Assembly: GCA_021325525.1 (NCBI GenBank)
Contig: JAJPHB010000061.1
Span: 1-64,000 of the forward strand
DNA: 64,000 nt
Source: Alphaproteobacteria bacterium
Lineage (GTDB): Bacteria > Pseudomonadota > Alphaproteobacteria > ATCC43930 > CGMCC-115725
Direction: 5' to 3'
Shown: positions 1 to 64,000 of the stretch, piece by piece
How the letters are laid out: every line of letters begins with the position of its first letter
How positions within the stretch are numbered: position 1 is the first letter of the stretch
Made by a program: the position numbers and the translations under genes
Notes under the pieces: model-generated
Seen by the model: only the letters and a program-made list of their open reading frames with translations
Told to the model about the DNA's origin: nothing
The model's database searches: none

Positions 1-1267
1 CGATCGGCTTGCACCGGCTCGCTTTCTCGAGCTGCGTGTGATCGGCGTGGTGGTGCAGCGTCCACGGAGCGTTGCCGCGCAGCAGATAGGTGTCGATGGC
101 GGCATGGGCGAGGCCGCCCCAAAGGCCCCAGCGGAAGCCGGGCCGGATATTGCGCACGCGCCGCAATTCCTCCCACACCCAGCTCGCCTCCATGGCGCGG
201 CGAAAATCCGCCGTCTCGTCGCCGCCGAGCCGCGCGAAGACCGTCTCGGCCGCGACCATCCCCGACTTCATCGCGGTGTGGCTGCCCTTGATCTTGGCGA
301 CGTTGAGGAAGCCGGCGGCGCAGCCGATGATCGCGCCGCCGGGGAAGCTGAGCTGCGGGATCGCCTGGAAGCCGCCCTCGTTGAGGGCGCGCGCGCCATA
401 GGAGACGCGCCGGCCTCCCTCGAAGAAGCCGCGGATCTCCGGATGGGTCTTGAAGCGCTGAAACTCCTCGAACGGGCTGAGAAAGGGGTTGCGGTAGTCG
501 AGCCCGACGACGAAGCCGACCGCGACCTGATTGTTTTCGAGATGATAGAGGAAAGAGCCGCCATAGGTTGCGCTGTCGAGCGGCCAGCCGACGGTGTGGA
601 TGACGAGCCCGGGCGTGTGTTTCGCGGGATCGACCTCCCACAGCTCCTTGATGCCGATGCCATAGGTCTGCGGATCGCCAGCGCGCAGATCGAAGCGCTT
701 GATCAGCGTCTTCGTCAGCGAGCCGCGGCAGCCCTCGGCGAACAGCGTCTCTTTGCCGACGAGCTCGACGCCGGGCTGGAAGGACGCCGTCGGCTGCCCG
801 TCCTTGCCGATCCCCATGCTTCCGGTCGCGACGCCGCGCACGCGGCCGGCCTCGTCATAGAGCACTTCGGCGCCGGCGAATCCGGGATAGATTTCGACGC
901 CGAGCTCCTCGGCTTGCCGGGCCAGCCAGCGACAGAGATTGCCGAGGCTGATGATGTAGTTGCCGTGGTTGCGCATCTGCGGCGGGGTGGGCAGGCGCAG
1001 CGCCTTTCGTTGGGTCAAGAGCAGGAAGCGGTCCTCGGTCGCCGGCGTCAGCAGCGGAGCGCCGCGCTCCTTCCAGTCGGGAAAGAGCTCGTCGAGCGCG
1101 CGGGTCTCGAAGACGGCGCCCGAGAGGATGTGCGCGCCGACCTCCGAGCCCTTTTCGATGACGCAGACGGCGAGTTCGCGCGCCGCCGCGGCGGCGAGCT
1201 GCTTCAAACGGATCGCCGCGGCGAGGCCAGAGGGGCCCGCCCCCACGACCACCACATCGTATTCCAT
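1..1267 (-). CDS. Electron transfer flavoprotein-ubiquinone oxidoreductase, 3' end cut off
   Basis: ETF-QO takes electrons from reduced electron-transfer flavoprotein (fed by acyl-CoA and amino-acid dehydrogenases) and passes them to ubiquinone at the inner membrane. The ATG at 1265-1267 opens 422 visible codons; the gene leaves the window at its left edge. The N-terminus carries the FAD motif GAGPSG (residues 9-14) and family segments such as HILSGAVFE and CAAGFLNVAKIKGSH. The family is about 550 residues, so the C-terminal [4Fe-4S] domain lies outside. No strong Shine-Dalgarno is seen. It diverges from the uracil-DNA glycosylase gene across about 150 bp. Identification is firm from the extended similarity; completeness cannot be judged. 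Confidence 0.93.
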   Translation of the reverse strand, partial: MEYDVVVVGAGPSGLAAAIRLKQLAAAAARELAVCVIEKGSEVGAHILSGAVFETRALDELFPDWKERGAPLLTPATEDRFLLLTQRKALRLPTPPQMRNHGNYIISLGNLCRWLARQAEELGVEIYPGFAGAEVLYDEAGRVRGVATGSMGIGKDGQPTASFQPGVELVGKETLFAEGCRGSLTKTLIKRFDLRAGDPQTYGIGIKELWEVDPAKHTPGLVIHTVGWPLDSATYGGSFLYHLENNQVAVGFVVGLDYRNPFLSPFEEFQRFKTHPEIRGFFEGGRRVSYGARALNEGGFQAIPQLSFPGGAIIGCAAGFLNVAKIKGSHTAMKSGMVAAETVFARLGGDETADFRRAMEASWVWEELRRVRNIRPGFRWGLWGGLAHAAIDTYLLRGNAPWTLHHHADHTQLEKASRCKPI

Positions 1268-1416
1268 CCGCTCGCGCTGCATTCCTTGCCTGTTCTCGGC
1301 GGCTCCCTTTTCATTCGGCACTCGATGCGGCTGCAACGCCTTTATACGGGAAGCGCCGTCCTCCTTGTAGAGAAAGCTTGCGCCCGGTTTGGTAAAGCCA
1401 TGGTAATTTCGAGCCT

Positions 1417-2226
1417 ATGGCGGACGCACGCGCATGGACCGGTCTGCTGCGCTGGTATGTCGAGATGGGCGCCGACGAGGCGATCGGCGCAGAGCCGGTC
1501 GACCGCTTGTCGTCGCCGCTGCTCCGCCCGTCGGCGGCGGCTTCCGCGCGCCCGTCCCCGCCGAGCCGGCTGCCCGCCCGCTCCGCGCCCGTCGCCCCGG
1601 CTGCCGGTGCCGCGCGCGAACTTGCGGCCGCGGCGCGCGATCTCGCGGAACTCGAGCGGGCGGTCGCCGGCTTCGATGGTTGCGCGCTGCGCCTGACCGC
1701 GACCAATACGGTCTTCGCCGACGGCAATCCGGAGGCGCGGCTGATGCTGATCGGCGAGGCGCCGGGCGCCGACGAGGACCGGATCGGCCGGCCCTTCGTC
1801 GGGCGCAGCGGCCAGCTTCTCGACCGCATGCTGGCGGCGATCGGCATCGACCGTCGAACCGCCTACATCACGAACGTCATCTACTGGCGCCCGCCCGGCA
1901 ACCGCAAGCCGACGCCGGCCGAGATCGAGAGCTGCGCCCCGTTCGTGCGGCGCCAGATCGCCTTGGCGCGCCCCTCGGTGCTGGTCTTGTGCGGCGGCAC
2001 GGCGACGAGCGCGCTTCTCGGTCTCAGCGACGGCATCACACGGCTGCGCGGCCGCTGGTTCGATCTCGAGATCCCGGGTCTCGAACGCCCGGTCGCCACC
2101 ATCGCGACATATCACCCCTCCTATCTTCTCCGCACCCCCGAGCGCAAGCGCGAGGCCTGGCGCGACCTGCTGGCGATCAAGGCGCGGCTCGACGCGCCGC
2201 CCGAACAGGAGGCTGCGCCAGATTGA
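1417..2226 (+). CDS. Family 4 uracil-DNA glycosylase
   Basis: Removes uracil from DNA, the first step of base excision repair. The 269-residue protein has a Pro/Ala-rich N-terminal extension of about 85 residues, then the family 4 core: motif GEAPG (113-117) followed by the glycine-rich PFVGRSG stretch, TNVIYWRPPGNR near 152-163, and the C-terminal HPSYLLR with H233. Classical family 4 enzymes bind a [4Fe-4S] cluster with four cysteines; here only C89 and C173 sit near expected places and the cysteine of the canonical K-C-RPPGNR segment is a tryptophan. The same W-R-P-P variant is, as I recall, usual in alphaproteobacterial members. Start ATG has no strong Shine-Dalgarno. moaB follows after 80 bp. 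Confidence 0.9.
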   Translation: MADARAWTGLLRWYVEMGADEAIGAEPVDRLSSPLLRPSAAASARPSPPSRLPARSAPVAPAAGAARELAAAARDLAELERAVAGFDGCALRLTATNTVFADGNPEARLMLIGEAPGADEDRIGRPFVGRSGQLLDRMLAAIGIDRRTAYITNVIYWRPPGNRKPTPAEIESCAPFVRRQIALARPSVLVLCGGTATSALLGLSDGITRLRGRWFDLEIPGLERPVATIATYHPSYLLRTPERKREAWRDLLAIKARLDAPPEQEAAPD

Positions 2227-2306
2227 GAGGGAGCGTCGACGCGCTTGCCGCCGAAACCCCGCGGGTCTATTTCGCTTCGGACACGCCTTCGCGCAGGTGA
2301 TCAGGG

Positions 2307-2849
2307 ATGCCTCGATTGGATGAGAAGCAGCCGTTTCTTGCCGTCAACATCGCCGTCCTGACGATTTCCGACACGCGGAGCGCCGCCGACGACACATCCG
2401 GCGATACGCTCGCCGAGCTCATCACGGCGGCGGGTCACCGCGTCGCGGCGCGGCAGATCGTCCGCGACGACCGCGACAGCATCGTCGCGCAGCTTCGCGC
2501 CTGGATTGCCGACCCCATGATCGACGTCGTCATCTCGACGGGCGGCACCGGCGTCACCGGCCGGGACGTCACCCCCGAAGCGTTCCAATCCGTCTACGAG
2601 AAGGAGATCGCCGGCTTCGGCGAGCTCTTCCGCTGGCTGAGCTACCAGAAGGTCGGGACCTCGACGATCCAGAGCCGGGCGACGGGCGGCGTCGCCGGCG
2701 GCACCTATCTTTTCGCCCTGCCCGGCTCGCCCGGTGCGTGCCGCGACGGCTGGGAGGGCATTCTCGTCCATCAGCTCGACAATCGCCACCGCCCGTGCAA
2801 CCTCGTCGAGCTGATGCCGCGCCTCAAGGAGCACCTCAAACCCGGTTGA
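2307..2849 (+). CDS. moaB: Molybdenum cofactor biosynthesis protein B (MoaB/Mog family)
   Basis: MoaB-type proteins bind molybdopterin and in many bacteria adenylate it for molybdate insertion. The 180-residue length is normal. Visible hallmarks are ISDTRS near the N-terminus, SGDTLAELI, the [16 protein letters not shown] loop that binds the pterin/nucleotide, and the [16 protein letters not shown] segment near the C-terminus. The ATG follows a weak AGGG. Other cofactor genes in the window (mobA, fdhD, moaA) are 20-28 kb away, so the pathway is scattered. Its 3' end overlaps the convergent transferase gene by 14 bp. Confidence 0.93.
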
Positions 2850-3471
2850 GACTTCGGCTTCGCGCCGTCCAGCGTCGGAGCGAGGCGGCGTCGTCGATGT
2901 CGTCGAGAGTGGCCGCCAAGGCGATGCGGAAGCGGCGCGGCAGCGTCGCGACGGAATCGGCGAGCGCGTGCTCGGTCGACCAGCGGACGCCGGCGAAAAT
3001 GCCGGGCGGCAGCGGCCCGCGGCGCGCGCCGAAGAGCCAGTAACCACCATCGCGCGCCGGGCCGAAGACGAAATCGGCGCTGCCGAGCCGGCGGAAGGCC
3101 TCCGCGATGTGCCCGGCCGAGACATCCGGAATGTCGGAGCCGACGACGAGAACCGGTCCTCGCCGCAGAATGCGAAAGGGCCGCGCCATGCGCCGTCCGA
3201 GATCGCCTCGGCCCTGCGCCAATCGCGCGGCCGGCACGCGGCCGAAGCATCGGCTCCGCGCCGCCCGGTCGGGAGTGAGCGCGAGCCAGCAATGCCATCG
3301 CCGGTCCCGCGCCAGACGGCGCAACAGCCGCTCAGTAGCGGCACGGTGGAAGCGCAGCGCCGCCAGCGCCCCGATGCCGGCCGCGAGCCGCCGCTTCACC
3401 GTGCCGAGGCGCGGCGCCTTCGCGAAGACGACGACGTGCCCCATCCGCCTCATCCATTTCGCTTCATGCAT
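2836..3471 (-). CDS. TIGR04282-type nucleotidyl/glycosyl transferase (CofC-like, rSAM/selenodomain-associated transferase 1)
   Basis: A 211-residue GT-A fold protein of the DUF2064 family, named transferase 1 of rSAM/selenodomain loci and also annotated as an arsenosugar-pathway transferase. Seen: FAKAPRLGTVKRRLA near the N-terminus (nucleotide-binding loop), GSDIPD (111-116) and GPARDGGYWLFG (127-138). I chose the ATG at 3469-3471 because it overlaps the stop of the upstream transferase gene by 8 bases, which implies translational coupling; longer in-frame extension would only re-read that gene. Substrate is unknown. The usual radical SAM partner of these loci is not adjacent. Confidence 0.85.
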   Translation of the reverse strand: MHEAKWMRRMGHVVVFAKAPRLGTVKRRLAAGIGALAALRFHRAATERLLRRLARDRRWHCWLALTPDRAARSRCFGRVPAARLAQGRGDLGRRMARPFRILRRGPVLVVGSDIPDVSAGHIAEAFRRLGSADFVFGPARDGGYWLFGARRGPLPPGIFAGVRWSTEHALADSVATLPRRFRIALAATLDDIDDAASLRRWTARSRSLNRV

Positions 3472-4159
3472 AGAGCTTCGCGATGAGCCGCGGCGGCACG
3501 CCGAGGAAGAAAAGACCGAGGCAACAGCCGTTGCGCAACATGCGCCGCGCATAGCCGGATCGCCTATAGCGGCGGGCTGAGGTCGTGGCGACGGCGGCGA
3601 GCGGGACAAGGCGGCGGCGTCCCAGCCGCCGCACGAAATCGACATCCTCCATCAGCGGCAGGCGGCGAAATCCGCCGACGGCCTCGTAGAGAGCGCGCGA
3701 GAGGAAGAGGCCCTGGTCGCCATAGGGCAGCCCGAGCCAGCGGCAACGCGCGGCCACCATGCTTTCGAGCCGACGGGCCGCCGGCGCACTGTCATCGAGG
3801 CGGAAGCGAAAATAGCCGGCACGGTCCCGGTTCTCCGGCGCTGTCATGAATGCCGCGGCGCAGCATGCCCAGCCCGGCGCGAGGCGCGTATCGGCGTGGA
3901 GAAACAGAAGCCAAGCGCCGACCGAGGCGGCAGCGCCGGCGGCGAGCTGCGGCCCGCGGCCGCGCGGCGCCTCGACGAGACGGGCGCCGCGGCGCAATGC
4001 GAGGCTCGGACTGCCGTCGCGAGATCCGCCGTCGACGACGATGACTTCCGCGACGAGCCCGCGCGCCCGACCCTCTTCCAGGCTGTCCAAGCATTCGCCA
4101 AAGGGCGGGCCCGGATCGAGCGCCGGAATGACGACCGAAAGCGGCGCCGTGGAATGCAT
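3464..4159 (-). CDS. TIGR04283-type family 2 glycosyltransferase (rSAM/selenodomain-associated transferase 2)
   Basis: A 231-residue GT2-family enzyme. Seen in order: SVVIPALDPG at the N-terminus, VVDGGSRDG (41-49) binding the nucleotide, LHADTRL (HADT 88-91) as the DxD-like metal site, YGDQG (146-150) and MEDVDF (170-175) as the acceptor/catalytic ED loop. A cysteine- and phenylalanine-rich stretch near the C-terminus (GCCLGLFFLGVPP) is typical of this subfamily. It is the first gene of a two-gene unit with the TIGR04282-type transferase, which starts inside its last codons. It diverges from a phosphotransferase gene about 80 bp away; such genes commonly accompany this pair, so a shared small-molecule glycosylation role is inferred. 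Confidence 0.88.
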   Translation of the reverse strand: MHSTAPLSVVIPALDPGPPFGECLDSLEEGRARGLVAEVIVVDGGSRDGSPSLALRRGARLVEAPRGRGPQLAAGAAASVGAWLLFLHADTRLAPGWACCAAAFMTAPENRDRAGYFRFRLDDSAPAARRLESMVAARCRWLGLPYGDQGLFLSRALYEAVGGFRRLPLMEDVDFVRRLGRRRLVPLAAVATTSARRYRRSGYARRMLRNGCCLGLFFLGVPPRLIAKLYA

Positions 4160-4239
4160 TTGAACCGCGCCTCCTTTGGCGGCACCTTAGCGCGCGCCCG
4201 ACCCGCCGCAAACCGCCGCAGGATTTGATCCCGACCGCA

Positions 4240-5325
4240 ATGGCTGTGCCGAACCTTTCCTGGCGCCCCGATCCGATCTCCCTCGCGGCCTTGCTCCGCG
4301 CGGCTCCGGAGAGCGCTCGTCTCGCTGCGAGCCTGCAGCCCGAGGACATCCGGCCGCTCCGCCAAAAAGGCGTCGCTCACCTCCATTTCCGTCTGGGCGG
4401 TACCGGCCTTCTCCTGCGGACCCCGCGCCCCTCGACGGCGAGCGCAGCGCCGGCCGATCATCTCGCCGCCGATCATCTCGCCTATGAGGCCGCCTCCTTC
4501 CGCCGCGCCGAAGCAAGCGGCGCGACGCCGCGCCTGGCGGCGGTTCTGCCTCCCTGCGACGCGCTCCCGGCGGGCGCCCTCCTCGTCGAGGAGATCGTCG
4601 GCCGGGCGCCGCGACTGCCCGCGGATCTGCCTCGCCTTGCCGAAGCGCTCGCCAAGCTGCACCGGCTGCCGCTCCCCGCACCGGAGCGGCGCCCGCCCCT
4701 TCCTGACCATGGCGTCGGCGGCCCCGTGGCGCGCACGCTCGCGGTCATCGAGAGCCAGCGCCAAGCCTTCATCGAAGCCGATATCCCGGCAGCAACCCGC
4801 AGCGCCTTGGAAGAGGAGATCGCCTGGGCCCGCGATTTCGCGGCGGCGAGCAGGGGCGAGCAGCCGCTGGCGCTCGTCGGGACCGATACCCACCCCGGAA
4901 ACTTCTTGCTTCGCCCGGACGGCGCGGCGATTTTCGTCGATCTCGAAAAGGCGCTCTACGGGTCGCCCGCGATCGACCTCGCCCACGCCACCCTCTTTAC
5001 CTCCACCACCTGGGATCCGGACGTCCAAGCGAGACTGTCCCTGGCCGAGATCGCCGCCTTCTATGAGCATTACCTCGCGTTGGCAGGACCGGGCCGCGCC
5101 GCCGCCTTGCGCCCCTGGCTCGCCCCCTGCCGCCGCTTGACCTGGCTGCGCACGATGATGTGGTGCACCCGCTGGCGCACCGGCGCCGGCAGCGGAAGCG
5201 CGGCGGCGGGAGAGGACGGCTTGCTGACGCATATCGAGAGGCGCGTTGCGACGTTCTTTGATCCCGCCGTCGTCGCTTCCGTGCGCGCGGAGTGGAAATC
5301 GCGGAGCCTCGAGCTCTCTTTTTAG
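4240..5325 (+). CDS. Aminoglycoside-phosphotransferase-fold kinase
   Basis: Small-molecule or choline/aminoglycoside kinase-like fold, substrate unknown. With the ATG at 4240 the protein is 361 residues; a TTG at 4225 is also in frame but less likely. The catalytic loop GTDTHPGNFLL (H218 to N221 region) matches the APH H-x-D/H-x-x-x-N pattern, and VDLEKALYG supplies the metal-binding aspartate (about D234), replacing the DFG of protein kinases. The N-lobe has LRQKGVAHLHFRLG in place of a classical P-loop. It is divergent from the TIGR04283/TIGR04282 transferase pair, suggesting a joint sugar or sugar-like phosphate pathway. An antibiotic-resistance role is not supported by context. Confidence 0.8.
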   Translation: MAVPNLSWRPDPISLAALLRAAPESARLAASLQPEDIRPLRQKGVAHLHFRLGGTGLLLRTPRPSTASAAPADHLAADHLAYEAASFRRAEASGATPRLAAVLPPCDALPAGALLVEEIVGRAPRLPADLPRLAEALAKLHRLPLPAPERRPPLPDHGVGGPVARTLAVIESQRQAFIEADIPAATRSALEEEIAWARDFAAASRGEQPLALVGTDTHPGNFLLRPDGAAIFVDLEKALYGSPAIDLAHATLFTSTTWDPDVQARLSLAEIAAFYEHYLALAGPGRAAALRPWLAPCRRLTWLRTMMWCTRWRTGAGSGSAAAGEDGLLTHIERRVATFFDPAVVASVRAEWKSRSLELSF

Positions 5326-5374
5326 CCAGCCCATTTGTTCTTGATTTGTTCACCGCGATCGGCCATCATCGGCC

Positions 5375-6460
5375 ATGGACCCGATCACACCCAACGCCGC
5401 TCGCAAGGGTCGCGGCGCGCTCAGCAATGCGACGGGACGGTTCGAGCCGACGGAACGCATCGCGATCGACGACGGTTGGGGCTCGGCCGACGAACCCGCG
5501 CCCCCGCTGGCGACGACCCTCACCATCGACAGCACGCGGACCATCATCGCCCGCAATGACTCGCCCGATATCGGCTTCGACCGGTCGATCAACCCTTACC
5601 GGGGGTGCGAGCATGGCTGCGTCTATTGTTTCGCGCGCCCCACCCACGCTTATCTCGGCCTCTCACCCGGGCTCGATTTCGAGAGCCGGCTTTTCGTGAA
5701 GCCGGAAGCGGCGAAACTGCTGACCGAGGAACTGCGCAAGCCCGGCTATGTCTGCCGCCCCATGGCGATGGGCACGAACACCGATCCTTACCAGCCGACG
5801 GAACGCAAGCTCGGCATCACCCGCAGCATCCTCGAAGTGCTGCAAGCGACCGATCATCCCGTGTGCATCGTCACCAAATCGGCGCTCATCCAGCGCGATA
5901 TCGAGATCCTCTCGGCGATGGCGGCAAAGCACCTCGCGACGGTGACGATCTCGGTCACGACGCTCGACCGCGGGCTGGCGCGCAGGCTCGAACCGCGCGC
6001 CGCCACGCCGCAGCGGCGCCTTGAGACCATCGCGGCTCTCGCCGCCGCCGGCATACCGACCGGCGTCCTCGCCGCACCGATGATCCCGGCGCTCAACGAC
6101 GCCGAACTCGAAGCGATCCTTGCCGCCGCGAAAGCCGCCGGCGCCGCGCATGCCGGCTACGTTCTGCTGCGCCTGCCGCGCGAATTGAAGGGGTTGTTCC
6201 GCGAGTGGCTGGAAGCGCATATGCCGGACCGGGCGAAGCATGTCATGTCGCTTGTCGCGGCGATGCATGGCGGACGCAGCTACGATTCCCGATGGGGCCA
6301 GCGCATGACGGGATCCGGCCCCCAGGCCGAGCTGCTGCGCAACCGCTTCGAGCTCGCCTGCCGCCGGCTCGGCCTCGAGCATCGCGGCAATCCGGCGAAG
6401 CTCGATACGACCCTTTTCCGCCCCCCGGAGCGCGACGGCGACCAGCTCCGCCTTCTCTGA
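5375..6460 (+). CDS. PA0069-family radical SAM protein (SplB-like)
   Basis: Radical S-adenosylmethionine enzyme of unknown reaction, related by fold to spore photoproduct lyase. The cluster-binding motif CEHGCVYC is present with C78, C82 and C85, preceded by SINPYRG, the family signature. Later family segments include MAMGTNTDPYQPTE, IVTKSALIQRDIE and SVTTLD. Length 361 is normal for the family. The C-terminus (YDSRWGQRMTGSGPQAELL) is also typical. It follows the kinase gene after 49 bp on the same strand and may be cotranscribed. It is not the ArsS-type radical SAM enzyme that would complete an arsenosugar locus. Confidence 0.9.
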   Translation: MDPITPNAARKGRGALSNATGRFEPTERIAIDDGWGSADEPAPPLATTLTIDSTRTIIARNDSPDIGFDRSINPYRGCEHGCVYCFARPTHAYLGLSPGLDFESRLFVKPEAAKLLTEELRKPGYVCRPMAMGTNTDPYQPTERKLGITRSILEVLQATDHPVCIVTKSALIQRDIEILSAMAAKHLATVTISVTTLDRGLARRLEPRAATPQRRLETIAALAAAGIPTGVLAAPMIPALNDAELEAILAAAKAAGAAHAGYVLLRLPRELKGLFREWLEAHMPDRAKHVMSLVAAMHGGRSYDSRWGQRMTGSGPQAELLRNRFELACRRLGLEHRGNPAKLDTTLFRPPERDGDQLRLL

Positions 6461-6508
6461 CCTCGAGACGGGCCGGCCCGCGGCCCGCCTCCACCCCCTT
6501 TTTCGCCG

Positions 6509-7402
6509 CTACTGCTGCTGGGGCTGCGAAGCCTGCCCCTGTGGCGCCTGGTTCTGCGGCGGATTTTGACCGCCGGCGCTGTTGCTCGGCGGCGTCTGCG
6601 AAGTCCCAGATGATCCCGACGGCCCGCCGGAAATCTGCCGCATCGAGGTTATGCTGCCCGACTGGGCATCGATGTTGAGAGCGTAGGTGGCGTTGCCGCG
6701 ATCGGCGCGGGCCGTGAAGCCATTGTTGCCGGCCGGCTTGACGTCGGTGACGTTGCTATAGCCGGCGCTTTCGAGGCGGTTCCTCACCTCGTTCGCCGTC
6801 ATCCGCTCGGGAGTACCCGACCCGGCAGAGGGTGGATTGCTCGAGGATTGCTGCGAGGCGCCGGCGCTGGGGGCCGTGCCCGGAGGCGGGGCGTTGCTGG
6901 TCAGCTTCTGCAGAGTAGCGGCGTCGAGAGCACCGGTCGCCGGCAGCCCCTCCTTCGATTGGTAGGCGCGCAAAGCGCTCCGCGTCTTCGGGCCGAAGAT
7001 GCCGTCGACCTGTGCCTTATATTCGCCGTCGCGCTTCAGTTGTGCCTGGACACGCTTGATCGTGTCGCGCGAGACCGGCGCCGGCGCCACCGTGCTCGTC
7101 TGCGCCATGCTCGGCTGAGATGCGGTGGGCGCCGTCGAGGAGCCGGCGACGGGCTGTCCCATCGCCTGGTTGAAGGCATGACGCTCGGCGCCGAGGCCCT
7201 GATTGAACGCCTGGTCCGCCCCCTCGGGCGCCACCGCGCCGCCGGCGCCGCCCGCCGCCGCGCCGATCAGCGCGCCGACCGGCCCGCCCGCCAGCGCTCC
7301 GATTCCCGCGCCGGTAAGGGCGCCGCTCGACGATCTTTGCTCCATATTCGAGCCGCAGGCCGCCACCAACAGACAGACAGCAGTCAGAGCCAGCTTTCGC
7401 AT
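6509..7402 (-). CDS. Lipoprotein with glycine zipper, peptidoglycan-binding and PepSY-like domains
   Basis: Predicted 297-residue envelope lipoprotein. I chose the ATG at 7400-7402 because it gives a lipoprotein signal peptide with lipobox VAAC (C16); upstream in-frame codons lack a signal. Domains in order: glycine zipper (about 27-57), linker, PG_binding_1 domain (about 112-157, with VDGIFGPKTRSALRAYQ and GLPATGALDAATL), Ser/Pro linker, a PepSY/SmpA-like alpha-beta segment (about 199-246), and a Pro/Gln/Asn-rich tail to the end. Likely anchors to the outer membrane and touches peptidoglycan. Divergent from the phosphonate-binding-like gene. No enzymatic motif is seen. Confidence 0.85.
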   Translation of the reverse strand: MRKLALTAVCLLVAACGSNMEQRSSSGALTGAGIGALAGGPVGALIGAAAGGAGGAVAPEGADQAFNQGLGAERHAFNQAMGQPVAGSSTAPTASQPSMAQTSTVAPAPVSRDTIKRVQAQLKRDGEYKAQVDGIFGPKTRSALRAYQSKEGLPATGALDAATLQKLTSNAPPPGTAPSAGASQQSSSNPPSAGSGTPERMTANEVRNRLESAGYSNVTDVKPAGNNGFTARADRGNATYALNIDAQSGSITSMRQISGGPSGSSGTSQTPPSNSAGGQNPPQNQAPQGQASQPQQQ

Positions 7403-7685
7403 CGCCGCATACTCGCCAAAAGAGGAACTCCTTTGCACAACATTGGTTGCGAGGCTTGGTTCCTGCGGCAGCGAGGCCATTTCGCGATCGGCCCGCGCAG
7501 CGCCGTTCTCGGCCGGTCCTCGGCGCTTCGGCATTCACCGGCGCGATGCTTGCGTGCTAGCGTTTTGCGCTCCATTCCCTTTGCGGTGCGATGATGCCGA
7601 TGCAGCGGGCGACAAGCATCCATGAGCGCCTCCCCGCCGAATCCGCCCCCGCGCGTTGGCGCGCGCCACGAGCAGAGCGCATCCG

Positions 7686-8498
7686 ATGATGAGGCCGATC
7701 GCGCAACTCCCGATGTACGACTTTCCCGAGGTACGGGAGGCGACGGCGGCGCTATGGGCGGCGATCGCCTCCCGCCTGCGCAGTCTCGGCCTTTCCGAGG
7801 TTCCCGATTCCCTCGCGAACGGCACGACGCACCATCAGTCGTGGCGCCACCCTCGACTTCTCATCGGCCAGAGTTGCGGCTATCCGGCACTTACCACATT
7901 TCGCGCCCATCTGCGGATCATCGCCCGACCGGTCTACGCCGCTCCCGGCTGCATCGGCGACACGCATTGCAGCTTCATCCTGGTCGGAGCGACGTCGCCG
8001 GCGGAGGCGCTGGCAGACTTGCGGGGAAGCCGCTTTGCGCTCAATTCCCGGGACTCGAATACGGGGATGAACCTGCCGCGGCTCGCTTTCGCGCCGCTCG
8101 CCGCAGGAAGGCGGTTCTTCTCCGCGATCATCGAAACGGGAAGTCACGCCGAAAGCCTAGTGCGGGTCGCCGCGGGAACGGCGGATGCCGCCGCCGTCGA
8201 TTGCGTCAGCTACGCGCTCCTCGCCCGGCACCGGCCGGCTTTGGCGGTGGCGACACGGATCCTGGCACGCACGGCGAGCAGCCCGACATTGCCCTTCGTC
8301 ACCGCGCGCGGGACCGATGGCGCCGCGGATCCGATCTTGCGCTTGTCCCTCGTCGAGGCGCTCGCCGATCCCGCGCTGCAATGGGTACGCGATGCCCTCT
8401 TCCTCGCGGCCGCCATCCCGGCGAGCGAAGCCGACTACCACATTCTCTTGCAGTACCGCGACGCGGCGCGGCAAATTGGCTATCCGCGCCTCGCCTGA
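7686..8498 (+). CDS. PhnD/SsuA/transferrin-like substrate-binding protein
   Basis: About 270 residues of the phosphate/phosphonate-binding (PhnD-like) fold: LPMYDFPEVREATAALWAAI at the N-terminus, GQSCGYP, AAPGCIGDTHCSF, and a VDCVSYALLARHRP segment typical of this family. No signal peptide is visible from either adjacent ATG (7686 or 7689), and no permease or ATPase lies nearby, so this is probably a stand-alone soluble ligand-binding protein rather than part of a classical importer. The start is uncertain because no good Shine-Dalgarno precedes it. It lies 150 bp before the Do protease gene. Confidence 0.8.
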   Translation: MMRPIAQLPMYDFPEVREATAALWAAIASRLRSLGLSEVPDSLANGTTHHQSWRHPRLLIGQSCGYPALTTFRAHLRIIARPVYAAPGCIGDTHCSFILVGATSPAEALADLRGSRFALNSRDSNTGMNLPRLAFAPLAAGRRFFSAIIETGSHAESLVRVAAGTADAAAVDCVSYALLARHRPALAVATRILARTASSPTLPFVTARGTDGAADPILRLSLVEALADPALQWVRDALFLAAAIPASEADYHILLQYRDAARQIGYPRLA

Positions 8499-8651
8499 GC
8501 CTCTCGGAAATCGTCGTCTTGCCGCGCAAGATGCTGATAGAATGGCCGTCCCGGATCAAGTGACGGACCTCGCACCGCGGTATAGGGGGACGGCGAGCGC
8601 AATCATTGTGTTTCGGCTCATCGGCCGGCGAAGCCGGATCGGCCGGAAGCC

Positions 8652-10184
8652 ATGGAGGAAAAGTTCGTGCGTGTCCATGCTGGGGGCTTCGTCGGCTCTT
8701 GTTGCCGGCTGCTCTTGCCCCTGATCGCCGTTCTCTCGTTTTCGGCCGCGCTAGGCGGCCCCTGCACCGAGCCGGCACAGGCGCAAGCGCAGGCGCGTGC
8801 CCTGCCGGAATCCTTTGCCGAGCTTGCCGACAAGCTGGTGCCGGCGGTCGTCAACATTTCCACGACCCAGGCGCTTCCCGAGAAAAGCGCGGAGAAGAAA
8901 GGACCAGGGACGCCAGAGCTGCCGCCGGGCTCGCCGCTCGACGATTTCTTCTTCGGCGGCCGCGACGACGGCGCCTCGGCGCAGCGTCCGCGGGTGCACT
9001 CCCTTGGGTCGGGCTTCGTCGTCGACCCGTCGGGGCTCATCGTCACCAACAATCACGTGATCGCCGGCGCCGAGGAAATCACCGTCATCCTGCCGGACGA
9101 TACCAATCTGAAGGCACGGATCGTCGGCCGCGATACGGTCACCGATCTCGCCCTGCTCAAAGTCGAGCCGAAGCAGCCCTTGCCGCAGCTCAAATGGGGC
9201 GATTCCAACAAGGCCAGGGTCGGCGACTGGGTCCTCGCGATCGGCAATCCCTTCGGCCTCGGCGGATCGGTGACGGCGGGCATCGTTTCGGCGCGGGCGC
9301 GCGACATTCATGCCGGCCCCTATGACGACTTCCTGCAGACCGATGCGCCGATCAATCGCGGCAATTCGGGCGGTCCGTTGGTCAACCTCGCCGGCGAGGT
9401 GATCGGCATCAATACCGCAATCTACGCGCCGAATGGCAGCTCGGTCGGCGTCGGCTTCGCCATTCCTTCTTCACTTGCGCAGTCGATTATCGAGCAATTG
9501 CAGAAAACCGGGAAGGTCGAGCGAGGCTGGCTCGGCGTCCGCCTGCAGCAGGTGACCGACGAGATCGCCGAGAATCTGGGTCTCGACAAGGCACGCGGCG
9601 CGCTCGTCACGGATGTCGATGCCAACAGCCCGGCGGCCAAGGCGAAGCTGCAGCCGGGCGACGTCATTCTCAGCTTCGACGGCAAGCCGATCGAGCGCTC
9701 GCGCCAACTGCCACGCCTCGTCGCTGAGACGCCGGCCGACAAGACCGTGAAGGTGACATTCTGGCGTGACGGCAAGGAAGCGAGCGCCGATGTCAAGATC
9801 GGCGTGCTCAACACGGAAAGGCTCGCCTCGGCGCCGCCGCCGGCCGAGAGCGCGGCAAAGGACACGCCGACCGTCGAGGCGGCGGGAATGGCGCTGGCCA
9901 AGATCACCCCCGATTTGCGCAAGAAGCTGCAGCTTCCCGAGGACGCGAAGGGGGTCGCGGTCCTCGCCGTCGCCGAGAACGGCACGGCAAGCAAGCGCGG
10001 CATTCAGCCCGGCGACCTCGTCGTCGCGGTGGGGCACGATCCCGTCAGCGCGCCCGAGCAGATCGTCGAGAAGATCGATGCGGCGCGCAAGGCCGGGCAC
10101 AAATCGGCGCTGCTACGCATCGAGCGCGACGGGGCCAGCCAGTTCTTCGCGATCCCAATCGAGGCGAAGCCGAACGGCGGGTAG
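8652..10184 (+). CDS. htrA: Do-family periplasmic serine endoprotease with two PDZ domains
   Basis: Envelope quality-control protease degrading misfolded periplasmic proteins. Signal sequence in the first 45 residues (hydrophobic stretch LLLPLIAVLSFSAAL, cleavage near AQAQA). Catalytic triad in a trypsin-like domain: H135 (TNNHVIAG), D165 (VTDLALLK), S239 (RGNSGGPL). PDZ1 about 285-395 (ERGWLGVRLQ), PDZ2 about 415-500 (GVAVLAVAENGTASKRGIQPGD). Length 510 fits the family. The ATG at 8652 is given, but GTG at 8667 has a far better Shine-Dalgarno (GGAGG at 8654-8658, 8 bases upstream) and may be the real start, shortening the protein by five residues. Confidence 0.94.
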   Translation: MEEKFVRVHAGGFVGSCCRLLLPLIAVLSFSAALGGPCTEPAQAQAQARALPESFAELADKLVPAVVNISTTQALPEKSAEKKGPGTPELPPGSPLDDFFFGGRDDGASAQRPRVHSLGSGFVVDPSGLIVTNNHVIAGAEEITVILPDDTNLKARIVGRDTVTDLALLKVEPKQPLPQLKWGDSNKARVGDWVLAIGNPFGLGGSVTAGIVSARARDIHAGPYDDFLQTDAPINRGNSGGPLVNLAGEVIGINTAIYAPNGSSVGVGFAIPSSLAQSIIEQLQKTGKVERGWLGVRLQQVTDEIAENLGLDKARGALVTDVDANSPAAKAKLQPGDVILSFDGKPIERSRQLPRLVAETPADKTVKVTFWRDGKEASADVKIGVLNTERLASAPPPAESAAKDTPTVEAAGMALAKITPDLRKKLQLPEDAKGVAVLAVAENGTASKRGIQPGDLVVAVGHDPVSAPEQIVEKIDAARKAGHKSALLRIERDGASQFFAIPIEAKPNGG

Positions 10185-10293
10185 AGCGGATTTGCCGTAA
10201 GCGGAGCCGCGACGAGCCCGCGCGGCGCCCGAGCCTGACACTGGCCCGAGCGCCGGAGCGATGCCGCATCAGCGGAATTGGCTTCGGCAGGCC

Positions 10294-11181
10294 TCAGCTC
10301 CCCCGGTTTTCCAGTATGCTGCCGAGGCTGGCGCGCGGGTCGCGCATGCCCCAGCGCCCCGCCTCGACCTGATGAAAGAAGCGGGCACAGGCTTCATTGA
10401 AGAGGTCAGGCTCCTCGAGATTGATCGTGTGGCCGCTCTTCGGAAAGACGACGAGCCCTGCCGAGGGGATGGTGCGCTTCAGCAACAGCGCGGGATCGAG
10501 GCAAGGCTCATCCTCATCACCGGTAAGGATCAGGGTCGGCACGCGCAGCTCGCTCATCGGCCCGACCAGATCGTAAAGCGAAGGGCGCTTCGCCTGGACG
10601 CCGCGCATGGTCGCAGCGGAGCCTCGAGACGAATGCTCGGCGAGCTGCCGGACGAATTCGGCCCAGCCGCGGGGATCCTTGTTCTGAAACTGCACTCTCG
10701 CCGGACCCAGCGCATAGCTCTCGCTCACGCGCGCCATACCGTCCTTCGCAATGGCGTTCGCCGTGCGCTCGACTTCCTCGCGGAACTGCTGCCGCCGCGC
10801 CGGCTCGGCGCCATAGCCGCAGCCGGCGACGACGAGGGACAGCGCGCGGTCGGGATAGGCGAGGCCGAAATGCAAGGTGGCGAATCCGCCCATCGAAAGC
10901 CCGACGATGTGGGCCTGCGCGATGCCGAGGCCATCGAGCACCGCCCGCAGATCGTCGCGCGCACGCGCCTGCGAATACTTGTCTTCGCTCTCGGGCACCT
11001 CCGAGGGCGGGTAGCCGCGCGCATTGAACGCGATGCATCGATAAAGGCGTCCGAAATAGCGGAGCTGCGGCTCCCAGCTACGATGATCGCCTGCGAATTC
11101 ATGGACAAAGAGGATGGGAGTCCCCGTCCCGGTCTCCTCGTAATAGAGCTTCACCCCGTCATCGGCCGTCACGAGCGGCAT
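10294..11181 (-). CDS. Alpha/beta hydrolase
   Basis: Soluble 295-residue alpha/beta hydrolase of unknown substrate, closest in style to 3-oxoadipate enol-lactonase or esterase-like enzymes. The nucleophile elbow is GLSMGG with S96; the acid is in GDEDEP (about D222-D224) and the histidine is H241 in KSGHTINLEEPD. HEFAGD (27-32) forms the oxyanion loop. The start at 11179-11181 is preferred over the ATG six bases upstream because GGGGAG lies 7 bases before it and only one base before the other. It diverges from the polysaccharide-export gene. No operon partner. Confidence 0.87.
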   Translation of the reverse strand: MPLVTADDGVKLYYEETGTGTPILFVHEFAGDHRSWEPQLRYFGRLYRCIAFNARGYPPSEVPESEDKYSQARARDDLRAVLDGLGIAQAHIVGLSMGGFATLHFGLAYPDRALSLVVAGCGYGAEPARRQQFREEVERTANAIAKDGMARVSESYALGPARVQFQNKDPRGWAEFVRQLAEHSSRGSAATMRGVQAKRPSLYDLVGPMSELRVPTLILTGDEDEPCLDPALLLKRTIPSAGLVVFPKSGHTINLEEPDLFNEACARFFHQVEAGRWGMRDPRASLGSILENRGS

Positions 11182-11349
11182 CGCCATTCTCCCCGATTTC
11201 ACCGAGATTGCGCAGCCTTCGCCATGATAGGGACGGCACAGCCGGGCCGGCAACAATGCCGGCCGCCCGAAGTTCCGCCGCGATGGAACGGGTCCTCGGC
11301 GCGATTGTTCGTCTAGCGCCTCCCGTTTGCTGTAAGGGGATGTCGCAAA

Positions 11350-11907
11350 ATGCGCCTTGGAGTTCTATCCGCGATAGCAGCAGCGCTCCTCGCTCTCGTG
11401 CTGAGCGGTTGCTCGTCCGGGAGCGACCTGCCTCCGCTTCCGCAAGCCGATGCCAGCAAGTCGGCCTATCTGCTGGGACCGGGGGACAAGCTCCGGGTCA
11501 CCGTGTTCGGCGCCGAAGACCTCTCCGGAGACTTCGCGGTCGGCGACAACGGCATGGTCAGCTTCCCGCTCATCGGCGACGTCAAAGCCGCCGGATTGAC
11601 CCCCGACCAGCTGAGCCGCGCGATGCGAACGCGCCTCGCCGACGGATTCATGCGCGACCCGAAGGTCAGCGTGCAGGTCACGACCTATCGGCCGTTCTAC
11701 ATCTTCGGCGAGGTGACGCGGCCGGGCGAGTACCCCTATGCCGCGGGCATGTCGGTCCTCAACGCGGTAGCGATGGGCGGCGGCTACTCCTATCGCGCCA
11801 ACCAGAACTACGTGATCGTGACGCGCGACCACAAGGACTATCGCGCCACCGGCGATACGCGCATCCTCGCCGGCGACATCATCCGCGTTCCGGAGCGCTA
11901 CTTCTAG
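11350..11907 (+). CDS. Polysaccharide biosynthesis/export lipoprotein (Wza/ExoF-like)
   Basis: Short 185-residue outer-membrane polysaccharide export component. A lipoprotein signal ends at C21 (lipobox LSGC). The Poly_export domain follows (AYLLGPGDKLRVTVFGAEDLSGDF near 38-62, LIGDVKAAGLTPDQL) and then an SLBB-type fold (YIFGEVTRPGEYPYAAGMSVLNAVAMGGGY, seen as two pieces). It is as short as the single-SLBB members and has no polymerase, flippase or glycosyltransferase beside it, so it is an orphan here. A link to the PEP-CTERM/exosortase programme 7 kb away is possible but only inference. Confidence 0.9.
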   Translation: MRLGVLSAIAAALLALVLSGCSSGSDLPPLPQADASKSAYLLGPGDKLRVTVFGAEDLSGDFAVGDNGMVSFPLIGDVKAAGLTPDQLSRAMRTRLADGFMRDPKVSVQVTTYRPFYIFGEVTRPGEYPYAAGMSVLNAVAMGGGYSYRANQNYVIVTRDHKDYRATGDTRILAGDIIRVPERYF

Positions 11908-11931
11908 CGCCGACGCGCTCGGGAGGGCAGG

Positions 11932-11974
11932 CGCCCCGCCTTTCTCGCCCGGACCCGGCGAGCAAGGCGGGGCG
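11932..11974. terminator. Hairpin between convergent genes
   Basis: An 11-bp perfect outer stem (11932-11942 with 11964-11974), one mismatch, then a 6-bp inner stem (11944-11949 with 11957-11962) lies between the stop of the export lipoprotein and the stop of the small exported protein. No T-run follows on either strand, so it may act as an RNA 3' end stabiliser or a bidirectional terminator. Confidence 0.5.
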
Positions 11975-11985
11975 GCGCCGTCACC

Positions 11986-12261
11986 TCAACCCGCGTCGAG
12001 GGCTTTCAAACCCTTCTCCACGGATTGCCAGCACCCGTAATAATCTTGCGCCTGCATGGCCTTCTCGGCGCTGGCCCGCGCCGCCGCCGCGGCGGCGATA
12101 TTGGCTTGGCTCGTACCGATCACCTGCTCACCGAGACCAAGCTTCCTCACCCCGTCCGTGCACATCTTCTGGTAATCGGGCTGCTGCAGCGGCGAATCGG
12201 CTATCGCCGGCGACATGCCGATGAGCAGCAAGCCCGCCACCAACGCCAAGCGTTGCTTCAT
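11986..12261 (-). CDS. Small exported protein of unknown function
   Basis: A 91-residue protein I do not recognise. It begins MKQRLALVAGLLLIGMSPA, a clear Sec signal peptide with cleavage near AIA-DS. The mature part is alpha-helical in character with an alanine-rich run and two cysteines (MCTDGVRKL and YYGCWQSV) that could form a disulfide in the periplasm. The ATG at 12259-12261 is chosen because GGAGG lies 6 bases upstream; a GTG four codons earlier overlaps that site. It stands alone, convergent with the export lipoprotein gene. Confidence 0.7.
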   Translation of the reverse strand: MKQRLALVAGLLLIGMSPAIADSPLQQPDYQKMCTDGVRKLGLGEQVIGTSQANIAAAAAARASAEKAMQAQDYYGCWQSVEKGLKALDAG

Positions 12262-12411
12262 TCCATCCTCCACAATCCACTGGCGACTGAATTAGGGCCG
12301 CCGGCGAAAAGTCAAGGCGGAGCCGCCGCAAGCGGCCGAGGCGAGCCGGAACTTTCGTCGGATGCCGGCGTCTTCGCGACGAGGGCGACGTGAAGCCCCA
12401 GCCTGCGGGAG

Positions 12412-12738
12412 GTGGGAGTGGCGGATCTGGAGGAGAGGATCAGGGAGCGGGCCTACGCCATCTGGGAGAGCGAGGGGCGTCCCCATGGCCGCGACCTCGA
12501 ACACTGGCGCCGGGCTGCGGCCGAGCTGGCGGAGGAAGAGCGGAAGAACCGGCCCGAGGCGGCCGGTGAGCTGTCAAGCGGCGATCGCGCGACAGTCAGG
12601 AGCGAGCCCGTTCATCAGGTGCGCCGGGCAGACGCTCGGTCGCAGCCGGATACGGCCGCCTCCGGAAGCGGACGGCAGCGCCGCTCGGCCCCGCGCCGGG
12701 CCCCGGATGCGGGCAAGCGCGACGAGCAGAAAGGATAA
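12412..12738 (+). CDS. DUF2934 domain protein
   Basis: A 108-residue protein starting at GTG (12412, or GTG 12418 two codons later). The first 45 residues match DUF2934: LEERIRERAYAIWESEGRP and GRDLEHWRRAAAEL, a small helical domain common in Rhizobiales and of unknown function. The remaining residues are basic and low in complexity, rich in Arg, Ser and Gln, which suggests a disordered tail. It is convergent with the ion-channel gene with a 24-bp gap. Expression and exact start are uncertain. Confidence 0.72.
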   Translation: MGVADLEERIRERAYAIWESEGRPHGRDLEHWRRAAAELAEEERKNRPEAAGELSSGDRATVRSEPVHQVRRADARSQPDTAASGSGRQRRSAPRRAPDAGKRDEQKG

Positions 12739-12762
12739 GACGAGCAGAAAGGATAATCTGCG

Positions 12763-13914
12763 TCATGCGCCGGCGTGCCGCCCTTCCGCCAAGCGGCGCG
12801 CCGCCTCGCGGTTGATCGCCTCGGTCAGCTCCGGCTTGCGCGCGGCAAGGTGCCGGAAATCGGTCACGTGGAGCGTCAGCAAGACGCAGTATTTCGTCGC
12901 GACCGCCGTCGCCGTGCGCGGACGCCCGGTAATGAGCGCCATCTCCCCGAAGAAATCGCCGGGTCCGAGGCGCACATTCGGCCGGACCCGTATTTCGATT
13001 TCGCCCGAGACGAGGAAGTACATGCAGTCGCCGGGCTCGCCCCGGCGCATGACGACATAGCCTTCCGGCACCTCGCGCGGCCGCAGCAGCCGGGTCACCT
13101 CGGCGATGGTGCCATCGCCGACCGCGCTGAACATCGGCACTTTGGTGACAAGGTCCCAGGTCCGCAACAGGTCGCGCCGCCGGATCTCCTCGGCGAAGCT
13201 GTTGGCCAGAATGCCGGTCCACAGCGCGAACAGCCCGATGCCGCAGATCATGACGCAGCCGGCGAGGATGCGGCCGACAATGGTGACCGGGACAGCATCG
13301 CCATAGCCGGTCGTCGTCAAGGTGACGATCGTCCACCAGAGGGCGCTCGGTATGCTCCCGAAGGTGCTGGGCTGCACCTGGTGCTCGAAGACATAGGCGA
13401 GCGTGCCGGCCGTGATGAGGACGATGACGAATGACAGCAGCACCGAGAGGAGGGCCGATCGCGCGTTCCGGATGACGTTCGCGAGCAGCGACAGGCCCGC
13501 CGAGTAGGGCACGAATTTGAAGAGCCACACGACGCTTGTCAGGCGGACAGGCTCGGCTTCGATGGCAAGCGCCGTCGCGCCCAGGATGAGCCAGGTCGAG
13601 CAGACATCGACAAGGCTTGCCGAGGAGATGAGCCAATGCCACCGATCGCGCCATGGGCGGCCCGGATGCGCCCAGGGTGCCTCCGGAATGACATAGAGGC
13701 GCAGCAGATATTCCAGGGCGAAGAAGGCCAGCGCAACGTCGAACACGGTCTGCAGGGCCACCCTTTGCACCGCATCGAGACCCGGGATGGTCATCAGGAC
13801 CATCGCCGCGATCCCGCCGCCGACGAAGCAGTGATGAGCCGTCTGAAAGGCCGCCGCTCCGCGGCCGTGCTCATGCGGGTCCAGGATCCGGTAGGCAAGC
13901 CGTCTCATCGTCAT
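12763..13914 (-). CDS. Cyclic-nucleotide-gated potassium channel (MlotiK1-like)
   Basis: A 383-residue six-transmembrane channel. The pore helix and selectivity filter read TLTTTGYGD (filter about 200-206), replacing the usual T-V-G-Y-G-D valine by threonine. A C-terminal cyclic-nucleotide-binding domain spans about 259-375 with EMYF-like GDCMYFLVSGEIEI and the phosphate-binding cassette FGEMALITGRPRTA (322-335), including the conserved R. S4-like charged residues are few, so gating is probably by cAMP/cGMP rather than voltage. The start at 13912-13914 is preceded by GGGAGG. The first 52 residues of the longer reading frame are not membrane-like and are left out. Confidence 0.9.
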   Translation of the reverse strand: MTMRRLAYRILDPHEHGRGAAAFQTAHHCFVGGGIAAMVLMTIPGLDAVQRVALQTVFDVALAFFALEYLLRLYVIPEAPWAHPGRPWRDRWHWLISSASLVDVCSTWLILGATALAIEAEPVRLTSVVWLFKFVPYSAGLSLLANVIRNARSALLSVLLSFVIVLITAGTLAYVFEHQVQPSTFGSIPSALWWTIVTLTTTGYGDAVPVTIVGRILAGCVMICGIGLFALWTGILANSFAEEIRRRDLLRTWDLVTKVPMFSAVGDGTIAEVTRLLRPREVPEGYVVMRRGEPGDCMYFLVSGEIEIRVRPNVRLGPGDFFGEMALITGRPRTATAVATKYCVLLTLHVTDFRHLAARKPELTEAINREAARRLAEGRHAGA

Positions 13915-14079
13915 GACGGCGCCTCCCTCACCGTCAGGCACGCGGGCGCGCCGCATCCTCGATCGGACTCTCGCATGCGCGCCAGACCAGCTCAAATTGC
14001 ACGAATCTCCGCCGCTTCGGAAGGCCGAGAATCGGACCGATTCCGCCCCTCGCACCGCGCCGCCGGACAAATCCGCGGC

Positions 14080-14460
14080 TCAACTCGGCGCCTGCGCGGA
14101 CGCCTCCATCAGAAGCGAGCGTTTGATGCGGGCCACGAGCTGCCGCGGACGGTAAGGCTTGCGCACGAAATCCTTCGCCTCCGGCTGGGCGACGAGATGC
14201 GGCCCGAAGGCCGAAGCGTAAAGGATGCGGACGCCGGGGCGGAGGCGCCGGGCAAGGCGACCGAGGTCGAGGCCATTGAGGCCCGGCATCACGATATCGG
14301 TGAAGAGAAGATCGACGGGTTCCGCTTCGAGGACGGCGAGCGCGGCCTCGCCGCTGGCGGCTTCGAGGACACGGAACCCTTCCCGGGCCAGAACCTCGCG
14401 GATCAGCGCCCGAACCTCCTCGTCGTCCTCGACGGCCAGGATGGTCGCCGGATCCGCCAT
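14080..14460 (-). CDS. Single-domain response regulator
   Basis: A 126-residue receiver domain with no output domain. Acidic pocket E11/D12, phospho-acceptor D55 (LLFTDIVMPG), switch serine S83 and invariant K101 (FVRKPYRP). The short C-terminal tail is not a DNA-binding domain, so it acts as a phosphorelay intermediate or a protein-binding switch. It starts at an ATG at 14458-14460; a further in-frame ATG lies seven codons upstream. It is divergent from ligD and 165 bp from the channel gene; no partner kinase is adjacent. The soluble histidine kinase at 29 kb is one candidate but this is not testable here. Confidence 0.88.
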   Translation of the reverse strand: MADPATILAVEDDEEVRALIREVLAREGFRVLEAASGEAALAVLEAEPVDLLFTDIVMPGLNGLDLGRLARRLRPGVRILYASAFGPHLVAQPEAKDFVRKPYRPRQLVARIKRSLLMEASAQAPS

Positions 14461-14610
14461 CGCCGCGCCCTCTTCTGCCACGACGAGAATGCCTCAGCTT
14501 CGCAGAGGAGGCAAAGTATGATTGTCGAGAATGCCGCCGATTTCGTCCATCGCGGAACCGGCGATTTCGAACCGCCGTTTCCGCTGTGCCGGAGCGCCAC
14601 AGGGTAGCGA

Positions 14611-17160
14611 ATGGGTCTCGAACAATATCGGCGCAAACGCGACTTCACCAAGACGCCTGAACCATCCGGCCGCGCGGCCAACGAGGAGCCGCGGCGCGAT
14701 GGCGCCCTCAGCTTCGTCATCCAGAAGCATGCGGCGCGGCGGCTCCATTACGATTTCCGCCTCGAACTGGGCGGCGTTCTCAAAAGCTGGGCGATCCCGA
14801 AAGGCCCGAGCCTCGATCCCGGCGAGAAGCGGCTTGCCGTTCATGTCGAGGATCATCCGCTGGAATATGGCGGCTTCGAAGGCGTCATCCCGGAAGGCCA
14901 ATATGGCGGCGGCACGGTATTGTTGTGGGACCGCGGCCGATGGATCCCGGAGGATCCCGATCCGGCTTCGGCCTATGAGAAAGGGCATTTGAAGTTCCGC
15001 CTTGCCGGCAAGAAGCTGACGGGCGGCTGGGCACTGGTCCGGATGGGCGGCCGAGCGGCGCGGGAAGGACGGGACAATTGGCTCCTCATCAAGGAGCGCG
15101 ATGCTGCGGCGCGGCCCGACAGCGGCGATGCGATCACCGAGGAGAGGCCTGAGAGCGTCGAGACGGGGCGCGACATGGGCGCGATCGCCCGCGACGCCGA
15201 TCGCGTCTGGGACTCCGCGGCCGGCGAAATCACGCCGCCGAGGCCGGCGCTCGCCATGCGCGACATTCCGCACGCGGCGCCCGGCCCTCTGCCGCGCCGG
15301 ATCGCACCGCAACTGGCCACGGCGGCGACGAAGCCGCCCGTAGGCGAGGATTGGCTGCACGAGATCAAATTCGACGGCTATCGCATCCTGGCCCGCCTCG
15401 ATAGCGGGGCAGTGCGCCTTTTCAGCCGCAACGGCTTGGACTGGACGGCGCGCTTTCCCGAGATTGCCGCGGCCTTGGTCGCGCTGCCGGCGCGACAGGC
15501 CTTGCTCGACGGCGAGGCGGTGGCGCTCGACGAGGATGGGCGCTCGAGCTTTTCCGCTCTGCAGCGCGCCCTCTCCGAGGGCAAAACCGCACCCCTCGTC
15601 TATTTCGCCTTCGATCTTCTCTACCTCGACGGATACGACCTTCGCGACGCCGCAATCGAAGCACGCAAGGACGCGCTCGCCGTGCTGATCGAGAAGGGAG
15701 GCGAACCCAATCTCCGCTACAGCGACCATCAAGAGGGCCGCGGCGGCGAGTTCTTCGAGCATGCCTGCCAATTCTCGCTCGAAGGCATTCTCTCCAAGCG
15801 CCGCGGCGAGCCTTATCGCGCCGGCCGCTCGCGCAGCTGGCTCAAGGTCAAGTGCGGGACGCGCCAGGAATTCGTCATCATCGGCTTCACCGATCCGAAG
15901 GGCGGGCGCGCGGGTTTCGGCGCCTTGGTGCTCGGCTACTACGATGACGGCGGGACGCTGCGCTATGCCGGCCGCGCCGGCACGGGCTACGATGAGAAGA
16001 TATTGACCGCGCTTCGACGGCGCCTCGACCGCCTCGTCATCGACAAGCGTCCCGTCGAGACGCTGCCGAAAGGCAGCACGACCCGCGATATCCATTGGGT
16101 GCGGCCGACGCTCGTCGCCGAGTTCCGCTTCGCCGAATGGACGCGCGACGAGGTGCTGCGCCACGCCGTCTTCCTTGGGCTGCGCGAGGACAAGCCGGCG
16201 CGCGAGGTCCGCCGCGACCCTGCGTCCTCGGCGGCTTCCGCCGCATCGCCGCCGCGCCGCGCCAAGGCGGCGACCGCGATCGCCGGCATTCGCCTCACCA
16301 ACCCGGCGAAAGTGCTCTACCCCGAGGACGGGATCACAAAGAGCGAGATCGCCGCCTATTACGAGCAGGTCGCGCGCCATGCCCTGCCGCACCTGACGAA
16401 CCGGCCGCTCGCCATCCTGCGGTGCCCCGAAGGGCGCGCCGCGGAGTGTTTCTTCCAGAAGCATGTGAGCGCGGGCATGCCCGCCTCGATCCATCATATC
16501 GAGATCGCCGAAGAAAAGCGGCGCGAGACCGCTCTCTATATCGCCGACCTCGCCGGGCTCGCCGCCCTGGTGCAGCTCGGCGTGCTCGAAATCCACCCCT
16601 GGGGATCGACGGTGCGGCGGATCGAGCATCCGGACCGGCTCACCTTCGATCTCGATCCCGGCGAGGGCGTCGCCTGGGACGCGATGATCGAAGCCGCCTT
16701 CGCCGTCAGGACCGCCCTCGATGCGCTCGGCCTTCAAAGCTTTGTCAAGACCACCGGCGGCAAGGGGCTTCACGTCGTCGTGCCGATCGCGCCGCGCCTT
16801 GCCTGGCCGGAGGCCAAGGCCTTCGCCAAGGCCGTCGCCGAGGCGCTCGTCGCCGCAGCGCCGGAACGCTATACGGCGACGCTGTCGAAACGGGCGCGCG
16901 GCGGCCGCATCTTCATCGACTATCTCCGCAACGGGCGCGGCGCCACCGCGATCGGCGCTTTCTCGACCCGCGCCCGCGCCCATGCGACGGTCTCCGTTCC
17001 GCTATCCTGGAAGGAAGTGGAGAGCGGCGTGCGCAGCGATCAGTTCACGATCCGTGACCTGCCGCAGCGCCTTGCCGATCTGCGATCCGATCCCTGGGAG
17101 GGATTCTTCGCTCTGAAGCAGAGCGTCAGCGCCGCGGCGCGCCGGGCGCTGCACCTCTGA
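14611..17160 (+). CDS. ligD: ATP-dependent DNA ligase LigD (phosphoesterase-ligase-polymerase)
   Basis: Multifunctional enzyme of bacterial non-homologous end joining. Domains in order over 849 residues: 3'-phosphoesterase (about 8-175, with HAARRLHYDFRLEL and GEYGGG-like GQYGGGTV), ATP-dependent ligase (about 220-535, catalytic K253 in EIKFDGYR, then EGILSKR and SWLKVKC) and the primase-like polymerase (about 555-845, TNPAKVLYPEDGITK, FDLDPGEG near 677-684 as the metal site, TTGGKGLHV). This domain order (PE-Lig-Pol) is one of several known. The ku gene is convergent, 18 bp away. It diverges from the response regulator gene. Confidence 0.96.
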   Translation: MGLEQYRRKRDFTKTPEPSGRAANEEPRRDGALSFVIQKHAARRLHYDFRLELGGVLKSWAIPKGPSLDPGEKRLAVHVEDHPLEYGGFEGVIPEGQYGGGTVLLWDRGRWIPEDPDPASAYEKGHLKFRLAGKKLTGGWALVRMGGRAAREGRDNWLLIKERDAAARPDSGDAITEERPESVETGRDMGAIARDADRVWDSAAGEITPPRPALAMRDIPHAAPGPLPRRIAPQLATAATKPPVGEDWLHEIKFDGYRILARLDSGAVRLFSRNGLDWTARFPEIAAALVALPARQALLDGEAVALDEDGRSSFSALQRALSEGKTAPLVYFAFDLLYLDGYDLRDAAIEARKDALAVLIEKGGEPNLRYSDHQEGRGGEFFEHACQFSLEGILSKRRGEPYRAGRSRSWLKVKCGTRQEFVIIGFTDPKGGRAGFGALVLGYYDDGGTLRYAGRAGTGYDEKILTALRRRLDRLVIDKRPVETLPKGSTTRDIHWVRPTLVAEFRFAEWTRDEVLRHAVFLGLREDKPAREVRRDPASSAASAASPPRRAKAATAIAGIRLTNPAKVLYPEDGITKSEIAAYYEQVARHALPHLTNRPLAILRCPEGRAAECFFQKHVSAGMPASIHHIEIAEEKRRETALYIADLAGLAALVQLGVLEIHPWGSTVRRIEHPDRLTFDLDPGEGVAWDAMIEAAFAVRTALDALGLQSFVKTTGGKGLHVVVPIAPRLAWPEAKAFAKAVAEALVAAAPERYTATLSKRARGGRIFIDYLRNGRGATAIGAFSTRARAHATVSVPLSWKEVESGVRSDQFTIRDLPQRLADLRSDPWEGFFALKQSVSAAARRALHL

Positions 17161-17178
17161 CTAGCGGAGCGCGGGCGT

Positions 17179-18027
17179 TCAGTCCCCGCCCGGCGCCTTC
17201 GCGCTCCCGCCTTTGCTCGAGCTCGGCCTCCCGCCGCCGCGGGGCGGCGAGCGGCGCTCGACATCGAGGCTCCGCTTCAGCGCCGCCATCAGGTCAATCA
17301 CGGGCGCGGGTTCGCGCTGCTGCGTCGCGACCACATCGCCCGCTTCCTTCGCCGCGATGAGGCGGCGCAGAGCCGTCTGGTAGCGGTCTTCGAGTCGGCT
17401 CGGATCGAAATGCCCCGATTTCCGCTCGATGATGCGGGTGGCGAGCTCGACCATGTCCTCATCGACGGGCTCGTCCCTGATCTCCTCGAAGTAGGGCGCC
17501 GCATCGCGGACCTCCGCGGCCGCGCGCAGCGTCGTCAGCAGCAGCCCGTCCGGGCGCGCTTCGACGGCGACGAGCCGCTCGCGGCCGCCCAGCACGACCC
17601 GGCCCAGCGCCGCCTTTCGCCGGCGCAGCATCGCCTCGCGGATGACGGCGAAGGTCTCCGCGCCGACCGCCCCGTCCGGCGACAGGCGGTAGGGCGCATC
17701 GAGATAGAGCGGGTCGATCTCCTCGCGATCGAAGAAGCGCTCGAGCTCGATGGTGCGGGACGATTCGATGCGAAGCGCGGCGAGCTCCTCGTCCTCGACG
17801 ACAACCAACTTCCCTTCCGCGCTCTCGAAACCGCGGACGAGCCGGTCCCGCGGCACCGCCTCGCCGCTCTCGGCATCATGAGGCCACATCTCGATCCGGT
17901 TGTGCGTCGCCCGGTCGAGCCGGTGGAACGAGACCCGATTGGCCCGCGTCGTCGCCGGGGTGAGGCGGACGGGGCAAGAGACGAGCGACAGTTTGAGATA
18001 GCCGCTCCAGCCGGTCTGTCGGGGCAT
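17179..18027 (-). CDS. ku: Ku DNA end-binding protein (first copy)
   Basis: Homodimeric ring that binds double-strand break ends and recruits LigD. 282 residues; recognisable from GYLKLSLVSCPVRL at the N-terminus, the RGFESAEGKLVVVEDEEL segment, and IIERKSGHFDPSRLEDRYQ near residue 215. The C-terminal 30 residues are Ser/Gly/Lys-rich and probably disordered. GGGAGG lies 9 bases before the ATG. It faces ligD tail to tail, a common pairing. A second Ku gene is at 33.5 kb; the two are clearly paralogous rather than identical. Confidence 0.95.
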   Translation of the reverse strand: MPRQTGWSGYLKLSLVSCPVRLTPATTRANRVSFHRLDRATHNRIEMWPHDAESGEAVPRDRLVRGFESAEGKLVVVEDEELAALRIESSRTIELERFFDREEIDPLYLDAPYRLSPDGAVGAETFAVIREAMLRRRKAALGRVVLGGRERLVAVEARPDGLLLTTLRAAAEVRDAAPYFEEIRDEPVDEDMVELATRIIERKSGHFDPSRLEDRYQTALRRLIAAKEAGDVVATQQREPAPVIDLMAALKRSLDVERRSPPRGGGRPSSSKGGSAKAPGGD

Positions 18028-18299
18028 GGCGGGGAGCCTCCCGCGAGAGAACGACCGCTCGGTAGCGAAGGTTCGAGGCGCCGGCGCCGCCCCGCCTCGG
18101 CGCGTTGCAAAGAGCGCGTGTATGGCCGGCGGCTGTTCGCGGAAAAGTCGCCCTGTCGATTTTTCTTACACTCGCCAGGAGTGCACGCGACGCCGAGCCG
18201 TCCGAACGGGCCTTGGAGAACACGTTGTTTTCCGCCGCCTCTCACCACGCGCCAGGAGTTCTGGAATGAGCGGGAGGTCGGTTCGCTTGCCGATCCCGC

Positions 18300-18319
18300 A
18301 GAATTCCTGTCGGAATTCT
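18300..18319. promoter_or_regulatory. Palindrome upstream of sigma-54-like promoter
   Basis: Perfect inverted repeat AGAATTC-6 bases-GAATTCT. Its centre is about 80 bp upstream of the -24 element of the sigma-54-like promoter, a normal distance for an enhancer-binding activator. In other bacteria the PrsK/PrsR two-component system activates PEP-CTERM genes together with RpoN; that this palindrome is a PrsR-type site is inference. Confidence 0.4.
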
Positions 18320-18387
18320 TTACAGGCGGGGGTCAGTCGTTGGGGCACCACGCCGCTAAGCCTTTGAAATAGCGGCATCCGAACAGT

Positions 18388-18403
18388 TGGCACGCGATAT
18401 GCA
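18388..18403 (+). promoter_or_regulatory. Sigma-54 (-24/-12) promoter for the PEP-CTERM gene
   Basis: The sequence TGGCACGCGATATGCA matches the RpoN consensus TGGCACG-N4-TTGCA with the invariant GG and GC at the exact spacing; only one base of the -12 block differs (A for T). Expected transcription start is about 18414, giving a leader of about 45 bases before the ATG at 18459. An in-frame TTG at 18387 lies inside this element and so is not the translation start. Confidence 0.75.
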
Positions 18404-18458
18404 AGAGATTGGGCGAATGCTGGCAACGATGGCTTTGCCGATCAGAGAGGATGGAAAG

Positions 18459-19283
18459 ATGGTTTCACTACAGAACAGGCTGATGGCCGTCGCGGCCGGC
18501 TTGATGATCGCGGGGGCCGCGAGCAGCGCCTTCGCCAATCCCACCTTTACCGTGAACGAGAGCGGAGCCGCCGGCGTGGCGCCGGCCGGATGCAGCATTT
18601 TTCCGAGCCTGTGCTTCTCGACGTTCCAGGCCAACCAGATGGGCCTCAACTACCTGTCGAATGTCGCGCTGAACACGGGTAACGGGACTTTCAGCGAAAG
18701 CGGCTCGTTGAACATCACCTCGTTCCTCAACGGCAACCCCGAGATCACCGTCTCTGGAACGCACATCAACAGCACCTACTCGCTGCTGGCGAACTTCAAT
18801 GGCGCTGGCACCTTCACCGGCAATGGCAGCCCGTCCTTCACCGGCACGTTCACCAGCTTCAGCTTTACGCTGTTCCTGGCACCGACGAGCCAGCTCAGCG
18901 CACTCGATGCGAACAAGCAATACACCATCGCCTCGCCGGACATCGTGGTCGCGACCGGCGGCCAGAACGGGCCGGGGCAAGCGCATATCTTCCCCAGCAG
19001 CCCGGCCCAGGGCGATTTCCACGTGTTCAACTCTTTCCTGATCACGCCGGACGGAAAGAATTTCTTCACGCAGCCGGTCGACTTCTACGTGGCCTTTGAC
19101 GCGAGCGGCAACAACAACTCGACCAGCTGCACGCCGGGCGGGGAGAACTTGCTCAATTGCGCCCTCGAAGGCGGCGGCAAGGCTCAGTTCCTCGTTCCCG
19201 AGCCCGGAACGCTGGCGCTGCTCGGCGGTTCGATCCTCGGCCTCGGCTTGATCAGCCGGCGCCGTCGGAAGCTCGCCGCCTGA
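18459..19283 (+). CDS. PEP-CTERM sorting-domain protein
   Basis: A 274-residue exported protein processed by the exosortase system. Signal peptide in residues 1-26 (AVAAGLMIAGAASSAFA). The body is Asn/Ser/Thr/Gly-rich and has few charges, as usual in this class, with three cysteine-containing loops. The C-terminus carries the sorting signal: VPEPG at 246-250, hydrophobic helix TLALLGGSILGLGLIS, then basic RRRRK. Such proteins are exported, cleaved near the PEP motif, and are linked to exopolysaccharide and floc formation. No exosortase gene is in the window. The start ATG follows GAGAGG and GGAAAG. It is driven by a sigma-54-like promoter and converges on the ThiF-nitroreductase operon. Confidence 0.9.
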   Translation: MVSLQNRLMAVAAGLMIAGAASSAFANPTFTVNESGAAGVAPAGCSIFPSLCFSTFQANQMGLNYLSNVALNTGNGTFSESGSLNITSFLNGNPEITVSGTHINSTYSLLANFNGAGTFTGNGSPSFTGTFTSFSFTLFLAPTSQLSALDANKQYTIASPDIVVATGGQNGPGQAHIFPSSPAQGDFHVFNSFLITPDGKNFFTQPVDFYVAFDASGNNNSTSCTPGGENLLNCALEGGGKAQFLVPEPGTLALLGGSILGLGLISRRRRKLAA

Positions 19284-19312
19284 CGGCAATCCAACCAAGG
19301 CTCAATTAATGA

Positions 19313-19339
19313 GGGCGGCGCTTCGGCGCCGCCCTTTTT
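19313..19339 (+). terminator. Rho-independent terminator of the PEP-CTERM gene
   Basis: Perfect 9-bp GC stem (19313-19321 with 19326-19334), TTCG tetraloop and five T residues (19335-19339), 29 bp after the stop codon. This is a textbook intrinsic terminator and shows the PEP-CTERM gene is a single transcription unit. Confidence 0.9.
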
Positions 19340-19371
19340 GTCAGGTTCGGATGCTTCGACCGAAAGAGCGC

Positions 19372-21387
19372 CTATCTCGGCCGGAGGAGCACCGAGAGCT
19401 CCTCGCGGACCGATCGCGCGCGGAGCCGGCGAGACCGCGGCTCGCCGAGCCTGCCTCTGAAGACGATGTCCTCGCCGCGTCCTTGCGCCTCCGCATCGAG
19501 GAGCGCCGCCAGACGCGCTGATTTGGCGAGGATCGCGCGATCGGTCGTGAACGGGATGCCGTAGCGGCTGAAATGCGCGAACCAGAGCGGCGCAAAGCTC
19601 GGCTGCATGACAAGACCCAACCGCGTCGCCACAAGCCAAAACCGCTGCAAGGCCTGGCCGGCCGCCAGCAAGCTGCGGATGCGGTCGCCGTCCGCCGGCC
19701 GACATTGTCGCAGGATGGTGAAATGCGCCGCACAGCAGAGCCCGGGAAGCACATCCATCTCCAGAAGCGCCAATCGCGTGCCGCCGATCCGGTTCATGAA
19801 ATCCATGCGGCGCCAATCGCGCATGACCCAGCGCATGAGGCGGCGGGTGGCCGGATCAAGCGCGAGAGAACGGACGGGAAGGCCGCGAGGCGCGAAATCG
19901 TGCTGCCAATCCAGGATCTCGCAGTGGATGTCGTAGGCTTGGCGGAGACGCAGCCGAATGTCGGCGCCGCGGGCGCTAATTCGCGTTGCCTGCCAGCGCC
20001 CGGCTGCCCCCTCGTGCCACAGGACGGCCAGATCATCGCCAAGCGCCGCTTCGAGCGCGGCCTTCTGCTCCGCTGTCAGGGCCGTCCGCTTATAGGATCG
20101 GCGATCGACTGAGCGAACCTGGATGAAGGGCGCGAGCGGATCCTCGACAATCCGCGGATCGCGCGGCAGATGGACAGCGATCCGATGCACGCCGCCAGTC
20201 TCGCCGAGATGGCGCCAGCGGCATCCTCGGCCGCGCGTCGAAGCGGCGATCCGCATGGTTTCGAGAAGAATGCCAGCCGCGAGCAGCGTCGGCTCGCCAT
20301 CCTTGTAGTCGAACAGGTCGAGTTTTGCTTTGACGTGGGCGGTGAGATCATCCTCGCCCTGGATCTCGAAGCGCCAGGGCTGGGTGTTGTCGCCGCTCGG
20401 CGCCCAGCGCGCCTGGCCGAGGATGTAGTCCAAATCGCTCGCCGCCCGCGGTGCGGGCGGCACCGCGTCGCGCGAGAATTTCTCGCTCAGACGGTAGCCG
20501 AAGGCCAGTTTCAGCCGCTGGAGCGGGTTCGCGTTGCCGCCGGGCAGCCAGCCGCGCACCCATTTGCAGCGATAGGCATCGAACTGATGATACCAAGGCG
20601 CCGCGCGGACGGTTCCGCGCTTCAGCACGATCTTCAGCACTTCGGCCGCGGCGACGCCGGCGCAAAGCTCGCAGGAGAGCCCCGTCGAGGGGCCGCGCTT
20701 TCCCTTCAGATCGATGCGCGAGGCATCCACGAGATAGCGGCGCTGAAAGCCGCGCGGCGTCAGCCCCAGGGCGAAGTTGACGCGCTGCTTCTCTGGCGGA
20801 AGCCCCGACAGTCGAAAATAGCGCTCGAAGCTCATGCCGCCGGGCATGAAGACGAGGTATCCCGTCCCCATCCCGATCGGCGCCGCGATAATGGCGGGAA
20901 TGCCCAGCGCGTCCAGCCGGGCAAAAAGCTTCAACCGCAGATCGAGCTCGAAGAAATCGAGGGAGTCGACATAGCAATCGACGCCGGCGAGGAACGCATC
21001 GAGATTGCTCTCGTCGATCCCATGCGGAAACACCTCGAGCTCGAGCTCGGGATTGATGTCGCGCGCCATCTCGGCGAGGACCGTCGCCTTGGGCCGGCCG
21101 ATCGTCGACATCATTGCGCCGGCCTGGCGATTGAAGTTGGCGAGCTCGAAACAGTCGAAATCGGCGATGCGGAAGGCGCCGATCCCGAGGCGCGTCAGGG
21201 TCAGGAGATGCGAGCCGCCGACGCCGCCGAGCCCCGCGATGGCGATGCGCTTGCGGCGAAGAATCTGCTGCTCGGCCGCCGTGACCCAGCCGAGATTGCG
21301 GCTGAATGCTTCCTCGTAAGAGAAGCGGACAGCCTCGTCGCTACCCTCGCCCTCGATTGGCGCCAGGTTTTCGATCCGCCCGTCCAC
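19372..21387 (-). CDS. ThiF (E1-like) adenylyltransferase-nitroreductase fusion protein
   Basis: A 671-residue two-domain enzyme resembling, by architecture, the Rv1355c/MoeY type. The N-terminal E1-like domain (about 20-300) has the ATP loop GLGGVGG (52-58), DFDCFELANFNRQ (76-88) and a single CxxC (C239, C242). It can be expected to adenylate a carboxylate. The C-terminal domain (about 325-600) is nitroreductase-like and FMN-dependent: ARWAPSGDNTQPWRF near 336-350. The start is GTG with GAGG five bases upstream, seven bases after the stop of the HlyD-type gene, so it is the last gene of a five-gene operon. Substrate unknown; adenylation plus flavin oxidation of the acyltransferase product is the working idea. 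Confidence 0.85.
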   Translation of the reverse strand: MDGRIENLAPIEGEGSDEAVRFSYEEAFSRNLGWVTAAEQQILRRKRIAIAGLGGVGGSHLLTLTRLGIGAFRIADFDCFELANFNRQAGAMMSTIGRPKATVLAEMARDINPELELEVFPHGIDESNLDAFLAGVDCYVDSLDFFELDLRLKLFARLDALGIPAIIAAPIGMGTGYLVFMPGGMSFERYFRLSGLPPEKQRVNFALGLTPRGFQRRYLVDASRIDLKGKRGPSTGLSCELCAGVAAAEVLKIVLKRGTVRAAPWYHQFDAYRCKWVRGWLPGGNANPLQRLKLAFGYRLSEKFSRDAVPPAPRAASDLDYILGQARWAPSGDNTQPWRFEIQGEDDLTAHVKAKLDLFDYKDGEPTLLAAGILLETMRIAASTRGRGCRWRHLGETGGVHRIAVHLPRDPRIVEDPLAPFIQVRSVDRRSYKRTALTAEQKAALEAALGDDLAVLWHEGAAGRWQATRISARGADIRLRLRQAYDIHCEILDWQHDFAPRGLPVRSLALDPATRRLMRWVMRDWRRMDFMNRIGGTRLALLEMDVLPGLCCAAHFTILRQCRPADGDRIRSLLAAGQALQRFWLVATRLGLVMQPSFAPLWFAHFSRYGIPFTTDRAILAKSARLAALLDAEAQGRGEDIVFRGRLGEPRSRRLRARSVREELSVLLRPR

Positions 21388-21394
21388 CGCCGCC

Positions 21395-22480
21395 TCAGCG
21401 CGTTGCGATCTGGCGTGCCGTTTGGGAGCCGCTGCTCGAGACTTGCGGGGCGGTCATGAAGGCGTTGACGCGCAGCCCCGAAGGCAGGCGGCGCCCGTCA
21501 TCGAGAGCGATCAGCACCTGCAGAACCTTGGTGTCGGTCCGCTCCTTCGCCTCGTCGGTGCGGATGCTCTTCTTGCCGAGCATGTGCCCGATGCGGACGA
21601 CATGGCCCGGGAAGCGCTCCTCCCCGAACGCCTCGGCGGTGACATAGGCGGGCATCCCGAGCGTGAGCTTGGCGATATCGGCCTCATCGACATCGGCGCG
21701 CACGAAGAGATGCGACATGTCGCCCACCGTCAGCACCGTCGGATCGAGGAAGACCGAGATCACCTCGCCGACGCGGCGGTTGACGCGCAGCACCGTGCCG
21801 TCGATGGGGCTGCGGATCACCGCCTGGTCGAGATCGGCCTGCGCCCGGTCGCGCTCGGCCTTGGCGGCGGCGACCTGAGCCTCGGCGATGGCGATGTCCT
21901 CCTCGCGCGCGGGGTCGTTGACGAGGAGGAAATGCTGCCGCGCGGCCTCGCGCTTCTGCTGGGCGACCGCGTATTCGCGTTCGGCGAGGTCGGCAGCCTC
22001 GCGCGAGACGTAGCCTTGCTTGACGAGCGCGCGCCGGCGTTCGAGCTCGATGCCGGCGGTCTTGAGCACCGCCTCGGCCTGCTGCAAGCCCGCCTTCGCC
22101 TCGTCGCGCTCCTGCGGCCGGGCGCCGTTCAGCGCGCGCCGCAGCTCGGCTTCGCGCAATTGCAGCGTCGCCTCCGCCTTGGCGAGAGTGGCGCGAAACG
22201 GGTCGGTGTCGAGCCGCGCCACGACCTCGCCGCGCTTGACGGTATCGCCCTCCTTGACCAGCACCTCTTTGAGGAGGCCCGTCAACGGCGCGCCAACGGC
22301 GATCTCCTCCGAGGCCGGCTCGACCTTCCCGGGCGCGGCGACGGTGTATCCGCCGTCGATGAGAGGCGTGATCGCGGCCGGTGCGGCCGGCGCTGGCGCC
22401 GAATCCGAGCGGCCCTCGGTGACCAGCAGCAGGGCGCCGAGCGAGGTGGTGACGAGGAGGAGGAGATAGTGGAGCTTCAT
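21395..22480 (-). CDS. DevB-type periplasmic adaptor (HlyD family)
   Basis: Membrane-fusion protein of an ABC exporter, 361 residues. N-terminal membrane anchor (LHYLLLLVTTSLGALLLV), then the split biotinyl-lipoyl domain (GYTVAAPGKVEPASEEIAVG and AVIRSPIDGTVLRVNRRVGE), with a long alpha-helical hairpin of about 120 residues between (coiled-coil, rich in Ala/Glu/Arg), and a beta-barrel part. It starts inside the stop of the ATPase gene (ATGA overlap). With the downstream DevA and DevC type genes it should reach an outer-membrane TolC-like channel, not encoded here. In heterocystous cyanobacteria DevBCA exports glycolipid. Confidence 0.88.
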   Translation of the reverse strand: MKLHYLLLLVTTSLGALLLVTEGRSDSAPAPAAPAAITPLIDGGYTVAAPGKVEPASEEIAVGAPLTGLLKEVLVKEGDTVKRGEVVARLDTDPFRATLAKAEATLQLREAELRRALNGARPQERDEAKAGLQQAEAVLKTAGIELERRRALVKQGYVSREAADLAEREYAVAQQKREAARQHFLLVNDPAREEDIAIAEAQVAAAKAERDRAQADLDQAVIRSPIDGTVLRVNRRVGEVISVFLDPTVLTVGDMSHLFVRADVDEADIAKLTLGMPAYVTAEAFGEERFPGHVVRIGHMLGKKSIRTDEAKERTDTKVLQVLIALDDGRRLPSGLRVNAFMTAPQVSSSGSQTARQIATR

Positions 22481-23292
22481 GACGCCACCAGTTCCTTGAG
22501 GTCGGTCTCGCGGCTCCGCCGCCGGCGGAGCAACGAGGCATCGAGCGGGGCAGCGGGAGCCGATTCGCGCGGGAGCGCAATGTCGCGGATGATTCTGCCG
22601 TCTTCGAGCGTGACGACGCGGTCGGCGAGATCGAGGATCCGGCTGTCATGCGTCACGACGACGACGCCGCGGTGAAGACGGTGCGCCAGATCGGCGAACA
22701 GCATCATGATCCGCCGCCCGGTCTGCAGATCGAGCGCGGCGGTAGGCTCGTCGGCGAGAATGAGGCTGGGCTCGCCGGCAAGCGCCCGGGCAATCGCGAC
22801 GCGCTGCTTCTGCCCGCCGCTCAGATCGGCGGGATAGGCGTCGCCCTTGTCGCCGAGCCCCACCTGCTCCAGCAATTCGTCGGCCCGGCGCCGCCGCGCG
22901 CGGCCGCCGAGCCCTTTCAGATCGAGGGCCAGCTCGACATTCTGCCGGGCCGACAGCGTCGGGAAGAGGTTGTAGCCCTGGAAGATGAAGCCGATATGGG
23001 CAAGCCGGAGGGCGCTGCGCGCCGCCTCGTTCTCCTCGGCGACCTCCTGCCCGAGCAGGCGCACCTCCCCGGCCGTCGGGCGGAGAATGCAGCCGATGAT
23101 CGACAGCAGCGTCGTCTTGCCGCTGCCGGATGGGCCCATCAGGATCGTCACCTCGCCGGCGGCGATATCGAGATCGATCGCGGCAAGCGCGCGGAGCGCC
23201 GTTTTCCCGGCGCCATAGGTCTTGCCGACGCCGCGCAGCGAGACGACGGGTCCCGGCGGCACGATCTCGAGCGATGATCGCGCGGATGTCAT
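22477..23292 (-). CDS. DevA-type ABC transporter ATP-binding protein
   Basis: 271-residue exporter ATPase. Walker A GPSGSGKTT (53-61), Q-loop in FIFQGYN, signature LSGGQ (157-161), Walker B LILADEP (177-183) and switch H205. The short Walker-proximal insert and MacB/LolD-like length place it in the DevA group. The ATG at 23290-23292 overlaps the permease stop by four bases (ATGA), fixing the start; earlier in-frame codons only re-read the permease gene. The last residues overlap the adaptor start the same way, so the three exporter genes are translationally coupled. Confidence 0.93.
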   Translation of the reverse strand: MTSARSSLEIVPPGPVVSLRGVGKTYGAGKTALRALAAIDLDIAAGEVTILMGPSGSGKTTLLSIIGCILRPTAGEVRLLGQEVAEENEAARSALRLAHIGFIFQGYNLFPTLSARQNVELALDLKGLGGRARRRRADELLEQVGLGDKGDAYPADLSGGQKQRVAIARALAGEPSLILADEPTAALDLQTGRRIMMLFADLAHRLHRGVVVVTHDSRILDLADRVVTLEDGRIIRDIALPRESAPAAPLDASLLRRRRSRETDLKELVAS

Positions 23293-24452
23293 TTGAACAC
23301 CATTGCCGGATCGAGCCGCGTCACCTTGCGGATCGAGATCGCAGCGGCGCCGACGCACATGACGAGCGTAAGGGCGAGGAGCCCGGCGGCGAGCTCTCCC
23401 GGCAGGAGGATCGCCGTGCCGCCATTCCGTGAGGCGCGAATGATGGCGAGCGTGACGCCGAGGCCAATGCCATAGCCAGCGAGCGCGCTCAACACGGCCT
23501 GGCGGATGATGACTCCATAGAGATAGCGGCTCGACGCGCCGATCGCGCGCAGCGTGCCGAATTCGGGCAAATGATCGATCGTCGTCGCATAGAGCGTCTG
23601 GCTGACGACGACGACGCCGACCGCGAGCCCCATCAGCGCCGCGACGAGGAGCGCCAGCCCAGCGCCGGTCGTGAACATCCAATAGAATTGCGTGCGCCGG
23701 CTGAACTCGCCGCTGGTCAGGACCTCGACATCGCCGAGGCGTTCGGAGAGGGCCTTGCGCATGGCTGCGGCATCGGCCCCCGGCACGAGCCGGCAGAGCA
23801 CGTATTTGGTCTGGTCGCTGCGAATGCGCGAATAGTCGAGCGCGCTCGCGAAGGAGGCGAAGACATAGGGCGACTGCGTGAAGGAGCGAATGCCGCGCGT
23901 GAAGCCGACCACCTGGGCGCGGCGGCCGCCGATCTCGACGATCTGCCCGATACGGGTGACACCCAGCTTCTCGCGATAAAGCTCGTCGATCATGACCGTG
24001 CCGGCATAGGCGAGGTTCTTGACGTCGCCCTCCGCCACCTGCCAGGGCGCGCCCAGCCCTTGCGCCGGATCGAAGCCGACGACGATCACGGTCTCGTTGC
24101 CGCCATCCGGCCGCTTGAACAAGGTGAATTCGGTAATGAGCTTCGCGGCCTCTTGAATGCCCGGCACCGCCAAGGCCTGGAAGAGCTTCCGCTCGGAAAT
24201 CGCCGCGCTCTGATCGATGTTGCGCGTGCCGGGCGCCATGATCCAAAGATCGGCGCCGGCATGGTCGATGAGGCTCGACGTCGTGCGTGCGAAGCCGATG
24301 AACAAGCCGAGCTGCACGCCGATGAGGACGACGGCGAACACGATGCCGATCAAGGTGACGACAAGGCGCACGCGGTCGTGCACCATGTTCCGCACCGCGA
24401 GGACGGTGCTCATCCGCGGAAATCGGGCGATCGCTGCAGTGATGCTGGACAT
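23289..24452 (-). CDS. DevC-type ABC transporter permease
   Basis: 387-residue permease of the MacB/DevC type. First membrane segment about residues 28-52 (RLVVTLIGIVFAVVLIGVQL), then a periplasmic MacB-like domain of about 210 residues (SFTQSPYVFAS, RSDQTKYVLCRL), then three C-terminal segments of the FtsX-like domain (ending AISIRKVTRLDPAMVF, typical of DevC). Substrate not predictable from sequence; cyanobacterial DevC moves glycolipid with DevB and TolC. AAGG lies 8 bases upstream of the ATG. It follows the acyltransferase gene by 94 bp and overlaps the ATPase gene by four bases. Confidence 0.92.
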   Translation of the reverse strand: MSSITAAIARFPRMSTVLAVRNMVHDRVRLVVTLIGIVFAVVLIGVQLGLFIGFARTTSSLIDHAGADLWIMAPGTRNIDQSAAISERKLFQALAVPGIQEAAKLITEFTLFKRPDGGNETVIVVGFDPAQGLGAPWQVAEGDVKNLAYAGTVMIDELYREKLGVTRIGQIVEIGGRRAQVVGFTRGIRSFTQSPYVFASFASALDYSRIRSDQTKYVLCRLVPGADAAAMRKALSERLGDVEVLTSGEFSRRTQFYWMFTTGAGLALLVAALMGLAVGVVVVSQTLYATTIDHLPEFGTLRAIGASSRYLYGVIIRQAVLSALAGYGIGLGVTLAIIRASRNGGTAILLPGELAAGLLALTLVMCVGAAAISIRKVTRLDPAMVFK

Positions 24453-24546
24453 AGGAAGACCTTGCTCACCGCTCTGATAGCCGACTGCCCGCTAAGAAAC
24501 CCTTAGTTTCCCTACCCTTAACAGATTCGCCTGGATTTCGCACACC

Positions 24547-25359
24547 TTATCCGACGAGCTCGCGCGCTCGCGTACACAGCGTGGCGGGACTCGCGACCCA
24601 AGCCGGCGACCAGTTCCGGCCGCAATCGGTAATCACTTCCCAGACGTCGCGGCGCTCCGCCTCGACATTGGCGAGCAACTCGTCGATCTCGGCGTAGCAG
24701 GGTTGGCGGAGCCCGTGATATTCGAGCATCGGTCCGATCGGCGTGAAGCGGATGCCGAAGCGCCGCAGCAACCGGAGCAGCGCCGGCTCCATGATGGCGC
24801 AGACATGGTCGATGCCGTGGTCGCGCGCGAGCTGCAAGGCGACGGCCATCAAGCCCAAGGTGATGTGCGGGATGGCGCGACGATGGTCACCCGACAGCTC
24901 GTCCGGATCATAAGCCTTGCCGTAGAGCTCGTCGCCGACCCGACGACGGAACTGCTTCGATACGGCAAAGCGCGAGAATTCCGCCGTGCTGTCCGGCGGC
25001 AGGATGCGCATGGCCCGCGGGCAGACCTCGTACAGCGGAAGACGCCCCGATACGGGACCAAGTCGCGGCAGGACGAGGCGTGTCGTCCCGACGACGGCTC
25101 GGCTCGTCCGGTGCACGAGAAGAGCATGCCGCGAGTGCCGGTCGTGCTGATCGGTCTCTAAGCCACCGGGATTGTCGGCCACGTCGAGAAAGGAGTTCTC
25201 GACGCAATAAACCTGGTAGCGCAGCCGGAAAGCGGCGTTCAATAACTCGGGAGTGTCGGCTGGGATCGCCTCGAACATCTTGCGGTAGATTTCTACCAGA
25301 GGCGCCGAGCGATCGGCAACCGGTTCCGATAGCTTCCTGCGATCGTCTGGTTGGGACAA
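24547..25359 (-). CDS. PEP-CTERM/exosortase system-associated acyltransferase (FeeM-like)
   Basis: 270-residue GNAT-fold protein of the TIGR03694/FeeM type, related in fold to LuxI autoinducer synthases; known relatives from environmental DNA make long-chain N-acyl amino acids from acyl-ACP. Seen: AAFRLRYQVYCVENSF (42-57, the acyl-carrier binding start), VGTTRLVLP (90-98), AEFSRFAVS (126-134), and a conserved C-terminal part from RRFGIRF to YHGLRQPCYAEID. The start is given as TTG at 25357-25359 with GGGGG eight bases upstream; no ATG sits near and the N-terminus is therefore uncertain. First gene of the export/ThiF-nitroreductase operon. Confidence 0.88.
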   Translation of the reverse strand: MSQPDDRRKLSEPVADRSAPLVEIYRKMFEAIPADTPELLNAAFRLRYQVYCVENSFLDVADNPGGLETDQHDRHSRHALLVHRTSRAVVGTTRLVLPRLGPVSGRLPLYEVCPRAMRILPPDSTAEFSRFAVSKQFRRRVGDELYGKAYDPDELSGDHRRAIPHITLGLMAVALQLARDHGIDHVCAIMEPALLRLLRRFGIRFTPIGPMLEYHGLRQPCYAEIDELLANVEAERRDVWEVITDCGRNWSPAWVASPATLCTRARELVG

Positions 25360-25637
25360 TTGACTGACCCCCGCTTGGAGATTTTCTCGGCGCGTTCTTC
25401 GCGCCCCCCCACATCAGAGGTCATGAATGTTAATCCTTCCTTGCGTGATTACGAATTTACTGGAGAAGCACTTCCAATTTTCCTTTGACTGAACCAGAAA
25501 TTTGATGCGCTTTCTCTAAGACGCAGCCCAAGGGTGAAAGAGTGCAGAAAAAATGGCCTGCCTGTTGTGTCATTTTTTGGAATATTTGGCCTATATCCCA
25601 GAATAGAAGGCCAATTCGAGTATTTATTAAGAAACCG
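25360..25637. promoter_or_regulatory. AT-rich leader of the acyltransferase operon
   Basis: 278-bp gap between the acyltransferase and mobA. By direct count the 200 bases from 25441 to 25640 are about 40 percent GC, far below the flanking genes. It contains a TTGGCCT/AGGCCAA inverted repeat (25586-25614) and, on the minus strand near 25425, AAGGAAGG before an ATG that opens a short frame of about 40 codons with no family signal. This is the only promoter-sized space for the operon. No clean -35/-10 or sigma-54 site is recognised. Confidence 0.55.
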
Positions 25638-26276
25638 TTACTTTTTGTCGGGCAATTTTGTCGCCGATCGGAAATCCTGGTGGAGGCGCTCCGCAATTGC
25701 GAGATCCTCCGGTCGATTGGCGTTGAAGAAGGGATCGAGAGGAACCGTCGGCCACTCGGCGACGGCGACGTGGTAACGGCCGGTCCAGTCCTCGACCTTG
25801 CGGATCCCCTCATCGGCGAGAGCGCGGCGCAGAGCATCGCGCAGCGCGATCGGCCAGAGACCGAAGACGGGGTGCGCGCGGCCGCCGGAAGCGGCGCGGG
25901 CGAGATCGGCATCCTGTCCTTCTATCGCGGCCGCCAGGCGGGCGACGAGATCCCGCGGCAGAAACGGCGCATCGGCCGCGAAGCTCGCGACATGGGAGCA
26001 TGGCGGCGCCTGCTCCGCCGCCCAATCGAGGCCGGCGAGCACGCCCGCAAGCGGTCCGGCGAAGCCCGGAACGCTGTCGGAGACGACTGGAACGCGAAAT
26101 GCGGCGAAGCGGGCGGGATCGCCATTGGCGTTCAAAGCGATCACCTCGACTTGCGGCGCGGCGCGGTCGAGGATGTGGCGCAGCAGCGGCACGCCAGCAA
26201 GCGGGCGCAGGCACTTGTCGCCGCCGCCCATGCGGCGGGACTGTCCGCCCGCCAACACGACCCCGGCGATCTTCAT
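25638..26276 (-). CDS. mobA: Molybdenum cofactor guanylyltransferase
   Basis: 212-residue MobA, which attaches GMP to molybdopterin to make the bis-MGD cofactor. Nucleotide-binding signature VVLAGGQSRRMGGGDK at the N-terminus, the FAADAPFLP metal/nucleotide segment, and a C-terminal FFNANRPEDL are all visible. The ATG at 26274-26276 overlaps the fdhD stop by four bases, so the two are cotranslated; bis-MGD is needed by formate dehydrogenase, fitting fdhD. The catalytic enzyme itself is not in the window. Confidence 0.94.
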   Translation of the reverse strand: MKIAGVVLAGGQSRRMGGGDKCLRPLAGVPLLRHILDRAAPQVEVIALNANGDPARFAAFRVPVVSDSVPGFAGPLAGVLAGLDWAAEQAPPCSHVASFAADAPFLPRDLVARLAAAIEGQDADLARAASGGRAHPVFGLWPIALRDALRRALADEGIRKVEDWTGRYHVAVAEWPTVPLDPFFNANRPEDLAIAERLHQDFRSATKLPDKK

Positions 26277-27154
26277 GCCGCATCGTCCGCGAGGCTCGCC
26301 TTGCGCCGCAGGGCCGGGCTCTCTTCGGAGATGCGCTGCGGATCCGCATCGAAGACGATGCGCTCGGCGCCGGAGAGCGCGATGAAGCGCTTCCCCTTGG
26401 CGCGGCCGATCAGCGTCAGCCCGGCCTGGCGCGCGAGGTCGACGCCCCAGGCGGTGAAGCCGGACCGGGAGATCAGGATCGGAATGCCCATCCGGACCGT
26501 CTTGATCACCATCTCGGAGGTGAGGCGCCCCGTCGTGTAGAAGATCTTTCCGGCGGCGGGCACCCGGTGCATGTGCATATAGCCGGCGATCTTGTCGACG
26601 GCATTGTGTCTGCCGACATCCTCCATATAGAGGAGCGGCCGGTCCTCCTCGCAGAGGACGCAGCCATGGATCGCGCCGGCCGCAAGATAGAGGCTGGGCG
26701 CGGTGTTGATCTTGCGCGTCAAGGCATAAAGCCAGGACGTCCGCAGCACCGCGCCGGCTGGCAGGCGGGTCGTCTCGAAGAGCTCCATGAGGTCACCGAA
26801 GACGGTGCCTTGGGCGCAACCCGAAGTCAGGGTCTTCTTGCGCAGCTTCTCCTCGAAGCCCGTACGCCGCACCGTGCGCACGACCACCGTCTCGAGATCG
26901 GGATCATGGTCGATCGCGGTGATCTCGTCATCGGCGCGCAGCATGTTCTGGTTGAGGAGATAGCCGACGGCGAGATAGTCGGGATGATCGCCGATCGTCA
27001 TCATGGTGACGATCTCCTGGCCGTTGAGGAACAGCGTCAGCGGCCTCTCGACGACGACGGAGGTGGCGATCTCGCGCCCGTCCTGATCGATGCCGCCGAG
27101 CTTGCGCGTGAGCTTCGGGTCCTCGGGATCGGGCCTGACGGCGAATTCCTGCAT
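26273..27154 (-). CDS. fdhD: Formate dehydrogenase accessory sulfurtransferase FdhD
   Basis: Delivers sulfur to the molybdenum cofactor of formate dehydrogenase. 293 residues from the ATG at 27152-27154. Signatures: SVVVERPLTLFLNG, MMTIGDHPDYLAVGYLLNQ, MEDVGRHNAVDKI and TTGRLTSEMV. The catalytic loop reads TSGCAQGT, with one cysteine rather than the two of E. coli CxxC; many family members look like this. Upstream in-frame codons give a basic low-complexity leader and are rejected. mobA overlaps its end. Divergent from the MFS transporter gene. Confidence 0.93.
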   Translation of the reverse strand: MQEFAVRPDPEDPKLTRKLGGIDQDGREIATSVVVERPLTLFLNGQEIVTMMTIGDHPDYLAVGYLLNQNMLRADDEITAIDHDPDLETVVVRTVRRTGFEEKLRKKTLTSGCAQGTVFGDLMELFETTRLPAGAVLRTSWLYALTRKINTAPSLYLAAGAIHGCVLCEEDRPLLYMEDVGRHNAVDKIAGYMHMHRVPAAGKIFYTTGRLTSEMVIKTVRMGIPILISRSGFTAWGVDLARQAGLTLIGRAKGKRFIALSGAERIVFDADPQRISEESPALRRKASLADDAA

Positions 27155-27252
27155 GAGGCGATGATGGCGCCGCCTCGCTCGCCGTTCAAGCCGCGCCGCG
27201 GGCGCAACGACACGAGCGGGTTTTGGCGCGCTTGTATTGCGAGCTATATTGT

Positions 27253-27273
27253 CATGCGGGCATCTCCCGCATG
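27253..27273. promoter_or_regulatory. Palindrome in the leader of the MFS transporter gene
   Basis: Perfect 8-bp inverted repeat CATGCGGG-5 bases-CCCGCATG, 38 bp before the MFS start codon and just downstream of a TATATT (27245-27250) that could be a -10 with TTGGCG at 27223-27228. It may be an operator or a leader hairpin. No regulator gene is adjacent. Confidence 0.4.
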
Positions 27274-27311
27274 TACACAATAAAGAGCAACATCAACTGG
27301 AGGAGCGCTTC

Positions 27312-28649
27312 ATGGCAAATTCCGGAACTGCGAACGGCTCTCTTTCAGAAGCCGAGCATCGCCTGCAATTGCGCCGTGCGGTCATCGCCAGCACAATAGG
27401 CACATCGATCGAGTGGTACGATTTCTTCCTCTACAGCGTCGTGACGGCGACGGTCTTTGCGAAGCTGTACTTCCCGAACGAGGATCCGCTCGCCGGAACA
27501 CTGAGCTCCTTCGGGATCTACTTCGTCGGCTTCCTCGCGCGTCCGGTCGGAGCCCTTATTTTCGGCCATTATGGCGACCGCATCGGCCGCAAGGCGACGC
27601 TGATCGCCACGCTGATGATCATGGGAATCGCAACCTTCCTCGTGGCCTTCGTGCCGAGCTATGCCAGCATCGGCATCTGGGGCGCCGTCATTCTCACGAT
27701 CCTGCGCGTCGTGCAAGGCATCGGCGTCGGCGGCGAATGGGGGGGCTCGGTGCTGCTCTCCATGGAATGGGCGCGGACTGCCTCGTCGCGCGGCTTCATT
27801 GCCTCCTGGCCGCAATTCGGCGTCCCGTGCGGCCTCGTCCTCGCCAATATCGCCTTCCTCGTCTTCAGCTCGATCTCGGGCGACGCGTTCCTGTCCTGGG
27901 GTTGGCGCGTGCCGTTCTTCCTCAGCATCGTGCTGGTGGCGGTCGGTCTCTATATCCGCCTCGGCATTCTGGAGACGCCGGTCTTCGCCAAGCTGCTCGC
28001 GAGCAACCGCATCGAGCAGCAGCCCATCGCGGAGGTGTGGAAGCGCAATTGGCGGGAGATCATCATCTCGGCCTTCGTGCGTATGGCCGAGCAGGCGCCA
28101 TTCTACATCTTCACCGCCTATATCTACGCCTACGGCACGGGCACGCTCAAAGTTTCGCGCGACTTCCTTCTCATCAGCGTCCTCGTCGCTTCCATCGTCT
28201 CGTTCGTCACGATCCCGCTCTCCGGGCACATCTCCGACCGGATCGGACGCAAGCGGATGTATATGCTGGGCGCGGCGACCGTCGGCGTCTTCGGCTTCAT
28301 CTATTTCGCCCTGCTGAACACCGCTTCTTATCCGCTGGTCTTCATCGCGATCCTTCTGTCGCTCGTCCCGCACGACATGATGTACGGGCCGCAGGCGGCG
28401 CTCATCGCCGAGTCATTCACCGGCCGCCTGCGCTACAGCGGTTCCTCCCTGGGCTACCAGCTCGCGTCCATCATTGCGGGCGGCCCGGCCCCGTTGATCG
28501 CCACGTGGTTGTTCAGCGACTTCAAGTCGGGCTATGCCATCGCGGTCTACATTCTCTTCTGCGCCATCATCAGCCTCGTCGCGACGGCCATGCTGAGGGA
28601 TTACACGAACAAGGACATTTCGGCCGAGTACGATTTGGCCGCCGAGTAG
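27312..28649 (+). CDS. MHS-family MFS transporter
   Basis: 445-residue, 12-segment proton symporter of the metabolite:H+ symporter family (shikimate, proline/betaine, alpha-ketoglutarate relatives). Signature near the N-terminus TIGTSIEWYDFFLYS, then FGHYGDRIGRK (MFS loop 2-3 motif) and RVVQGIGVGGEWGGSVLL, highly typical of MHS. Strong GGAGGAG Shine-Dalgarno 6 bases upstream of the ATG decides the start; upstream in-frame codons would re-read the leader palindrome. Substrate not predictable. A GC-rich hairpin follows the stop. Confidence 0.93.
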   Translation: MANSGTANGSLSEAEHRLQLRRAVIASTIGTSIEWYDFFLYSVVTATVFAKLYFPNEDPLAGTLSSFGIYFVGFLARPVGALIFGHYGDRIGRKATLIATLMIMGIATFLVAFVPSYASIGIWGAVILTILRVVQGIGVGGEWGGSVLLSMEWARTASSRGFIASWPQFGVPCGLVLANIAFLVFSSISGDAFLSWGWRVPFFLSIVLVAVGLYIRLGILETPVFAKLLASNRIEQQPIAEVWKRNWREIIISAFVRMAEQAPFYIFTAYIYAYGTGTLKVSRDFLLISVLVASIVSFVTIPLSGHISDRIGRKRMYMLGAATVGVFGFIYFALLNTASYPLVFIAILLSLVPHDMMYGPQAALIAESFTGRLRYSGSSLGYQLASIIAGGPAPLIATWLFSDFKSGYAIAVYILFCAIISLVATAMLRDYTNKDISAEYDLAAE

Positions 28650-28967
28650 CAAGGGCGGGGGCGGGCAGACGCTCTGCCTGCCCCCTCCCCGAGGAGGCTG
28701 CCTTCCCTCGGCTGCGGCACCCGGATCGATAAAATGCCGACAACTTTCGATCGCGCAGGACGGCGCGAGCGGCTAGCCTCGCGTTTACCCTGCAGGTTCC
28801 CGGGGGAGTGAGCGCGGGAGCAGAGGGAGGCGACATGGCCTCACGACATCGGCGCTGTGGATGGGACGGCGCCGCTCCCCGTAAGACAAGCGGTGCCGAT
28901 CGCCTCGGGCGGCGCTCGGCCGCGCCGCTTTTCGGCGGCGGTCACCCGAACGACGCGAAGGAGTGAG
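28650..28967. other. Intergenic region after the MFS gene
   Basis: 318 bp. A 12-bp stem with one G-T pair (28658-28669 with 28673-28684) and a CGC loop immediately follows the MFS stop and probably ends its transcript, although no T-run follows. The rest is GC-rich leader for the histidine kinase gene; no further gene or clear promoter is seen. Confidence 0.5.
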
Positions 28968-29837
28968 ATGGAGGGCCACCCACCGACCGAACGGAGCGAT
29001 GGCGCCGCCAAGCGAACCGCCGTGCCGGACGCGCGAAGCGGCGCGGCCGGAGCGCGCCTATCCGAGCTCTCGCGCCGCCGCGGCATCGGCGAGGCGCCGC
29101 CGCACCTTCCGGTCGATGCCGCGGAGCGCGCGCGCCTTGCCTTCATCGCCATGGCGAGCCACGAATTGCGCGCACCGCTCAATGCCATCATCGGATTCTC
29201 GGATGCGGCCCTGCATGGCGTGCGCGGTCCCCTGCCGGCTGCCTATCGCGACTACTTCGTCAACATCCACCGGGTCGGCAAGCATCTGGAAGCGATCGTC
29301 GGCGACCTCCTCGACTTCGCGCGGCTCGAGATCGGCCGGATCGCCTTCGACGTCGCGACGGTCGCCGCCGCGCCACTTGTCGAGGAGGCGCGGAGCGTGA
29401 TCGCCCCCGCGGCCGAACGCAAAGGCATCGACATCACGGCTGTGAGGCTCGATGAGGCGTGGCTGATTCGCGCCGATGCGACGCGAACCCGGCAGATCCT
29501 GGTCAACCTTCTGACCAACGCCGTGAAGTTTACGCCCGCCGGCGGATCGGTCGGAACCGCGGCGACCGAGGCGCTGGACCGCTTTCTCGAGCTTACGGTT
29601 TGGGATACCGGCATCGGCATCGCGCCGGACGAGCAGGAGCTCGTCTTCGAGGCCTTTCATCAGGTGCGGCAGGACCGGCAGCCCGCCGAGCCGAGCGGGG
29701 ACCCGGGCAGCGGCCTTGGCCTTGCGATCGCGCGCCAGCTCGCGCGGGCGATGGGCGGCGACATCCGCCTCTCCAGCGCCCCTGGCCGGGGCTCGCGATT
29801 CATCCTCCGCCTGCCGCTGGCGCGCGCCGGCGCTTGA
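28968..29837 (+). CDS. Soluble sensor histidine kinase
   Basis: 289 residues with no membrane segment and no PAS or other sensor domain: a basic N-terminal tail, then the dimerisation/phosphoacceptor domain (MASHELRAPLN, H65) and HATPase_c (N-box LLTNAVKFTP with N174; DTGIGI; GSGLGLAI). It probably senses through an unseen partner. AAGGAG five bases before the ATG at 28968 decides the start. The cognate regulator is not adjacent; a single-domain receiver lies at 14 kb. moaA follows on the same strand. Confidence 0.9.
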   Translation: MEGHPPTERSDGAAKRTAVPDARSGAAGARLSELSRRRGIGEAPPHLPVDAAERARLAFIAMASHELRAPLNAIIGFSDAALHGVRGPLPAAYRDYFVNIHRVGKHLEAIVGDLLDFARLEIGRIAFDVATVAAAPLVEEARSVIAPAAERKGIDITAVRLDEAWLIRADATRTRQILVNLLTNAVKFTPAGGSVGTAATEALDRFLELTVWDTGIGIAPDEQELVFEAFHQVRQDRQPAEPSGDPGSGLGLAIARQLARAMGGDIRLSSAPGRGSRFILRLPLARAGA

Positions 29838-29948
29838 AATCGGCGCCGGCGAGCGTCACCTTTCCGCCATCGGGGCCACCGCCCCAATGTGATGCCCCTC
29901 GCCGCGCCGAGCAGCTATGCTGCGGCTGCCTCTCGGGACAGAAAGCGG

Positions 29949-30968
29949 ATGCACATGGCCGAAAGCGCACCCAGCATGGTCGACCCGTTCGGTCGCCGCA
30001 TCACCTACCTGCGGGTGTCGGTCACCGACCGCTGCGACTTCCGCTGCGTCTACTGCATGGCGGAAGACATGACCTTTCTGCCGAAATCCGAGATCCTGAG
30101 CCTCGAAGAGCTCGACCGCCTCTGCTCGGCTTTCATTCGGCATGGCGTGCGCAAGCTGCGCCTTACCGGCGGCGAACCGCTGGTCCGCCGCAACGTCATG
30201 AGCCTCTTTCATGCGCTCGGACGGCACCGCGCGACGGGCGCCCTCGAAGAGCTGACGCTGACCACCAACGGCAGCCAACTCGCGCGCCATGCGGAGGAAT
30301 TGCACGCCTGCGGCGTCCGCCGCCTCAACGTGTCGCTGGATACGCTCGATCCCGCGAAGTTCGCCGCGATCACCCGCTGGGGCAAGCTCGACAAGGTGAT
30401 GGATGGGCTCGCCGCCGCCAAGCGCGCCGGGCTTGCCGTCAAGATCAACGCCGTCGCCCTCAAAGGCGTCAATGACGACGAGTTCGACGATCTCGTGGCC
30501 TGGGCCGGCGATCAGGGCTTCGACCTCGTTTTCATCGAAGTCATGCCGATGGGCGATCTCGGCACCGAAAGCCGGGTCGAACAATACCTGCCGCTGTCGC
30601 TGGTCAAGGCGCGTCTCGGCAAGCGCTGGAGCCTCGATGAAACCGACTACCGGACCGGCGGCCCGGCACGCTATTACACCGTGCGCGAAACGGGTCGCCG
30701 TCTCGGCTTCATCACGCCGCTCACCCATAATTTCTGCGAGAGCTGCAACCGCGTCCGCCTGACCTGCACCGGCACGCTCTATATGTGCCTCGGCCAGGAT
30801 GACGCCGCCGATCTGCGCACCCCCCTGCGCGCCTCCGAGGCCGACACCCTTCTCGACGCGGCGATCCGCGATGCCATCGCACGCAAGCCCAAGGGCCACG
30901 ACTTCGTCATCGACCGGCGGCACGACCGGCCGGCCGTCGCCCGCCATATGAGCGTCACCGGCGGGTGA
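29949..30968 (+). CDS. moaA: GTP 3',8-cyclase
   Basis: Radical SAM enzyme for the first step of molybdenum cofactor synthesis. N-terminal cluster motif CDFRCVYC (C29, C33, C36), [12 protein letters not shown], and the C-terminal cluster segment [15 protein letters not shown]; the protein ends in TGG, matching the conserved C-terminal Gly-Gly of MoaA. From the ATG at 29949 it has 339 residues; ATG 29955 is equally possible and an ATG at 29889 gives an atypical tail. Its stop overlaps the GTG start of nadK by four bases. Confidence 0.95.
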
Positions 30969-31771
30969 GCGCGGCACCGCAGAGCGGCAGCGGATACGCG
31001 GCGGCGGGCGCTCCCACCGTCGCCTTCGTTGCTGCCGACACCGAGCCCGCGCAGACGGCGCTGGCCGAGCTCCGCCGCCGCTGGCATCCGGTCGAACCCG
31101 AAGAAGCCGACATCATCGTCGCGCTCGGCGGCGACGGCTTCATGCTGGAAACCTTGCACCGCTTCCTCGACCGCCATGTGCCCATCTACGGCATGCATCG
31201 CGGCACCGTCGGCTTTCTAATGAACGAGTTTCGGCCGGACGGCCTCCTCGATCGCCTGGTCCGCGCGCAGCCGGTGGTGCTGCATCCGCTGCAGATGACC
31301 GCGCGCACGCGGCGAGGCGAGACGCATCAGGCGCTCGCCATCAACGAAGTGTCGCTGCTGCGCCAGGGCCGGCAGGCGGCGAAGGTCCGCGTCATGGTCG
31401 ACGGCATCGTCCGCCTCGACGAGCTGATGGGCGACGGCGTGCTGGTGGCGACGCCGGTCGGCAGCACCGCCTATAACCTGTCGGCGCACGGCCCCATCAT
31501 TCCGGTCGCCGCCGGCATTCTCGCCCTGACGCCGATCAGTGCCTTCCGGCCGCGGCGCTGGCGCGGCGCCCTCCTCCCGCACGGCGCCAAGATCGGCTTC
31601 GAGGTCCTCGAAGCCGACAAGCGCCCGGTCAGCGCAACTGCCGACTACACGGAAATCCGCGACGTGCTTCAGGTCGAAGTGTGCGAGACCCGCTCCGTCA
31701 CCTTCACCTTGCTCTTCGATCCAGAGCACAATCTCGAGGAACGCGTCTTCAAGGAGCAGTTCCTGAGCTGA
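30965..31771 (+). CDS. nadK: NAD kinase
   Basis: Phosphorylates NAD to NADP. 268 residues; the diagnostic GGDG is at 55-58 ([11 protein letters not shown]), followed by [13 protein letters not shown] and [17 protein letters not shown], which bind NAD. The GTG start overlaps the moaA stop (GTGA), so translation is coupled to a cofactor gene of unrelated pathway, an odd but conserved-looking arrangement. The 3' end lies four bases from that of the N-formylglutamate amidohydrolase gene. Confidence 0.95.
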
Positions 31772-31775
31772 GGCG

Positions 31776-32642
31776 CTATTCGCGTCCGCGCCCCGCTACC
31801 GCGAAGCTCGCCAGCGCCGCGATGAGGTGCGTCAGATCCGCTTTGAGAGCCGCGTAGCGCTCGCTTCTTGCGAGGGTCTTCTCGTCCATATAGAGGGCGC
31901 GGTTGACCTCGATCTGCAAGGCGTGCCGCCCCTCCCCGGGCCGCCCGTGCCGGCGCACGATCTCGACGCCCTTGTAGGGATCGTTGATCTTGACGCTGTA
32001 GCCGCGGCCGCGCAGCAGGCGCGCCACGAAATCGGTGAGCTCGGGGGCGCAGGTCGTGCCGTCGCGGTCGCCGAGGACGAAATCGGCGCGCACCGCGTCG
32101 GGGCCGTCGCTCGACATGCGGCTGCCGCGGGCCGGCATCGAATGGCAATTGACGAGCCAGACGGCGCCGAATTTGCGGTGGAGACGGTCGAGGGCGCTCC
32201 GCAGCATGGCGTGGTAGGGCTCGTAATAGGTGGCGATGCGCTGCTGCATCTCGGCCACTGTCAGCTTCCGGTCATAGACCGGCAGATCGGGCTTGGCGAG
32301 GCGGCGGACGAGCCCCATGCCGAGGCGCGTCTTCTCGCCCGGATCGAGCTCGCCCGGCCAGGGCGCATCGAGGAGCGCCTCGTCGATGTCGGTCGGGCTG
32401 CGGTTCACGTCGATATAGCTGCGCGGAAAAAGCGCGCCGATGAGGCTCGCCCCGTGCTCCGGCGCGGCGCCGTAGAGGTCGTCGACATGCGTATCCTCAT
32501 TGGTGCGCAGAACCGCGAGCGGGCAGGCGAAGCGGAAATCCTCGGGATATTCCGTCCCGCTATGCGGCGAATCGAAGACGAGCGGCACTTCGGGAGCGGT
32601 GGGATCGCGGCGAAAGACGACGCCCGGGACAAGCTGGTTCAT
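31776..32642 (-). CDS. N-formylglutamate amidohydrolase
   Basis: 288-residue metal-dependent amidohydrolase (HutG-like deformylase family) that hydrolyses N-formylglutamate in one branch of histidine breakdown. Seen: PLVFDSPHSGTEYP at the N-terminus, DTHVDDLY, SYIDVNRSPTDID, WLVNCHSMPA and ALQIEVNRALYMDE, all typical metal/substrate segments. The only other histidine-degradation gene here is hutH, 8 kb away on the same strand, so they may work together without being in one operon. Start ATG without strong Shine-Dalgarno. Confidence 0.9.
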   Translation of the reverse strand: MNQLVPGVVFRRDPTAPEVPLVFDSPHSGTEYPEDFRFACPLAVLRTNEDTHVDDLYGAAPEHGASLIGALFPRSYIDVNRSPTDIDEALLDAPWPGELDPGEKTRLGMGLVRRLAKPDLPVYDRKLTVAEMQQRIATYYEPYHAMLRSALDRLHRKFGAVWLVNCHSMPARGSRMSSDGPDAVRADFVLGDRDGTTCAPELTDFVARLLRGRGYSVKINDPYKGVEIVRRHGRPGEGRHALQIEVNRALYMDEKTLARSERYAALKADLTHLIAALASFAVAGRGRE

Positions 32643-32738
32643 CGCGACTCGGTTCCGATCATTGGATCGAGGTGAGGAATTGCACTGCGGTTGACGGTCG
32701 CCATACTGTGGCGAGGATCATATAGGAACCCGACCCAA

Positions 32739-33479
32739 ATGGGCCGCATTCTCGTCGGCATCGGCGGCTGGCCCTATGCGCCCTGGCGTGGCGTCTTCTA
32801 CCCTGCCGATTTGCCGCAGAAGCGCGAGCTCGAATTCGCGAGCCGGCGCGTCACCTCGATCGAGATCAACGGCACCTTCTACGGCGCGCAGAAGCCGGAG
32901 AGCTTCCGCCGCTGGGCGAGCGAGGCGCCCGACGGCTTCGTCTTCTCGGTGAAGGGGCCGCGCTTTGCGACGCATCGCCGCGAGCTCGGCGAGGCAGGCC
33001 CGTCGATCGAGCGCTTCTTCCAGAGCGGCGTGGCCGAGCTCGGCGAGAAGCTGGGCCCGGTGCTCTGGCAATTCCCGCCGACGACGAAGTTCGACGAAGC
33101 GCGTTTTGCCGCCTTCCTCGAGCTCCTGCCGCGCAGCGCCGATGGGCGACCCGTCCGGCACGTCGTCGAGGTGCGGCACGCGAGCTTCGCCGATCCCGCC
33201 TTTGCCGCGCTGCTGCGCCGCCATAGCGTCGCGCTCGCCCGCGTCGATGCCGCGGACTCGCCCGTCCCCCCTGCCGAGACGGCGGACTTCACCTATGCGC
33301 GGCTGAAGCGCGCCGCCGCCGACATCCCGACCGGCTATGCGCCGCCGGCGCTCGCCGAATGGATGGAGCGCGTCCGCGGCTGGGCGCGGCAGGGCGATTG
33401 CTTTCTCTACTTCATCAACGGGGCCAAGGAGCGGGCGCCCGCGGCTGCCATGGCCTTCATCGCCGGCCTCGCCGGCTGA
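32739..33479 (+). CDS. DUF72 family protein
   Basis: 246-residue TIM-barrel protein of a widespread family of unknown function. Hallmarks: VGIGGWPYAPWRGVFYP, SIEINGTFYGAQKPESFRRW, FVFSVKGPRFATH and a C-terminal DCFLYFINGAKERAP. The ATG at 32739 gives the usual family N-terminus; an earlier codon at 32691 would add 16 residues with no family match. It is divergent from the amidohydrolase gene and convergent with the second ku gene. Adjacent location to ku is suggestive of nothing firm. Confidence 0.88.
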   Translation: MGRILVGIGGWPYAPWRGVFYPADLPQKRELEFASRRVTSIEINGTFYGAQKPESFRRWASEAPDGFVFSVKGPRFATHRRELGEAGPSIERFFQSGVAELGEKLGPVLWQFPPTTKFDEARFAAFLELLPRSADGRPVRHVVEVRHASFADPAFAALLRRHSVALARVDAADSPVPPAETADFTYARLKRAAADIPTGYAPPALAEWMERVRGWARQGDCFLYFINGAKERAPAAAMAFIAGLAG

Positions 33480-33495
33480 AGACCGGGCGGCCGCC

Positions 33496-34431
33496 TCAAC
33501 GATTGGCGGCGCGGCGGTCGCGCGGCCGCTCGGCGCCGCGGCGCGCCGCCGCCTTCTTCGACGCCCGCGGCTTTGCCTCGGCGCCGCCGCCTTCGGCGGC
33601 GAGGGCGCGGCGGAGCATGGCTTTGAGGTCGACGACCTTCTCCGGCTCCGGCGCCTCCGGCAGCTCGAAGCTCTCGCCCTTGAGCTTCGCCTCGACGAGG
33701 CGGCGGAGGGCGATCTGGTAGCGGTCCTCGAAATGGGTCGGGTCGAAATGGCCCTCGCGGCGGTCCATGATGAGGCCGGCGAGATCCACCATCTCGGGAT
33801 CGAGCGCCGCCGTCTTTTCCTTGCGGTCCGCAGCCGCCGCTCGGCGGCGCCGTCCGCGCACGGGCTGCTCCTCTTCCTCCTCGTCCCGCTCCGTCTCCGC
33901 CGGCGCGGCGCGCATCTCGAGCGGCGGGCGCAGCGTCGTCATCAGCATGCCCCGCCCGCGCGGCATGAGCGCGACGCCGTGATCGGCGCGACTGAGAACG
34001 ACGCGTCCGATCGCGACCTTGCCGCTCCGCGCCATGGCTTCGCGGAGGACTCTATAGGCATCGGCGCCGCGCGGCCCGTCGGGGGCGAGGAAATAGGGCT
34101 TCTCGATATAGGCATGGTCGAGCTCCGCCGCCGGCACGAACTCCTGGATGTCGATCGTCTTGTCGGGGGTGACGCGGAGCGCCTCGACCTCGTCCTCCTC
34201 GACGAGAACATAGCGGCCCTTCTCGAACTCGTAGCCGCGGACGATCTGCTCCTTCGGCACTTCCTCGCCGGTCTCGGGATCGTGCGGCCGCAGATTGATG
34301 CGGTGGCCGGTATCGCGGTTGATCTCGTGAAAGGTGATGCGGCTCGCCTGCGTCGCGGCCGCGTAGAGGCGGACCGGGCAGGAGATCGCATCGAGCTTCA
34401 GCCAGCCTTTCCAATAGGCGCGCGGCGCCAT
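33496..34431 (-). CDS. ku: Ku DNA end-binding protein (second copy)
   Basis: 311-residue Ku paralogue. Core: YWKGWLKLDAISCPVRLY, RGYEFEKGRYVLVEEDEVEAL, MTTLRPPLEMR, and IMDRREGHFDPTHFEDRYQ. Unlike the first copy it has an acidic-basic insert (DEEEEEQPVRGRRRRAAA) before the last third and a long Lys/Arg/Ala-rich C-terminal tail, a type of extension that in mycobacterial Ku helps DNA binding. No ligase is next to it; LigD at 14.6 kb would serve both. Confidence 0.95.
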   Translation of the reverse strand: MAPRAYWKGWLKLDAISCPVRLYAAATQASRITFHEINRDTGHRINLRPHDPETGEEVPKEQIVRGYEFEKGRYVLVEEDEVEALRVTPDKTIDIQEFVPAAELDHAYIEKPYFLAPDGPRGADAYRVLREAMARSGKVAIGRVVLSRADHGVALMPRGRGMLMTTLRPPLEMRAAPAETERDEEEEEQPVRGRRRRAAAADRKEKTAALDPEMVDLAGLIMDRREGHFDPTHFEDRYQIALRRLVEAKLKGESFELPEAPEPEKVVDLKAMLRRALAAEGGGAEAKPRASKKAAARRGAERPRDRRAANR

Positions 34432-34506
34432 CTCCGCATCCTCGGAGGAGGAACCCGAGGACGAAACGGGAAAGGACCGGTACGGGTTCCGCGCCGCGGG
34501 TCGGCG

Positions 34507-35043
34507 CTACCAGCTTATGGTGAGGGCGCCGTCGCGCATCTCGTAGCCTTCGAGGCGCTTCAGGAAGCTCATCCCGAGGAGCGACATGCGCAGCCGCTGC
34601 GGCGCGTCCACGACCATGGCGTCGACATCCTCCATGGTGAGCTGGCCGAGGCGGATCTCGCGCAGCTTGACGCGGGCCATCTGGACGGTGCCGTTGGCGG
34701 TCGCGACGCGCTCGGAGAAATGGAGATCCCCGCCCGCGAGGCCCACCGCCGCGGCGTCCTCGGCCGTGAGAGTGACGAGGCTCGCCCCGGTATCGACGAG
34801 GAAGCGCACCGGCGTGCCGTTCACCGCCGCATCGAGCGTGACATGCCCGCCGGGACCGGCGCGGAAGGTCATGCTGTTGGCGACGACCGCCGCGGTCGAG
34901 GGCGAAGCCGGAGCCGAGGATGGCGCAGGCGCCATCGCGCGCTCGGCATCGGCCAGCAGCATCGCCCGGTTCTCCCATCCGTAGTAGCCGGCATAGGCGA
35001 TACAGCCCCACAGCAGCACGGTTCGGAGCGCCCAGCTCAACAT
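34507..35043 (-). CDS. TIGR02281 clan AA aspartic protease
   Basis: 178-residue retropepsin-like protein. One N-terminal membrane anchor (LRTVLLWGCIAYAGYYGW) then a periplasmic domain with the catalytic FLVDTGASLVTL (D84). The hydrophobic glycine segment SLLGMSFLKRLEGYEM near the C-terminus matches the family. Acts presumably as a homodimer, as single-lobed retropepsins do. It lies between ku and prfC on the same strand; no functional link is evident. Target unknown. Confidence 0.87.
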   Translation of the reverse strand: MLSWALRTVLLWGCIAYAGYYGWENRAMLLADAERAMAPAPSSAPASPSTAAVVANSMTFRAGPGGHVTLDAAVNGTPVRFLVDTGASLVTLTAEDAAAVGLAGGDLHFSERVATANGTVQMARVKLREIRLGQLTMEDVDAMVVDAPQRLRMSLLGMSFLKRLEGYEMRDGALTISW

Positions 35044-35100
35044 AAGGGAGAGTTTGGCCGGGCGCGGTTAACCGAAGGTCAACGGGCGCCTCCCGGAACC

Positions 35101-36699
<1,599 letters not shown>

Positions 36700-36941
36700 G
36701 GCCGGGATGTAGCGAGGCGGAGCGGCCGGCGCAACCGAAACGGCGCCGGCCGCGCACAGCATCTAGAGGCCGTCCTGTAAAATACAGGTGCGATTCAGGT
36801 GCATCTCGGCAACACCTACTATTCCTTGCGATTGAACCGGGGCGTCGTCGCTTCGCCGCCAAGAATCTGCGGGAACTGACCGGTCTCTCCAAGCTCGTCT
36901 CATTCCGCAATCCTGGTGTCGGCGTCCGATATTCCCACCGC

Positions 36942-37024
36942 CGTCATCGCGAGGAGCGAAAGCGACGTGGCGATCCAGCATCCTGCTGGAGGTTCTGGAT
37001 GGCGTCGCTGCGCTCGCCATGACG
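36942..37024. repeat. Palindromic intergenic repeat
   Basis: The left arm begins CGTCATCGCGAGGAGCG and the reverse complement of the right arm begins CGTCATGGCGAGCGCAGCG; arms of about 30-36 bases differ only by small indels around a short centre. The pattern resembles the 'cgtcatcgcgagcgcagcgaagcgatcca' type repeats that are scattered between genes in many Rhizobiales. It can form a long stem in RNA. Confidence 0.7.
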
Positions 37025-37049
37025 TGCGGGGAGGCCGCCGGGGCGGCGC

Positions 37050-37080
37050 TTGACGTCATTCATCCGAGTGTCGCTAATAT
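37050..37080 (+). promoter_or_regulatory. Possible sigma-70-type promoter of the symporter gene
   Basis: TTGACG (37050-37055) and TAATAT (37075-37080) with a 19-base spacer (18 if CTAATA is used). Predicted start about 37087, 60 bases before the ATG. The spacer is slightly long, so this is only moderately supported. Confidence 0.4.
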
Positions 37081-37149
37081 TTGCCGATCGGTCGCCTGAT
37101 CAGACGCATGAGGTCGCCTTGACATAAATTCATTGGGGGAGGAACCACC

Positions 37150-38397
37150 ATGGCAAGCACCGCCGCCGGGGCGAAGAAACCCGCGATTCCGCTGCCGCTG
37201 CAAATGCTGATCGGCCTTGTCCTCGGCCTCGTCCTCGCCTTCCTGTGGCCGAAGGCGGGAGCGGCGCTGCAGCCGATCGGGACGGCCTTCATCGAGGCCA
37301 TCAAGATGGTGGTCATCCCGCTCGTCTTCTCGGCGGTGACCCTCGGCGTCTACAAGATGGGCGCCGATATGCGGCAATTGGGCCGCGTCGCGGTCGTCTC
37401 CTTCGTCTGGTTCTATCTCGCGACGTTCCTCCTCATCGTCATCGGCCTCGCCCTCGACGGTCTCTTCCACCCCGGCGCCGGCGCCAATCTCGTGCCCACG
37501 GGGAAGATTCCGCCCAACCTCGCGATCGGCGTCGATTGGGTGAAGTACCTTCTCGACCTCATCCCCTCGAACATCGTCGCCGTGATGGCGGCGCAGAAGA
37601 TCCTGCCGACGCTGGTCTTCGCCGTCCTCTTCGGCATGGCCCTCGCCGGCATCGGCGAGGCGGCGCGGCCCGCCATCGCCGTCATGGAGGCGGTGCTGGC
37701 GGCGATGTTCCGCCTGACGCAATGGATCATCGCGACGGCGCCGCTCGCCATCTTCGGCATCATGGCCTGGCTCTTCGCGACGCAGGGGACAGCGACGATC
37801 TTCGCCCTCGCCAAGCTGATCGGCCTCATGTATCTCGGCCTCGCCATCGTCGTCGCGCTCTTCTGCGTCATGATGGTGCTGATGGGCGAGCCGCCGATCG
37901 GCACCATCCGCAAGGTGCTGGAGCCGGTGCTCCTCGGCTTCACGACGCGCTCCTCCGAGGTGACGCTGCCCATCCATATGGAGAAGCTCCGTCAGATGGG
38001 CGTGCCGGACAAGATCGTCTCGGTCGTGCTGCCCTTGGGCTACAGCTTCAACCTCGACGGCACGATCCTTTATCTCTCGCTCGCCGTGACCTTCCTCGCG
38101 GAGGCCTACAATCTCCACCTCACCTGGTCGGCGCTGGCGACGATTCTCGTCACCACGATGATCGCCAGCAAGGGCGTCGCCAACATTCCCTCAGGGGGTC
38201 TCGTCGCCTTGGCGACCATCCTGACGGCGATCGGCCTGCCGGTCGAGGCGATCGCCCTCATCGCCGGAGTCGACGCCTTCATGGATATGGGGCGGACCGC
38301 GACCAACGTGTTCGGCAACACCGTCGCCGTCATGCTGGTCCAGAAATTGGGCGGCAAGGATCTCGCGAGCGACGCCGTCGCCGTCCCGGCGGAGTGA
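37150..38397 (+). CDS. Dicarboxylate/amino acid:cation symporter
   Basis: 415-residue DAACS family transporter (GltP/DctA type) for C4-dicarboxylates or glutamate. Eight hydrophobic helices and re-entrant loops; the serine-rich HP1 segment reads TTRSSEVTLP, the NMDGT-like motif in TM7 reads FNLDGTILYLS, and HP2/TM8 reads ASKGVANIPSGG and DMGRTATNVFGN. GGGGGAGG lies 7 bases before the ATG. Substrate cannot be set. It stands alone between repeat-containing gaps. Confidence 0.92.
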   Translation: MASTAAGAKKPAIPLPLQMLIGLVLGLVLAFLWPKAGAALQPIGTAFIEAIKMVVIPLVFSAVTLGVYKMGADMRQLGRVAVVSFVWFYLATFLLIVIGLALDGLFHPGAGANLVPTGKIPPNLAIGVDWVKYLLDLIPSNIVAVMAAQKILPTLVFAVLFGMALAGIGEAARPAIAVMEAVLAAMFRLTQWIIATAPLAIFGIMAWLFATQGTATIFALAKLIGLMYLGLAIVVALFCVMMVLMGEPPIGTIRKVLEPVLLGFTTRSSEVTLPIHMEKLRQMGVPDKIVSVVLPLGYSFNLDGTILYLSLAVTFLAEAYNLHLTWSALATILVTTMIASKGVANIPSGGLVALATILTAIGLPVEAIALIAGVDAFMDMGRTATNVFGNTVAVMLVQKLGGKDLASDAVAVPAE

Positions 38398-38410
38398 GAG
38401 GGCGGAACGA

Positions 38411-38593
38411 CCCTCCTCGCCCCGCTTGCGACCGCTTGCGGGGCGAGGACCGAGGTGAGGGGCCCGCGCCGCCTTCATCAACGGCGTCCGTAGAGTCCGC
38501 GGAGGCGGCCCCTCACCTTCCCGTTGCTGCGCAACGGGCCCTCCTGAGCGAAGTCGAAGGGCCTCTCCCCGCGAGCGGGGCGAGGTGGCTTTT
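38411..38593. repeat. Cluster of palindromic repeats
   Basis: Successive perfect stems: CTCGCCCCGC (38416-38425) with 38438-38447; GGTGAGGGGC (38454-38463) with 38508-38517; an 8-bp CCCGTTGC/GCAACGGG stem near 38529-38547; and CCCCGC/GCGGGG near 38568-38582. The same type of 'gaggtgagggg' palindromes occurs in intergenic DNA of related genomes. It fills the gap between the symporter and threonine synthase genes. Confidence 0.65.
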
Positions 38594-38622
38594 TTCAGCA
38601 GCGCAGGCGTGGAGCGATCACC

Positions 38623-39831
38623 GTGAACTTCGTCAGCCATCTCGAATGCAGCCTCACCGGCGCGCGCTACCCGGCCGGGCGGCTGATGGGGCTCTCCGAG
38701 GCGGGCAAGCCCCTACTCGTCCGCTATGATCTGGACCGGCTGCGGCGCGCCGTCTCGAAGGAGGCGCTGCTCCGCCGCGCCCCCGAGATGTGGCGCTACC
38801 GGGAGCTCCTGCCGATGCGCGATGCGGCGAGCATCGTCTCGCTCGGCGAGATGATGACGCCGCTCATCGCGGCGCCCGCCACGGCAAGGCGCCTCGGCGG
38901 CGGCGAGCTCCTCGTCAAGGACGAGGGGCGGCTGCCGACCGGCTCCTTCAAGGCGCGCGGCCTCGCCGTCGCCGTCTCGATGGCCAAGGAGCTCGGCGTC
39001 ACGCGCATGGCGATGCCGACCGCCGGCAATGCCGGCGCCGCGCTCGCCGCCTACTGCACGCGCGCCGGCATCGAGTCCTACGTCTTCTGTCCCGAGGACG
39101 CGCCCGACATCACCGTCTCCGAAATAGCGCTCCTCGGCGGGCGCGCCTGGCGCGTCAACGGCATCATTACCGAGCTGGCGCCGATCCTCGACGGCGGCAC
39201 GGCGGCGCTCCATTGGTTCAACGCCTCGACTCTGAAGGAGCCCTACCGCGTCGAGGGGAAGAAGACGATGGGCATCGAGCTCGCCGAGCAGCTCGGCTGG
39301 GAGCTGCCCGACGCCATCTTTTATCCGACGGGCGGCGGCACTGGCCTCATCGGCATGTGGAAGGCTTTCGCCGAGCTCGAAGCCTTGGGCTGGATCGGCG
39401 GCAAGCGGCCGCGCATGGTAGCGGTGCAGTCCGCGACCTGCGCCCCGATCGTCCGCGCCTTCGAGGAAGGCACGGAGTTCGCGGCCCCCGTCGAGGGCGG
39501 CCATACCAGCGTGCCCGGGCTCCGCGTTCCGGCGACACTGGGCGATTTCCTCATCCTCCGGGCGCTGCGCGAGAGCGGCGGCTTCGCCATCGCCGTCGAT
39601 GACGATGAGGTCGAGCCGGCCCGCGCCGCGCTTGCCCAGAGCGACGGCATCCATCTCTGCCCCGAAGGGGCCGCTACTCTCGCGGCCTATCAGAAGGCGC
39701 TCGCCGAGGGCCGCATCGGGCGCGGCGACCGCGTCGTCCTCTTCAATTGCGCGACCGGGCTCAAATATCCGATGCCGCCGGTGACGCGGCGTCTCGACCG
39801 CCACCAGCCGATCGATTATACGGCGCTTTGA
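38623..39831 (+). CDS. thrC: Threonine synthase
   Basis: PLP-dependent enzyme converting O-phosphohomoserine to threonine. 402 residues of the short, plant-like/thermophile class. The PLP lysine is K110 in LPTGSFKARG; AGNAGAALAAYC and PTGGGTGLIGMW bind the phosphate of PLP. A zinc-ribbon-like N-terminus is present in reduced form (one cysteine at C9 in HLECSLTGARY), as in other threonine synthases of this type. Start is GTG at 38623. Downstream gene is hutH on the opposite strand, convergent. Confidence 0.93.
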   Translation: MNFVSHLECSLTGARYPAGRLMGLSEAGKPLLVRYDLDRLRRAVSKEALLRRAPEMWRYRELLPMRDAASIVSLGEMMTPLIAAPATARRLGGGELLVKDEGRLPTGSFKARGLAVAVSMAKELGVTRMAMPTAGNAGAALAAYCTRAGIESYVFCPEDAPDITVSEIALLGGRAWRVNGIITELAPILDGGTAALHWFNASTLKEPYRVEGKKTMGIELAEQLGWELPDAIFYPTGGGTGLIGMWKAFAELEALGWIGGKRPRMVAVQSATCAPIVRAFEEGTEFAAPVEGGHTSVPGLRVPATLGDFLILRALRESGGFAIAVDDDEVEPARAALAQSDGIHLCPEGAATLAAYQKALAEGRIGRGDRVVLFNCATGLKYPMPPVTRRLDRHQPIDYTAL

Positions 39832-39867
39832 AAGACCGGAGGACTGCCGTGCCGCTGCCCGGCGCGA

Positions 39868-41427
39868 TCAGGGCCCTTCCGCGCTCGGCAGCAGCGGCGG
39901 CAGGAAGCGGCGGAACCAGCCCGAGGCGACGAGCGCCTTGGCGGCGGCGATCGCCGGCGCCATGTGGCGGTCACGCTCGAAAAAGGGGACGCGCGCGCGG
40001 ATCTCCGCCATCGCCGGCCGGAGCGCCGGGGAGGTTTCGAGGGGCTGGCGGAAATCGATCCCTTGCGCGGCGGCGATGAGCTCGATGCCGACGATCGCCG
40101 CCGTATTCTCCGCCATCTCGGCGAGGCGGCGCGCGGCGAAGGTCGCCATGCTGACATGGTCTTCCTGGTTGGCCGCGGTCGGCAGGCTGTCGACGCTGGC
40201 GGGATGGGCGAGCGACTTGTTCTCGGAAGCGAGGGCTGCTGCCGTCACCTGCGCAATCATGAAGCCGGAATTGACGCCGCTCTCGGGCGTGAGGAAGGGC
40301 GGCAGCCCGCTCATTCCGGCATCGATGAGAAGCGCAATGCGGCGCTCGGAGAGCGCGCCCATCTCGGCGATGGCGAGGGCGAGAGCATCGGCGGCGAGCG
40401 CCACCGGCTCGGCATGGAAATTGCCGCCCGAGAGCACTTCGCCCTCAACGGCGAAGACGAGCGGATTGTCGCTGACGGCGTTCGCCTCGATCTCGAAGAT
40501 CCGGGCGGCGTGGCGCATCATGTCGAGGCACGCCCCCATCACCTGCGGCTGGCAGCGCAGCGAATAGGGATCCTGGACCTTGTCGCAATCGAGGTGGCTG
40601 GCGCGGATGGCGCTGCCGGCGAGGAGCGCGCGGTAGGCGGCGGCGAGCTCGCTCTGGCCGCGCTGGCCGCGCACGGCGTGAATGCGCGCGTCGAACGGCG
40701 TGTCGCTGCCACGCGCCGCATCGGTCGAGAGCGCGCCGGCGACGACTGCGGCCGCGAGCGCATCCTCGGCGGCGAAGAGGCCGAGCAGCGCCAACGCTGT
40801 GGAGACCTGCGTGCCGTTGAGGAGAGCGAGGCCCTCCTTGGGCGCAAAGCGAAGGGGCGCGAGGCCGGCAAGCGCGAGCCCTTCGGCGGCAGGCATCGCA
40901 CGGCCGTCGTGGCGCACCTCGCCGATGCCGATGAGCGCCCCCGCGAGATGCGCCAAGGGCGCGAGATCCCCCGAGGCGCCGACCGAGCCCTTGCTCGGGA
41001 TTATGGGGTAGACCTCGGCTTCGAGGAGACGGCAGAGCGCGTCGATGAGCTCCGGCCGCACGCCGGAGCAGGCACGGGCGAGGCCGTTCACTTTGAGCGC
41101 CAAGACGAGCCGCACCGCCTCCTCGGCGAGCGGCGCCCCGGTGCCGGCCGCATGCGAGAGGACGAGGTTGTGCTGGAGGTCCTCGAGGTGCTCCGCCGGG
41201 ATCGAGACTTGCGCGAGCTTGCCGAAGCCGGTGTTGACGCCGTAGGTCGTGCGCTCCTCGCGGACGATCCGCGCCACGGTCTCGGCGCTTGCCGCGACGG
41301 CGCGGCGATCGGCCTCATCGAGGCGCAAGGCGACGGGCTCGCGCGCGATGCGGCGGAGCTCAGAGAGGCGCAGCGCGCCCGCCCGGAACTCCAGTGTCGA
41401 CGGTTTCGGCTTCGGCATGCGCCGCAT
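39868..41427 (-). CDS. hutH: Histidine ammonia-lyase
   Basis: Deaminates histidine to urocanate. 519 residues; the MIO prosthetic group forms from Ala-Ser-Gly in [15 protein letters not shown] (A151-G153 counted from the first ATG). Other signatures: [12 protein letters not shown] and PSNPLVF-like [19 protein letters not shown] (seen in two pieces). ATG at 41416-41418 is as plausible as 41425-41427. No hutU, hutI or hutC follows, so the rest of the pathway is elsewhere. Divergent from a VOC-family gene with a 90-bp gap. Confidence 0.95.
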
Positions 41428-41515
41428 TATGGCACAAGCGAAGATCGCCGAAAGAGCGCACGCAACAGAGGGCGAGGCGCTCGCCGCGCGCAGGACGGGC
41501 TGCTATCGTCCGCCC

Positions 41516-42412
41516 ATGACGACAGCGCCGCGCCTCGACCATATCGGCATCGTCGCCCACGACCTCGCCGCGGCGGCGGCGCAGTACGAGCAGCTCGGCT
41601 TTCGCCTGACGCCGCTGGCGCGGCAATCGGGGCCGCTCGCACCCGGCGGCGCGGTCGTCCCCTGGGGCAGCGCCAATCGCTGCGCCATGCTCGGCGCCGG
41701 CTATATCGAGCTTCTCGGCATCGTCGAGCGCGGGCTCTACGACAACGACCTCGGGCGCTTCCTCGCGCGCTACCAGGGCATCCACATCCTGGCCCTCGGC
41801 ATCGACGATGCCGAGGCCGAGCTCGCGCGGCTGCGCGCCGCCGGCTTTGCCATCGCCGGCATCCGGCCGATGCAGCGCCCGGCCGGCGGCGGCATCGCGC
41901 GCTTCCAGCGCCTGCCGATTCCGGAGGCGCAAGAGGGCCGCATCCAGCTCATCCGCCACGAGACGCCGGAGCTGCTCTGGCGGCCGGAGCTGACGGCGCA
42001 TCCGAACCGCGCCGCCGGCCTCATCGAGGCGGTGCTGTGCGTCGCCGACCTCGAGGCGGCGGCGGAGCGCTTCCGCCGCCTCGCCGGCGTCGCCCCGGAA
42101 CGCGGCGGCGGAGCCGCGACCTTCCCGCTCGCCGGCGCCCGCCTCGTTCTCTGCGAGGCGCCGGCGCTTCCGGCCTTCGTTCCCGGCGCGACGCCGCCGA
42201 CCCTGCCCTGGTTCGCCGGCTTCACCCTGGCGACGGATGACGGCAATGAGGCGGTGCGCCGCCTCCTCGCCGAGCGCGGGATCGACCACGCCGAGGCGGA
42301 AGGCCGGCTCGCCGTCCCGCCCGATTGCGCCGCCGGCGCCGCCTGCGTCTTCGCGGCGGAGCGGCAAGCCTCTTCCCCGGCTGGCACCGGGGATGCCAGT
42401 ATCGGGATTTAG
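41516..42412 (+). CDS. VOC superfamily protein (glyoxalase-like)
   Basis: 298 residues with two vicinal-oxygen-chelate folds: RLDHIGIVAHDLAAAAAQYEQLGF at the start (seen as two pieces) and NRAAGLIEAVLCVADLEAAAERF in the second half (also as pieces). H in DHIGI and the glutamate in YIELLGI are the expected metal ligands. Function unknown; it resembles the Glyoxalase_3-type proteins found next to racemase or transporter genes. The frame continues upstream into hutH antisense, but the ATG at 41516 gives the family start. A repeat follows the stop. Confidence 0.82.
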   Translation: MTTAPRLDHIGIVAHDLAAAAAQYEQLGFRLTPLARQSGPLAPGGAVVPWGSANRCAMLGAGYIELLGIVERGLYDNDLGRFLARYQGIHILALGIDDAEAELARLRAAGFAIAGIRPMQRPAGGGIARFQRLPIPEAQEGRIQLIRHETPELLWRPELTAHPNRAAGLIEAVLCVADLEAAAERFRRLAGVAPERGGGAATFPLAGARLVLCEAPALPAFVPGATPPTLPWFAGFTLATDDGNEAVRRLLAERGIDHAEAEGRLAVPPDCAAGAACVFAAERQASSPAGTGDASIGI

Positions 42413-42436
42413 CTCACATGCCCGGCGCTGAAGTCA

Positions 42437-42530
42437 CCCCCTCACCCTGCCCTCTCCCCCCGACGGGGGAAGAGGGTTGCGCAGGGTTGGCGAGGCATCG
42501 CCGAGCCTTACCCGGAGCTGGGTGAGGGGG
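42437..42530 (+). repeat. 94-bp dispersed repeat, copy 1
   Basis: Ends are an 11-bp perfect inverted repeat CCCCCTCACCC / GGGTGAGGGGG. Between them is a core GAGGGTTGCGCAGGGTTGGC that also occurs in copy 2 at 55709-55798 in the same orientation with only a few differences. The repeat is intergenic and, when translated, makes a false N-terminal extension (MRRVGEA...) ahead of the next gene. Confidence 0.85.
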
Positions 42531-42560
42531 CATGCCGCAAGCTCAGTGCGCCCGGCAGCC

Positions 42561-43325
42561 ATGACCGCCCCCTCCCGCATCGCCCTGGGCGGCAAGGCCG
42601 TCTACGGCGCGCGGCTCGGCATTCTCATGCTGGAGGCGCGCTTTCCGCGCATTCCCGGCGACATGGGCAATGCCGGGACCTGGCCCTTTCCGGTTCTCTA
42701 CCGCGTCGTCGAGGGTGCCTCGCCGCGGCGCGTCGTCAAGGAGCAGGCGGCGGGGCTGCTCGATGCCTTCCGCGACGCCGCGCGCGAGCTCGTCGATCTC
42801 GGCGCCGACGGGATCACGACGAATTGCGGTTTCCTCTCGCTCTTCCAAAGCGAGCTCGCGGCGCATGTCGGCGTGCCGGTCGCGACATCGAGCCTCATGC
42901 AGGTGCCTGTCGTCGAGCGCCTGCTGCCGCCCGGCAAGCGCGCCGGCATCCTGACCGTGAGCGCGGAAAGCCTGACGCCGCGGCATCTCGAGGCGATCGG
43001 GCTCGCCCCCGACATCCCGATCGCCGGCACCGAGGGCGGGCGCGAATTCACCCGCGTACTGCTCGGCGACGAAGAGCGGCTCGATGTGGCGGCGGCGGAG
43101 GCCGACATCCTCGAAGCCGGCGAGGCGCTGATGCGGCGCCATCCCGAGATCGGCGCCATCATCCTCGAATGCACGAATATGTGCCCCTATGCCGCGGCGC
43201 TGCGCGAGCGCCTCGGCGTCCCCGTCTTCGACATCTACAGCTTCATGATCTGGTTCCATGCCGGCCTGGCGCCGCGCGATTTCGGGCATCCGGCGAGCGC
43301 GGCGCGCGCCTGGCGCGAACGATAG
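42561..43325 (+). CDS. Aspartate/glutamate racemase family protein
   Basis: 254 residues of the Asp/Glu racemase fold. Two active-site cysteines are visible: TTNCGF and ECTNMCPY, with PVATSSLMQVPVVERLL between them. Possible reactions include racemisation of an acidic amino acid or related decarboxylation/isomerisation such as arylmalonate or maleate-type chemistry; sequence alone cannot choose. The start is the ATG at 42561 because codons further upstream come from the dispersed repeat. It is the first gene of a plus-strand run ending with the ABC permease at 50162, so its substrate may be what the transporter imports. Confidence 0.83.
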   Translation: MTAPSRIALGGKAVYGARLGILMLEARFPRIPGDMGNAGTWPFPVLYRVVEGASPRRVVKEQAAGLLDAFRDAARELVDLGADGITTNCGFLSLFQSELAAHVGVPVATSSLMQVPVVERLLPPGKRAGILTVSAESLTPRHLEAIGLAPDIPIAGTEGGREFTRVLLGDEERLDVAAAEADILEAGEALMRRHPEIGAIILECTNMCPYAAALRERLGVPVFDIYSFMIWFHAGLAPRDFGHPASAARAWRER

Positions 43326-43338
43326 CAGGGAGGATCAC

Positions 43339-44550
43339 ATGACGAAGTCTCGGCCCGTCGCGACGCGGCGCACGATTCTGCGGGGCATGGCGGCGCTCGC
43401 CGCCGCCAGCGCCGGACCGCTGCCGGCAGGAGCGGCGGGCGAGCCTCTCCGCCTCGGCGTGCTGACGCCGCTCACCGGCGCCGGCTCCGCCGACGGGCCG
43501 CGCATGCTGAAGGCGATGCAGGCCGTCGCGGCCGAGGTCAATGCCGCGGGCGGCGTCCTCGGAAGGCAGATCGAGCTCGTCGTCGCCGATGGCGAGACCA
43601 ATCCCGATTCCGCCGTCAAGGCGGCGCGCAAGCTCATCGACATCGACAAGATCCCGGTCATCATGGGGACCTGGGCCTCGGCGGTGACGACGGCGGTGGC
43701 GCCGCTCTGCTGGGAAAGCAAGGTCTTCCTCACCACCGTCTCTGGGGCCGACACCATCACCAAGCTGCCGCATCAGGGCTATCTCATCCGCACGCAGCCC
43801 AACAACCATTTGCAGGCGACGCATCACGCCGATTTCATCGCGGCGCTCGGCATGAAGCGCGTCTTCGCCCTCTCGATCCAGGCGCCCTTCGCCGTGCCGA
43901 CGCAGGAGCGCCTGCGCGAGCGCCTCAAGGAGAAGGGCTCGGCGCTCATCGGCTCGCTCATCTACGACAAGGACAAGACCTCCTACCGCTCGGAGATCGA
44001 CGGGGCGCTCAAAGCCAATCCCGACATGCTCTACCTCAACGGCTACGCGCCCGATGTGACGGTCGTCCTGAAGGAGCTCTACAAGGCCGGCTACACGGGC
44101 GGGAAATTCACGCAATCCTACGCGCTGACGCCCAAGATCCTGGCCTCGCTGCCGCCCGATGTCACCGACGGGACCTACACGGTCCAGCCCTCGGCCGATG
44201 TCGATTCGCCTGCCTATGCCGCCGCGGTGAAGCGCCTCGACATCGCCGAGCCCGATTCCTACGAATGCCAGGCGACCGACTGGATCAGCCTCGTCTGCCT
44301 CGCCATCGCCAAGGCGAAGGAGGCGACCGGCACGGCGCTGCGCGACAATGTGCGCAAGATCTCGCAGGGGTCGGGGCAGAAGGTCTATACGGCGGTCGAG
44401 GGGCTGAAGCTGCTCGCCGCCGGCAAGGAGATCAATTACGAGGGGGCAAGCGGCCCTTGCGACTTCAACGAGATCGGCGACATTCTCGACTGCAAGTTCC
44501 GCTTCCTCAAGGCGGAGAAGGGCAAGTTCGCCTTCGTCAAGGTGGCGTGA
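43339..44550 (+). CDS. ABC transporter substrate-binding protein, Tat-type signal
   Basis: 403-residue periplasmic binding protein of the branched-chain amino acid (LivJ-like) type I fold. The signal is twin-arginine like: [17 protein letters not shown]. Mature part starts [14 protein letters not shown] and contains [16 protein letters not shown] and [23 protein letters not shown] lies 5 bases before the ATG. It differs in sequence from the second binding protein at 45384, so two ligands may share one permease. Four bases separate it from the SDR gene. Confidence 0.9.
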
Positions 44551-44554
44551 GGCG

Positions 44555-45304
44555 ATGGCGCGCACCATTCTCGTCACCGGCGCCGCCAGCGGCATCGGCG
44601 CCGCCATCTGCCGCCGGCTCGCCGCGCCCGGCGTCAACCTCCTCATCCACACCGGGACGCGGCGCGAGGCGGCGGCCGCCGTCGCAGCGGAATGCGCGGG
44701 GAAGGGCGCGGCCGCCGAGGTCGAGACGGGCGATTTCGCCGACGCCGCGGTGCCGGCCCGCCTCGTCGCGGCGGCGAAGGCGCGGTTCGGCGGTCTCGAC
44801 GCGCTCGTCGCCAATGCCGGCTTCGCCGACAAGCGGCGCGTGGGCGCGCTCGACGAGGCCGGCTTCGAGCGCTCGCTCGCCGTCATTCTGACCGGCTTCT
44901 TCCGCCTCGTCGACGCGGCGCGGCCGCTCCTCGAAGGATCGGAGGCGGGGCGGATCGTCGCAATCAGCTCCTTCGTCGCCCATGTCTTCCGCCTGGGCGG
45001 CGGCGGCTTCCCCGCTTCCGCCGCCGCGAAGGGCGGGCTCGAAGCATTCGCCCGCTCGCTCGCCGACCAGCTCGCGCCGCGCGGCGTCACGGTCAATTCC
45101 GTCGTCCCCGGCTATATCCGCAAGGAGCCTGGAACCCATGCCGTGCTCGACGCCGCCGCCCTCGAGCGCGCCGTCGCCCGCATCCCGCTCGGCCGCCTCG
45201 GCTTGCCCGACGAGGTGGCAGCGCTCGTCGCCTTCCTGCTCGGCCCCGACGCCGGCTACATCACCGGCCAGTCGATCCATGTCGATGGCGGGCTGACCCT
45301 TTGA
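44555..45304 (+). CDS. SDR-family oxidoreductase with altered catalytic tyrosine
   Basis: 249-residue classical SDR: cofactor loop TGAASGIG near 9-16, NAGFADKRR, catalytic serine in AISSFVAH. The Tyr-x-x-x-Lys motif reads SAAAK: the lysine is kept but the tyrosine is serine (codon TCC in place of TAC, a one-base change). C-terminal [12 protein letters not shown] is normal. Either the enzyme is divergent or inactive as a dehydrogenase, or there is a sequencing error. It lies between the two substrate-binding protein genes of the transport locus. Confidence 0.85.
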
Positions 45305-45383
45305 AGAAGCGGCGGCAAGCGCTCTGGCCGGGCGCCGCCCGCCTTGCTATCGTGCGGATATCGCAGAAGACCGGGAGGAAACA

Positions 45384-46583
45384 ATGCCGCAGTCACGCGC
45401 CCTTGCGGGCGCCCTTGCGGTCGCGCTGACGGCGACCGCCGGCATCGTCGCGGCGAAGGCCGCGGACGAGGTCATCATCGGGCTCGAGATTCCGCTGTCG
45501 CCGCCCGGCGATCCGACGGCGGGGCAGCTCATCCGCCGCGGCGGCGAGCTCGCCGTCGAATACGTCAACACCAAGATGGGCGGCGTCGCCGGCGGCAAGA
45601 AGATCGCGCTCGCCGTCGAGGACAGCCAGGGCCGCACCGAGGCGGGCATCGCCGGCTACCGGCGCCTCGCCACCGAGGAGCACGCGGTCGGCGTCACCGG
45701 CTTCTTCCACAGCTCGGTCAACATCGCCGTCAACGAGGTCGCGAACGAGATCGGCGTGCCGACCATCGCGACGCAAGCCTCCGCCGCCGAGATCACGGCC
45801 AAGCACTACGACATCGCCTTCCGCACCCATGCGATCGACCCGATCCGCGTCGAGGCCTTCCGCGAATTCGTCAAGAAGAAGGGCTTCAAGCGCATCGCCA
45901 TGGTCGCCGAGACGACCGATTACGGCATCGGCATCTCGGACGAGATGGAGCAGCAGACGAAGGCCGCCGGCGACAAAGTCGAGCTCATGAAGGTGACCTT
46001 CGACCATGCGACCACGGATCTGACGCCGCAATTGCTGCAGGTGAAGGCGTTCAAGCCCGACCTCGTCATCAACATCGCCGTCGGCCAGCCGCTCGACCTC
46101 ATGATCGACCAGGCGACGACGCTCGGCATCCTGCCGCAGACGGCGATGCTCATCTCCTACGACGCGCCGGCGCGGCCGCAATACTGGAAGCTGCACCCGC
46201 AGGACGGCAACGGCATCTACTTCATCGCCTACTATTCGCCGAAGGAGAAGCTGTCCGATCTCGGCGACTGGCTGGTCAAGACCTATGAGGAGAAATACAA
46301 GGAGCCGCCCATCTACTCGTCCCTCAACGGCTTCGGCGACGTCATGATCCTCGCCCAGGCGGTCGACCAGGCGAAGAGCACCGACCCCAAGGCGGTGGTG
46401 AAGGCGCTCGAGACCGGCACCTTCAAGAGCTGGGCCGCCGCGCCCGTGACCTTCCCGGCGGCGAAGGGCGTCTACTGGCACAATTGGTCGCCGCCGATCC
46501 TCGTCATCCACTACACCAAGCCCAACGAGGATTGGCGCCAGGCCGAGGTCGTGCTGGAGCATGTCGGCACGGCACCGCAGTGA
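45384..46583 (+). CDS. ABC transporter substrate-binding protein, Sec signal
   Basis: 399-residue LivJ-like periplasmic binding protein. Sec signal peptide (LAGALAVALTATAGIVAAKA), then EVIIGLEIPLSPPGDPTAGQ, GVTGFFHSSVNIAVNEVANE and RIAMVAETTDYGIG. Strong GGGAGG 5 bases before the ATG. The natural ligand is unknown; neighbours suggest an amino-acid-like or dicarboxylate-like compound. A hairpin and a palindromic repeat separate it from livH, possibly giving it its own transcript end and higher expression than the permease. Confidence 0.91.
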   Translation: MPQSRALAGALAVALTATAGIVAAKAADEVIIGLEIPLSPPGDPTAGQLIRRGGELAVEYVNTKMGGVAGGKKIALAVEDSQGRTEAGIAGYRRLATEEHAVGVTGFFHSSVNIAVNEVANEIGVPTIATQASAAEITAKHYDIAFRTHAIDPIRVEAFREFVKKKGFKRIAMVAETTDYGIGISDEMEQQTKAAGDKVELMKVTFDHATTDLTPQLLQVKAFKPDLVINIAVGQPLDLMIDQATTLGILPQTAMLISYDAPARPQYWKLHPQDGNGIYFIAYYSPKEKLSDLGDWLVKTYEEKYKEPPIYSSLNGFGDVMILAQAVDQAKSTDPKAVVKALETGTFKSWAAAPVTFPAAKGVYWHNWSPPILVIHYTKPNEDWRQAEVVLEHVGTAPQ

Positions 46584-46588
46584 CGCGC

Positions 46589-46610
46589 CCTCTCCCCGAG
46601 GGGAGAGGGA
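46589..46610 (+). terminator. Hairpin after the second substrate-binding protein gene
   Basis: Perfect 10-bp inverted repeat CCCTCTCCCC-GA-GGGGAGAGGG five bases after the stop at 46583. The loop is tiny so the last pair must open. No T-run. It could attenuate or protect the transcript 3' end, as often seen after binding-protein genes. Confidence 0.45.
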
Positions 46611-46628
46611 TCGGGTTGCACAGTCATC

Positions 46629-46747
46629 TTGCGTCCTTCGAGATGGCCGCTTCGCGGCCTCCTCAGGATGAGGAACATGGGTGCATGGCAGACCCGACGG
46701 ACGTCATCCTGAGGAGCGGCCGCGAGGCCGCGTCTCGAAGGACGCAA
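46629..46747. repeat. 119-bp palindromic intergenic repeat
   Basis: Perfect 15-bp terminal inverted repeat (46629-46643 TTGCGTCCTTCGAGA, 46733-46747). Inner parts also pair (GGCCGC...CTCCTCAGGATGA with TCATCCTGAGGAGCGGCC). This 'tccttcgaga...cctcaggatgag' element is a well-known kind of dispersed repeat in Rhizobiales. It splits the transport locus between the binding protein and the permease genes. Confidence 0.85.
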
Positions 46748-46797
46748 CTCGGCCTGCCCCGAGACTGCCCAGTGTCGCGGCAAGAGCCCGCGCCGTG

Positions 46798-47691
46798 ATG
46801 TTCTCCTCCGAGCTCCTCGCCCAGACGCTGATCGCCGGCGTGATGATCGGCGTCATCTACGCGCTGATGGCGCTCGGCATCACCTTCATCTACTCGATCG
46901 TCAAGATGATCAACTGGGCGATGGGCGAGTTCTACATGATCGGGAGCTTCGTCCAGTACGCGCTCGTCGTCTATCTCTTGGGACCCGACCTCTGGTGGGT
47001 GGCGGCGCCGCTCTCGGCGGCGACAGTCTTCCTCCTCGGGATGGTGATAGAGCCCATTCTCATCAAGCCGATGTTCACGCAGGGCATCGAGCGGCGCGAC
47101 GATTACGCGACCGTCGTCACCATCGCGCTCCTCCTCCTGCTGCGCAATCTCGCGACGGCGCTCGGCGGCCCCTACCAGCGCAATCCCGGCTCCGACCTGC
47201 CGACGGTCATGATCGGGCCGCTCCCCGAGAGCGGCGCGCGCTTTGCAGCCTTCCTCTGCACCCTCCTCGCCCTCGCCCTCTTCTATCTGCTGCTGAAGCG
47301 GACCTGGCTCGGCCTCGCCCTGCGCGCGGCGGCGCAGAGCCGGATCGGCGTCGAGACCGCCGGCATCGACATCCTGCGCCTCGATCAGGTGGCCTTCGGC
47401 ATCGGCGTCGCCCTCGCCGCGATCGCCGGCGCGCTGCTGGCGCCCGTCTTCTTCGTCTTCCCGACGAATGGCGTCGTCACCACGGTGAAAGGCTTCGAGA
47501 TCATCGTCATCGGCGGGCTCGGCTCGATTCCGGGCGCGCTCGTCGCCGGCATTCTCCTCGGCGTCGTCGAATCGCTGGGCACGGCCTTCATCTCCTCGCC
47601 CTACCAGAACGCCTACGGCTTTCTCCTCGTGCTCCTCATCCTGCTGATCCGGCCCTCGGGTCTCTTCGGCGAGCGCGTGCGGCAGGCCTGA
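46798..47691 (+). CDS. livH: Branched-chain amino acid-type ABC permease LivH
   Basis: 297-residue inner-membrane permease. LIAGVMIGVIYALMALGIT at the N-terminus, INWAMGEFYMIG, and the signature GGLGSIPGALVAGILLGVVE (the EAA-like loop) near the C-terminus. It follows the palindromic repeat after 50 bp and precedes livG by four bases. Gene order H-G-F-M differs from the more usual H-M-G-F. Confidence 0.93.
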   Translation: MFSSELLAQTLIAGVMIGVIYALMALGITFIYSIVKMINWAMGEFYMIGSFVQYALVVYLLGPDLWWVAAPLSAATVFLLGMVIEPILIKPMFTQGIERRDDYATVVTIALLLLLRNLATALGGPYQRNPGSDLPTVMIGPLPESGARFAAFLCTLLALALFYLLLKRTWLGLALRAAAQSRIGVETAGIDILRLDQVAFGIGVALAAIAGALLAPVFFVFPTNGVVTTVKGFEIIVIGGLGSIPGALVAGILLGVVESLGTAFISSPYQNAYGFLLVLLILLIRPSGLFGERVRQA

Positions 47692-47695
47692 GGCG

Positions 47696-48427
47696 ATGGC
47701 GGCGCTGCTCGAAACCGCCGGCCTCTCGAAGCGCTTCGGCGGGCTCGTCGCGACGAATGGCGTCGATGTCGCGATCGCGGCGGGCGAGATTCGCGGCCTC
47801 ATCGGCCCGAACGGCGCCGGCAAGACGACGCTCGTCAACCTCTTGACCGGCCTCTACGCGCCCGATGCCGGCGACATCCGCCTCGCCGGCGAGAGCATCG
47901 CCGGGCTCTCGCCCCATCGCATCGCCCGCAAGGGATTGCTGCGCAGCTTCCAGGTGACCCGGCTATTCGGCAATCTGTCGCTGCTCGACAACCTGCTGCT
48001 GCCCTATCTCGCGCGCGGCAGCGGCGCCGTCGCCGAGGGCCTGGCGCGGGCGCGCCATTTCCTCGACCTGACGCGCCTCGCCCCGCTCGCCGAGGCGCCG
48101 GCGAAGAGCCTCTCCGGCGGGCAGCGGGCGCTGCTCCAGGTCGTCTGCGGCTTCATGGTGCCGGAGCTCAAATGCTACGTGCTCGACGAGCCCTTCGCCG
48201 GCATCAACCCCGTCATCAAGGACCGCATCATCGAGCTCATCCTCGCCGACAACGCCGAGCGGGGCACGACCTTCCTCATCGTCAGCCACGAGATGACGGT
48301 GATGCGCCGCCTCTGCCCGAAGATCACGGTCATGATCGAGGGGCGCGTCATCGCCGAGGGCACGCTCGAAGAGGTGGCGGCCCGGCGCGACGTCGTCGAG
48401 GCCTATCTCGGAAAGACCCTCGCGTGA
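47696..48427 (+). CDS. livG: Branched-chain amino acid-type ABC ATPase LivG
   Basis: 243-residue ATPase. Walker A GPNGAGKTT (37-45), signature LSGGQ (139-143), Walker B CYVLDEP (160-166), switch H198. FQVTRLFGNLSLLDNLL is typical LivG. The stop overlaps the livF GTG start by four bases. Confidence 0.93.
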   Translation: MAALLETAGLSKRFGGLVATNGVDVAIAAGEIRGLIGPNGAGKTTLVNLLTGLYAPDAGDIRLAGESIAGLSPHRIARKGLLRSFQVTRLFGNLSLLDNLLLPYLARGSGAVAEGLARARHFLDLTRLAPLAEAPAKSLSGGQRALLQVVCGFMVPELKCYVLDEPFAGINPVIKDRIIELILADNAERGTTFLIVSHEMTVMRRLCPKITVMIEGRVIAEGTLEEVAARRDVVEAYLGKTLA

Positions 48428-49167
48428 GCGGCGCCGCCGAGGGCACGCTCCTCGAGATCGAGGATCTGCGCGCCGGCTACCAGCGCGGCGTCGAGATCCT
48501 GCAAGGCCTGTCGCTCGCGGTGCCGGCGGGCAGCCTGACCCTCGTCATCGGCCCCAACGGCGCCGGCAAATCGACCTTGCTGCGCACGATCTTCGGCTTC
48601 CTGAAGCCGCTTTCCGGCGCCATCCGCTTCCGCGGCGCGCCGATCGGCGGCTTGCGGCCGTACCGCGTCAAGGCGCATGGCATCGGCTTCGTGCCGCAGG
48701 AGATCAACACCTTCCCGCAGCTCACCGTCGCCGAGAACCTGCAGATGGGGGGCTGGACGCTCAGGCGCGACCGCAAGCTGCTGGCCGAGCGCATGGAGAA
48801 GGTCTATGCGACCTTTCCCGCCCTCGCCGAGCGGCGCGGCAAGCGCGCGGGCGAGCTCTCGGGCGGCCAGGGGCGCCAGCTCTCGGTGGCGCGCGAGATG
48901 ATGACGGAGCCCGCCCTCCTCCTCGTCGACGAGCCGACCGCGGGGCTCGCCCCCAACCTCGTCGGCCAGGTCTACGAGCTGCTGGCGACGGCGCGGCGGG
49001 CGACGGGGGCGACCATCCTCCTCGTCGACCAGAACATCGAGGACGCGATCCCGCATGCCGACCGCGTCTATATGGTCAATCTCGGCCGCATCAAGGCGTC
49101 GGGACCGGCGCGCGAGTTCGGCGCCGAGCGCGTGCGCCAGCTCATCCAGGAATGCCTCCTCGGATGA
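48424..49167 (+). CDS. livF: Branched-chain amino acid-type ABC ATPase LivF
   Basis: 247-residue ATPase from a GTG at 48424 that overlaps the livG stop (GTGA). Walker A GPNGAGKS (43-50), LSGGQ (145-149), LLLVDEP (165-171). The switch residue is glutamine in LLVDQN, which is normal for LivF. Earlier in-frame codons only re-read livG. The final codons overlap the livM start by four bases. Confidence 0.93.
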   Translation: MSGAAEGTLLEIEDLRAGYQRGVEILQGLSLAVPAGSLTLVIGPNGAGKSTLLRTIFGFLKPLSGAIRFRGAPIGGLRPYRVKAHGIGFVPQEINTFPQLTVAENLQMGGWTLRRDRKLLAERMEKVYATFPALAERRGKRAGELSGGQGRQLSVAREMMTEPALLLVDEPTAGLAPNLVGQVYELLATARRATGATILLVDQNIEDAIPHADRVYMVNLGRIKASGPAREFGAERVRQLIQECLLG

Positions 49168-50162
49168 AGCGGCAGCTCTTCGCCCTCGTCGATTGGCGCC
49201 GCCTCGTATTGGTCGCCGCGGCGCTCACGGCGCCGCTCCTTCTCCTGCCGCTCGTCGCCGACGCCTATGCGCTGCATGTCCTGACGATCAGCCTCTACTA
49301 CGTCATCCTTGCCGCGAGCTGGAACCTCCTTGCCGGCGTCACCGGCCAGTTCTCGCTGGCGCATCAGGCCTTCGCCGCCATCGGCGGCTACGGCTCGGGC
49401 CTCCTCGTCCGCCATCTCGGCGCGCCGCTCTGGGCGAGCATGCCGTTCGGCGTGGCGCTGGCGGCGCTGCTCGGCTTCGCGCTCGGCCGCATCGTGCTGA
49501 AGATGCGCGCCATCTATCTCGCCATCGCGACCTGGGCCTTCGCCGAGACGATCCATATTCTCCTGACCGCCGCCTACCGCTTCACGCGCGGCGAGCTCGG
49601 CCTCACCGTGCCGGCCCTCTACCGCAGCGCCGGGCCGGCGGCCTATTACTACACCTTCCTTGTCCTCGCCCTCGTCTCGGTGCTGGCCATGTACCTCGTC
49701 GTGCGCTCGCCCATGGGCTTCTTCATGTGCGCCATCAAGGACGACGAGCTGCGCGCCCAGAGCTTCGGCGTCGATACCGTCCGCGTGAAGACGGCGGTCT
49801 TCACCCTGACCAGCGCCTTCGCCGGGCTCGCCGGCGCCTTCTACGCCCATTACACGCTGGTGCTGAGCCCGCAGATGGCCGATTTCAGCGAAATGGCGAA
49901 GCTCATCATCATGGTCGTGGTGGGCGGGCTCGGCTCCTTCGCCGGGCCCCTCATCACGGCGGCGCCGATCCAGATCCTGACGACCTATCTCGAGAAGTAC
50001 GGCGAGTGGGACATGGTCATCTACGCCGTGCTGGTCATCGCCTTGATGCGCAGCTATCCGGGCGGCCTCGCCGCCCTCGCCGGCGAGCTGCGCGGCCGCC
50101 TCGCGCCATCGCGCCCCCGGCATGCTGCGCCCAAGCACCCCCTCCCCGACCCTCCTCCGTAA
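49164..50162 (+). CDS. livM: Branched-chain amino acid-type ABC permease LivM
   Basis: 332-residue permease with a ATG at 49164 overlapping the livF stop. Multiple membrane helices, SWNLLAGVTGQFSLAHQAF near 55-73, KMRAIYLAIATWAFAE, and the loop MVVVGGLGSFAGPLI. The last twelve residues (KHPLPDPPP end) are encoded by a GC-rich repeat-like stretch and may be a recent extension of the C-terminus. It ends the transport operon; the ccdB gene is convergent, 33 bp away. Confidence 0.92.
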   Translation: MKRQLFALVDWRRLVLVAAALTAPLLLLPLVADAYALHVLTISLYYVILAASWNLLAGVTGQFSLAHQAFAAIGGYGSGLLVRHLGAPLWASMPFGVALAALLGFALGRIVLKMRAIYLAIATWAFAETIHILLTAAYRFTRGELGLTVPALYRSAGPAAYYYTFLVLALVSVLAMYLVVRSPMGFFMCAIKDDELRAQSFGVDTVRVKTAVFTLTSAFAGLAGAFYAHYTLVLSPQMADFSEMAKLIIMVVVGGLGSFAGPLITAAPIQILTTYLEKYGEWDMVIYAVLVIALMRSYPGGLAALAGELRGRLAPSRPRHAAPKHPLPDPPP

Positions 50163-50195
50163 AGGGGGGAGCGCGTCGGAATGCCGAGGCGCCGT

Positions 50196-50495
50196 TCAGA
50201 AGCCGATGAGAAGCATGTCGAGCGCGTTCATGATGGCCGCATGCTGGTGAGCCAAAGAGCCGACGCGGCGTCGCAGCTCCGATTTCGGTATCGATGCCAT
50301 GAATTGCGTCAGCATCACCCAATTCTCGCCGCCGATTTCGAAGACAGGGTTGAGACCCTTCGCGGCTCGCGGCGCGTCACTCTCTTTCAACAGCGGCACG
50401 ACGACGCGGGTCGAGAGATCGCTCATCAGGTCGGCCTGAACATCGAGCACGTAGCCGGAGCCCGACCCGATCTCGAACACCTCGAAGCGCGCCAT
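50196..50495 (-). CDS. ccdB: CcdB-family toxin
   Basis: 99-residue homologue of the F-plasmid toxin that poisons DNA gyrase. N-terminal ARFEVFEIGSGSGYVLDVQAD, then VVVPLLKESDAPRAAKGLNPVFEI and a C-terminal IMNALDMLLIGF, matching CcdB length and ends. The start overlaps the last base of the antitoxin stop (TGATG), normal for ccd operons. Located on the chromosome between a transporter and a dehydrogenase gene. Confidence 0.9.
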   Translation of the reverse strand: MARFEVFEIGSGSGYVLDVQADLMSDLSTRVVVPLLKESDAPRAAKGLNPVFEIGGENWVMLTQFMASIPKSELRRRVGSLAHQHAAIMNALDMLLIGF

Positions 50496-50770
50496 CAGAA
50501 TTGCCGGAACCGCGCCAAGGGCAGGCCATGGCGCTCGACATAGGCATTCGAGGCCTCGATCGCTTCCTTGTTCTCCACCCGCCAGCGCGCCGCACGTTCC
50601 ATCGCGACCTGCATCGCAATACCACGCTCGCAGGCCCGCGAGATATTGATACCGAGCTCCCGCGCCTCATCGAGGAGGGAGGCGTTCAAGGTCACGTTCG
50701 TCGCCCGCCGCGGCGCGCTCTCTCGGGCAGCGATCATGAGGTCGAGTCGAGTCACGGGCGGATCGCTCAT
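50495..50770 (-). CDS. ccdA: CcdA-family antitoxin
   Basis: 91-residue antitoxin. ATNVTLNASLLDEARELGIN is the ribbon-helix-helix DNA-binding part; the C-terminal half (RWRVENKEAIEASNAYVERHGLPLARFRQF as pieces) wraps the toxin, ending with the characteristic W-x-x-N and G-L-P-L segments. Residues 1-25 form an extra N-terminal tail. GAGGAG lies 8 bases before the ATG at 50768-50770, deciding this start. Downstream ccdB overlaps by one base. Confidence 0.9.
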   Translation of the reverse strand: MSDPPVTRLDLMIAARESAPRRATNVTLNASLLDEARELGINISRACERGIAMQVAMERAARWRVENKEAIEASNAYVERHGLPLARFRQF

Positions 50771-50804
50771 AGCGCGGCTCCTCACAAAACCATACGCAAG
50801 AATA

Positions 50805-50825
50805 TGCGCATGACTGCTGCGCATG
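50805..50825. promoter_or_regulatory. Direct-repeat operator of ccdAB
   Basis: Two exact copies of TGCGCATG (50805-50812 and 50818-50825) with a 13-base period, 35 bp before the ccdA start; each contains the palindrome TGCGCA. Ribbon-helix-helix antitoxins commonly bind such spaced half sites to repress their own operon. The right copy ends one base before the stop codon of the neighbouring dehydrogenase gene. Confidence 0.6.
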
Positions 50826-52091
50826 TCAAGCAAACCGCCCCACGCGGAACGGGGCGATATCGACGGAAGGCGGGCGACCGGCGACAAGGTCGGCGACGAG
50901 GCGGCCGGTCATGGCGCCGCAGGCGAGGCCGACATGGCCGTGGCCGAAGGCGTAGATGGCGTTCGGGTGGCGCGTGGCGGGGCCGATCACCGGCAGGGAA
51001 TCGGGAAGGCTCGGACGGAAGCCCATCCACAGCGAGAGGCGCTCCTCCGGCACCTCTGGCGGCAGGCCTGGGAACATCGCGCGCGCCTGCTTCAGCAGCA
51101 TCCGGGCGCGGCGCCAGTCGGGCGGCGCCTCGAGGCCGGCAAACTCGACCGTGCCGGCCATGCGCAGCCCCGTCTCCATCGGCGTCGCCACGAACTTGCC
51201 CTCGGCCGAGCTCACCGGCATGCGCGGCACCACCTCGGGATCGCGGAGGACGATGTGGTAGCCGCGCTCGGTGTCGAGCGGCACCTTGTCGCCGAGCGCG
51301 GCCGCGAAAGGCTTCGACCAGGCGCCGGCGGCGACGACGACGCGGTCGGCCTTGTGGATGCCGCCTTCGCTGCGCACCGCCGACACCTTGCCGCCGGCGA
51401 ACTCGAAGCCGAAGGCGCGTTCGCGCAGCACGCGCCCGCCATTGCGCACCAGCGCCTCGGCGAGGCTCTTGACGAGGCGGTGCGGATTGCCGACATGGCC
51501 GTTCTCGGCGACGAAGCGGCCGCGGCGATAGGCGCGCGACAGGCTCGGCTCCATCTGCCGGAGCTCGTCCTCGCCGAGGTCGTCGACGGTGACGCCGTTG
51601 CGCCGCCGCAGCTCCATCGCGGCGGTGTCCTTGGCGAAGCTCGCCTCGCTCTGATAGACCCAGAGATGGCCGGCGCGGTGAATGAGGTCCGCGGCGCCGG
51701 CGTCCCGCGCCAGCGACAAGTAGGCATCGACGGACGGAGCAAGGAGGCTGCGCAACGCCCGCGCCTGCGCCTCCACCTTGGCCGGCTCTCCCGCGCGGAT
51801 GAAGCGCCAGAGCCAGGGCGCGATCACCGGCAGGTAGCGCCAGCGGATGACGAGCGGCCCTTCGGGATCGAGCAGCCAGCGCGGCACGCTCGACAGCATG
51901 CCCGGCATCGACATCGGCACGACGGAGGAGCCGTTGAGGCAGCCGGCATTGCCGAAGGACGCGCCCTCGCCGGGTCCGCCGGGATCGATGACGGTGACGC
52001 GGTGCCCGTCGCGCTGCAGGAAGCTCGCCGCCGCCATGCCGACCACCCCGGCGCCGATGACGACGACCTGCAACCCCGTTCCCTCGGCCAT
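50826..52091 (-). CDS. FAD-dependent D-amino acid dehydrogenase (DadA-like)
   Basis: 421-residue DAO-family flavoprotein. FAD motif GAGVVG (13-18), [21 protein letters not shown] typical of DadA (as pieces), RGYHIVLRD, and a C-terminal [14 protein letters not shown] followed by [16 protein letters not shown]. It oxidises D-amino acids and feeds electrons to the respiratory chain; exact substrate unknown. ATG at 52089-52091 follows GGGGGAAGG. Together with the racemase-family gene and Liv transporter it suggests amino-acid use, which is inference. Divergent from the MaoC operon. Confidence 0.92.
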
Positions 52092-52193
52092 GCCTTCCCC
52101 CTTGCAGTTGGCCGTCGACTCTACAATCCTGGCCGCGAGAAGCACCAGGGGCGCCAGACCCCGAGGGCTCGGACACCGAGGGGGAGGCGTGGC

Positions 52194-52652
52194 GTGGCGG
52201 GGCTCTTTTTCGAGGATTTCGCCGTCGGCCAGACCTTCGAGCACGGGCTGCGCCGCACCATCACCGAGGCGGACAACACGCTCTTCTCGGTCATGACCAT
52301 GAATCCGCAGCCGCTGCATCTCGACGCGGAGTTCGCAGCGGGGACGGAGTTCGGCCAGCGCCTTGTCAACAGCCTTTTCACCTTGGGGCTGATGATCGGC
52401 CTCACCGTCGCCGACACGACGCTCGGCACGACGATCGCCAATCTCGGCATGAGCGAAGTGCGCTTCCCGAAGCCAGTCTTCCACGGCGACACGCTGCGCG
52501 CGGTGACGAGAGTGCTCTCGATCCGCGCCAGCAAGTCGCGGCCCGAGGCGGGCCTCGTCGAGTTCGAGCATGTCGCCATCAACCAGCGCGGCGAGACCGT
52601 CGCCAGCTGCAAGCGGATGGCGCTGATGAAGCGGCGCGAGGCGCCGGCGTGA
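52194..52652 (+). CDS. MaoC-family acyl dehydratase (hotdog)
   Basis: 152-residue single-hotdog MaoC-like protein, probably an enoyl-CoA or 3-hydroxyacyl-CoA hydratase. [19 protein letters not shown] at the N-terminus (catalytic D/H segment [12 protein letters not shown] follows) and a C-terminal [18 protein letters not shown] are typical. The GTG start at 52194 has GGGGAGG six bases upstream. Overlaps the CoA lyase gene by four bases (GTGA), forming an operon. Confidence 0.88.
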
Positions 52653-53515
52653 GGTCGCTCCTCTTCGTCCCCGGCGACAGCGAGAAGAAGCTCGCGAAAA
52701 GCCTCGGCTCGGGCGCCGATATCCTCATCCTCGATCTCGAAGATTCGATCGCGCCCGGCCGCAAGGATGCGGCGCGGCGCATCACCCGCGGCTTTCTCGA
52801 CGCGCAGGCGGAGCGGCGCCGGCAGCTCTTCGTTCGCGTCAACCCGCTCGCCTCGGGCCTCGTCCTCGCCGATCTCGCGGCCATTGTCGGCGGCCGCCCC
52901 GACGGCATTGTCCTGCCGAAGGCGGAAGGTGGCGAGAGCGTCAAGACCCTCGCCCACTACCTCTCGGCTCTCGAAGCGCGCGAGGGCGTCGCCGCGGGAT
53001 CGATCCGCATCCTGCCCATCGCCTCCGAGACCGCCGCCGCCGTCTTCGCCTTCGAGAGCTATGCCGGGTCGAGCGCCCGGCTCTGCGGCCTCATGTGGGG
53101 CTGCGAGGATCTGGCGGCGGCCGTCGGCGCCACGGAGAACCGCCGTCCCGACGGGAGCTATCCGCCGCCCTTCGAGCTCGCGCGCTCGCTCTGCCTCTTT
53201 GCCGCCGCCGCGGCGGGGGTCGAGGCGATCGACACGGTTTTCCCCGATTTCCGCGACGGCGATGGCCTCGAGCGCGAGGCGCGCGCCGCCGAGCGCATCG
53301 GCTTCACCGGGAAGGCGGCGATTCATCCGGGCCAGGTCGAGGCGATCAACCGCATCTTCACGCCGGATGCCGCCGCGATCGCCCATGCGAAGCGGGTGGT
53401 CGCGGCGTTCGCCGCCGCGCCCGAAGCGGGCGTCGTCGGGCTCGAGGGCAAGATGCTCGACCGGCCGCATCTTGTCGCCGCCGAACGGGTGTTGCGGCGC
53501 GCCGGCGCCTCATGA
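52649..53515 (+). CDS. CoA ester lyase (HpcH/HpaI-citrate lyase beta family)
   Basis: 288-residue TIM-barrel lyase cleaving (S)-malyl-CoA, citramalyl-CoA or similar. [27 protein letters not shown] (D29 and E31 region), [24 protein letters not shown] and [13 protein letters not shown] give a clear family match. GTG start overlaps the MaoC stop. The pair MaoC + lyase can run hydration and cleavage of a branched or unsaturated CoA dicarboxylate. The last codons overlap the regulator start. Confidence 0.9.
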
Positions 53516-54309
53516 GCACGGCCGCGCGCAGCTTCGGCGAGCGCCTGCGCTGGTGGCGGGGGCGCCGCGGCCTCGCGCAGCTCGACCTCGCCCTCACGGC
53601 CGAGACCTCGCAGCGCCATCTGAGCTTTCTCGAATCGGGGCGCGCGGCGCCGAGCCGCGAGATGGTGCTGCGCCTCTCGGCGGCGCTCGACCTGCCGTTC
53701 CGCGAGCAGAATGCGCTGCTGCTCGCCGCCGGCTTCGCCCCGGCCTGGCGCGAGCGCGACATAGCCGCGCCGGAATTCGCCGCCGTCAACCGCGCCCTCG
53801 ATTTCATCCTGGCCCAGCAGGAGCCCTACCCCGCCCTCGTCATCGACCGCCGCTGGAACCTGCTGCGCGCCAATCGAGGCGCGGGCCGGCTCGTCGAATT
53901 CCTCGCCGGCGGCACGCCGCCCGCCGCGGGCCGGGTCAATCTCGCCGTCCAGCTCGTCGCGCCCGAGGGCTTGCGGCCTTATATCGTCAACTGGCAAGAG
54001 GTCGCGCTGCACATGGTGCGCAGCGTCCATGCCGATGCGCTCGCCGATGGCAGCGCGGAAACCGCCGAGCTCTTGCGCCGACTCCTCGCCTTCCCCGACG
54101 TCCCTTCGCTGGCGCAGCTGCCGCCGCTCGAGGACGGCGCACCGGTCCTTGCCATGCATTTCCGCCGCGACGGCATCTCGCTTCAGCTGTTCACGACGAT
54201 CGCGACGCTCGGCACGCCGCAGGATGTGACCTTGCAGGAGATCCGCATCGAAAGCTTCTTCCCGGCAGACGCCGCGACGGCGGAAATCTTTCGGAGCTGG
54301 GCGGCGTAA
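53512..54309 (+). CDS. XRE-family regulator with MmyB-like ligand domain
   Basis: 265 residues: HTH_XRE at 8-65 (RLRWWRGRRGLAQLDLAL, TSQRHLSFLESGRAAPS), then an MmyB-type ligand-binding domain (PYPALVIDRRWNLLRANRGA). Relatives in actinobacteria and alphaproteobacteria bind fatty-acyl ligands or control SDR and transporter genes. The ATG overlaps the lyase stop by four bases, so the regulator is in the MaoC-lyase operon and could respond to an acyl-CoA or its acid. Confidence 0.9.
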   Translation: MSTAARSFGERLRWWRGRRGLAQLDLALTAETSQRHLSFLESGRAAPSREMVLRLSAALDLPFREQNALLLAAGFAPAWRERDIAAPEFAAVNRALDFILAQQEPYPALVIDRRWNLLRANRGAGRLVEFLAGGTPPAAGRVNLAVQLVAPEGLRPYIVNWQEVALHMVRSVHADALADGSAETAELLRRLLAFPDVPSLAQLPPLEDGAPVLAMHFRRDGISLQLFTTIATLGTPQDVTLQEIRIESFFPADAATAEIFRSWAA

Positions 54310-54405
54310 AGGGCGGCGCGCCGCCTCATATGACCTCGGAGGTAATTGCCGGGCCGGCCCGCAGCGACGAATGTCCGGAGCGACGAGGCGCTGCGGGGCA
54401 AGGCT

Positions 54406-55305
54406 ATGGGCGAGGGCTTCGGCATTCTGATGGCGGTGCTCTCCAGCGCGCTCGGCGGCATGTCGCTGGGCGCGACGCGGTTCCTCATCGGCGCCACCGA
54501 CCCGGTGACGCTCGGCGCCTTGCGCTATGGCGGCGGTCTCGTTGTACTTGCGGGGGCGACGCTGGCGCTGGGAGACGCCTGGCCGCGCCCTCGGGATTGG
54601 CCCGGAGTTGCCGGGCTCGGCCTCCTCTTCTTCGCCGTCTTTCCCGTGCTCTACAACCTGGCGCTCGGCGCCACGACGGCAGCGCGCGCCGCGCTCGCGC
54701 TGTCGATGCTTCCGCTGCTCACCATGCTGGTCGCCGCCGCGCTCGGGATCGAGAGGCTGACGCTGCGCAAGAGCCTCGGCGTCCTCATCGCCGTGTCAGG
54801 CGTCGCGTTCGCCCTCGCCTCCGGCCTCGCCGGCGCGCCCGAACACGCTTGGCGCGGCGATTTCCTGATGCTCGCCGCCGCCTGCTGCATGGCGCTCTAC
54901 AATGTCTGGTCGCGCCCCTTCATCACGCGCTCCAGCGCCTTCGGCTTCACCGCGGCGAGCATGGGCGCGGGCGCCGCGAGCCTCCTTGCGATCGCCGGCT
55001 GGCGCGGCGGCTTCAAGGCGATCGCCGCGTTCGGCGCCGGACAATGGGCCGCGGTCGCCTTCCTTGCCGTCTTCGGCGCCGCCATCAATTTCTTCCTCTG
55101 GGTCTTCGCCTTGCAGCGGACGACGCCGACGCGTGTCGCGGCGACGATCACGGTCAATCCGGTCACCGCCTCCGCCGTCGCCGCGCTTCTCCTCGGCGAG
55201 CCGATCGGGCTCAATCTGGGGCTCGGTGTCGCGGCGGTCTTGTGCGGCATCTGGATCGCCTCGTCCCGACCGTCGCGACGGCGGCTTCAGCCCAGGGAGA
55301 CATGA
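54406..55305 (+). CDS. EamA/DMT family transporter
   Basis: 299-residue drug/metabolite exporter-like protein with ten predicted helices in two EamA halves (ALGGMSLGATRFLIGATDPVT in pieces; INFFLWVFALQRTTPTRVAATI in pieces). The ATG at 54406 starts the first helix; a longer frame from 54346 adds 20 residues with no signal. Substrate unknown. It lies between the MaoC operon and a thioesterase gene whose start is one base after its stop. Confidence 0.85.
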   Translation: MGEGFGILMAVLSSALGGMSLGATRFLIGATDPVTLGALRYGGGLVVLAGATLALGDAWPRPRDWPGVAGLGLLFFAVFPVLYNLALGATTAARAALALSMLPLLTMLVAAALGIERLTLRKSLGVLIAVSGVAFALASGLAGAPEHAWRGDFLMLAAACCMALYNVWSRPFITRSSAFGFTAASMGAGAASLLAIAGWRGGFKAIAAFGAGQWAAVAFLAVFGAAINFFLWVFALQRTTPTRVAATITVNPVTASAVAALLLGEPIGLNLGLGVAAVLCGIWIASSRPSRRRLQPRET

Positions 55306-55306
55306 C

Positions 55307-55705
55307 ATGGCCGAGACTGCGCCGGAAGCGAAATATCCCAAGCTGCCCTTCGCCGAGCTGCTCGGCATCGAGATCGTCGGCGTCACCGCCGAGAAGGTGG
55401 TGGCGGAGCTGACGGTTCGCGAGGAACTCTGCACGCGCCCGGCCGTCCTCCATGGCGGCGCCGTCATGGCCTTCGCCGATACGCTGGGCGCGCTCGGCAC
55501 CATCGCCAATCTGCCCGAGGGCGCCGGGACTACGACCATCGAGAGCAAGACGAACTTCATCGCCCCGGCGCCGCTCGGCGCGCGCCTTGTCGGCGAGGCG
55601 ACGCCGCTCCATCGCGGCCGCCGCACCATGATCTGGCAGACCCGCATCGCGACGGCCGAAGGCCGGCTCGTCGCGGTGGTGATCCAGACGCAGCTCGTGC
55701 TTTAG
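55307..55705 (+). CDS. PaaI-type hotdog thioesterase
   Basis: 132-residue hotdog acyl-CoA thioesterase. PFAELLGIEIVGVTAEKVVAEL, then LHGGAVMAFADTLGALG, where HGG and the acidic residue form the active site, and TTIESKTNFIAPA. ATG at 55307 is one base after the stop of the EamA gene, so they are cotranscribed; with the MaoC-lyase genes upstream it may hydrolyse CoA intermediates. A dispersed repeat follows immediately. Confidence 0.87.
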   Translation: MAETAPEAKYPKLPFAELLGIEIVGVTAEKVVAELTVREELCTRPAVLHGGAVMAFADTLGALGTIANLPEGAGTTTIESKTNFIAPAPLGARLVGEATPLHRGRRTMIWQTRIATAEGRLVAVVIQTQLVL

Positions 55706-55708
55706 ACT

Positions 55709-55798
55709 CCCCTCACCCTGCCCTCTCCCCTTCCGGGGGAGAGGGTTGCGCAGGGTTGGCGAGGCAACGCCGAGCCTTGCCCGGAGCTGGGTGAGGGG
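55709..55798 (+). repeat. 90-bp dispersed repeat, copy 2
   Basis: Same element as at 42437-42530, same orientation. Terminal inverted repeat CCCCTCACCC / GGGTGAGGGG and an internal core with only a few substitutions. It starts three bases after the thioesterase stop and again gives a false in-frame N-terminal extension (MRRVGEA...) to the following gene. Confidence 0.85.
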
Positions 55799-55844
55799 GC
55801 TCGCCGCGCTTGAACCGCGGGGCGGGCCACGCCATCGTGGCCGC

Positions 55845-56645
55845 GTGTTCACGATCCCGCTCTTCGACGATGCGCCGACGCGCCGCGGACCCCTCCTGGT
55901 CTGGGCGATCATCATCGCCTGCGGCGTCGTCTTCCTGTGGCAGGTCGGGCTGCCGCCGCGCGCCCGCGCCGATGTCGTCTACAGCCTCGGCGTCATCCCG
56001 GCGGTGCTGTTCGGCGAGGTCGAGCTGCCGCACCGGCTCCAGCTCGTTCCCGGCTGGGCCAGCATCTTCACCTCGATGTTCCTGCATGGCGGCTGGCTGC
56101 ACATCGCCGGCAACATGCTCTACCTCTGGATCTTCGGAAACAATGTCGAGGACGCGATGAGCCGGCCGCGCTTCCTCGTCTTCTATCTCCTCTGCGGCAC
56201 CGCGGCGGCCCTCGCACAGAGCGCCGCCGCGCCGCGCTCGACGGTGCCGATGATCGGCGCCAGCGGCGCCATCGCCGGCGTCCTCGGCGCCTATATCCTG
56301 CTGCATCCGCGCGCCAATGTGCGCGTGCTCTTCGTCCTCTTCGTCTTCGTCCGCTTCATCAACCTGCCCGCCGTCGTCGTGCTCGGCGTCTGGTTCGCAG
56401 CCCAGCTCGCCAGCGGCGCGATGACTCCGACCGCCCAGGGCGGCGTCGCCTTCATGGCGCATATCGCCGGCTTCATGACCGGCATCGTCCTCATCCCCTT
56501 CTTCAAGGACCGCGACGTGCCGCTCTTCGGCGGCCCCTATTCCCGGAGCTTCGCCGTGCTGCGCCCGCGCGAGGTCAAGCGCCCGCGGGGCAGCGTGCCC
56601 GACAGCGGCAGCTATGGCGGCCGCCGCCACGGCCCTTGGGGCTGA
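55845..56645 (+). CDS. Rhomboid-family intramembrane serine protease
   Basis: 266 residues from a GTG at 55845; earlier in-frame codons are translation of the dispersed repeat. Six or seven helices; catalytic S140 in MIGASGAIAGV and H206 in VAFMAHIAGF, with HGGWLHIAGNMLYLWIFG conserved upstream. Cleaves membrane proteins within the bilayer; substrate unknown. The tail after residue 215 is charged and cytoplasmic. Confidence 0.88.
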   Translation: MFTIPLFDDAPTRRGPLLVWAIIIACGVVFLWQVGLPPRARADVVYSLGVIPAVLFGEVELPHRLQLVPGWASIFTSMFLHGGWLHIAGNMLYLWIFGNNVEDAMSRPRFLVFYLLCGTAAALAQSAAAPRSTVPMIGASGAIAGVLGAYILLHPRANVRVLFVLFVFVRFINLPAVVVLGVWFAAQLASGAMTPTAQGGVAFMAHIAGFMTGIVLIPFFKDRDVPLFGGPYSRSFAVLRPREVKRPRGSVPDSGSYGGRRHGPWG

Positions 56646-56672
56646 GCCGCGCGTCCGACGCGGACACGCCGC

Positions 56673-57095
56673 ATGCTGCGCATCACCCCCGAGCTGGCGA
56701 TCGCCGAGGACGAGATCGAATTCGCGTTCGTCGCCGCCTCCGGCCCCGGCGGTCAGAACGTCAACAAGCTGGCGAGCGCGGCGCAGCTCCGCTTCGATGC
56801 CGCTCGCTCGCCGGCGCTGAACCCGGCGCAGCGGCAGCGCCTCGCCCGCCTTGCCGGCCGGCGCATGACGAAAGAGGGCGTCCTCGTCATCCAGGCCCAG
56901 CGCTTCCGCTCGCAGGAGCGCAATCGGCGCGATGCGCTGCTGCGCCTCGTTGCGCTGCTGCGCGCCGCCGCCGTCCCGCCGCGGGTCCGCCGCAAGACGC
57001 GGCCGCCGCCCGCCCTCGCCGAGCGCCGCCTCGCCGCGAAAAAGCGCCGCGGCGAGCGGAAACGGAGCCGCCGAGGCGTGGCCCAGGAGCCGTGA
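56673..57095 (+). CDS. arfB: Alternative ribosome-rescue factor ArfB
   Basis: 140-residue peptidyl-tRNA hydrolase that frees stalled ribosomes without a stop codon. The GGQ tripeptide (G26-Q28 in ASGPGGQNVNK) is intact; the C-terminal tail is Arg/Lys-rich (RRKTRPPPALAERRLAAKKR, split) and enters the mRNA channel. Length is normal. Starts 27 bp after the rhomboid stop. Confidence 0.93.
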   Translation: MLRITPELAIAEDEIEFAFVAASGPGGQNVNKLASAAQLRFDAARSPALNPAQRQRLARLAGRRMTKEGVLVIQAQRFRSQERNRRDALLRLVALLRAAAVPPRVRRKTRPPPALAERRLAAKKRRGERKRSRRGVAQEP

Positions 57096-57187
57096 GCGCG
57101 TGCCTCCGCGCGTCGGTTTTCGGAACGGTGAGGGGCACCCGCTGGTTTATCTTCGTGACAGCTTCTCAACGAGAGAAAGGTGATGAG

Positions 57188-57469
57188 ATGAGGAAATTGC
57201 TTGCGATTGCCTCGGTGCTCGCCCTTGCCGCCGCCATCCCTGCCTGGGCGCAAACATCCGCGCCAAGCGGAACGACCTCGAAGGCGCCCGCCGCGAGCGC
57301 GACCAGCGGCACGAACGCGAGCAGCGGCACCGCCACCACCCAGCGCAAGCGCATGAAGCGCGAGGAGTCGCGGCAAAGCTCGCGCTCGGAGCGACAGGCC
57401 AATGCCGCGACCAACGCCGACACGGAGCGCCTCAACCAGCAGGAGCTCAGCCGGCTGACCGGCCAGTAA
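57188..57469 (+). CDS. Small exported Ser/Thr/Arg-rich protein
   Basis: 93 residues, unrecognised. Sec signal MRKLLAIASVLALAAAIPAWA-QTS, then a low-complexity mature part: Ser/Thr/Ala-rich followed by Arg/Lys/Glu/Gln-rich sequence without cysteine or domain. GAGAAAGG upstream of the ATG at 57188. The stop is followed by a 9-bp hairpin, supporting a real short transcript. Function not predictable. Confidence 0.65.
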   Translation: MRKLLAIASVLALAAAIPAWAQTSAPSGTTSKAPAASATSGTNASSGTATTQRKRMKREESRQSSRSERQANAATNADTERLNQQELSRLTGQ

Positions 57470-57477
57470 GGGCGGCG

Positions 57478-57502
57478 GCGAGGCCCCCGTGCAGGGCCTC
57501 GC
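57478..57502 (+). terminator. Hairpin after the small exported protein gene
   Basis: GCGAGGCCC (57478-57486) and GGGCCTCGC (57494-57502) pair perfectly over nine bases, nine bases after the stop. No T-run follows, so termination may be Rho-dependent or it may be a stabiliser. Confidence 0.5.
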
Positions 57503-57533
57503 AGTCATTCGCCCCGCCTGTTGCGTCCGACCT

Positions 57534-57674
57534 TTTGAACCACGCAGGCACGAAGGTTATTCGGCGCGCAGCGCAATAGCTCCGTTTCTTCATCGAGCAC
57601 TCGACGAGTGAGCGAAAAATAGAGCTGTGCGCCCGCTCGGAGCCTTCGTGTCTTCGCGCCCTTCGTGGTTCAAA
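57534..57674. repeat. Palindromic intergenic repeat
   Basis: Ends are an 11-bp perfect inverted repeat (TTTGAACCACG at 57534-57544, CGTGGTTCAAA at 57664-57674). A second internal pair, CACGAAGG near 57549 and CCTTCGTG near 57643, is also inverted. It fills the 266-bp gap between the small exported protein and kup; no gene is seen inside it. Confidence 0.75.
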
Positions 57675-57735
57675 CGTTTTCTACTGCGCGGCGCGGGCGT
57701 CGATTGCGAATGCGCAACCCCGCCGCGGCGGAGCC

Positions 57736-59628
57736 TCAGATCTCGATTTGCCCGCCGAGCTCGATGACGCGATTGCTCGGAATGCGGAAGAATTCGGTCG
57801 CGTTCAGCATCGTGTTCGACATGAGGATGAAGAGCTGCCGACGCCAGCGCGCGAAGGGCTTGCGGCGCGATGCGAGGATCTTTTCCCGGCGCAGGAAGAA
57901 GGACGTTTCCATCAGGTTGAAGTGGAACTGAAGCACGCGGCATTGCGCCAAGGCGCGCGGAATATTGGGCTCGTCCATGAAGCCGTAATGCAGGCGGATG
58001 ATGTGGAAGTTGTGCGGCAGGTGGCTGAACTCGACGCGCCGGTCCTCGGGGACGTGCGGGATGTCCTCGGTGCGCACATTCATGAGGACGACGCGCTCGT
58101 GCAGCACCTGGTTGTGCTTCAAGTTGTGAAGCAGCGCCGTCGGCACGGCGCCGACATCGCCCGTCATGAAGACGGCGGTGCCGCGGACACGCTTCACCGA
58201 TTCCGGATTGAAGTTCTTGAGGAAGAGGTCGAGCGGCATCGAGGTGTCGGCACGCACGCTGACGAGCGCCGACCGCCCTTGCACCCAGGAGGTCATCAGG
58301 ATGTAGATGATCGCGGCGACGAGCAGCGGGAACCAGCCGCCCTGGTCGATCTTCAGCATATTGGCGCTGAAGAAGGCGAGGTCGACGGCAAGGAAGAAGC
58401 CGAAGAGCAGCGCCGAAAGCACGGGATTCCAGCCATTGACGCCGACCATGTAGACGAGCGCCAGTATCGTCGTCAGCGACATCGTGCCGGTCACCGCGAT
58501 GCCGTAGGCCGCGCCGAGATTGTCCGATGATTTGAAGCCGAGCACCAGGATCAGCACGGCGACCAGCAGGAAGAGGTTGACCTTCGGCACGTAGATCTGC
58601 CCGAACTCCTCCTCGGAGGTGTGGCGGACATAGAGGTGCGGCAGATAGCCGAGCTGCACCGCCTGGTGCGTCATCGAGAAGGCGCCGGTGATCACCGCCT
58701 GCGAGGCGATCACCGTCGCCGCCGAGGCGAGGACGACGAGCGGGTAGAGCGCCCAAAGCGGCGCCAGGCGATAGAAGGGGTTGTCGAGCGCCGCGGGCGA
58801 GGCGAGGAGCAGCCCGCCCTGTCCGAAATAATTGAACAGCAGCGCCGGGAAGACGAGGATCAGCCAATCCTTGCGGATGGGCTTGCGGCCGAAATGGCCC
58901 ATATCGGCATAGAGCGCCTCGGCGCCGGTGACGGCCAGCACCACCGCTCCCAACAGCACGAAACCGACGAGGGGATCGGCGGTCAGCAGCTTCACCCCGT
59001 AATAGGGGTTGAGCGCCCAGAGAATGCCAGGCTGCTTCAAGACTTCGAGGAGGCCGAGGAGGCCGATCACGCCGAACCAGATCGCCATGATCGGGCCGAA
59101 AAGGCCGCCCACCCGCGCGGTGCCGCGGCTCTGCACGAGAAAGAGGCCGAGCAGCAGCCCGACCGTGATCGGCAGCACGAAATGATCGAAGACCGGGGTA
59201 GCGACTTTGAGCCCCTCGACGGCGCTCAGCACCGAAATCGCCGGGGTGATGACGCCGTCGCCATAGAAGAGCGCGGCGCCGATGAGGCCGGCGGCGAGGA
59301 TGAGACGGTGGCGCCGTCCGGTGCGGCTCGCCGAGCGCAGCGCCAGCGCCGTGAGGGCGAGGATCCCGCCCTCGCCGCGGTTGTCGGCGCGCATGATGAC
59401 GATGACGTATTTGAAGGTGACGACGGTGACGAGCGCCCAGGCAATCAGCGAGAGAATGCCGTAGACCGTATCCGGCGTGATGTGGCCGCCGATGCTGTCG
59501 AAGCATTGCTTGATCGTGTAGAGGGGCGAGGTGCCGATATCGCCGTAGACGACGCCGAGCGCGCCGATGTAGAGGCTCTGCTGCGATTTGCTCGCATGGT
59601 CGGCGGAGGCGATTGCCATTTGTGCCAT
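57736..59628 (-). CDS. kup: Kup potassium uptake protein (downstream copy)
   Basis: 630-residue KUP/HAK/KT potassium transporter with about 12 helices. LGVVYGDIGTSPLYTIKQCF near the N-terminus is the family signature; GDGVITPAISVLSAVEGLKV and AEALYADMGHFGRKPIR follow. A hydrophilic C-terminal domain of about 200 residues ends GGQIEI. ATG at 59626-59628 with GGAAG upstream. It is the second of two tandem kup genes, 50 bp after the other, which argues for a local duplication and cotranscription. Confidence 0.94.
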   Translation of the reverse strand: MAQMAIASADHASKSQQSLYIGALGVVYGDIGTSPLYTIKQCFDSIGGHITPDTVYGILSLIAWALVTVVTFKYVIVIMRADNRGEGGILALTALALRSASRTGRRHRLILAAGLIGAALFYGDGVITPAISVLSAVEGLKVATPVFDHFVLPITVGLLLGLFLVQSRGTARVGGLFGPIMAIWFGVIGLLGLLEVLKQPGILWALNPYYGVKLLTADPLVGFVLLGAVVLAVTGAEALYADMGHFGRKPIRKDWLILVFPALLFNYFGQGGLLLASPAALDNPFYRLAPLWALYPLVVLASAATVIASQAVITGAFSMTHQAVQLGYLPHLYVRHTSEEEFGQIYVPKVNLFLLVAVLILVLGFKSSDNLGAAYGIAVTGTMSLTTILALVYMVGVNGWNPVLSALLFGFFLAVDLAFFSANMLKIDQGGWFPLLVAAIIYILMTSWVQGRSALVSVRADTSMPLDLFLKNFNPESVKRVRGTAVFMTGDVGAVPTALLHNLKHNQVLHERVVLMNVRTEDIPHVPEDRRVEFSHLPHNFHIIRLHYGFMDEPNIPRALAQCRVLQFHFNLMETSFFLRREKILASRRKPFARWRRQLFILMSNTMLNATEFFRIPSNRVIELGGQIEI

Positions 59629-59678
59629 AGGGCTTCCGAGGCTGGGGTGGCGGGCGCTCTTCCAGGCTCCGGGCCGGA

Positions 59679-61571
59679 TCAGATCTCGATCTGGCCGCCG
59701 AGCTCGATGACCCGGTTGCTCGGGATGCGGAAGAACTCGGTCGCATTCAGCATGGTGTTCGACATGAGGATGAAGAGCTGCCGGCGCCAGCGGGCGAAGC
59801 GCGCGCGCTTTGCCGTCAGGATCTTCTCGCGCCGCAGGAAGAAGGAGGTGTCCATCAGATTGAAGTGGAACTGGAGAACGCGGCACTGGGCCAAGGCGCG
59901 CGGAATGTTCGGCTCGTCCATGAAGCCGTAATGCACCTTGATCACATGGAAATTGTGATCGAGGTGGCGGAATTCGACCCGGCGCTCGTCGGGAACGTGC
60001 GGGATGTCTTCGGTCCGGACGTTCATGAGGACGACGCGCTCGTGCAGGATCTTGTTATGCTTCAGATTGTGCAGCAGCGCGTTGGGCACGCTGTCGATGT
60101 CGCCGGTCATGAAGACCGCGGTGCCGGGGACGCGGCGGATCCGCTCCGGATTGAAGTTCTTGAGGAAGAGATCGAGCGGCATCGAGGCGCCGGCACGCGC
60201 CTTGACAAGCGTGGCGCGCCCGCTCATCCACGAGCTCATCAGAACGAGAACGGCGCTGCCGACGATCAGCGGGAACCAGCCGCCCTGCTCGACCTTGAGG
60301 AGGTTGGCGGCGAAGAAGCCGAGATCGACGGTGATGAAGAAGCCGAAGAGAATCGCCGCGAGAACCGGGTTCCAGCGCACGACGCCGACCATGTAGACGA
60401 GCGCCAGGAGACCGTCGAGCGACATCGTGCCGGTGACGGCAATGCCATAGGCGGCGCCGAGATTGTCCGAGGATTTGAAGCCGACCACCAGGGCGAGGAC
60501 CGCCACCAGCAGGAGAAAATTGACGAGCGGCACGTAGATCTGGCCGAACTCCTCCTCCGAGGTGTGGCGGATGAGGAGGCGCGGCAGGTAGCCGAGCTGC
60601 ACGGCCTGCAGCGTCATCGAGAAGGCGCCGGAGATGACGGCCTGCGAGGCGATCACCGTCGCCGCCGAAGCCAGCAGGACGAGCGGATAGAGGGCCCAGA
60701 TCGGCGCCAGGCGGAAGAAGGGGTTGACCAATGCGCCGGGCGTGCTCAAGAGCAGTCCGCCTTGGCCGAAATAGTTGAGAAGCAGCGCCGGGAAGACGAG
60801 GCGCAGCCAGGCGATGCGGATCGGCCCGCGCCCGAAATGCCCCATATCGGCATAGAGCGCCTCCGCCCCGGTCACCGCGAGGACGACGGCGCCCAGCAAG
60901 GTGAAGCCGCGCCGCGGATCGTCGGTCAGCAGCTTCACCCCGTAATAGGGGTTGAGCGCCCAGAGAATGCCGGGCTGCTTCACGATCTCGGCGAGGCCGA
61001 GCACGCCCAAGACGGCGAACCAGAGCGCCATGAGCGGGCCGAAGAGGCCGCCCACCCGCCCCGTTCCGCGGCTCTGCACCAGAAAGAGGGCGAGGAGCAG
61101 CGTGACGGTGATCGGCAGGACATAGGGATCGAAGACGGGCGTCGCCACTTTGAGGCCCTCGACCGCGCTCAGCACCGAGATAGCCGGGGTGATGACGCCG
61201 TCGCCATAAAAAAGGGCGGCGCCGATGAGGCCCGCGGTCAGGATCCAGCGGTGCCGGCGGCCCGTCCGGCTCGCCGAGCGCAGGGCCAGGGCGGTGAGCG
61301 CCAGGACCCCGCCCTGCCCGCGATTGTCGGCCCGCATGATGACGATGACGTATTTCAGCGTGACGACGATGACGAGCGCCCAGGTGATGAGCGACAGAAC
61401 GCCGTAGACGCGCGCCGGCGAGATGCCGCCGCCCAGCGTGTCGAAGCATTGCTTCATCGTGTAGAGCGGCGAGGTGCCGATATCGCCGAAGACGACGCCG
61501 AGAGCACCGAGGATGAGGCCTTGTCGCGCCTTCCCAATGCCCTTGACCTTGTCCGCGACGACCTGCGCCAT
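59679..61571 (-). CDS. kup: Kup potassium uptake protein (upstream copy)
   Basis: Also 630 residues with the same layout: LGVVFGDIGTSPLYTMKQCF, GDGVITPAISVLSAVEGLKV, AEALYADMGHFGRGPIR and the same last residues GGQIEI. The copies differ most in the first 20 residues and in a few membrane loops (for example HMC- versus PYVLPIT segments), so they are diverged paralogues, possibly with different affinity. First gene of the pair; a 334-bp gap precedes it. Confidence 0.94.
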   Translation of the reverse strand: MAQVVADKVKGIGKARQGLILGALGVVFGDIGTSPLYTMKQCFDTLGGGISPARVYGVLSLITWALVIVVTLKYVIVIMRADNRGQGGVLALTALALRSASRTGRRHRWILTAGLIGAALFYGDGVITPAISVLSAVEGLKVATPVFDPYVLPITVTLLLALFLVQSRGTGRVGGLFGPLMALWFAVLGVLGLAEIVKQPGILWALNPYYGVKLLTDDPRRGFTLLGAVVLAVTGAEALYADMGHFGRGPIRIAWLRLVFPALLLNYFGQGGLLLSTPGALVNPFFRLAPIWALYPLVLLASAATVIASQAVISGAFSMTLQAVQLGYLPRLLIRHTSEEEFGQIYVPLVNFLLLVAVLALVVGFKSSDNLGAAYGIAVTGTMSLDGLLALVYMVGVVRWNPVLAAILFGFFITVDLGFFAANLLKVEQGGWFPLIVGSAVLVLMSSWMSGRATLVKARAGASMPLDLFLKNFNPERIRRVPGTAVFMTGDIDSVPNALLHNLKHNKILHERVVLMNVRTEDIPHVPDERRVEFRHLDHNFHVIKVHYGFMDEPNIPRALAQCRVLQFHFNLMDTSFFLRREKILTAKRARFARWRRQLFILMSNTMLNATEFFRIPSNRVIELGGQIEI

Positions 61572-61905
61572 CCGCCACCCGATGTCCGGAAAACGCGGCT
61601 ATTTAGGCGATTTCATGATGCAGCGCAATAAACGCGAATGCGCGGGTCCCCGGGTCAACTCCCTCGCCGGGCCGCTATCTCGAGGCGAGCGGGCGGATCG
61701 ATGTTCGTCCGGCCGCATCCGGCGCCGGCGCAACCGCCAGCGCCGAGAGCCAGGGCGAAGTGGACGATTCGCGATGTGAGGCGTGAGCGGCGGTCGGGCG
61801 GCGGCCGGCGAAATCGCGGGCCGGCGCCGAGACTGACGGCGACAGGGCTCCGACCGCTGAGCTTCGTCCCCTCGCCGCTGCGAGCGGACGCGAATGCCGC
61901 GGATT
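61572..61905. other. Intergenic gap upstream of the kup genes
   Basis: 334 bp. GC-rich, no supported gene, no strong palindrome. It must contain the kup promoter on the minus strand near 61590-61700. Short open frames here show no family signal or ribosome site. Confidence 0.5.
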
Positions 61906-62091
61906 TCAGGCGGAGAACGCCTCGGCGCCGATGGCGACTTCGACTCTGAGCGGCAGGCCGTGGCCGCGTCCGATCGAGGCCAGCATCGCCGCCAATTGCT
62001 CGAGGGAGGCATTCTCCGGCAAGTCGAAAAAGACGGCGCTGTCCGGGTAGATCGCCCGCACGCGGTTCTTGGGCCGTTTCCGATCGCTCAT
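61906..62091 (-). CDS. Small conserved-type protein of unknown function
   Basis: 61 residues starting MSDRKRPKNRVRAIYPDSAV; AAGGGGG lies five bases before the ATG at 62089-62091. The middle has FFDLPENASLEQLAAMLASI, an amphipathic helix, and the end GLPLRVEVAIGAEAFSA a short beta-rich part. No signal peptide or known domain. Similar short proteins are common in Bradyrhizobium-like genomes, from memory. Function unknown. Confidence 0.6.
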   Translation of the reverse strand: MSDRKRPKNRVRAIYPDSAVFFDLPENASLEQLAAMLASIGRGHGLPLRVEVAIGAEAFSA

Positions 62092-62432
62092 ACGAACCCC
62101 CTTTCGGCGTCCTCGACCCAATCAACAAAGAGGAAGCGCGGAATACTCCGCAAAATTACGTAACCGATTGTAATCGTGAACGAACAGCGCCCGGGGCGGG
62201 GAGGAGCGGCAGCCCTCGATATCGGCAGGACGCCAATAGAGCCGTCGCGGCGAATGTCGTTTGACCTCAGATTTCAAGAACAAAAATAATATACCGTTAT
62301 GATTTCTCACGACCCATGGATTAAAAATGTGTAATGTTCTGAATGAATCAGAAATATAGCTTTAAAATACAAGGCAAATTCACCACGTGAACAGTCGGGA
62401 AATCTCTTGCAGAACAAAGAAAGGAGTTATCG
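62092..62432. other. AT-rich intergenic region
   Basis: 341 bp. The stretch 62281-62400 is about 33 percent GC by direct count, the lowest in the window. It contains GCGGA/TCCGC (62138-62151) and CGATT/AATCG (62165-62176) inverted repeats near the small minus-strand gene, and a run of A/T around 62280-62395 before the SPW gene. It probably holds both divergent promoters. No gene is supported. Confidence 0.55.
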
Positions 62433-62924
62433 ATGGCAACGGTTGCAGTCGGGCGTTTTCGCGACGTTCGCCGCGGGAACAGCGCGATGGATTGGACGAA
62501 GCTGGCGATCGCGGTGTGGCTCTTCATCTCGCCTTGGGTGCTGGGCCATGCGGCGGCGGGAGCGGGCGGCGGCGCCGCGGGCGCCGATGTGTCGAGCGCC
62601 GTCTCGTGGAACAGCTGGATCGCCGCGGTCCTGGTGGCGGCGCTCGCCATGGGCGCCATCATCCGCTTCGAACCGGCCTTGCAGTGGCTCATGCTGAGCC
62701 TCGGCGCCTGGCTCTTCATCACGCCCTGGGTCCTCGGCTCGGCCTACGCCAATATGACGGCGCTCGACTGGAATTTCTGGGCGGTCGGCGCCGCCGTCTT
62801 CTTCCTCTCGGCCGCCGAGCTGTCCTTCATGCTGGGCACCCGAACGCTGGTCGCCCGCGAGCGCGTCTCGGCCATGCCTGAGCGCGATCTGAGCTATGCG
62901 GGCGAGCGGCCGCGCGAGCGGTGA
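62433..62924 (+). CDS. SPW repeat membrane protein
   Basis: 163 residues with four membrane helices and two SPW-type repeats: WLFISPWVLGHAAAG and WLFITPWVLGSAYAN, each following a helix. The family (PF03779) is widespread in alphaproteobacteria with unknown function; some are linked to stress. AAAGGAG six bases before the ATG decides the start. The C-terminal tail is charged. A bidirectional hairpin follows. Confidence 0.87.
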   Translation: MATVAVGRFRDVRRGNSAMDWTKLAIAVWLFISPWVLGHAAAGAGGGAAGADVSSAVSWNSWIAAVLVAALAMGAIIRFEPALQWLMLSLGAWLFITPWVLGSAYANMTALDWNFWAVGAAVFFLSAAELSFMLGTRTLVARERVSAMPERDLSYAGERPRER

Positions 62925-62951
62925 GCCGTCTCCCGCCGCGGGAGTGATAGG

Positions 62952-62985
62952 AAGGCCGGCGCCGGGCACACCCAGTGCCGGCCTT
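62952..62985. terminator. Bidirectional terminator-like hairpin
   Basis: Perfect 9-bp stem AAGGCCGGC (62952-62960) with GCCGGCCTT (62977-62985), loop of 16 bases, between the SPW gene and the convergent small lipoprotein gene. Weak T-richness on the plus side (TTTCGCTTTC), so it may stop both transcripts. Confidence 0.55.
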
Positions 62986-62991
62986 TCGCTT

Positions 62992-63213
62992 TCAGGGAAT
63001 GACCGTCTCGGACTGGTCGCCCGTCGCGATCGGCGGCGCCGTGCCGGGGACCACGGCGGGGAGCTGGTTGCGCAGCCATTGCGCGGAATGAATATCGCTC
63101 GTGATCTCCGCCGTCGTCGTGGGTCCGGCGGCGCCGGCGCAGGCCGAGGCGAGCAGGGCGCCGCACAGCGCCAAAGCGGTCAAGAAACCCGGTCTCCTCC
63201 GTCCCGAACTCAT
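62992..63213 (-). CDS. Small lipoprotein
   Basis: 73 residues: RRRPGFLTALALCGALLASAC (shown in part) is a lipoprotein signal with lipobox LASAC (C25). The mature 48 residues have no recognised domain (PTTTAEITSDIHSAQWL, QLPAVVPGT). AAAGGAG lies about a dozen bases upstream. Convergent with the SPW gene. Function unknown; moderate confidence because it is short. Confidence 0.55.
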   Translation of the reverse strand: MSSGRRRPGFLTALALCGALLASACAGAAGPTTTAEITSDIHSAQWLRNQLPAVVPGTAPPIATGDQSETVIP

Positions 63214-63314
63214 ATCAGTCCGCGCTCCTTTCGGGGAAACGCCGCCGCGAGGCGGATCGCTCCCGGCGGGAATGTGCTTCGTTGCGGCCAGCGCTCTCCG
63301 CTATAAGCCAGTTC

Positions 63315-64000
63315 ATGAGCGAGGCGAGCGCCACCCGCCGGCTGCGGACCCGGAGCGCGGCCGACGCATCGCGTCGGGCGCTGCTGGTGCTCGTCCTCGC
63401 CATCGCCGCCCTGTCCTGCACGCCCGTCTTCTTCCGCCTCTCCGAGCTCGGGCCGACGGCGACCTCCTTCCATCGGACCTTTCTGGCGCTCCCGTTCTTC
63501 GCCGCCTGGATGGCGCTCGAGCGGCGCCGCGCGCCCTTCGGCGTCTCGGCCGCCACGGCGCGCCGCCACGCGGCGGCGCTCATCGCCGGCGGCGCCTTCT
63601 TCGCCGCGAATATCGCCTGCTATGCCTGGGCGGTGCATTTCACCGCCATCGCCAATGCGAGCCTCCTCAGCAACCTCTCGCCGATCTTCGTGACGCTGGG
63701 CAGCTTCCTCCTTTTCGGCGAGCGCGTCGGCGGCCGCTTCGTCGCTGCGATGCTGGGAGCGATCGCGGGAACCGCGCTGCTGGTGCTGGACAAGCTGACG
63801 CTCGACCGGGGACAGGTCCTGGGCGACGGCGTCGCCCTCGTCTCCGCCCTTTGCTTCGCGGCATATCTCGTGCTGGTCGCCCGCCTGCGGCAGGCGCTGC
63901 CATCGGCGACGATCATGCTGTGGATCGGCGTCTCCGGCGCCGCTGGGCTGCTGGCGGCGACGCTGGCCGCGGGCGAGAGCCTCATGCCGCGGACGCTCAA
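63315..64000 (+). CDS. EamA/DMT family transporter, 3' end cut off
   Basis: 228 codons visible from an ATG at 63315 to the window edge; about 300 are expected. First helix LLVLVLAIAALSCTPVFFRL and the typical SFHRTFLALPFFAAW, then AANIACYAWAVHFTAIANASLLSNLSPI (as pieces), LFGERVGG and the second half begins near residue 165. Substrate unknown. It is independent of the EamA gene at 54 kb, to which it is only distantly similar. Confidence 0.85.
   Translation, partial: MSEASATRRLRTRSAADASRRALLVLVLAIAALSCTPVFFRLSELGPTATSFHRTFLALPFFAAWMALERRRAPFGVSAATARRHAAALIAGGAFFAANIACYAWAVHFTAIANASLLSNLSPIFVTLGSFLLFGERVGGRFVAAMLGAIAGTALLVLDKLTLDRGQVLGDGVALVSALCFAAYLVLVARLRQALPSATIMLWIGVSGAAGLLAATLAAGESLMPRTL

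Follow-up and report, generated by a model that had tools for sequence, protein, structure and literature searches.

The window (64,000 nucleotides of contig JAJPHB010000061.1 from an Alphaproteobacteria bacterium) carries on its minus strand a five-gene operon that, on balance, we believe to make and export a lipo-amino acid of the acyl-oxazolone type serving the PEP-CTERM/exosortase surface. This reading is built on the gene identities, predicted folds, conserved catalytic residues, linkage in other genomes and exporter substitution documented below. The acylation, cyclisation and desaturation chemistry is known in homologous systems, by analogy with which the same kind of product would be made here, and the genomic setting suggests a role for this product at the surface. 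The genes and the intergenic gap concerned are:

24547 to 25359, minus strand: PEP-CTERM/exosortase-associated N-acyltransferase (TIGR03694; FeeM/LuxI fold), predicted to carry out an OxzA-like step, the N-acylation of an amino acid
24453 to 24546, minus strand: intergenic gap of 94 bp between the acyltransferase gene and devC, without a terminator-like site
23289 to 24452, minus strand: DevC-like ABC permease with MacB_PCD (PF12704) and FtsX (PF02687) domains
22477 to 23292, minus strand: DevA-like ABC ATPase, ATG at 23292, 4-bp overlap with devC
21395 to 22480, minus strand: DevB/HlyD-type membrane fusion protein (TIGR02971), 4-bp overlap with devA
19372 to 21387, minus strand: ThiF (E1-like)-flavin oxidase fusion (NF006077, 430 bits for a cut-off of 266), predicted OxzB/TrzS-like oxazolone synthase
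18387 to 19283, plus strand: PEP-CTERM protein of the floc_PepA family (NF033554, 144.6 bits for a cut-off of 80)

Profile matches and coordinates place the five minus-strand genes, with their families, where the first-pass annotation had put them, next to a PEP-CTERM gene as it had also reported. This annotation described all junctions as 4-base overlaps or a 7-base gap. The overlaps between devC and devA (23289-23292) and between devA and devB (22477-22480) are correct, as is the 7-base gap (21388-21394) between the adaptor gene and the fusion gene, whereas the devC start lies 94 bases from the acyltransferase stop. A scan of this 94-bp gap for a terminator or a promoter found none; given the lack of a terminator-like site, co-transcription of the acyltransferase gene with devC across the gap is plausible. 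The PEP-CTERM gene is convergent with the operon, 88 bases from the fusion gene.

The acyltransferase matches TIGR03694 with 259 bits (curated cut-off 111.95) and PF21926 (FeeM) with 50.5 (cut-off 27). In structure comparison, its AF2 model (pLDDT 84.8) matches FeeM (2g0b; Z 17.5, rmsd 3.3, 175 aligned) and the AHL synthase TofI (Z 18.6). In an alignment of 34 sequences, R47, E68, D73, R94, E127 and R130 never vary, with D70 conserved in at least 90%; we take these residues to be the LuxI-family signature. As modelled, the protein would thus be an amino acid N-acyltransferase of the FeeM/LuxI fold, with its signature residues in place, and the loss of the acyl-ACP site that the first-pass annotation had named as a possible objection did not materialise.

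The AF2 model of the fusion protein (pLDDT 83.5) comprises a ThiF fold (residues 29-287) and an Acg-like nitroreductase fold (residues 316-671). The N-terminal half matches AclA (9egb; Z 26.2), ThiF (1zud; Z 25.4), MoeB (Z 25.0) and MccB (Z 23.0); our literature search did not reveal the identity of AclA, the top match of this fold. The best match of the C-terminal half is Acg (2ymv; Z 27.7, 293 aligned), which the authors of the TrzS study also took as template for the oxidase half (PMC12856293). The model therefore depicts a putative ThiF-type adenylating cyclase domain fused to an Acg-like flavin-dependent oxidase (FDO). Conservation was read from alignments of the ThiF family (A1) and of the fused members (A3), and invariants were also read from a further alignment (A5). 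The ThiF adenylation motif is invariant in A1 (G52, G54-G57, D76, D78, N84, N86, R87, Q88, K100, D141, R151), this same alignment has no Cys position that is constant throughout the family, and C242 is invariant in the fused members only (A3). Since the motif is kept and no Cys is invariant family-wide, the ThiF domain likely adenylates its substrate without thioester transfer. The same lack of a family-wide conserved Cys speaks against a standard ubiquitin-type E1 transthiolation role. The fusion shares 24% identity with a Rhodococcus protein of the TrzS family, in which R542 aligns with R478 and D212 with D144. The published TrzS residues of interest are D217 (cyclase) and R540 (oxidase; tested) (PMC12856293); the nearness of the R478/R542 pair to R540 is suggestive, numbering varying between species. 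Among 39 genomes of the same family, no close orthologue of the fusion with an exporter was found, but only two distant ThiF relatives.

The first-pass annotation considered that the chemistry of this pathway could not be named. The enzyme set nevertheless has a close published precedent: models and conserved residues support placing it with the acyl-oxazolone pathways OxzAB, TyzACB and TrzAS, from which the product is predicted (PMC10404671, PMC12856293). OxzA/OxzB of Pseudoalteromonas rubra (reported by de Rond 2021, as described in PMC10404671) and TyzA/B/C and TrzA/TrzS of M. tuberculosis acylate Tyr, Phe or Trp; in these pathways, ThiF cyclises with ATP and the flavin oxidase desaturates with O2 (PMC10404671, PMC12856293). 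In the operon, the TIGR03694/FeeM-fold enzyme would N-acylate an amino acid, probably aromatic, using acyl-ACP or acyl-CoA. The N-acyl amino acid would then be ring-closed and oxidised to an oxazolone-type lipid, the Acg-like FMN domain desaturating the side chain with O2 to give a tyrazolone-type compound or, alternatively after hydrolysis, a dehydro-N-acyl amino acid. The DevBCA-type tripartite ABC pump, probably working through a TolC encoded elsewhere, would deliver the product to the outer membrane or release it from the cell. There it may serve the exosortase/PEP-CTERM/exopolysaccharide surface, which is the recurrent setting of homologous loci.

The operon shares with OxzA/OxzB, compared here by description, an N-acyltransferase of LuxI/FeeM-type fold and a ThiF-nitroreductase fusion, but its acyltransferase belongs to the exosortase-associated family TIGR03694, and the excerpts of the literature describing the OxzA/OxzB pathway mention neither an exporter nor a PEP-CTERM link. 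With TyzACB and TrzAS it has in common the acyltransferase, the ThiF cyclase and the Acg-like flavin oxidase. TrzS, too, is a fused protein, whereas ThiF and FDO are separate in Tyz, and these systems possess neither a dedicated ABC exporter (MmpL9 is encoded near tyz) nor PEP-CTERM; oxazolones mostly stayed cell-bound in Mtb-type systems (PMC10404671, PMC12856293). The N-acyl dehydrotyrosine clusters (kyonggic acids, thalassotalic acids, stieleriacines) likewise combine NAS, ThiF and nitroreductase genes (PMC12479983), and that of Stieleria maiorica contains a PEP-CTERM gene (PMC7293339). In the part of PMC12479983 consulted, no ABC exporter is reported as belonging to the pathway and no oxazolone was observed. 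Our literature search found no published joint use of ThiF, nitroreductase, acyltransferase and exosortase, no exporter as part of such a pathway, and no combination of oxazolone lipids with PEP-CTERM, the single match concerning methanobactin-like clusters. Nitroreductase is absent from the Iyer 2006 paper on E1-like operons.

Conserved linkage was assessed in an even sample of the phylum (398 genomes), a ThiF relative being defined by E <= 1e-30. Such a relative is present in 16 genomes belonging to 12 genera, own genome included, and all 16 encode a TIGR03694 or FeeM-type (FeeM-superfamily) acyltransferase within about 4.2 kb of it. From acyltransferase copy number, the proximity expected by chance is about 0.7% per genome for a 10-kb radius, the cases from the 12 genera being partly non-independent. 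A nitroreductase lies near ThiF or is fused to it in 6 of these 16 genomes and was not detected near ThiF in the other 10; the FDO half thus does not occur universally. In a further set of 80 named loci, picked by ThiF-domain similarity, 73 have the FDO fused to ThiF or within 4 kb of it, and 48 have an acyltransferase within 10 kb. The main exception is Oxalobacteraceae, whose loci combine ThiF and FDO, most of them having no recognised acyltransferase within 10 kb. The acyltransferase gene may be up- or downstream of ThiF and on either strand, and this variation indicates that the linkage outlasts rearrangement. A Massilia locus (L116) contains FeeM-ThiF-nitroreductase. A Nitratidesulfovibrio plasmid, from a second phylum, encodes the FeeM, ThiF and nitroreductase domains in a single protein of 989 aa, adjoining three PEP-CTERM genes and an XrtA glycosyltransferase. 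In a genome of another family of the same class (G608), the arrangement runs as in the window from the acyltransferase to the ThiF-nitroreductase fusion and the convergent PEP-CTERM gene, with a TPR protein in place of DevCAB. These counts show a linkage conserved beyond chance, the opposite of what would speak against the make-modify-export idea of the first-pass annotation, which is thus backed by many genomes.

Within the exporter, the DevB/HlyD adaptor marginally passes TIGR02971 (131.1 bits for a cut-off of 129), whereas the DevC-like permease (TIGR01185, 159.4 bits) and the DevA-like ATPase (TIGR02982, 250.6 bits) remain below their cut-offs of 290.35 and 295.8, respectively, so that we name the pump DevBCA-like only. 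It resembles DevBCA, the heterocyst glycolipid exporter, in its three-part architecture; it differs by these two scores, by the fact that no heterocyst glycolipid genes were seen and by its predicted lipo-amino acid cargo. The analogy with glycolipid export previously drawn for this operon, in which no glycolipid gene was seen, is therefore wrong or too strong. A DevBCA-type pump needs a TolC-type channel, and TolC-type outer membrane channel domains are present in the genome. A DevC-A-B trio also adjoins ThiF in three Methylomonas loci. The DevC of the window shares 37% identity with that of Methylomonas and 52% with its closest relatives, in two genomes (G379 and G611) whose loci lack acyltransferase and ThiF. 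Being nearer to these enzyme-free loci, the exporter looks to have been recruited independently in the window and in Methylomonas, with moderate tree support (81/89); the DevC identities and tree do not support a single DevBCA lineage always travelling with ThiF. LolCE-like permeases are encoded within 10 kb of ThiF in 20 of the 80 named loci, frequently accompanied by a LolD-like ATPase, a LolA-like protein and a DUF1302 protein, and in several Rhodocyclales a LolCE-like permease pair separates acyltransferase and ThiF. Two exporter types attached to the same enzyme set are what would be expected of an export step, and gene position suggests that the cargo of the pump is the lipo-amino acid of the operon. 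LolCE-like genes are often located inside larger exopolysaccharide loci, and their tie to oxazolone chemistry may be indirect.

Regarding the surface, the PEP-CTERM protein of the window marginally passes PF07589 (21.2 for a cut-off of 20.7); PepA takes part in Aquincola floc formation (PMC9850573). Roughly twelve PEP-CTERM genes in the genome score above the Pfam cut-off, and an exosortase A locus lies on another contig (G000:C4), with XrtA (263 vs. 208 bits) and the XrtA amidotransferase (958 vs. 817 bits); the XrtA frame begins at position 45 of the model and is preceded by an in-frame TGA. An exosortase is present in 14 of the 16 ThiF genomes, compared with 72 of the 398 overall (hypergeometric 1e-9, kinship ignored), and in 23 of the 31 genomes with an over-cut-off TIGR03694. 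PEP-CTERM genes, called by our own motif rule, have a density of about 0.10 per kb up to 3 kb from ThiF, which falls to 0.01 between 4 and 6 kb and to zero between 6 and 8 kb; the background was estimated from distance bins inside the loci and from searching the genome for the family. The tie to a PEP-CTERM/exosortase surface suggested in the first pass is consequently borne out at the level of gene association (conserved linkage, exosortase presence, local enrichment), from which we infer the surface role. PEP-CTERM-associated N-acyl amino acid synthases are credited to Craig 2011 in the excerpts of PMC11072679, in which disruption of ExoAT in Methylomonas LW13 abolished a distinct polysaccharide band that complementation restored. 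ExoAT is similar to the present enzyme in acyltransferase class and genomic setting; the same excerpts do not discuss ThiF, flavin oxidase or exporter partners, either for ExoAT or for Craig 2011.

The oxazolone-type enzyme set is thus already known, as is the association between N-acyl amino acid synthases and PEP-CTERM (Craig 2011 in PMC11072679; PMC7293339). As far as the literature searched here shows, the new elements are the exporter within the operon and its recurrent substitution, the statistical association that the ThiF/oxidase module shows with exosortase and PEP-CTERM genes, and the parallel arrangement found in a second phylum. The physiological role of acyl-oxazolones has been called a major open question (PMC12856293). 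Oxazolone-type synthesis, ABC export and PEP-CTERM genes form a conserved unit that directs attention to the Gram-negative surface, and a partnership kept in many bacteria suggests the site of action of these little-understood lipids. What exosortases leave on PEP-CTERM proteins has been suggested to be a new moiety (PMC11980579). Azlactones are electrophilic and are opened by amines and other nucleophiles, so an oxazolone, once exported, could couple an N-acyl amino acid to PEP-CTERM proteins processed by exosortase or to exopolysaccharide amino sugars. Such a surface-lipidating reagent is a long shot; if true, it would provide both the moiety attached in exosortase sorting and a function for oxazolones. 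The unit opens both questions to testing in organisms such as Methylomonas, Massilia or Nitrosospira.

Other readings of the operon have to be weighed against synthesis and export of an acyl-oxazolone. The end product could be a secreted dehydro-N-acyl amino acid of the stieleriacine, thalassotalic acid or kyonggic acid type, used as a biosurfactant or an antimicrobial, with the oxazolone a transient and the PEP-CTERM proximity reflecting a shared biofilm niche. We regard this as unlikely, although clusters with NAS, ThiF and nitroreductase go with N-acyl dehydrotyrosines in Massilia, Thalassotalea and Stieleria, oxazolone not having been observed (PMC12479983), and the Massilia L116 locus has this gene set; the statistical tie of PEP-CTERM genes and exosortase to ThiF goes beyond what a shared niche alone requires. 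Rather improbable, in our view, is a pump that is only a co-regulated neighbour of the acyltransferase and ThiF-FDO enzymes and exports a glycolipid, a drug or an exopolysaccharide-related lipid. The enzyme-free loci of the closest DevC relatives are in its favour, but the pump genes lie between the acyltransferase gene and the fusion gene, with overlaps of 4 bases and a gap of 7, DevCAB is found again beside the Methylomonas ThiF, and another ABC permease type occupies a similar place elsewhere.

Very improbable is a reading in which the substrate of the ThiF-FDO fusion would be a protein or peptide, such as a PEP-CTERM protein modified at its C-terminus, instead of a small N-acyl amino acid. 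E1-like enzymes do often adenylate protein C-termini (ThiS, MoaD, MccA), and PEP-CTERM genes are close to ThiF. However, no ubiquitin-like partner was noticed, the invariance of C242 is restricted to the fused set, an acyltransferase accompanies ThiF in every sampled ThiF genome, and N-acyl amino acids are what the homologous enzymes TyzB and TrzS cyclise (PMC10404671, PMC12856293).

Finally, the base composition and GC content of the locus are ordinary, with no anomaly of the kind that would mark an island acquired by horizontal gene transfer.

Among the loci compared (L numbers), a natural FeeM-ThiF-nitroreductase fusion was found on plasmid pDEVAL01 of Nitratidesulfovibrio vulgaris RCH1. 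This protein (PRK14852) remains annotated as a "hypothetical protein", and its surroundings hold one XrtA-system gene and three PEP-CTERM genes. Features of these loci are as follows.

L193:4062-7031, three-domain fusion, 989 aa
L053:7445-10264, PrsT-like TPR protein, 939 aa (G608, from another family of the class)
L097:13160-13933, second acyltransferase, canonical FeeM-type (PF21926, 166 bits)
L113:9956-15538, ThiF and flavin oxidase genes, Oxalobacteraceae
L195:9324-10661, exosortase A reading frame (own genome, contig C4)

In G608, the TPR protein lies between the acyltransferase and the ThiF-nitroreductase, at the position of the DevCAB genes. A canonical FeeM-type acyltransferase near ThiF (L097, L100, L116, L165 and others) either replaces the TIGR03694 enzyme or accompanies it. 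Around ThiF/acyltransferase, eight loci (L097, L101, L114, L118, L154, L157, L160, L161) share a recurring set: a pair of LolCE-like permeases with a LolD-like ATPase, plus proteins of LolA-like and DUF1302 type. The set looks like a Lol-type route dedicated to lipid export in PEP-CTERM bacteria.

No recognised acyltransferase was found near ThiF/flavin oxidase in L113 and similar Oxalobacteraceae loci (L098, L103, L112, L124, L134, L139). The L113-type loci possess a glycosyltransferase of EryCIII/MGT type as well as a PEP-CTERM gene; this gene content suggests either a glycosylated variant or a distant acyltransferase.

The exosortase A frame of the window's own genome starts at model position 45, preceded by an in-frame TGA, which may reflect truncation, an alternative start or a sequencing error.

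Two putative genes, from translations read by eye, adjoin the window's PEP-CTERM gene:

14611-17160, +, LigD-like
17179-18027, -, Ku-like

MobA/FdhD-like genes lie on the opposite side of the operon from these two.
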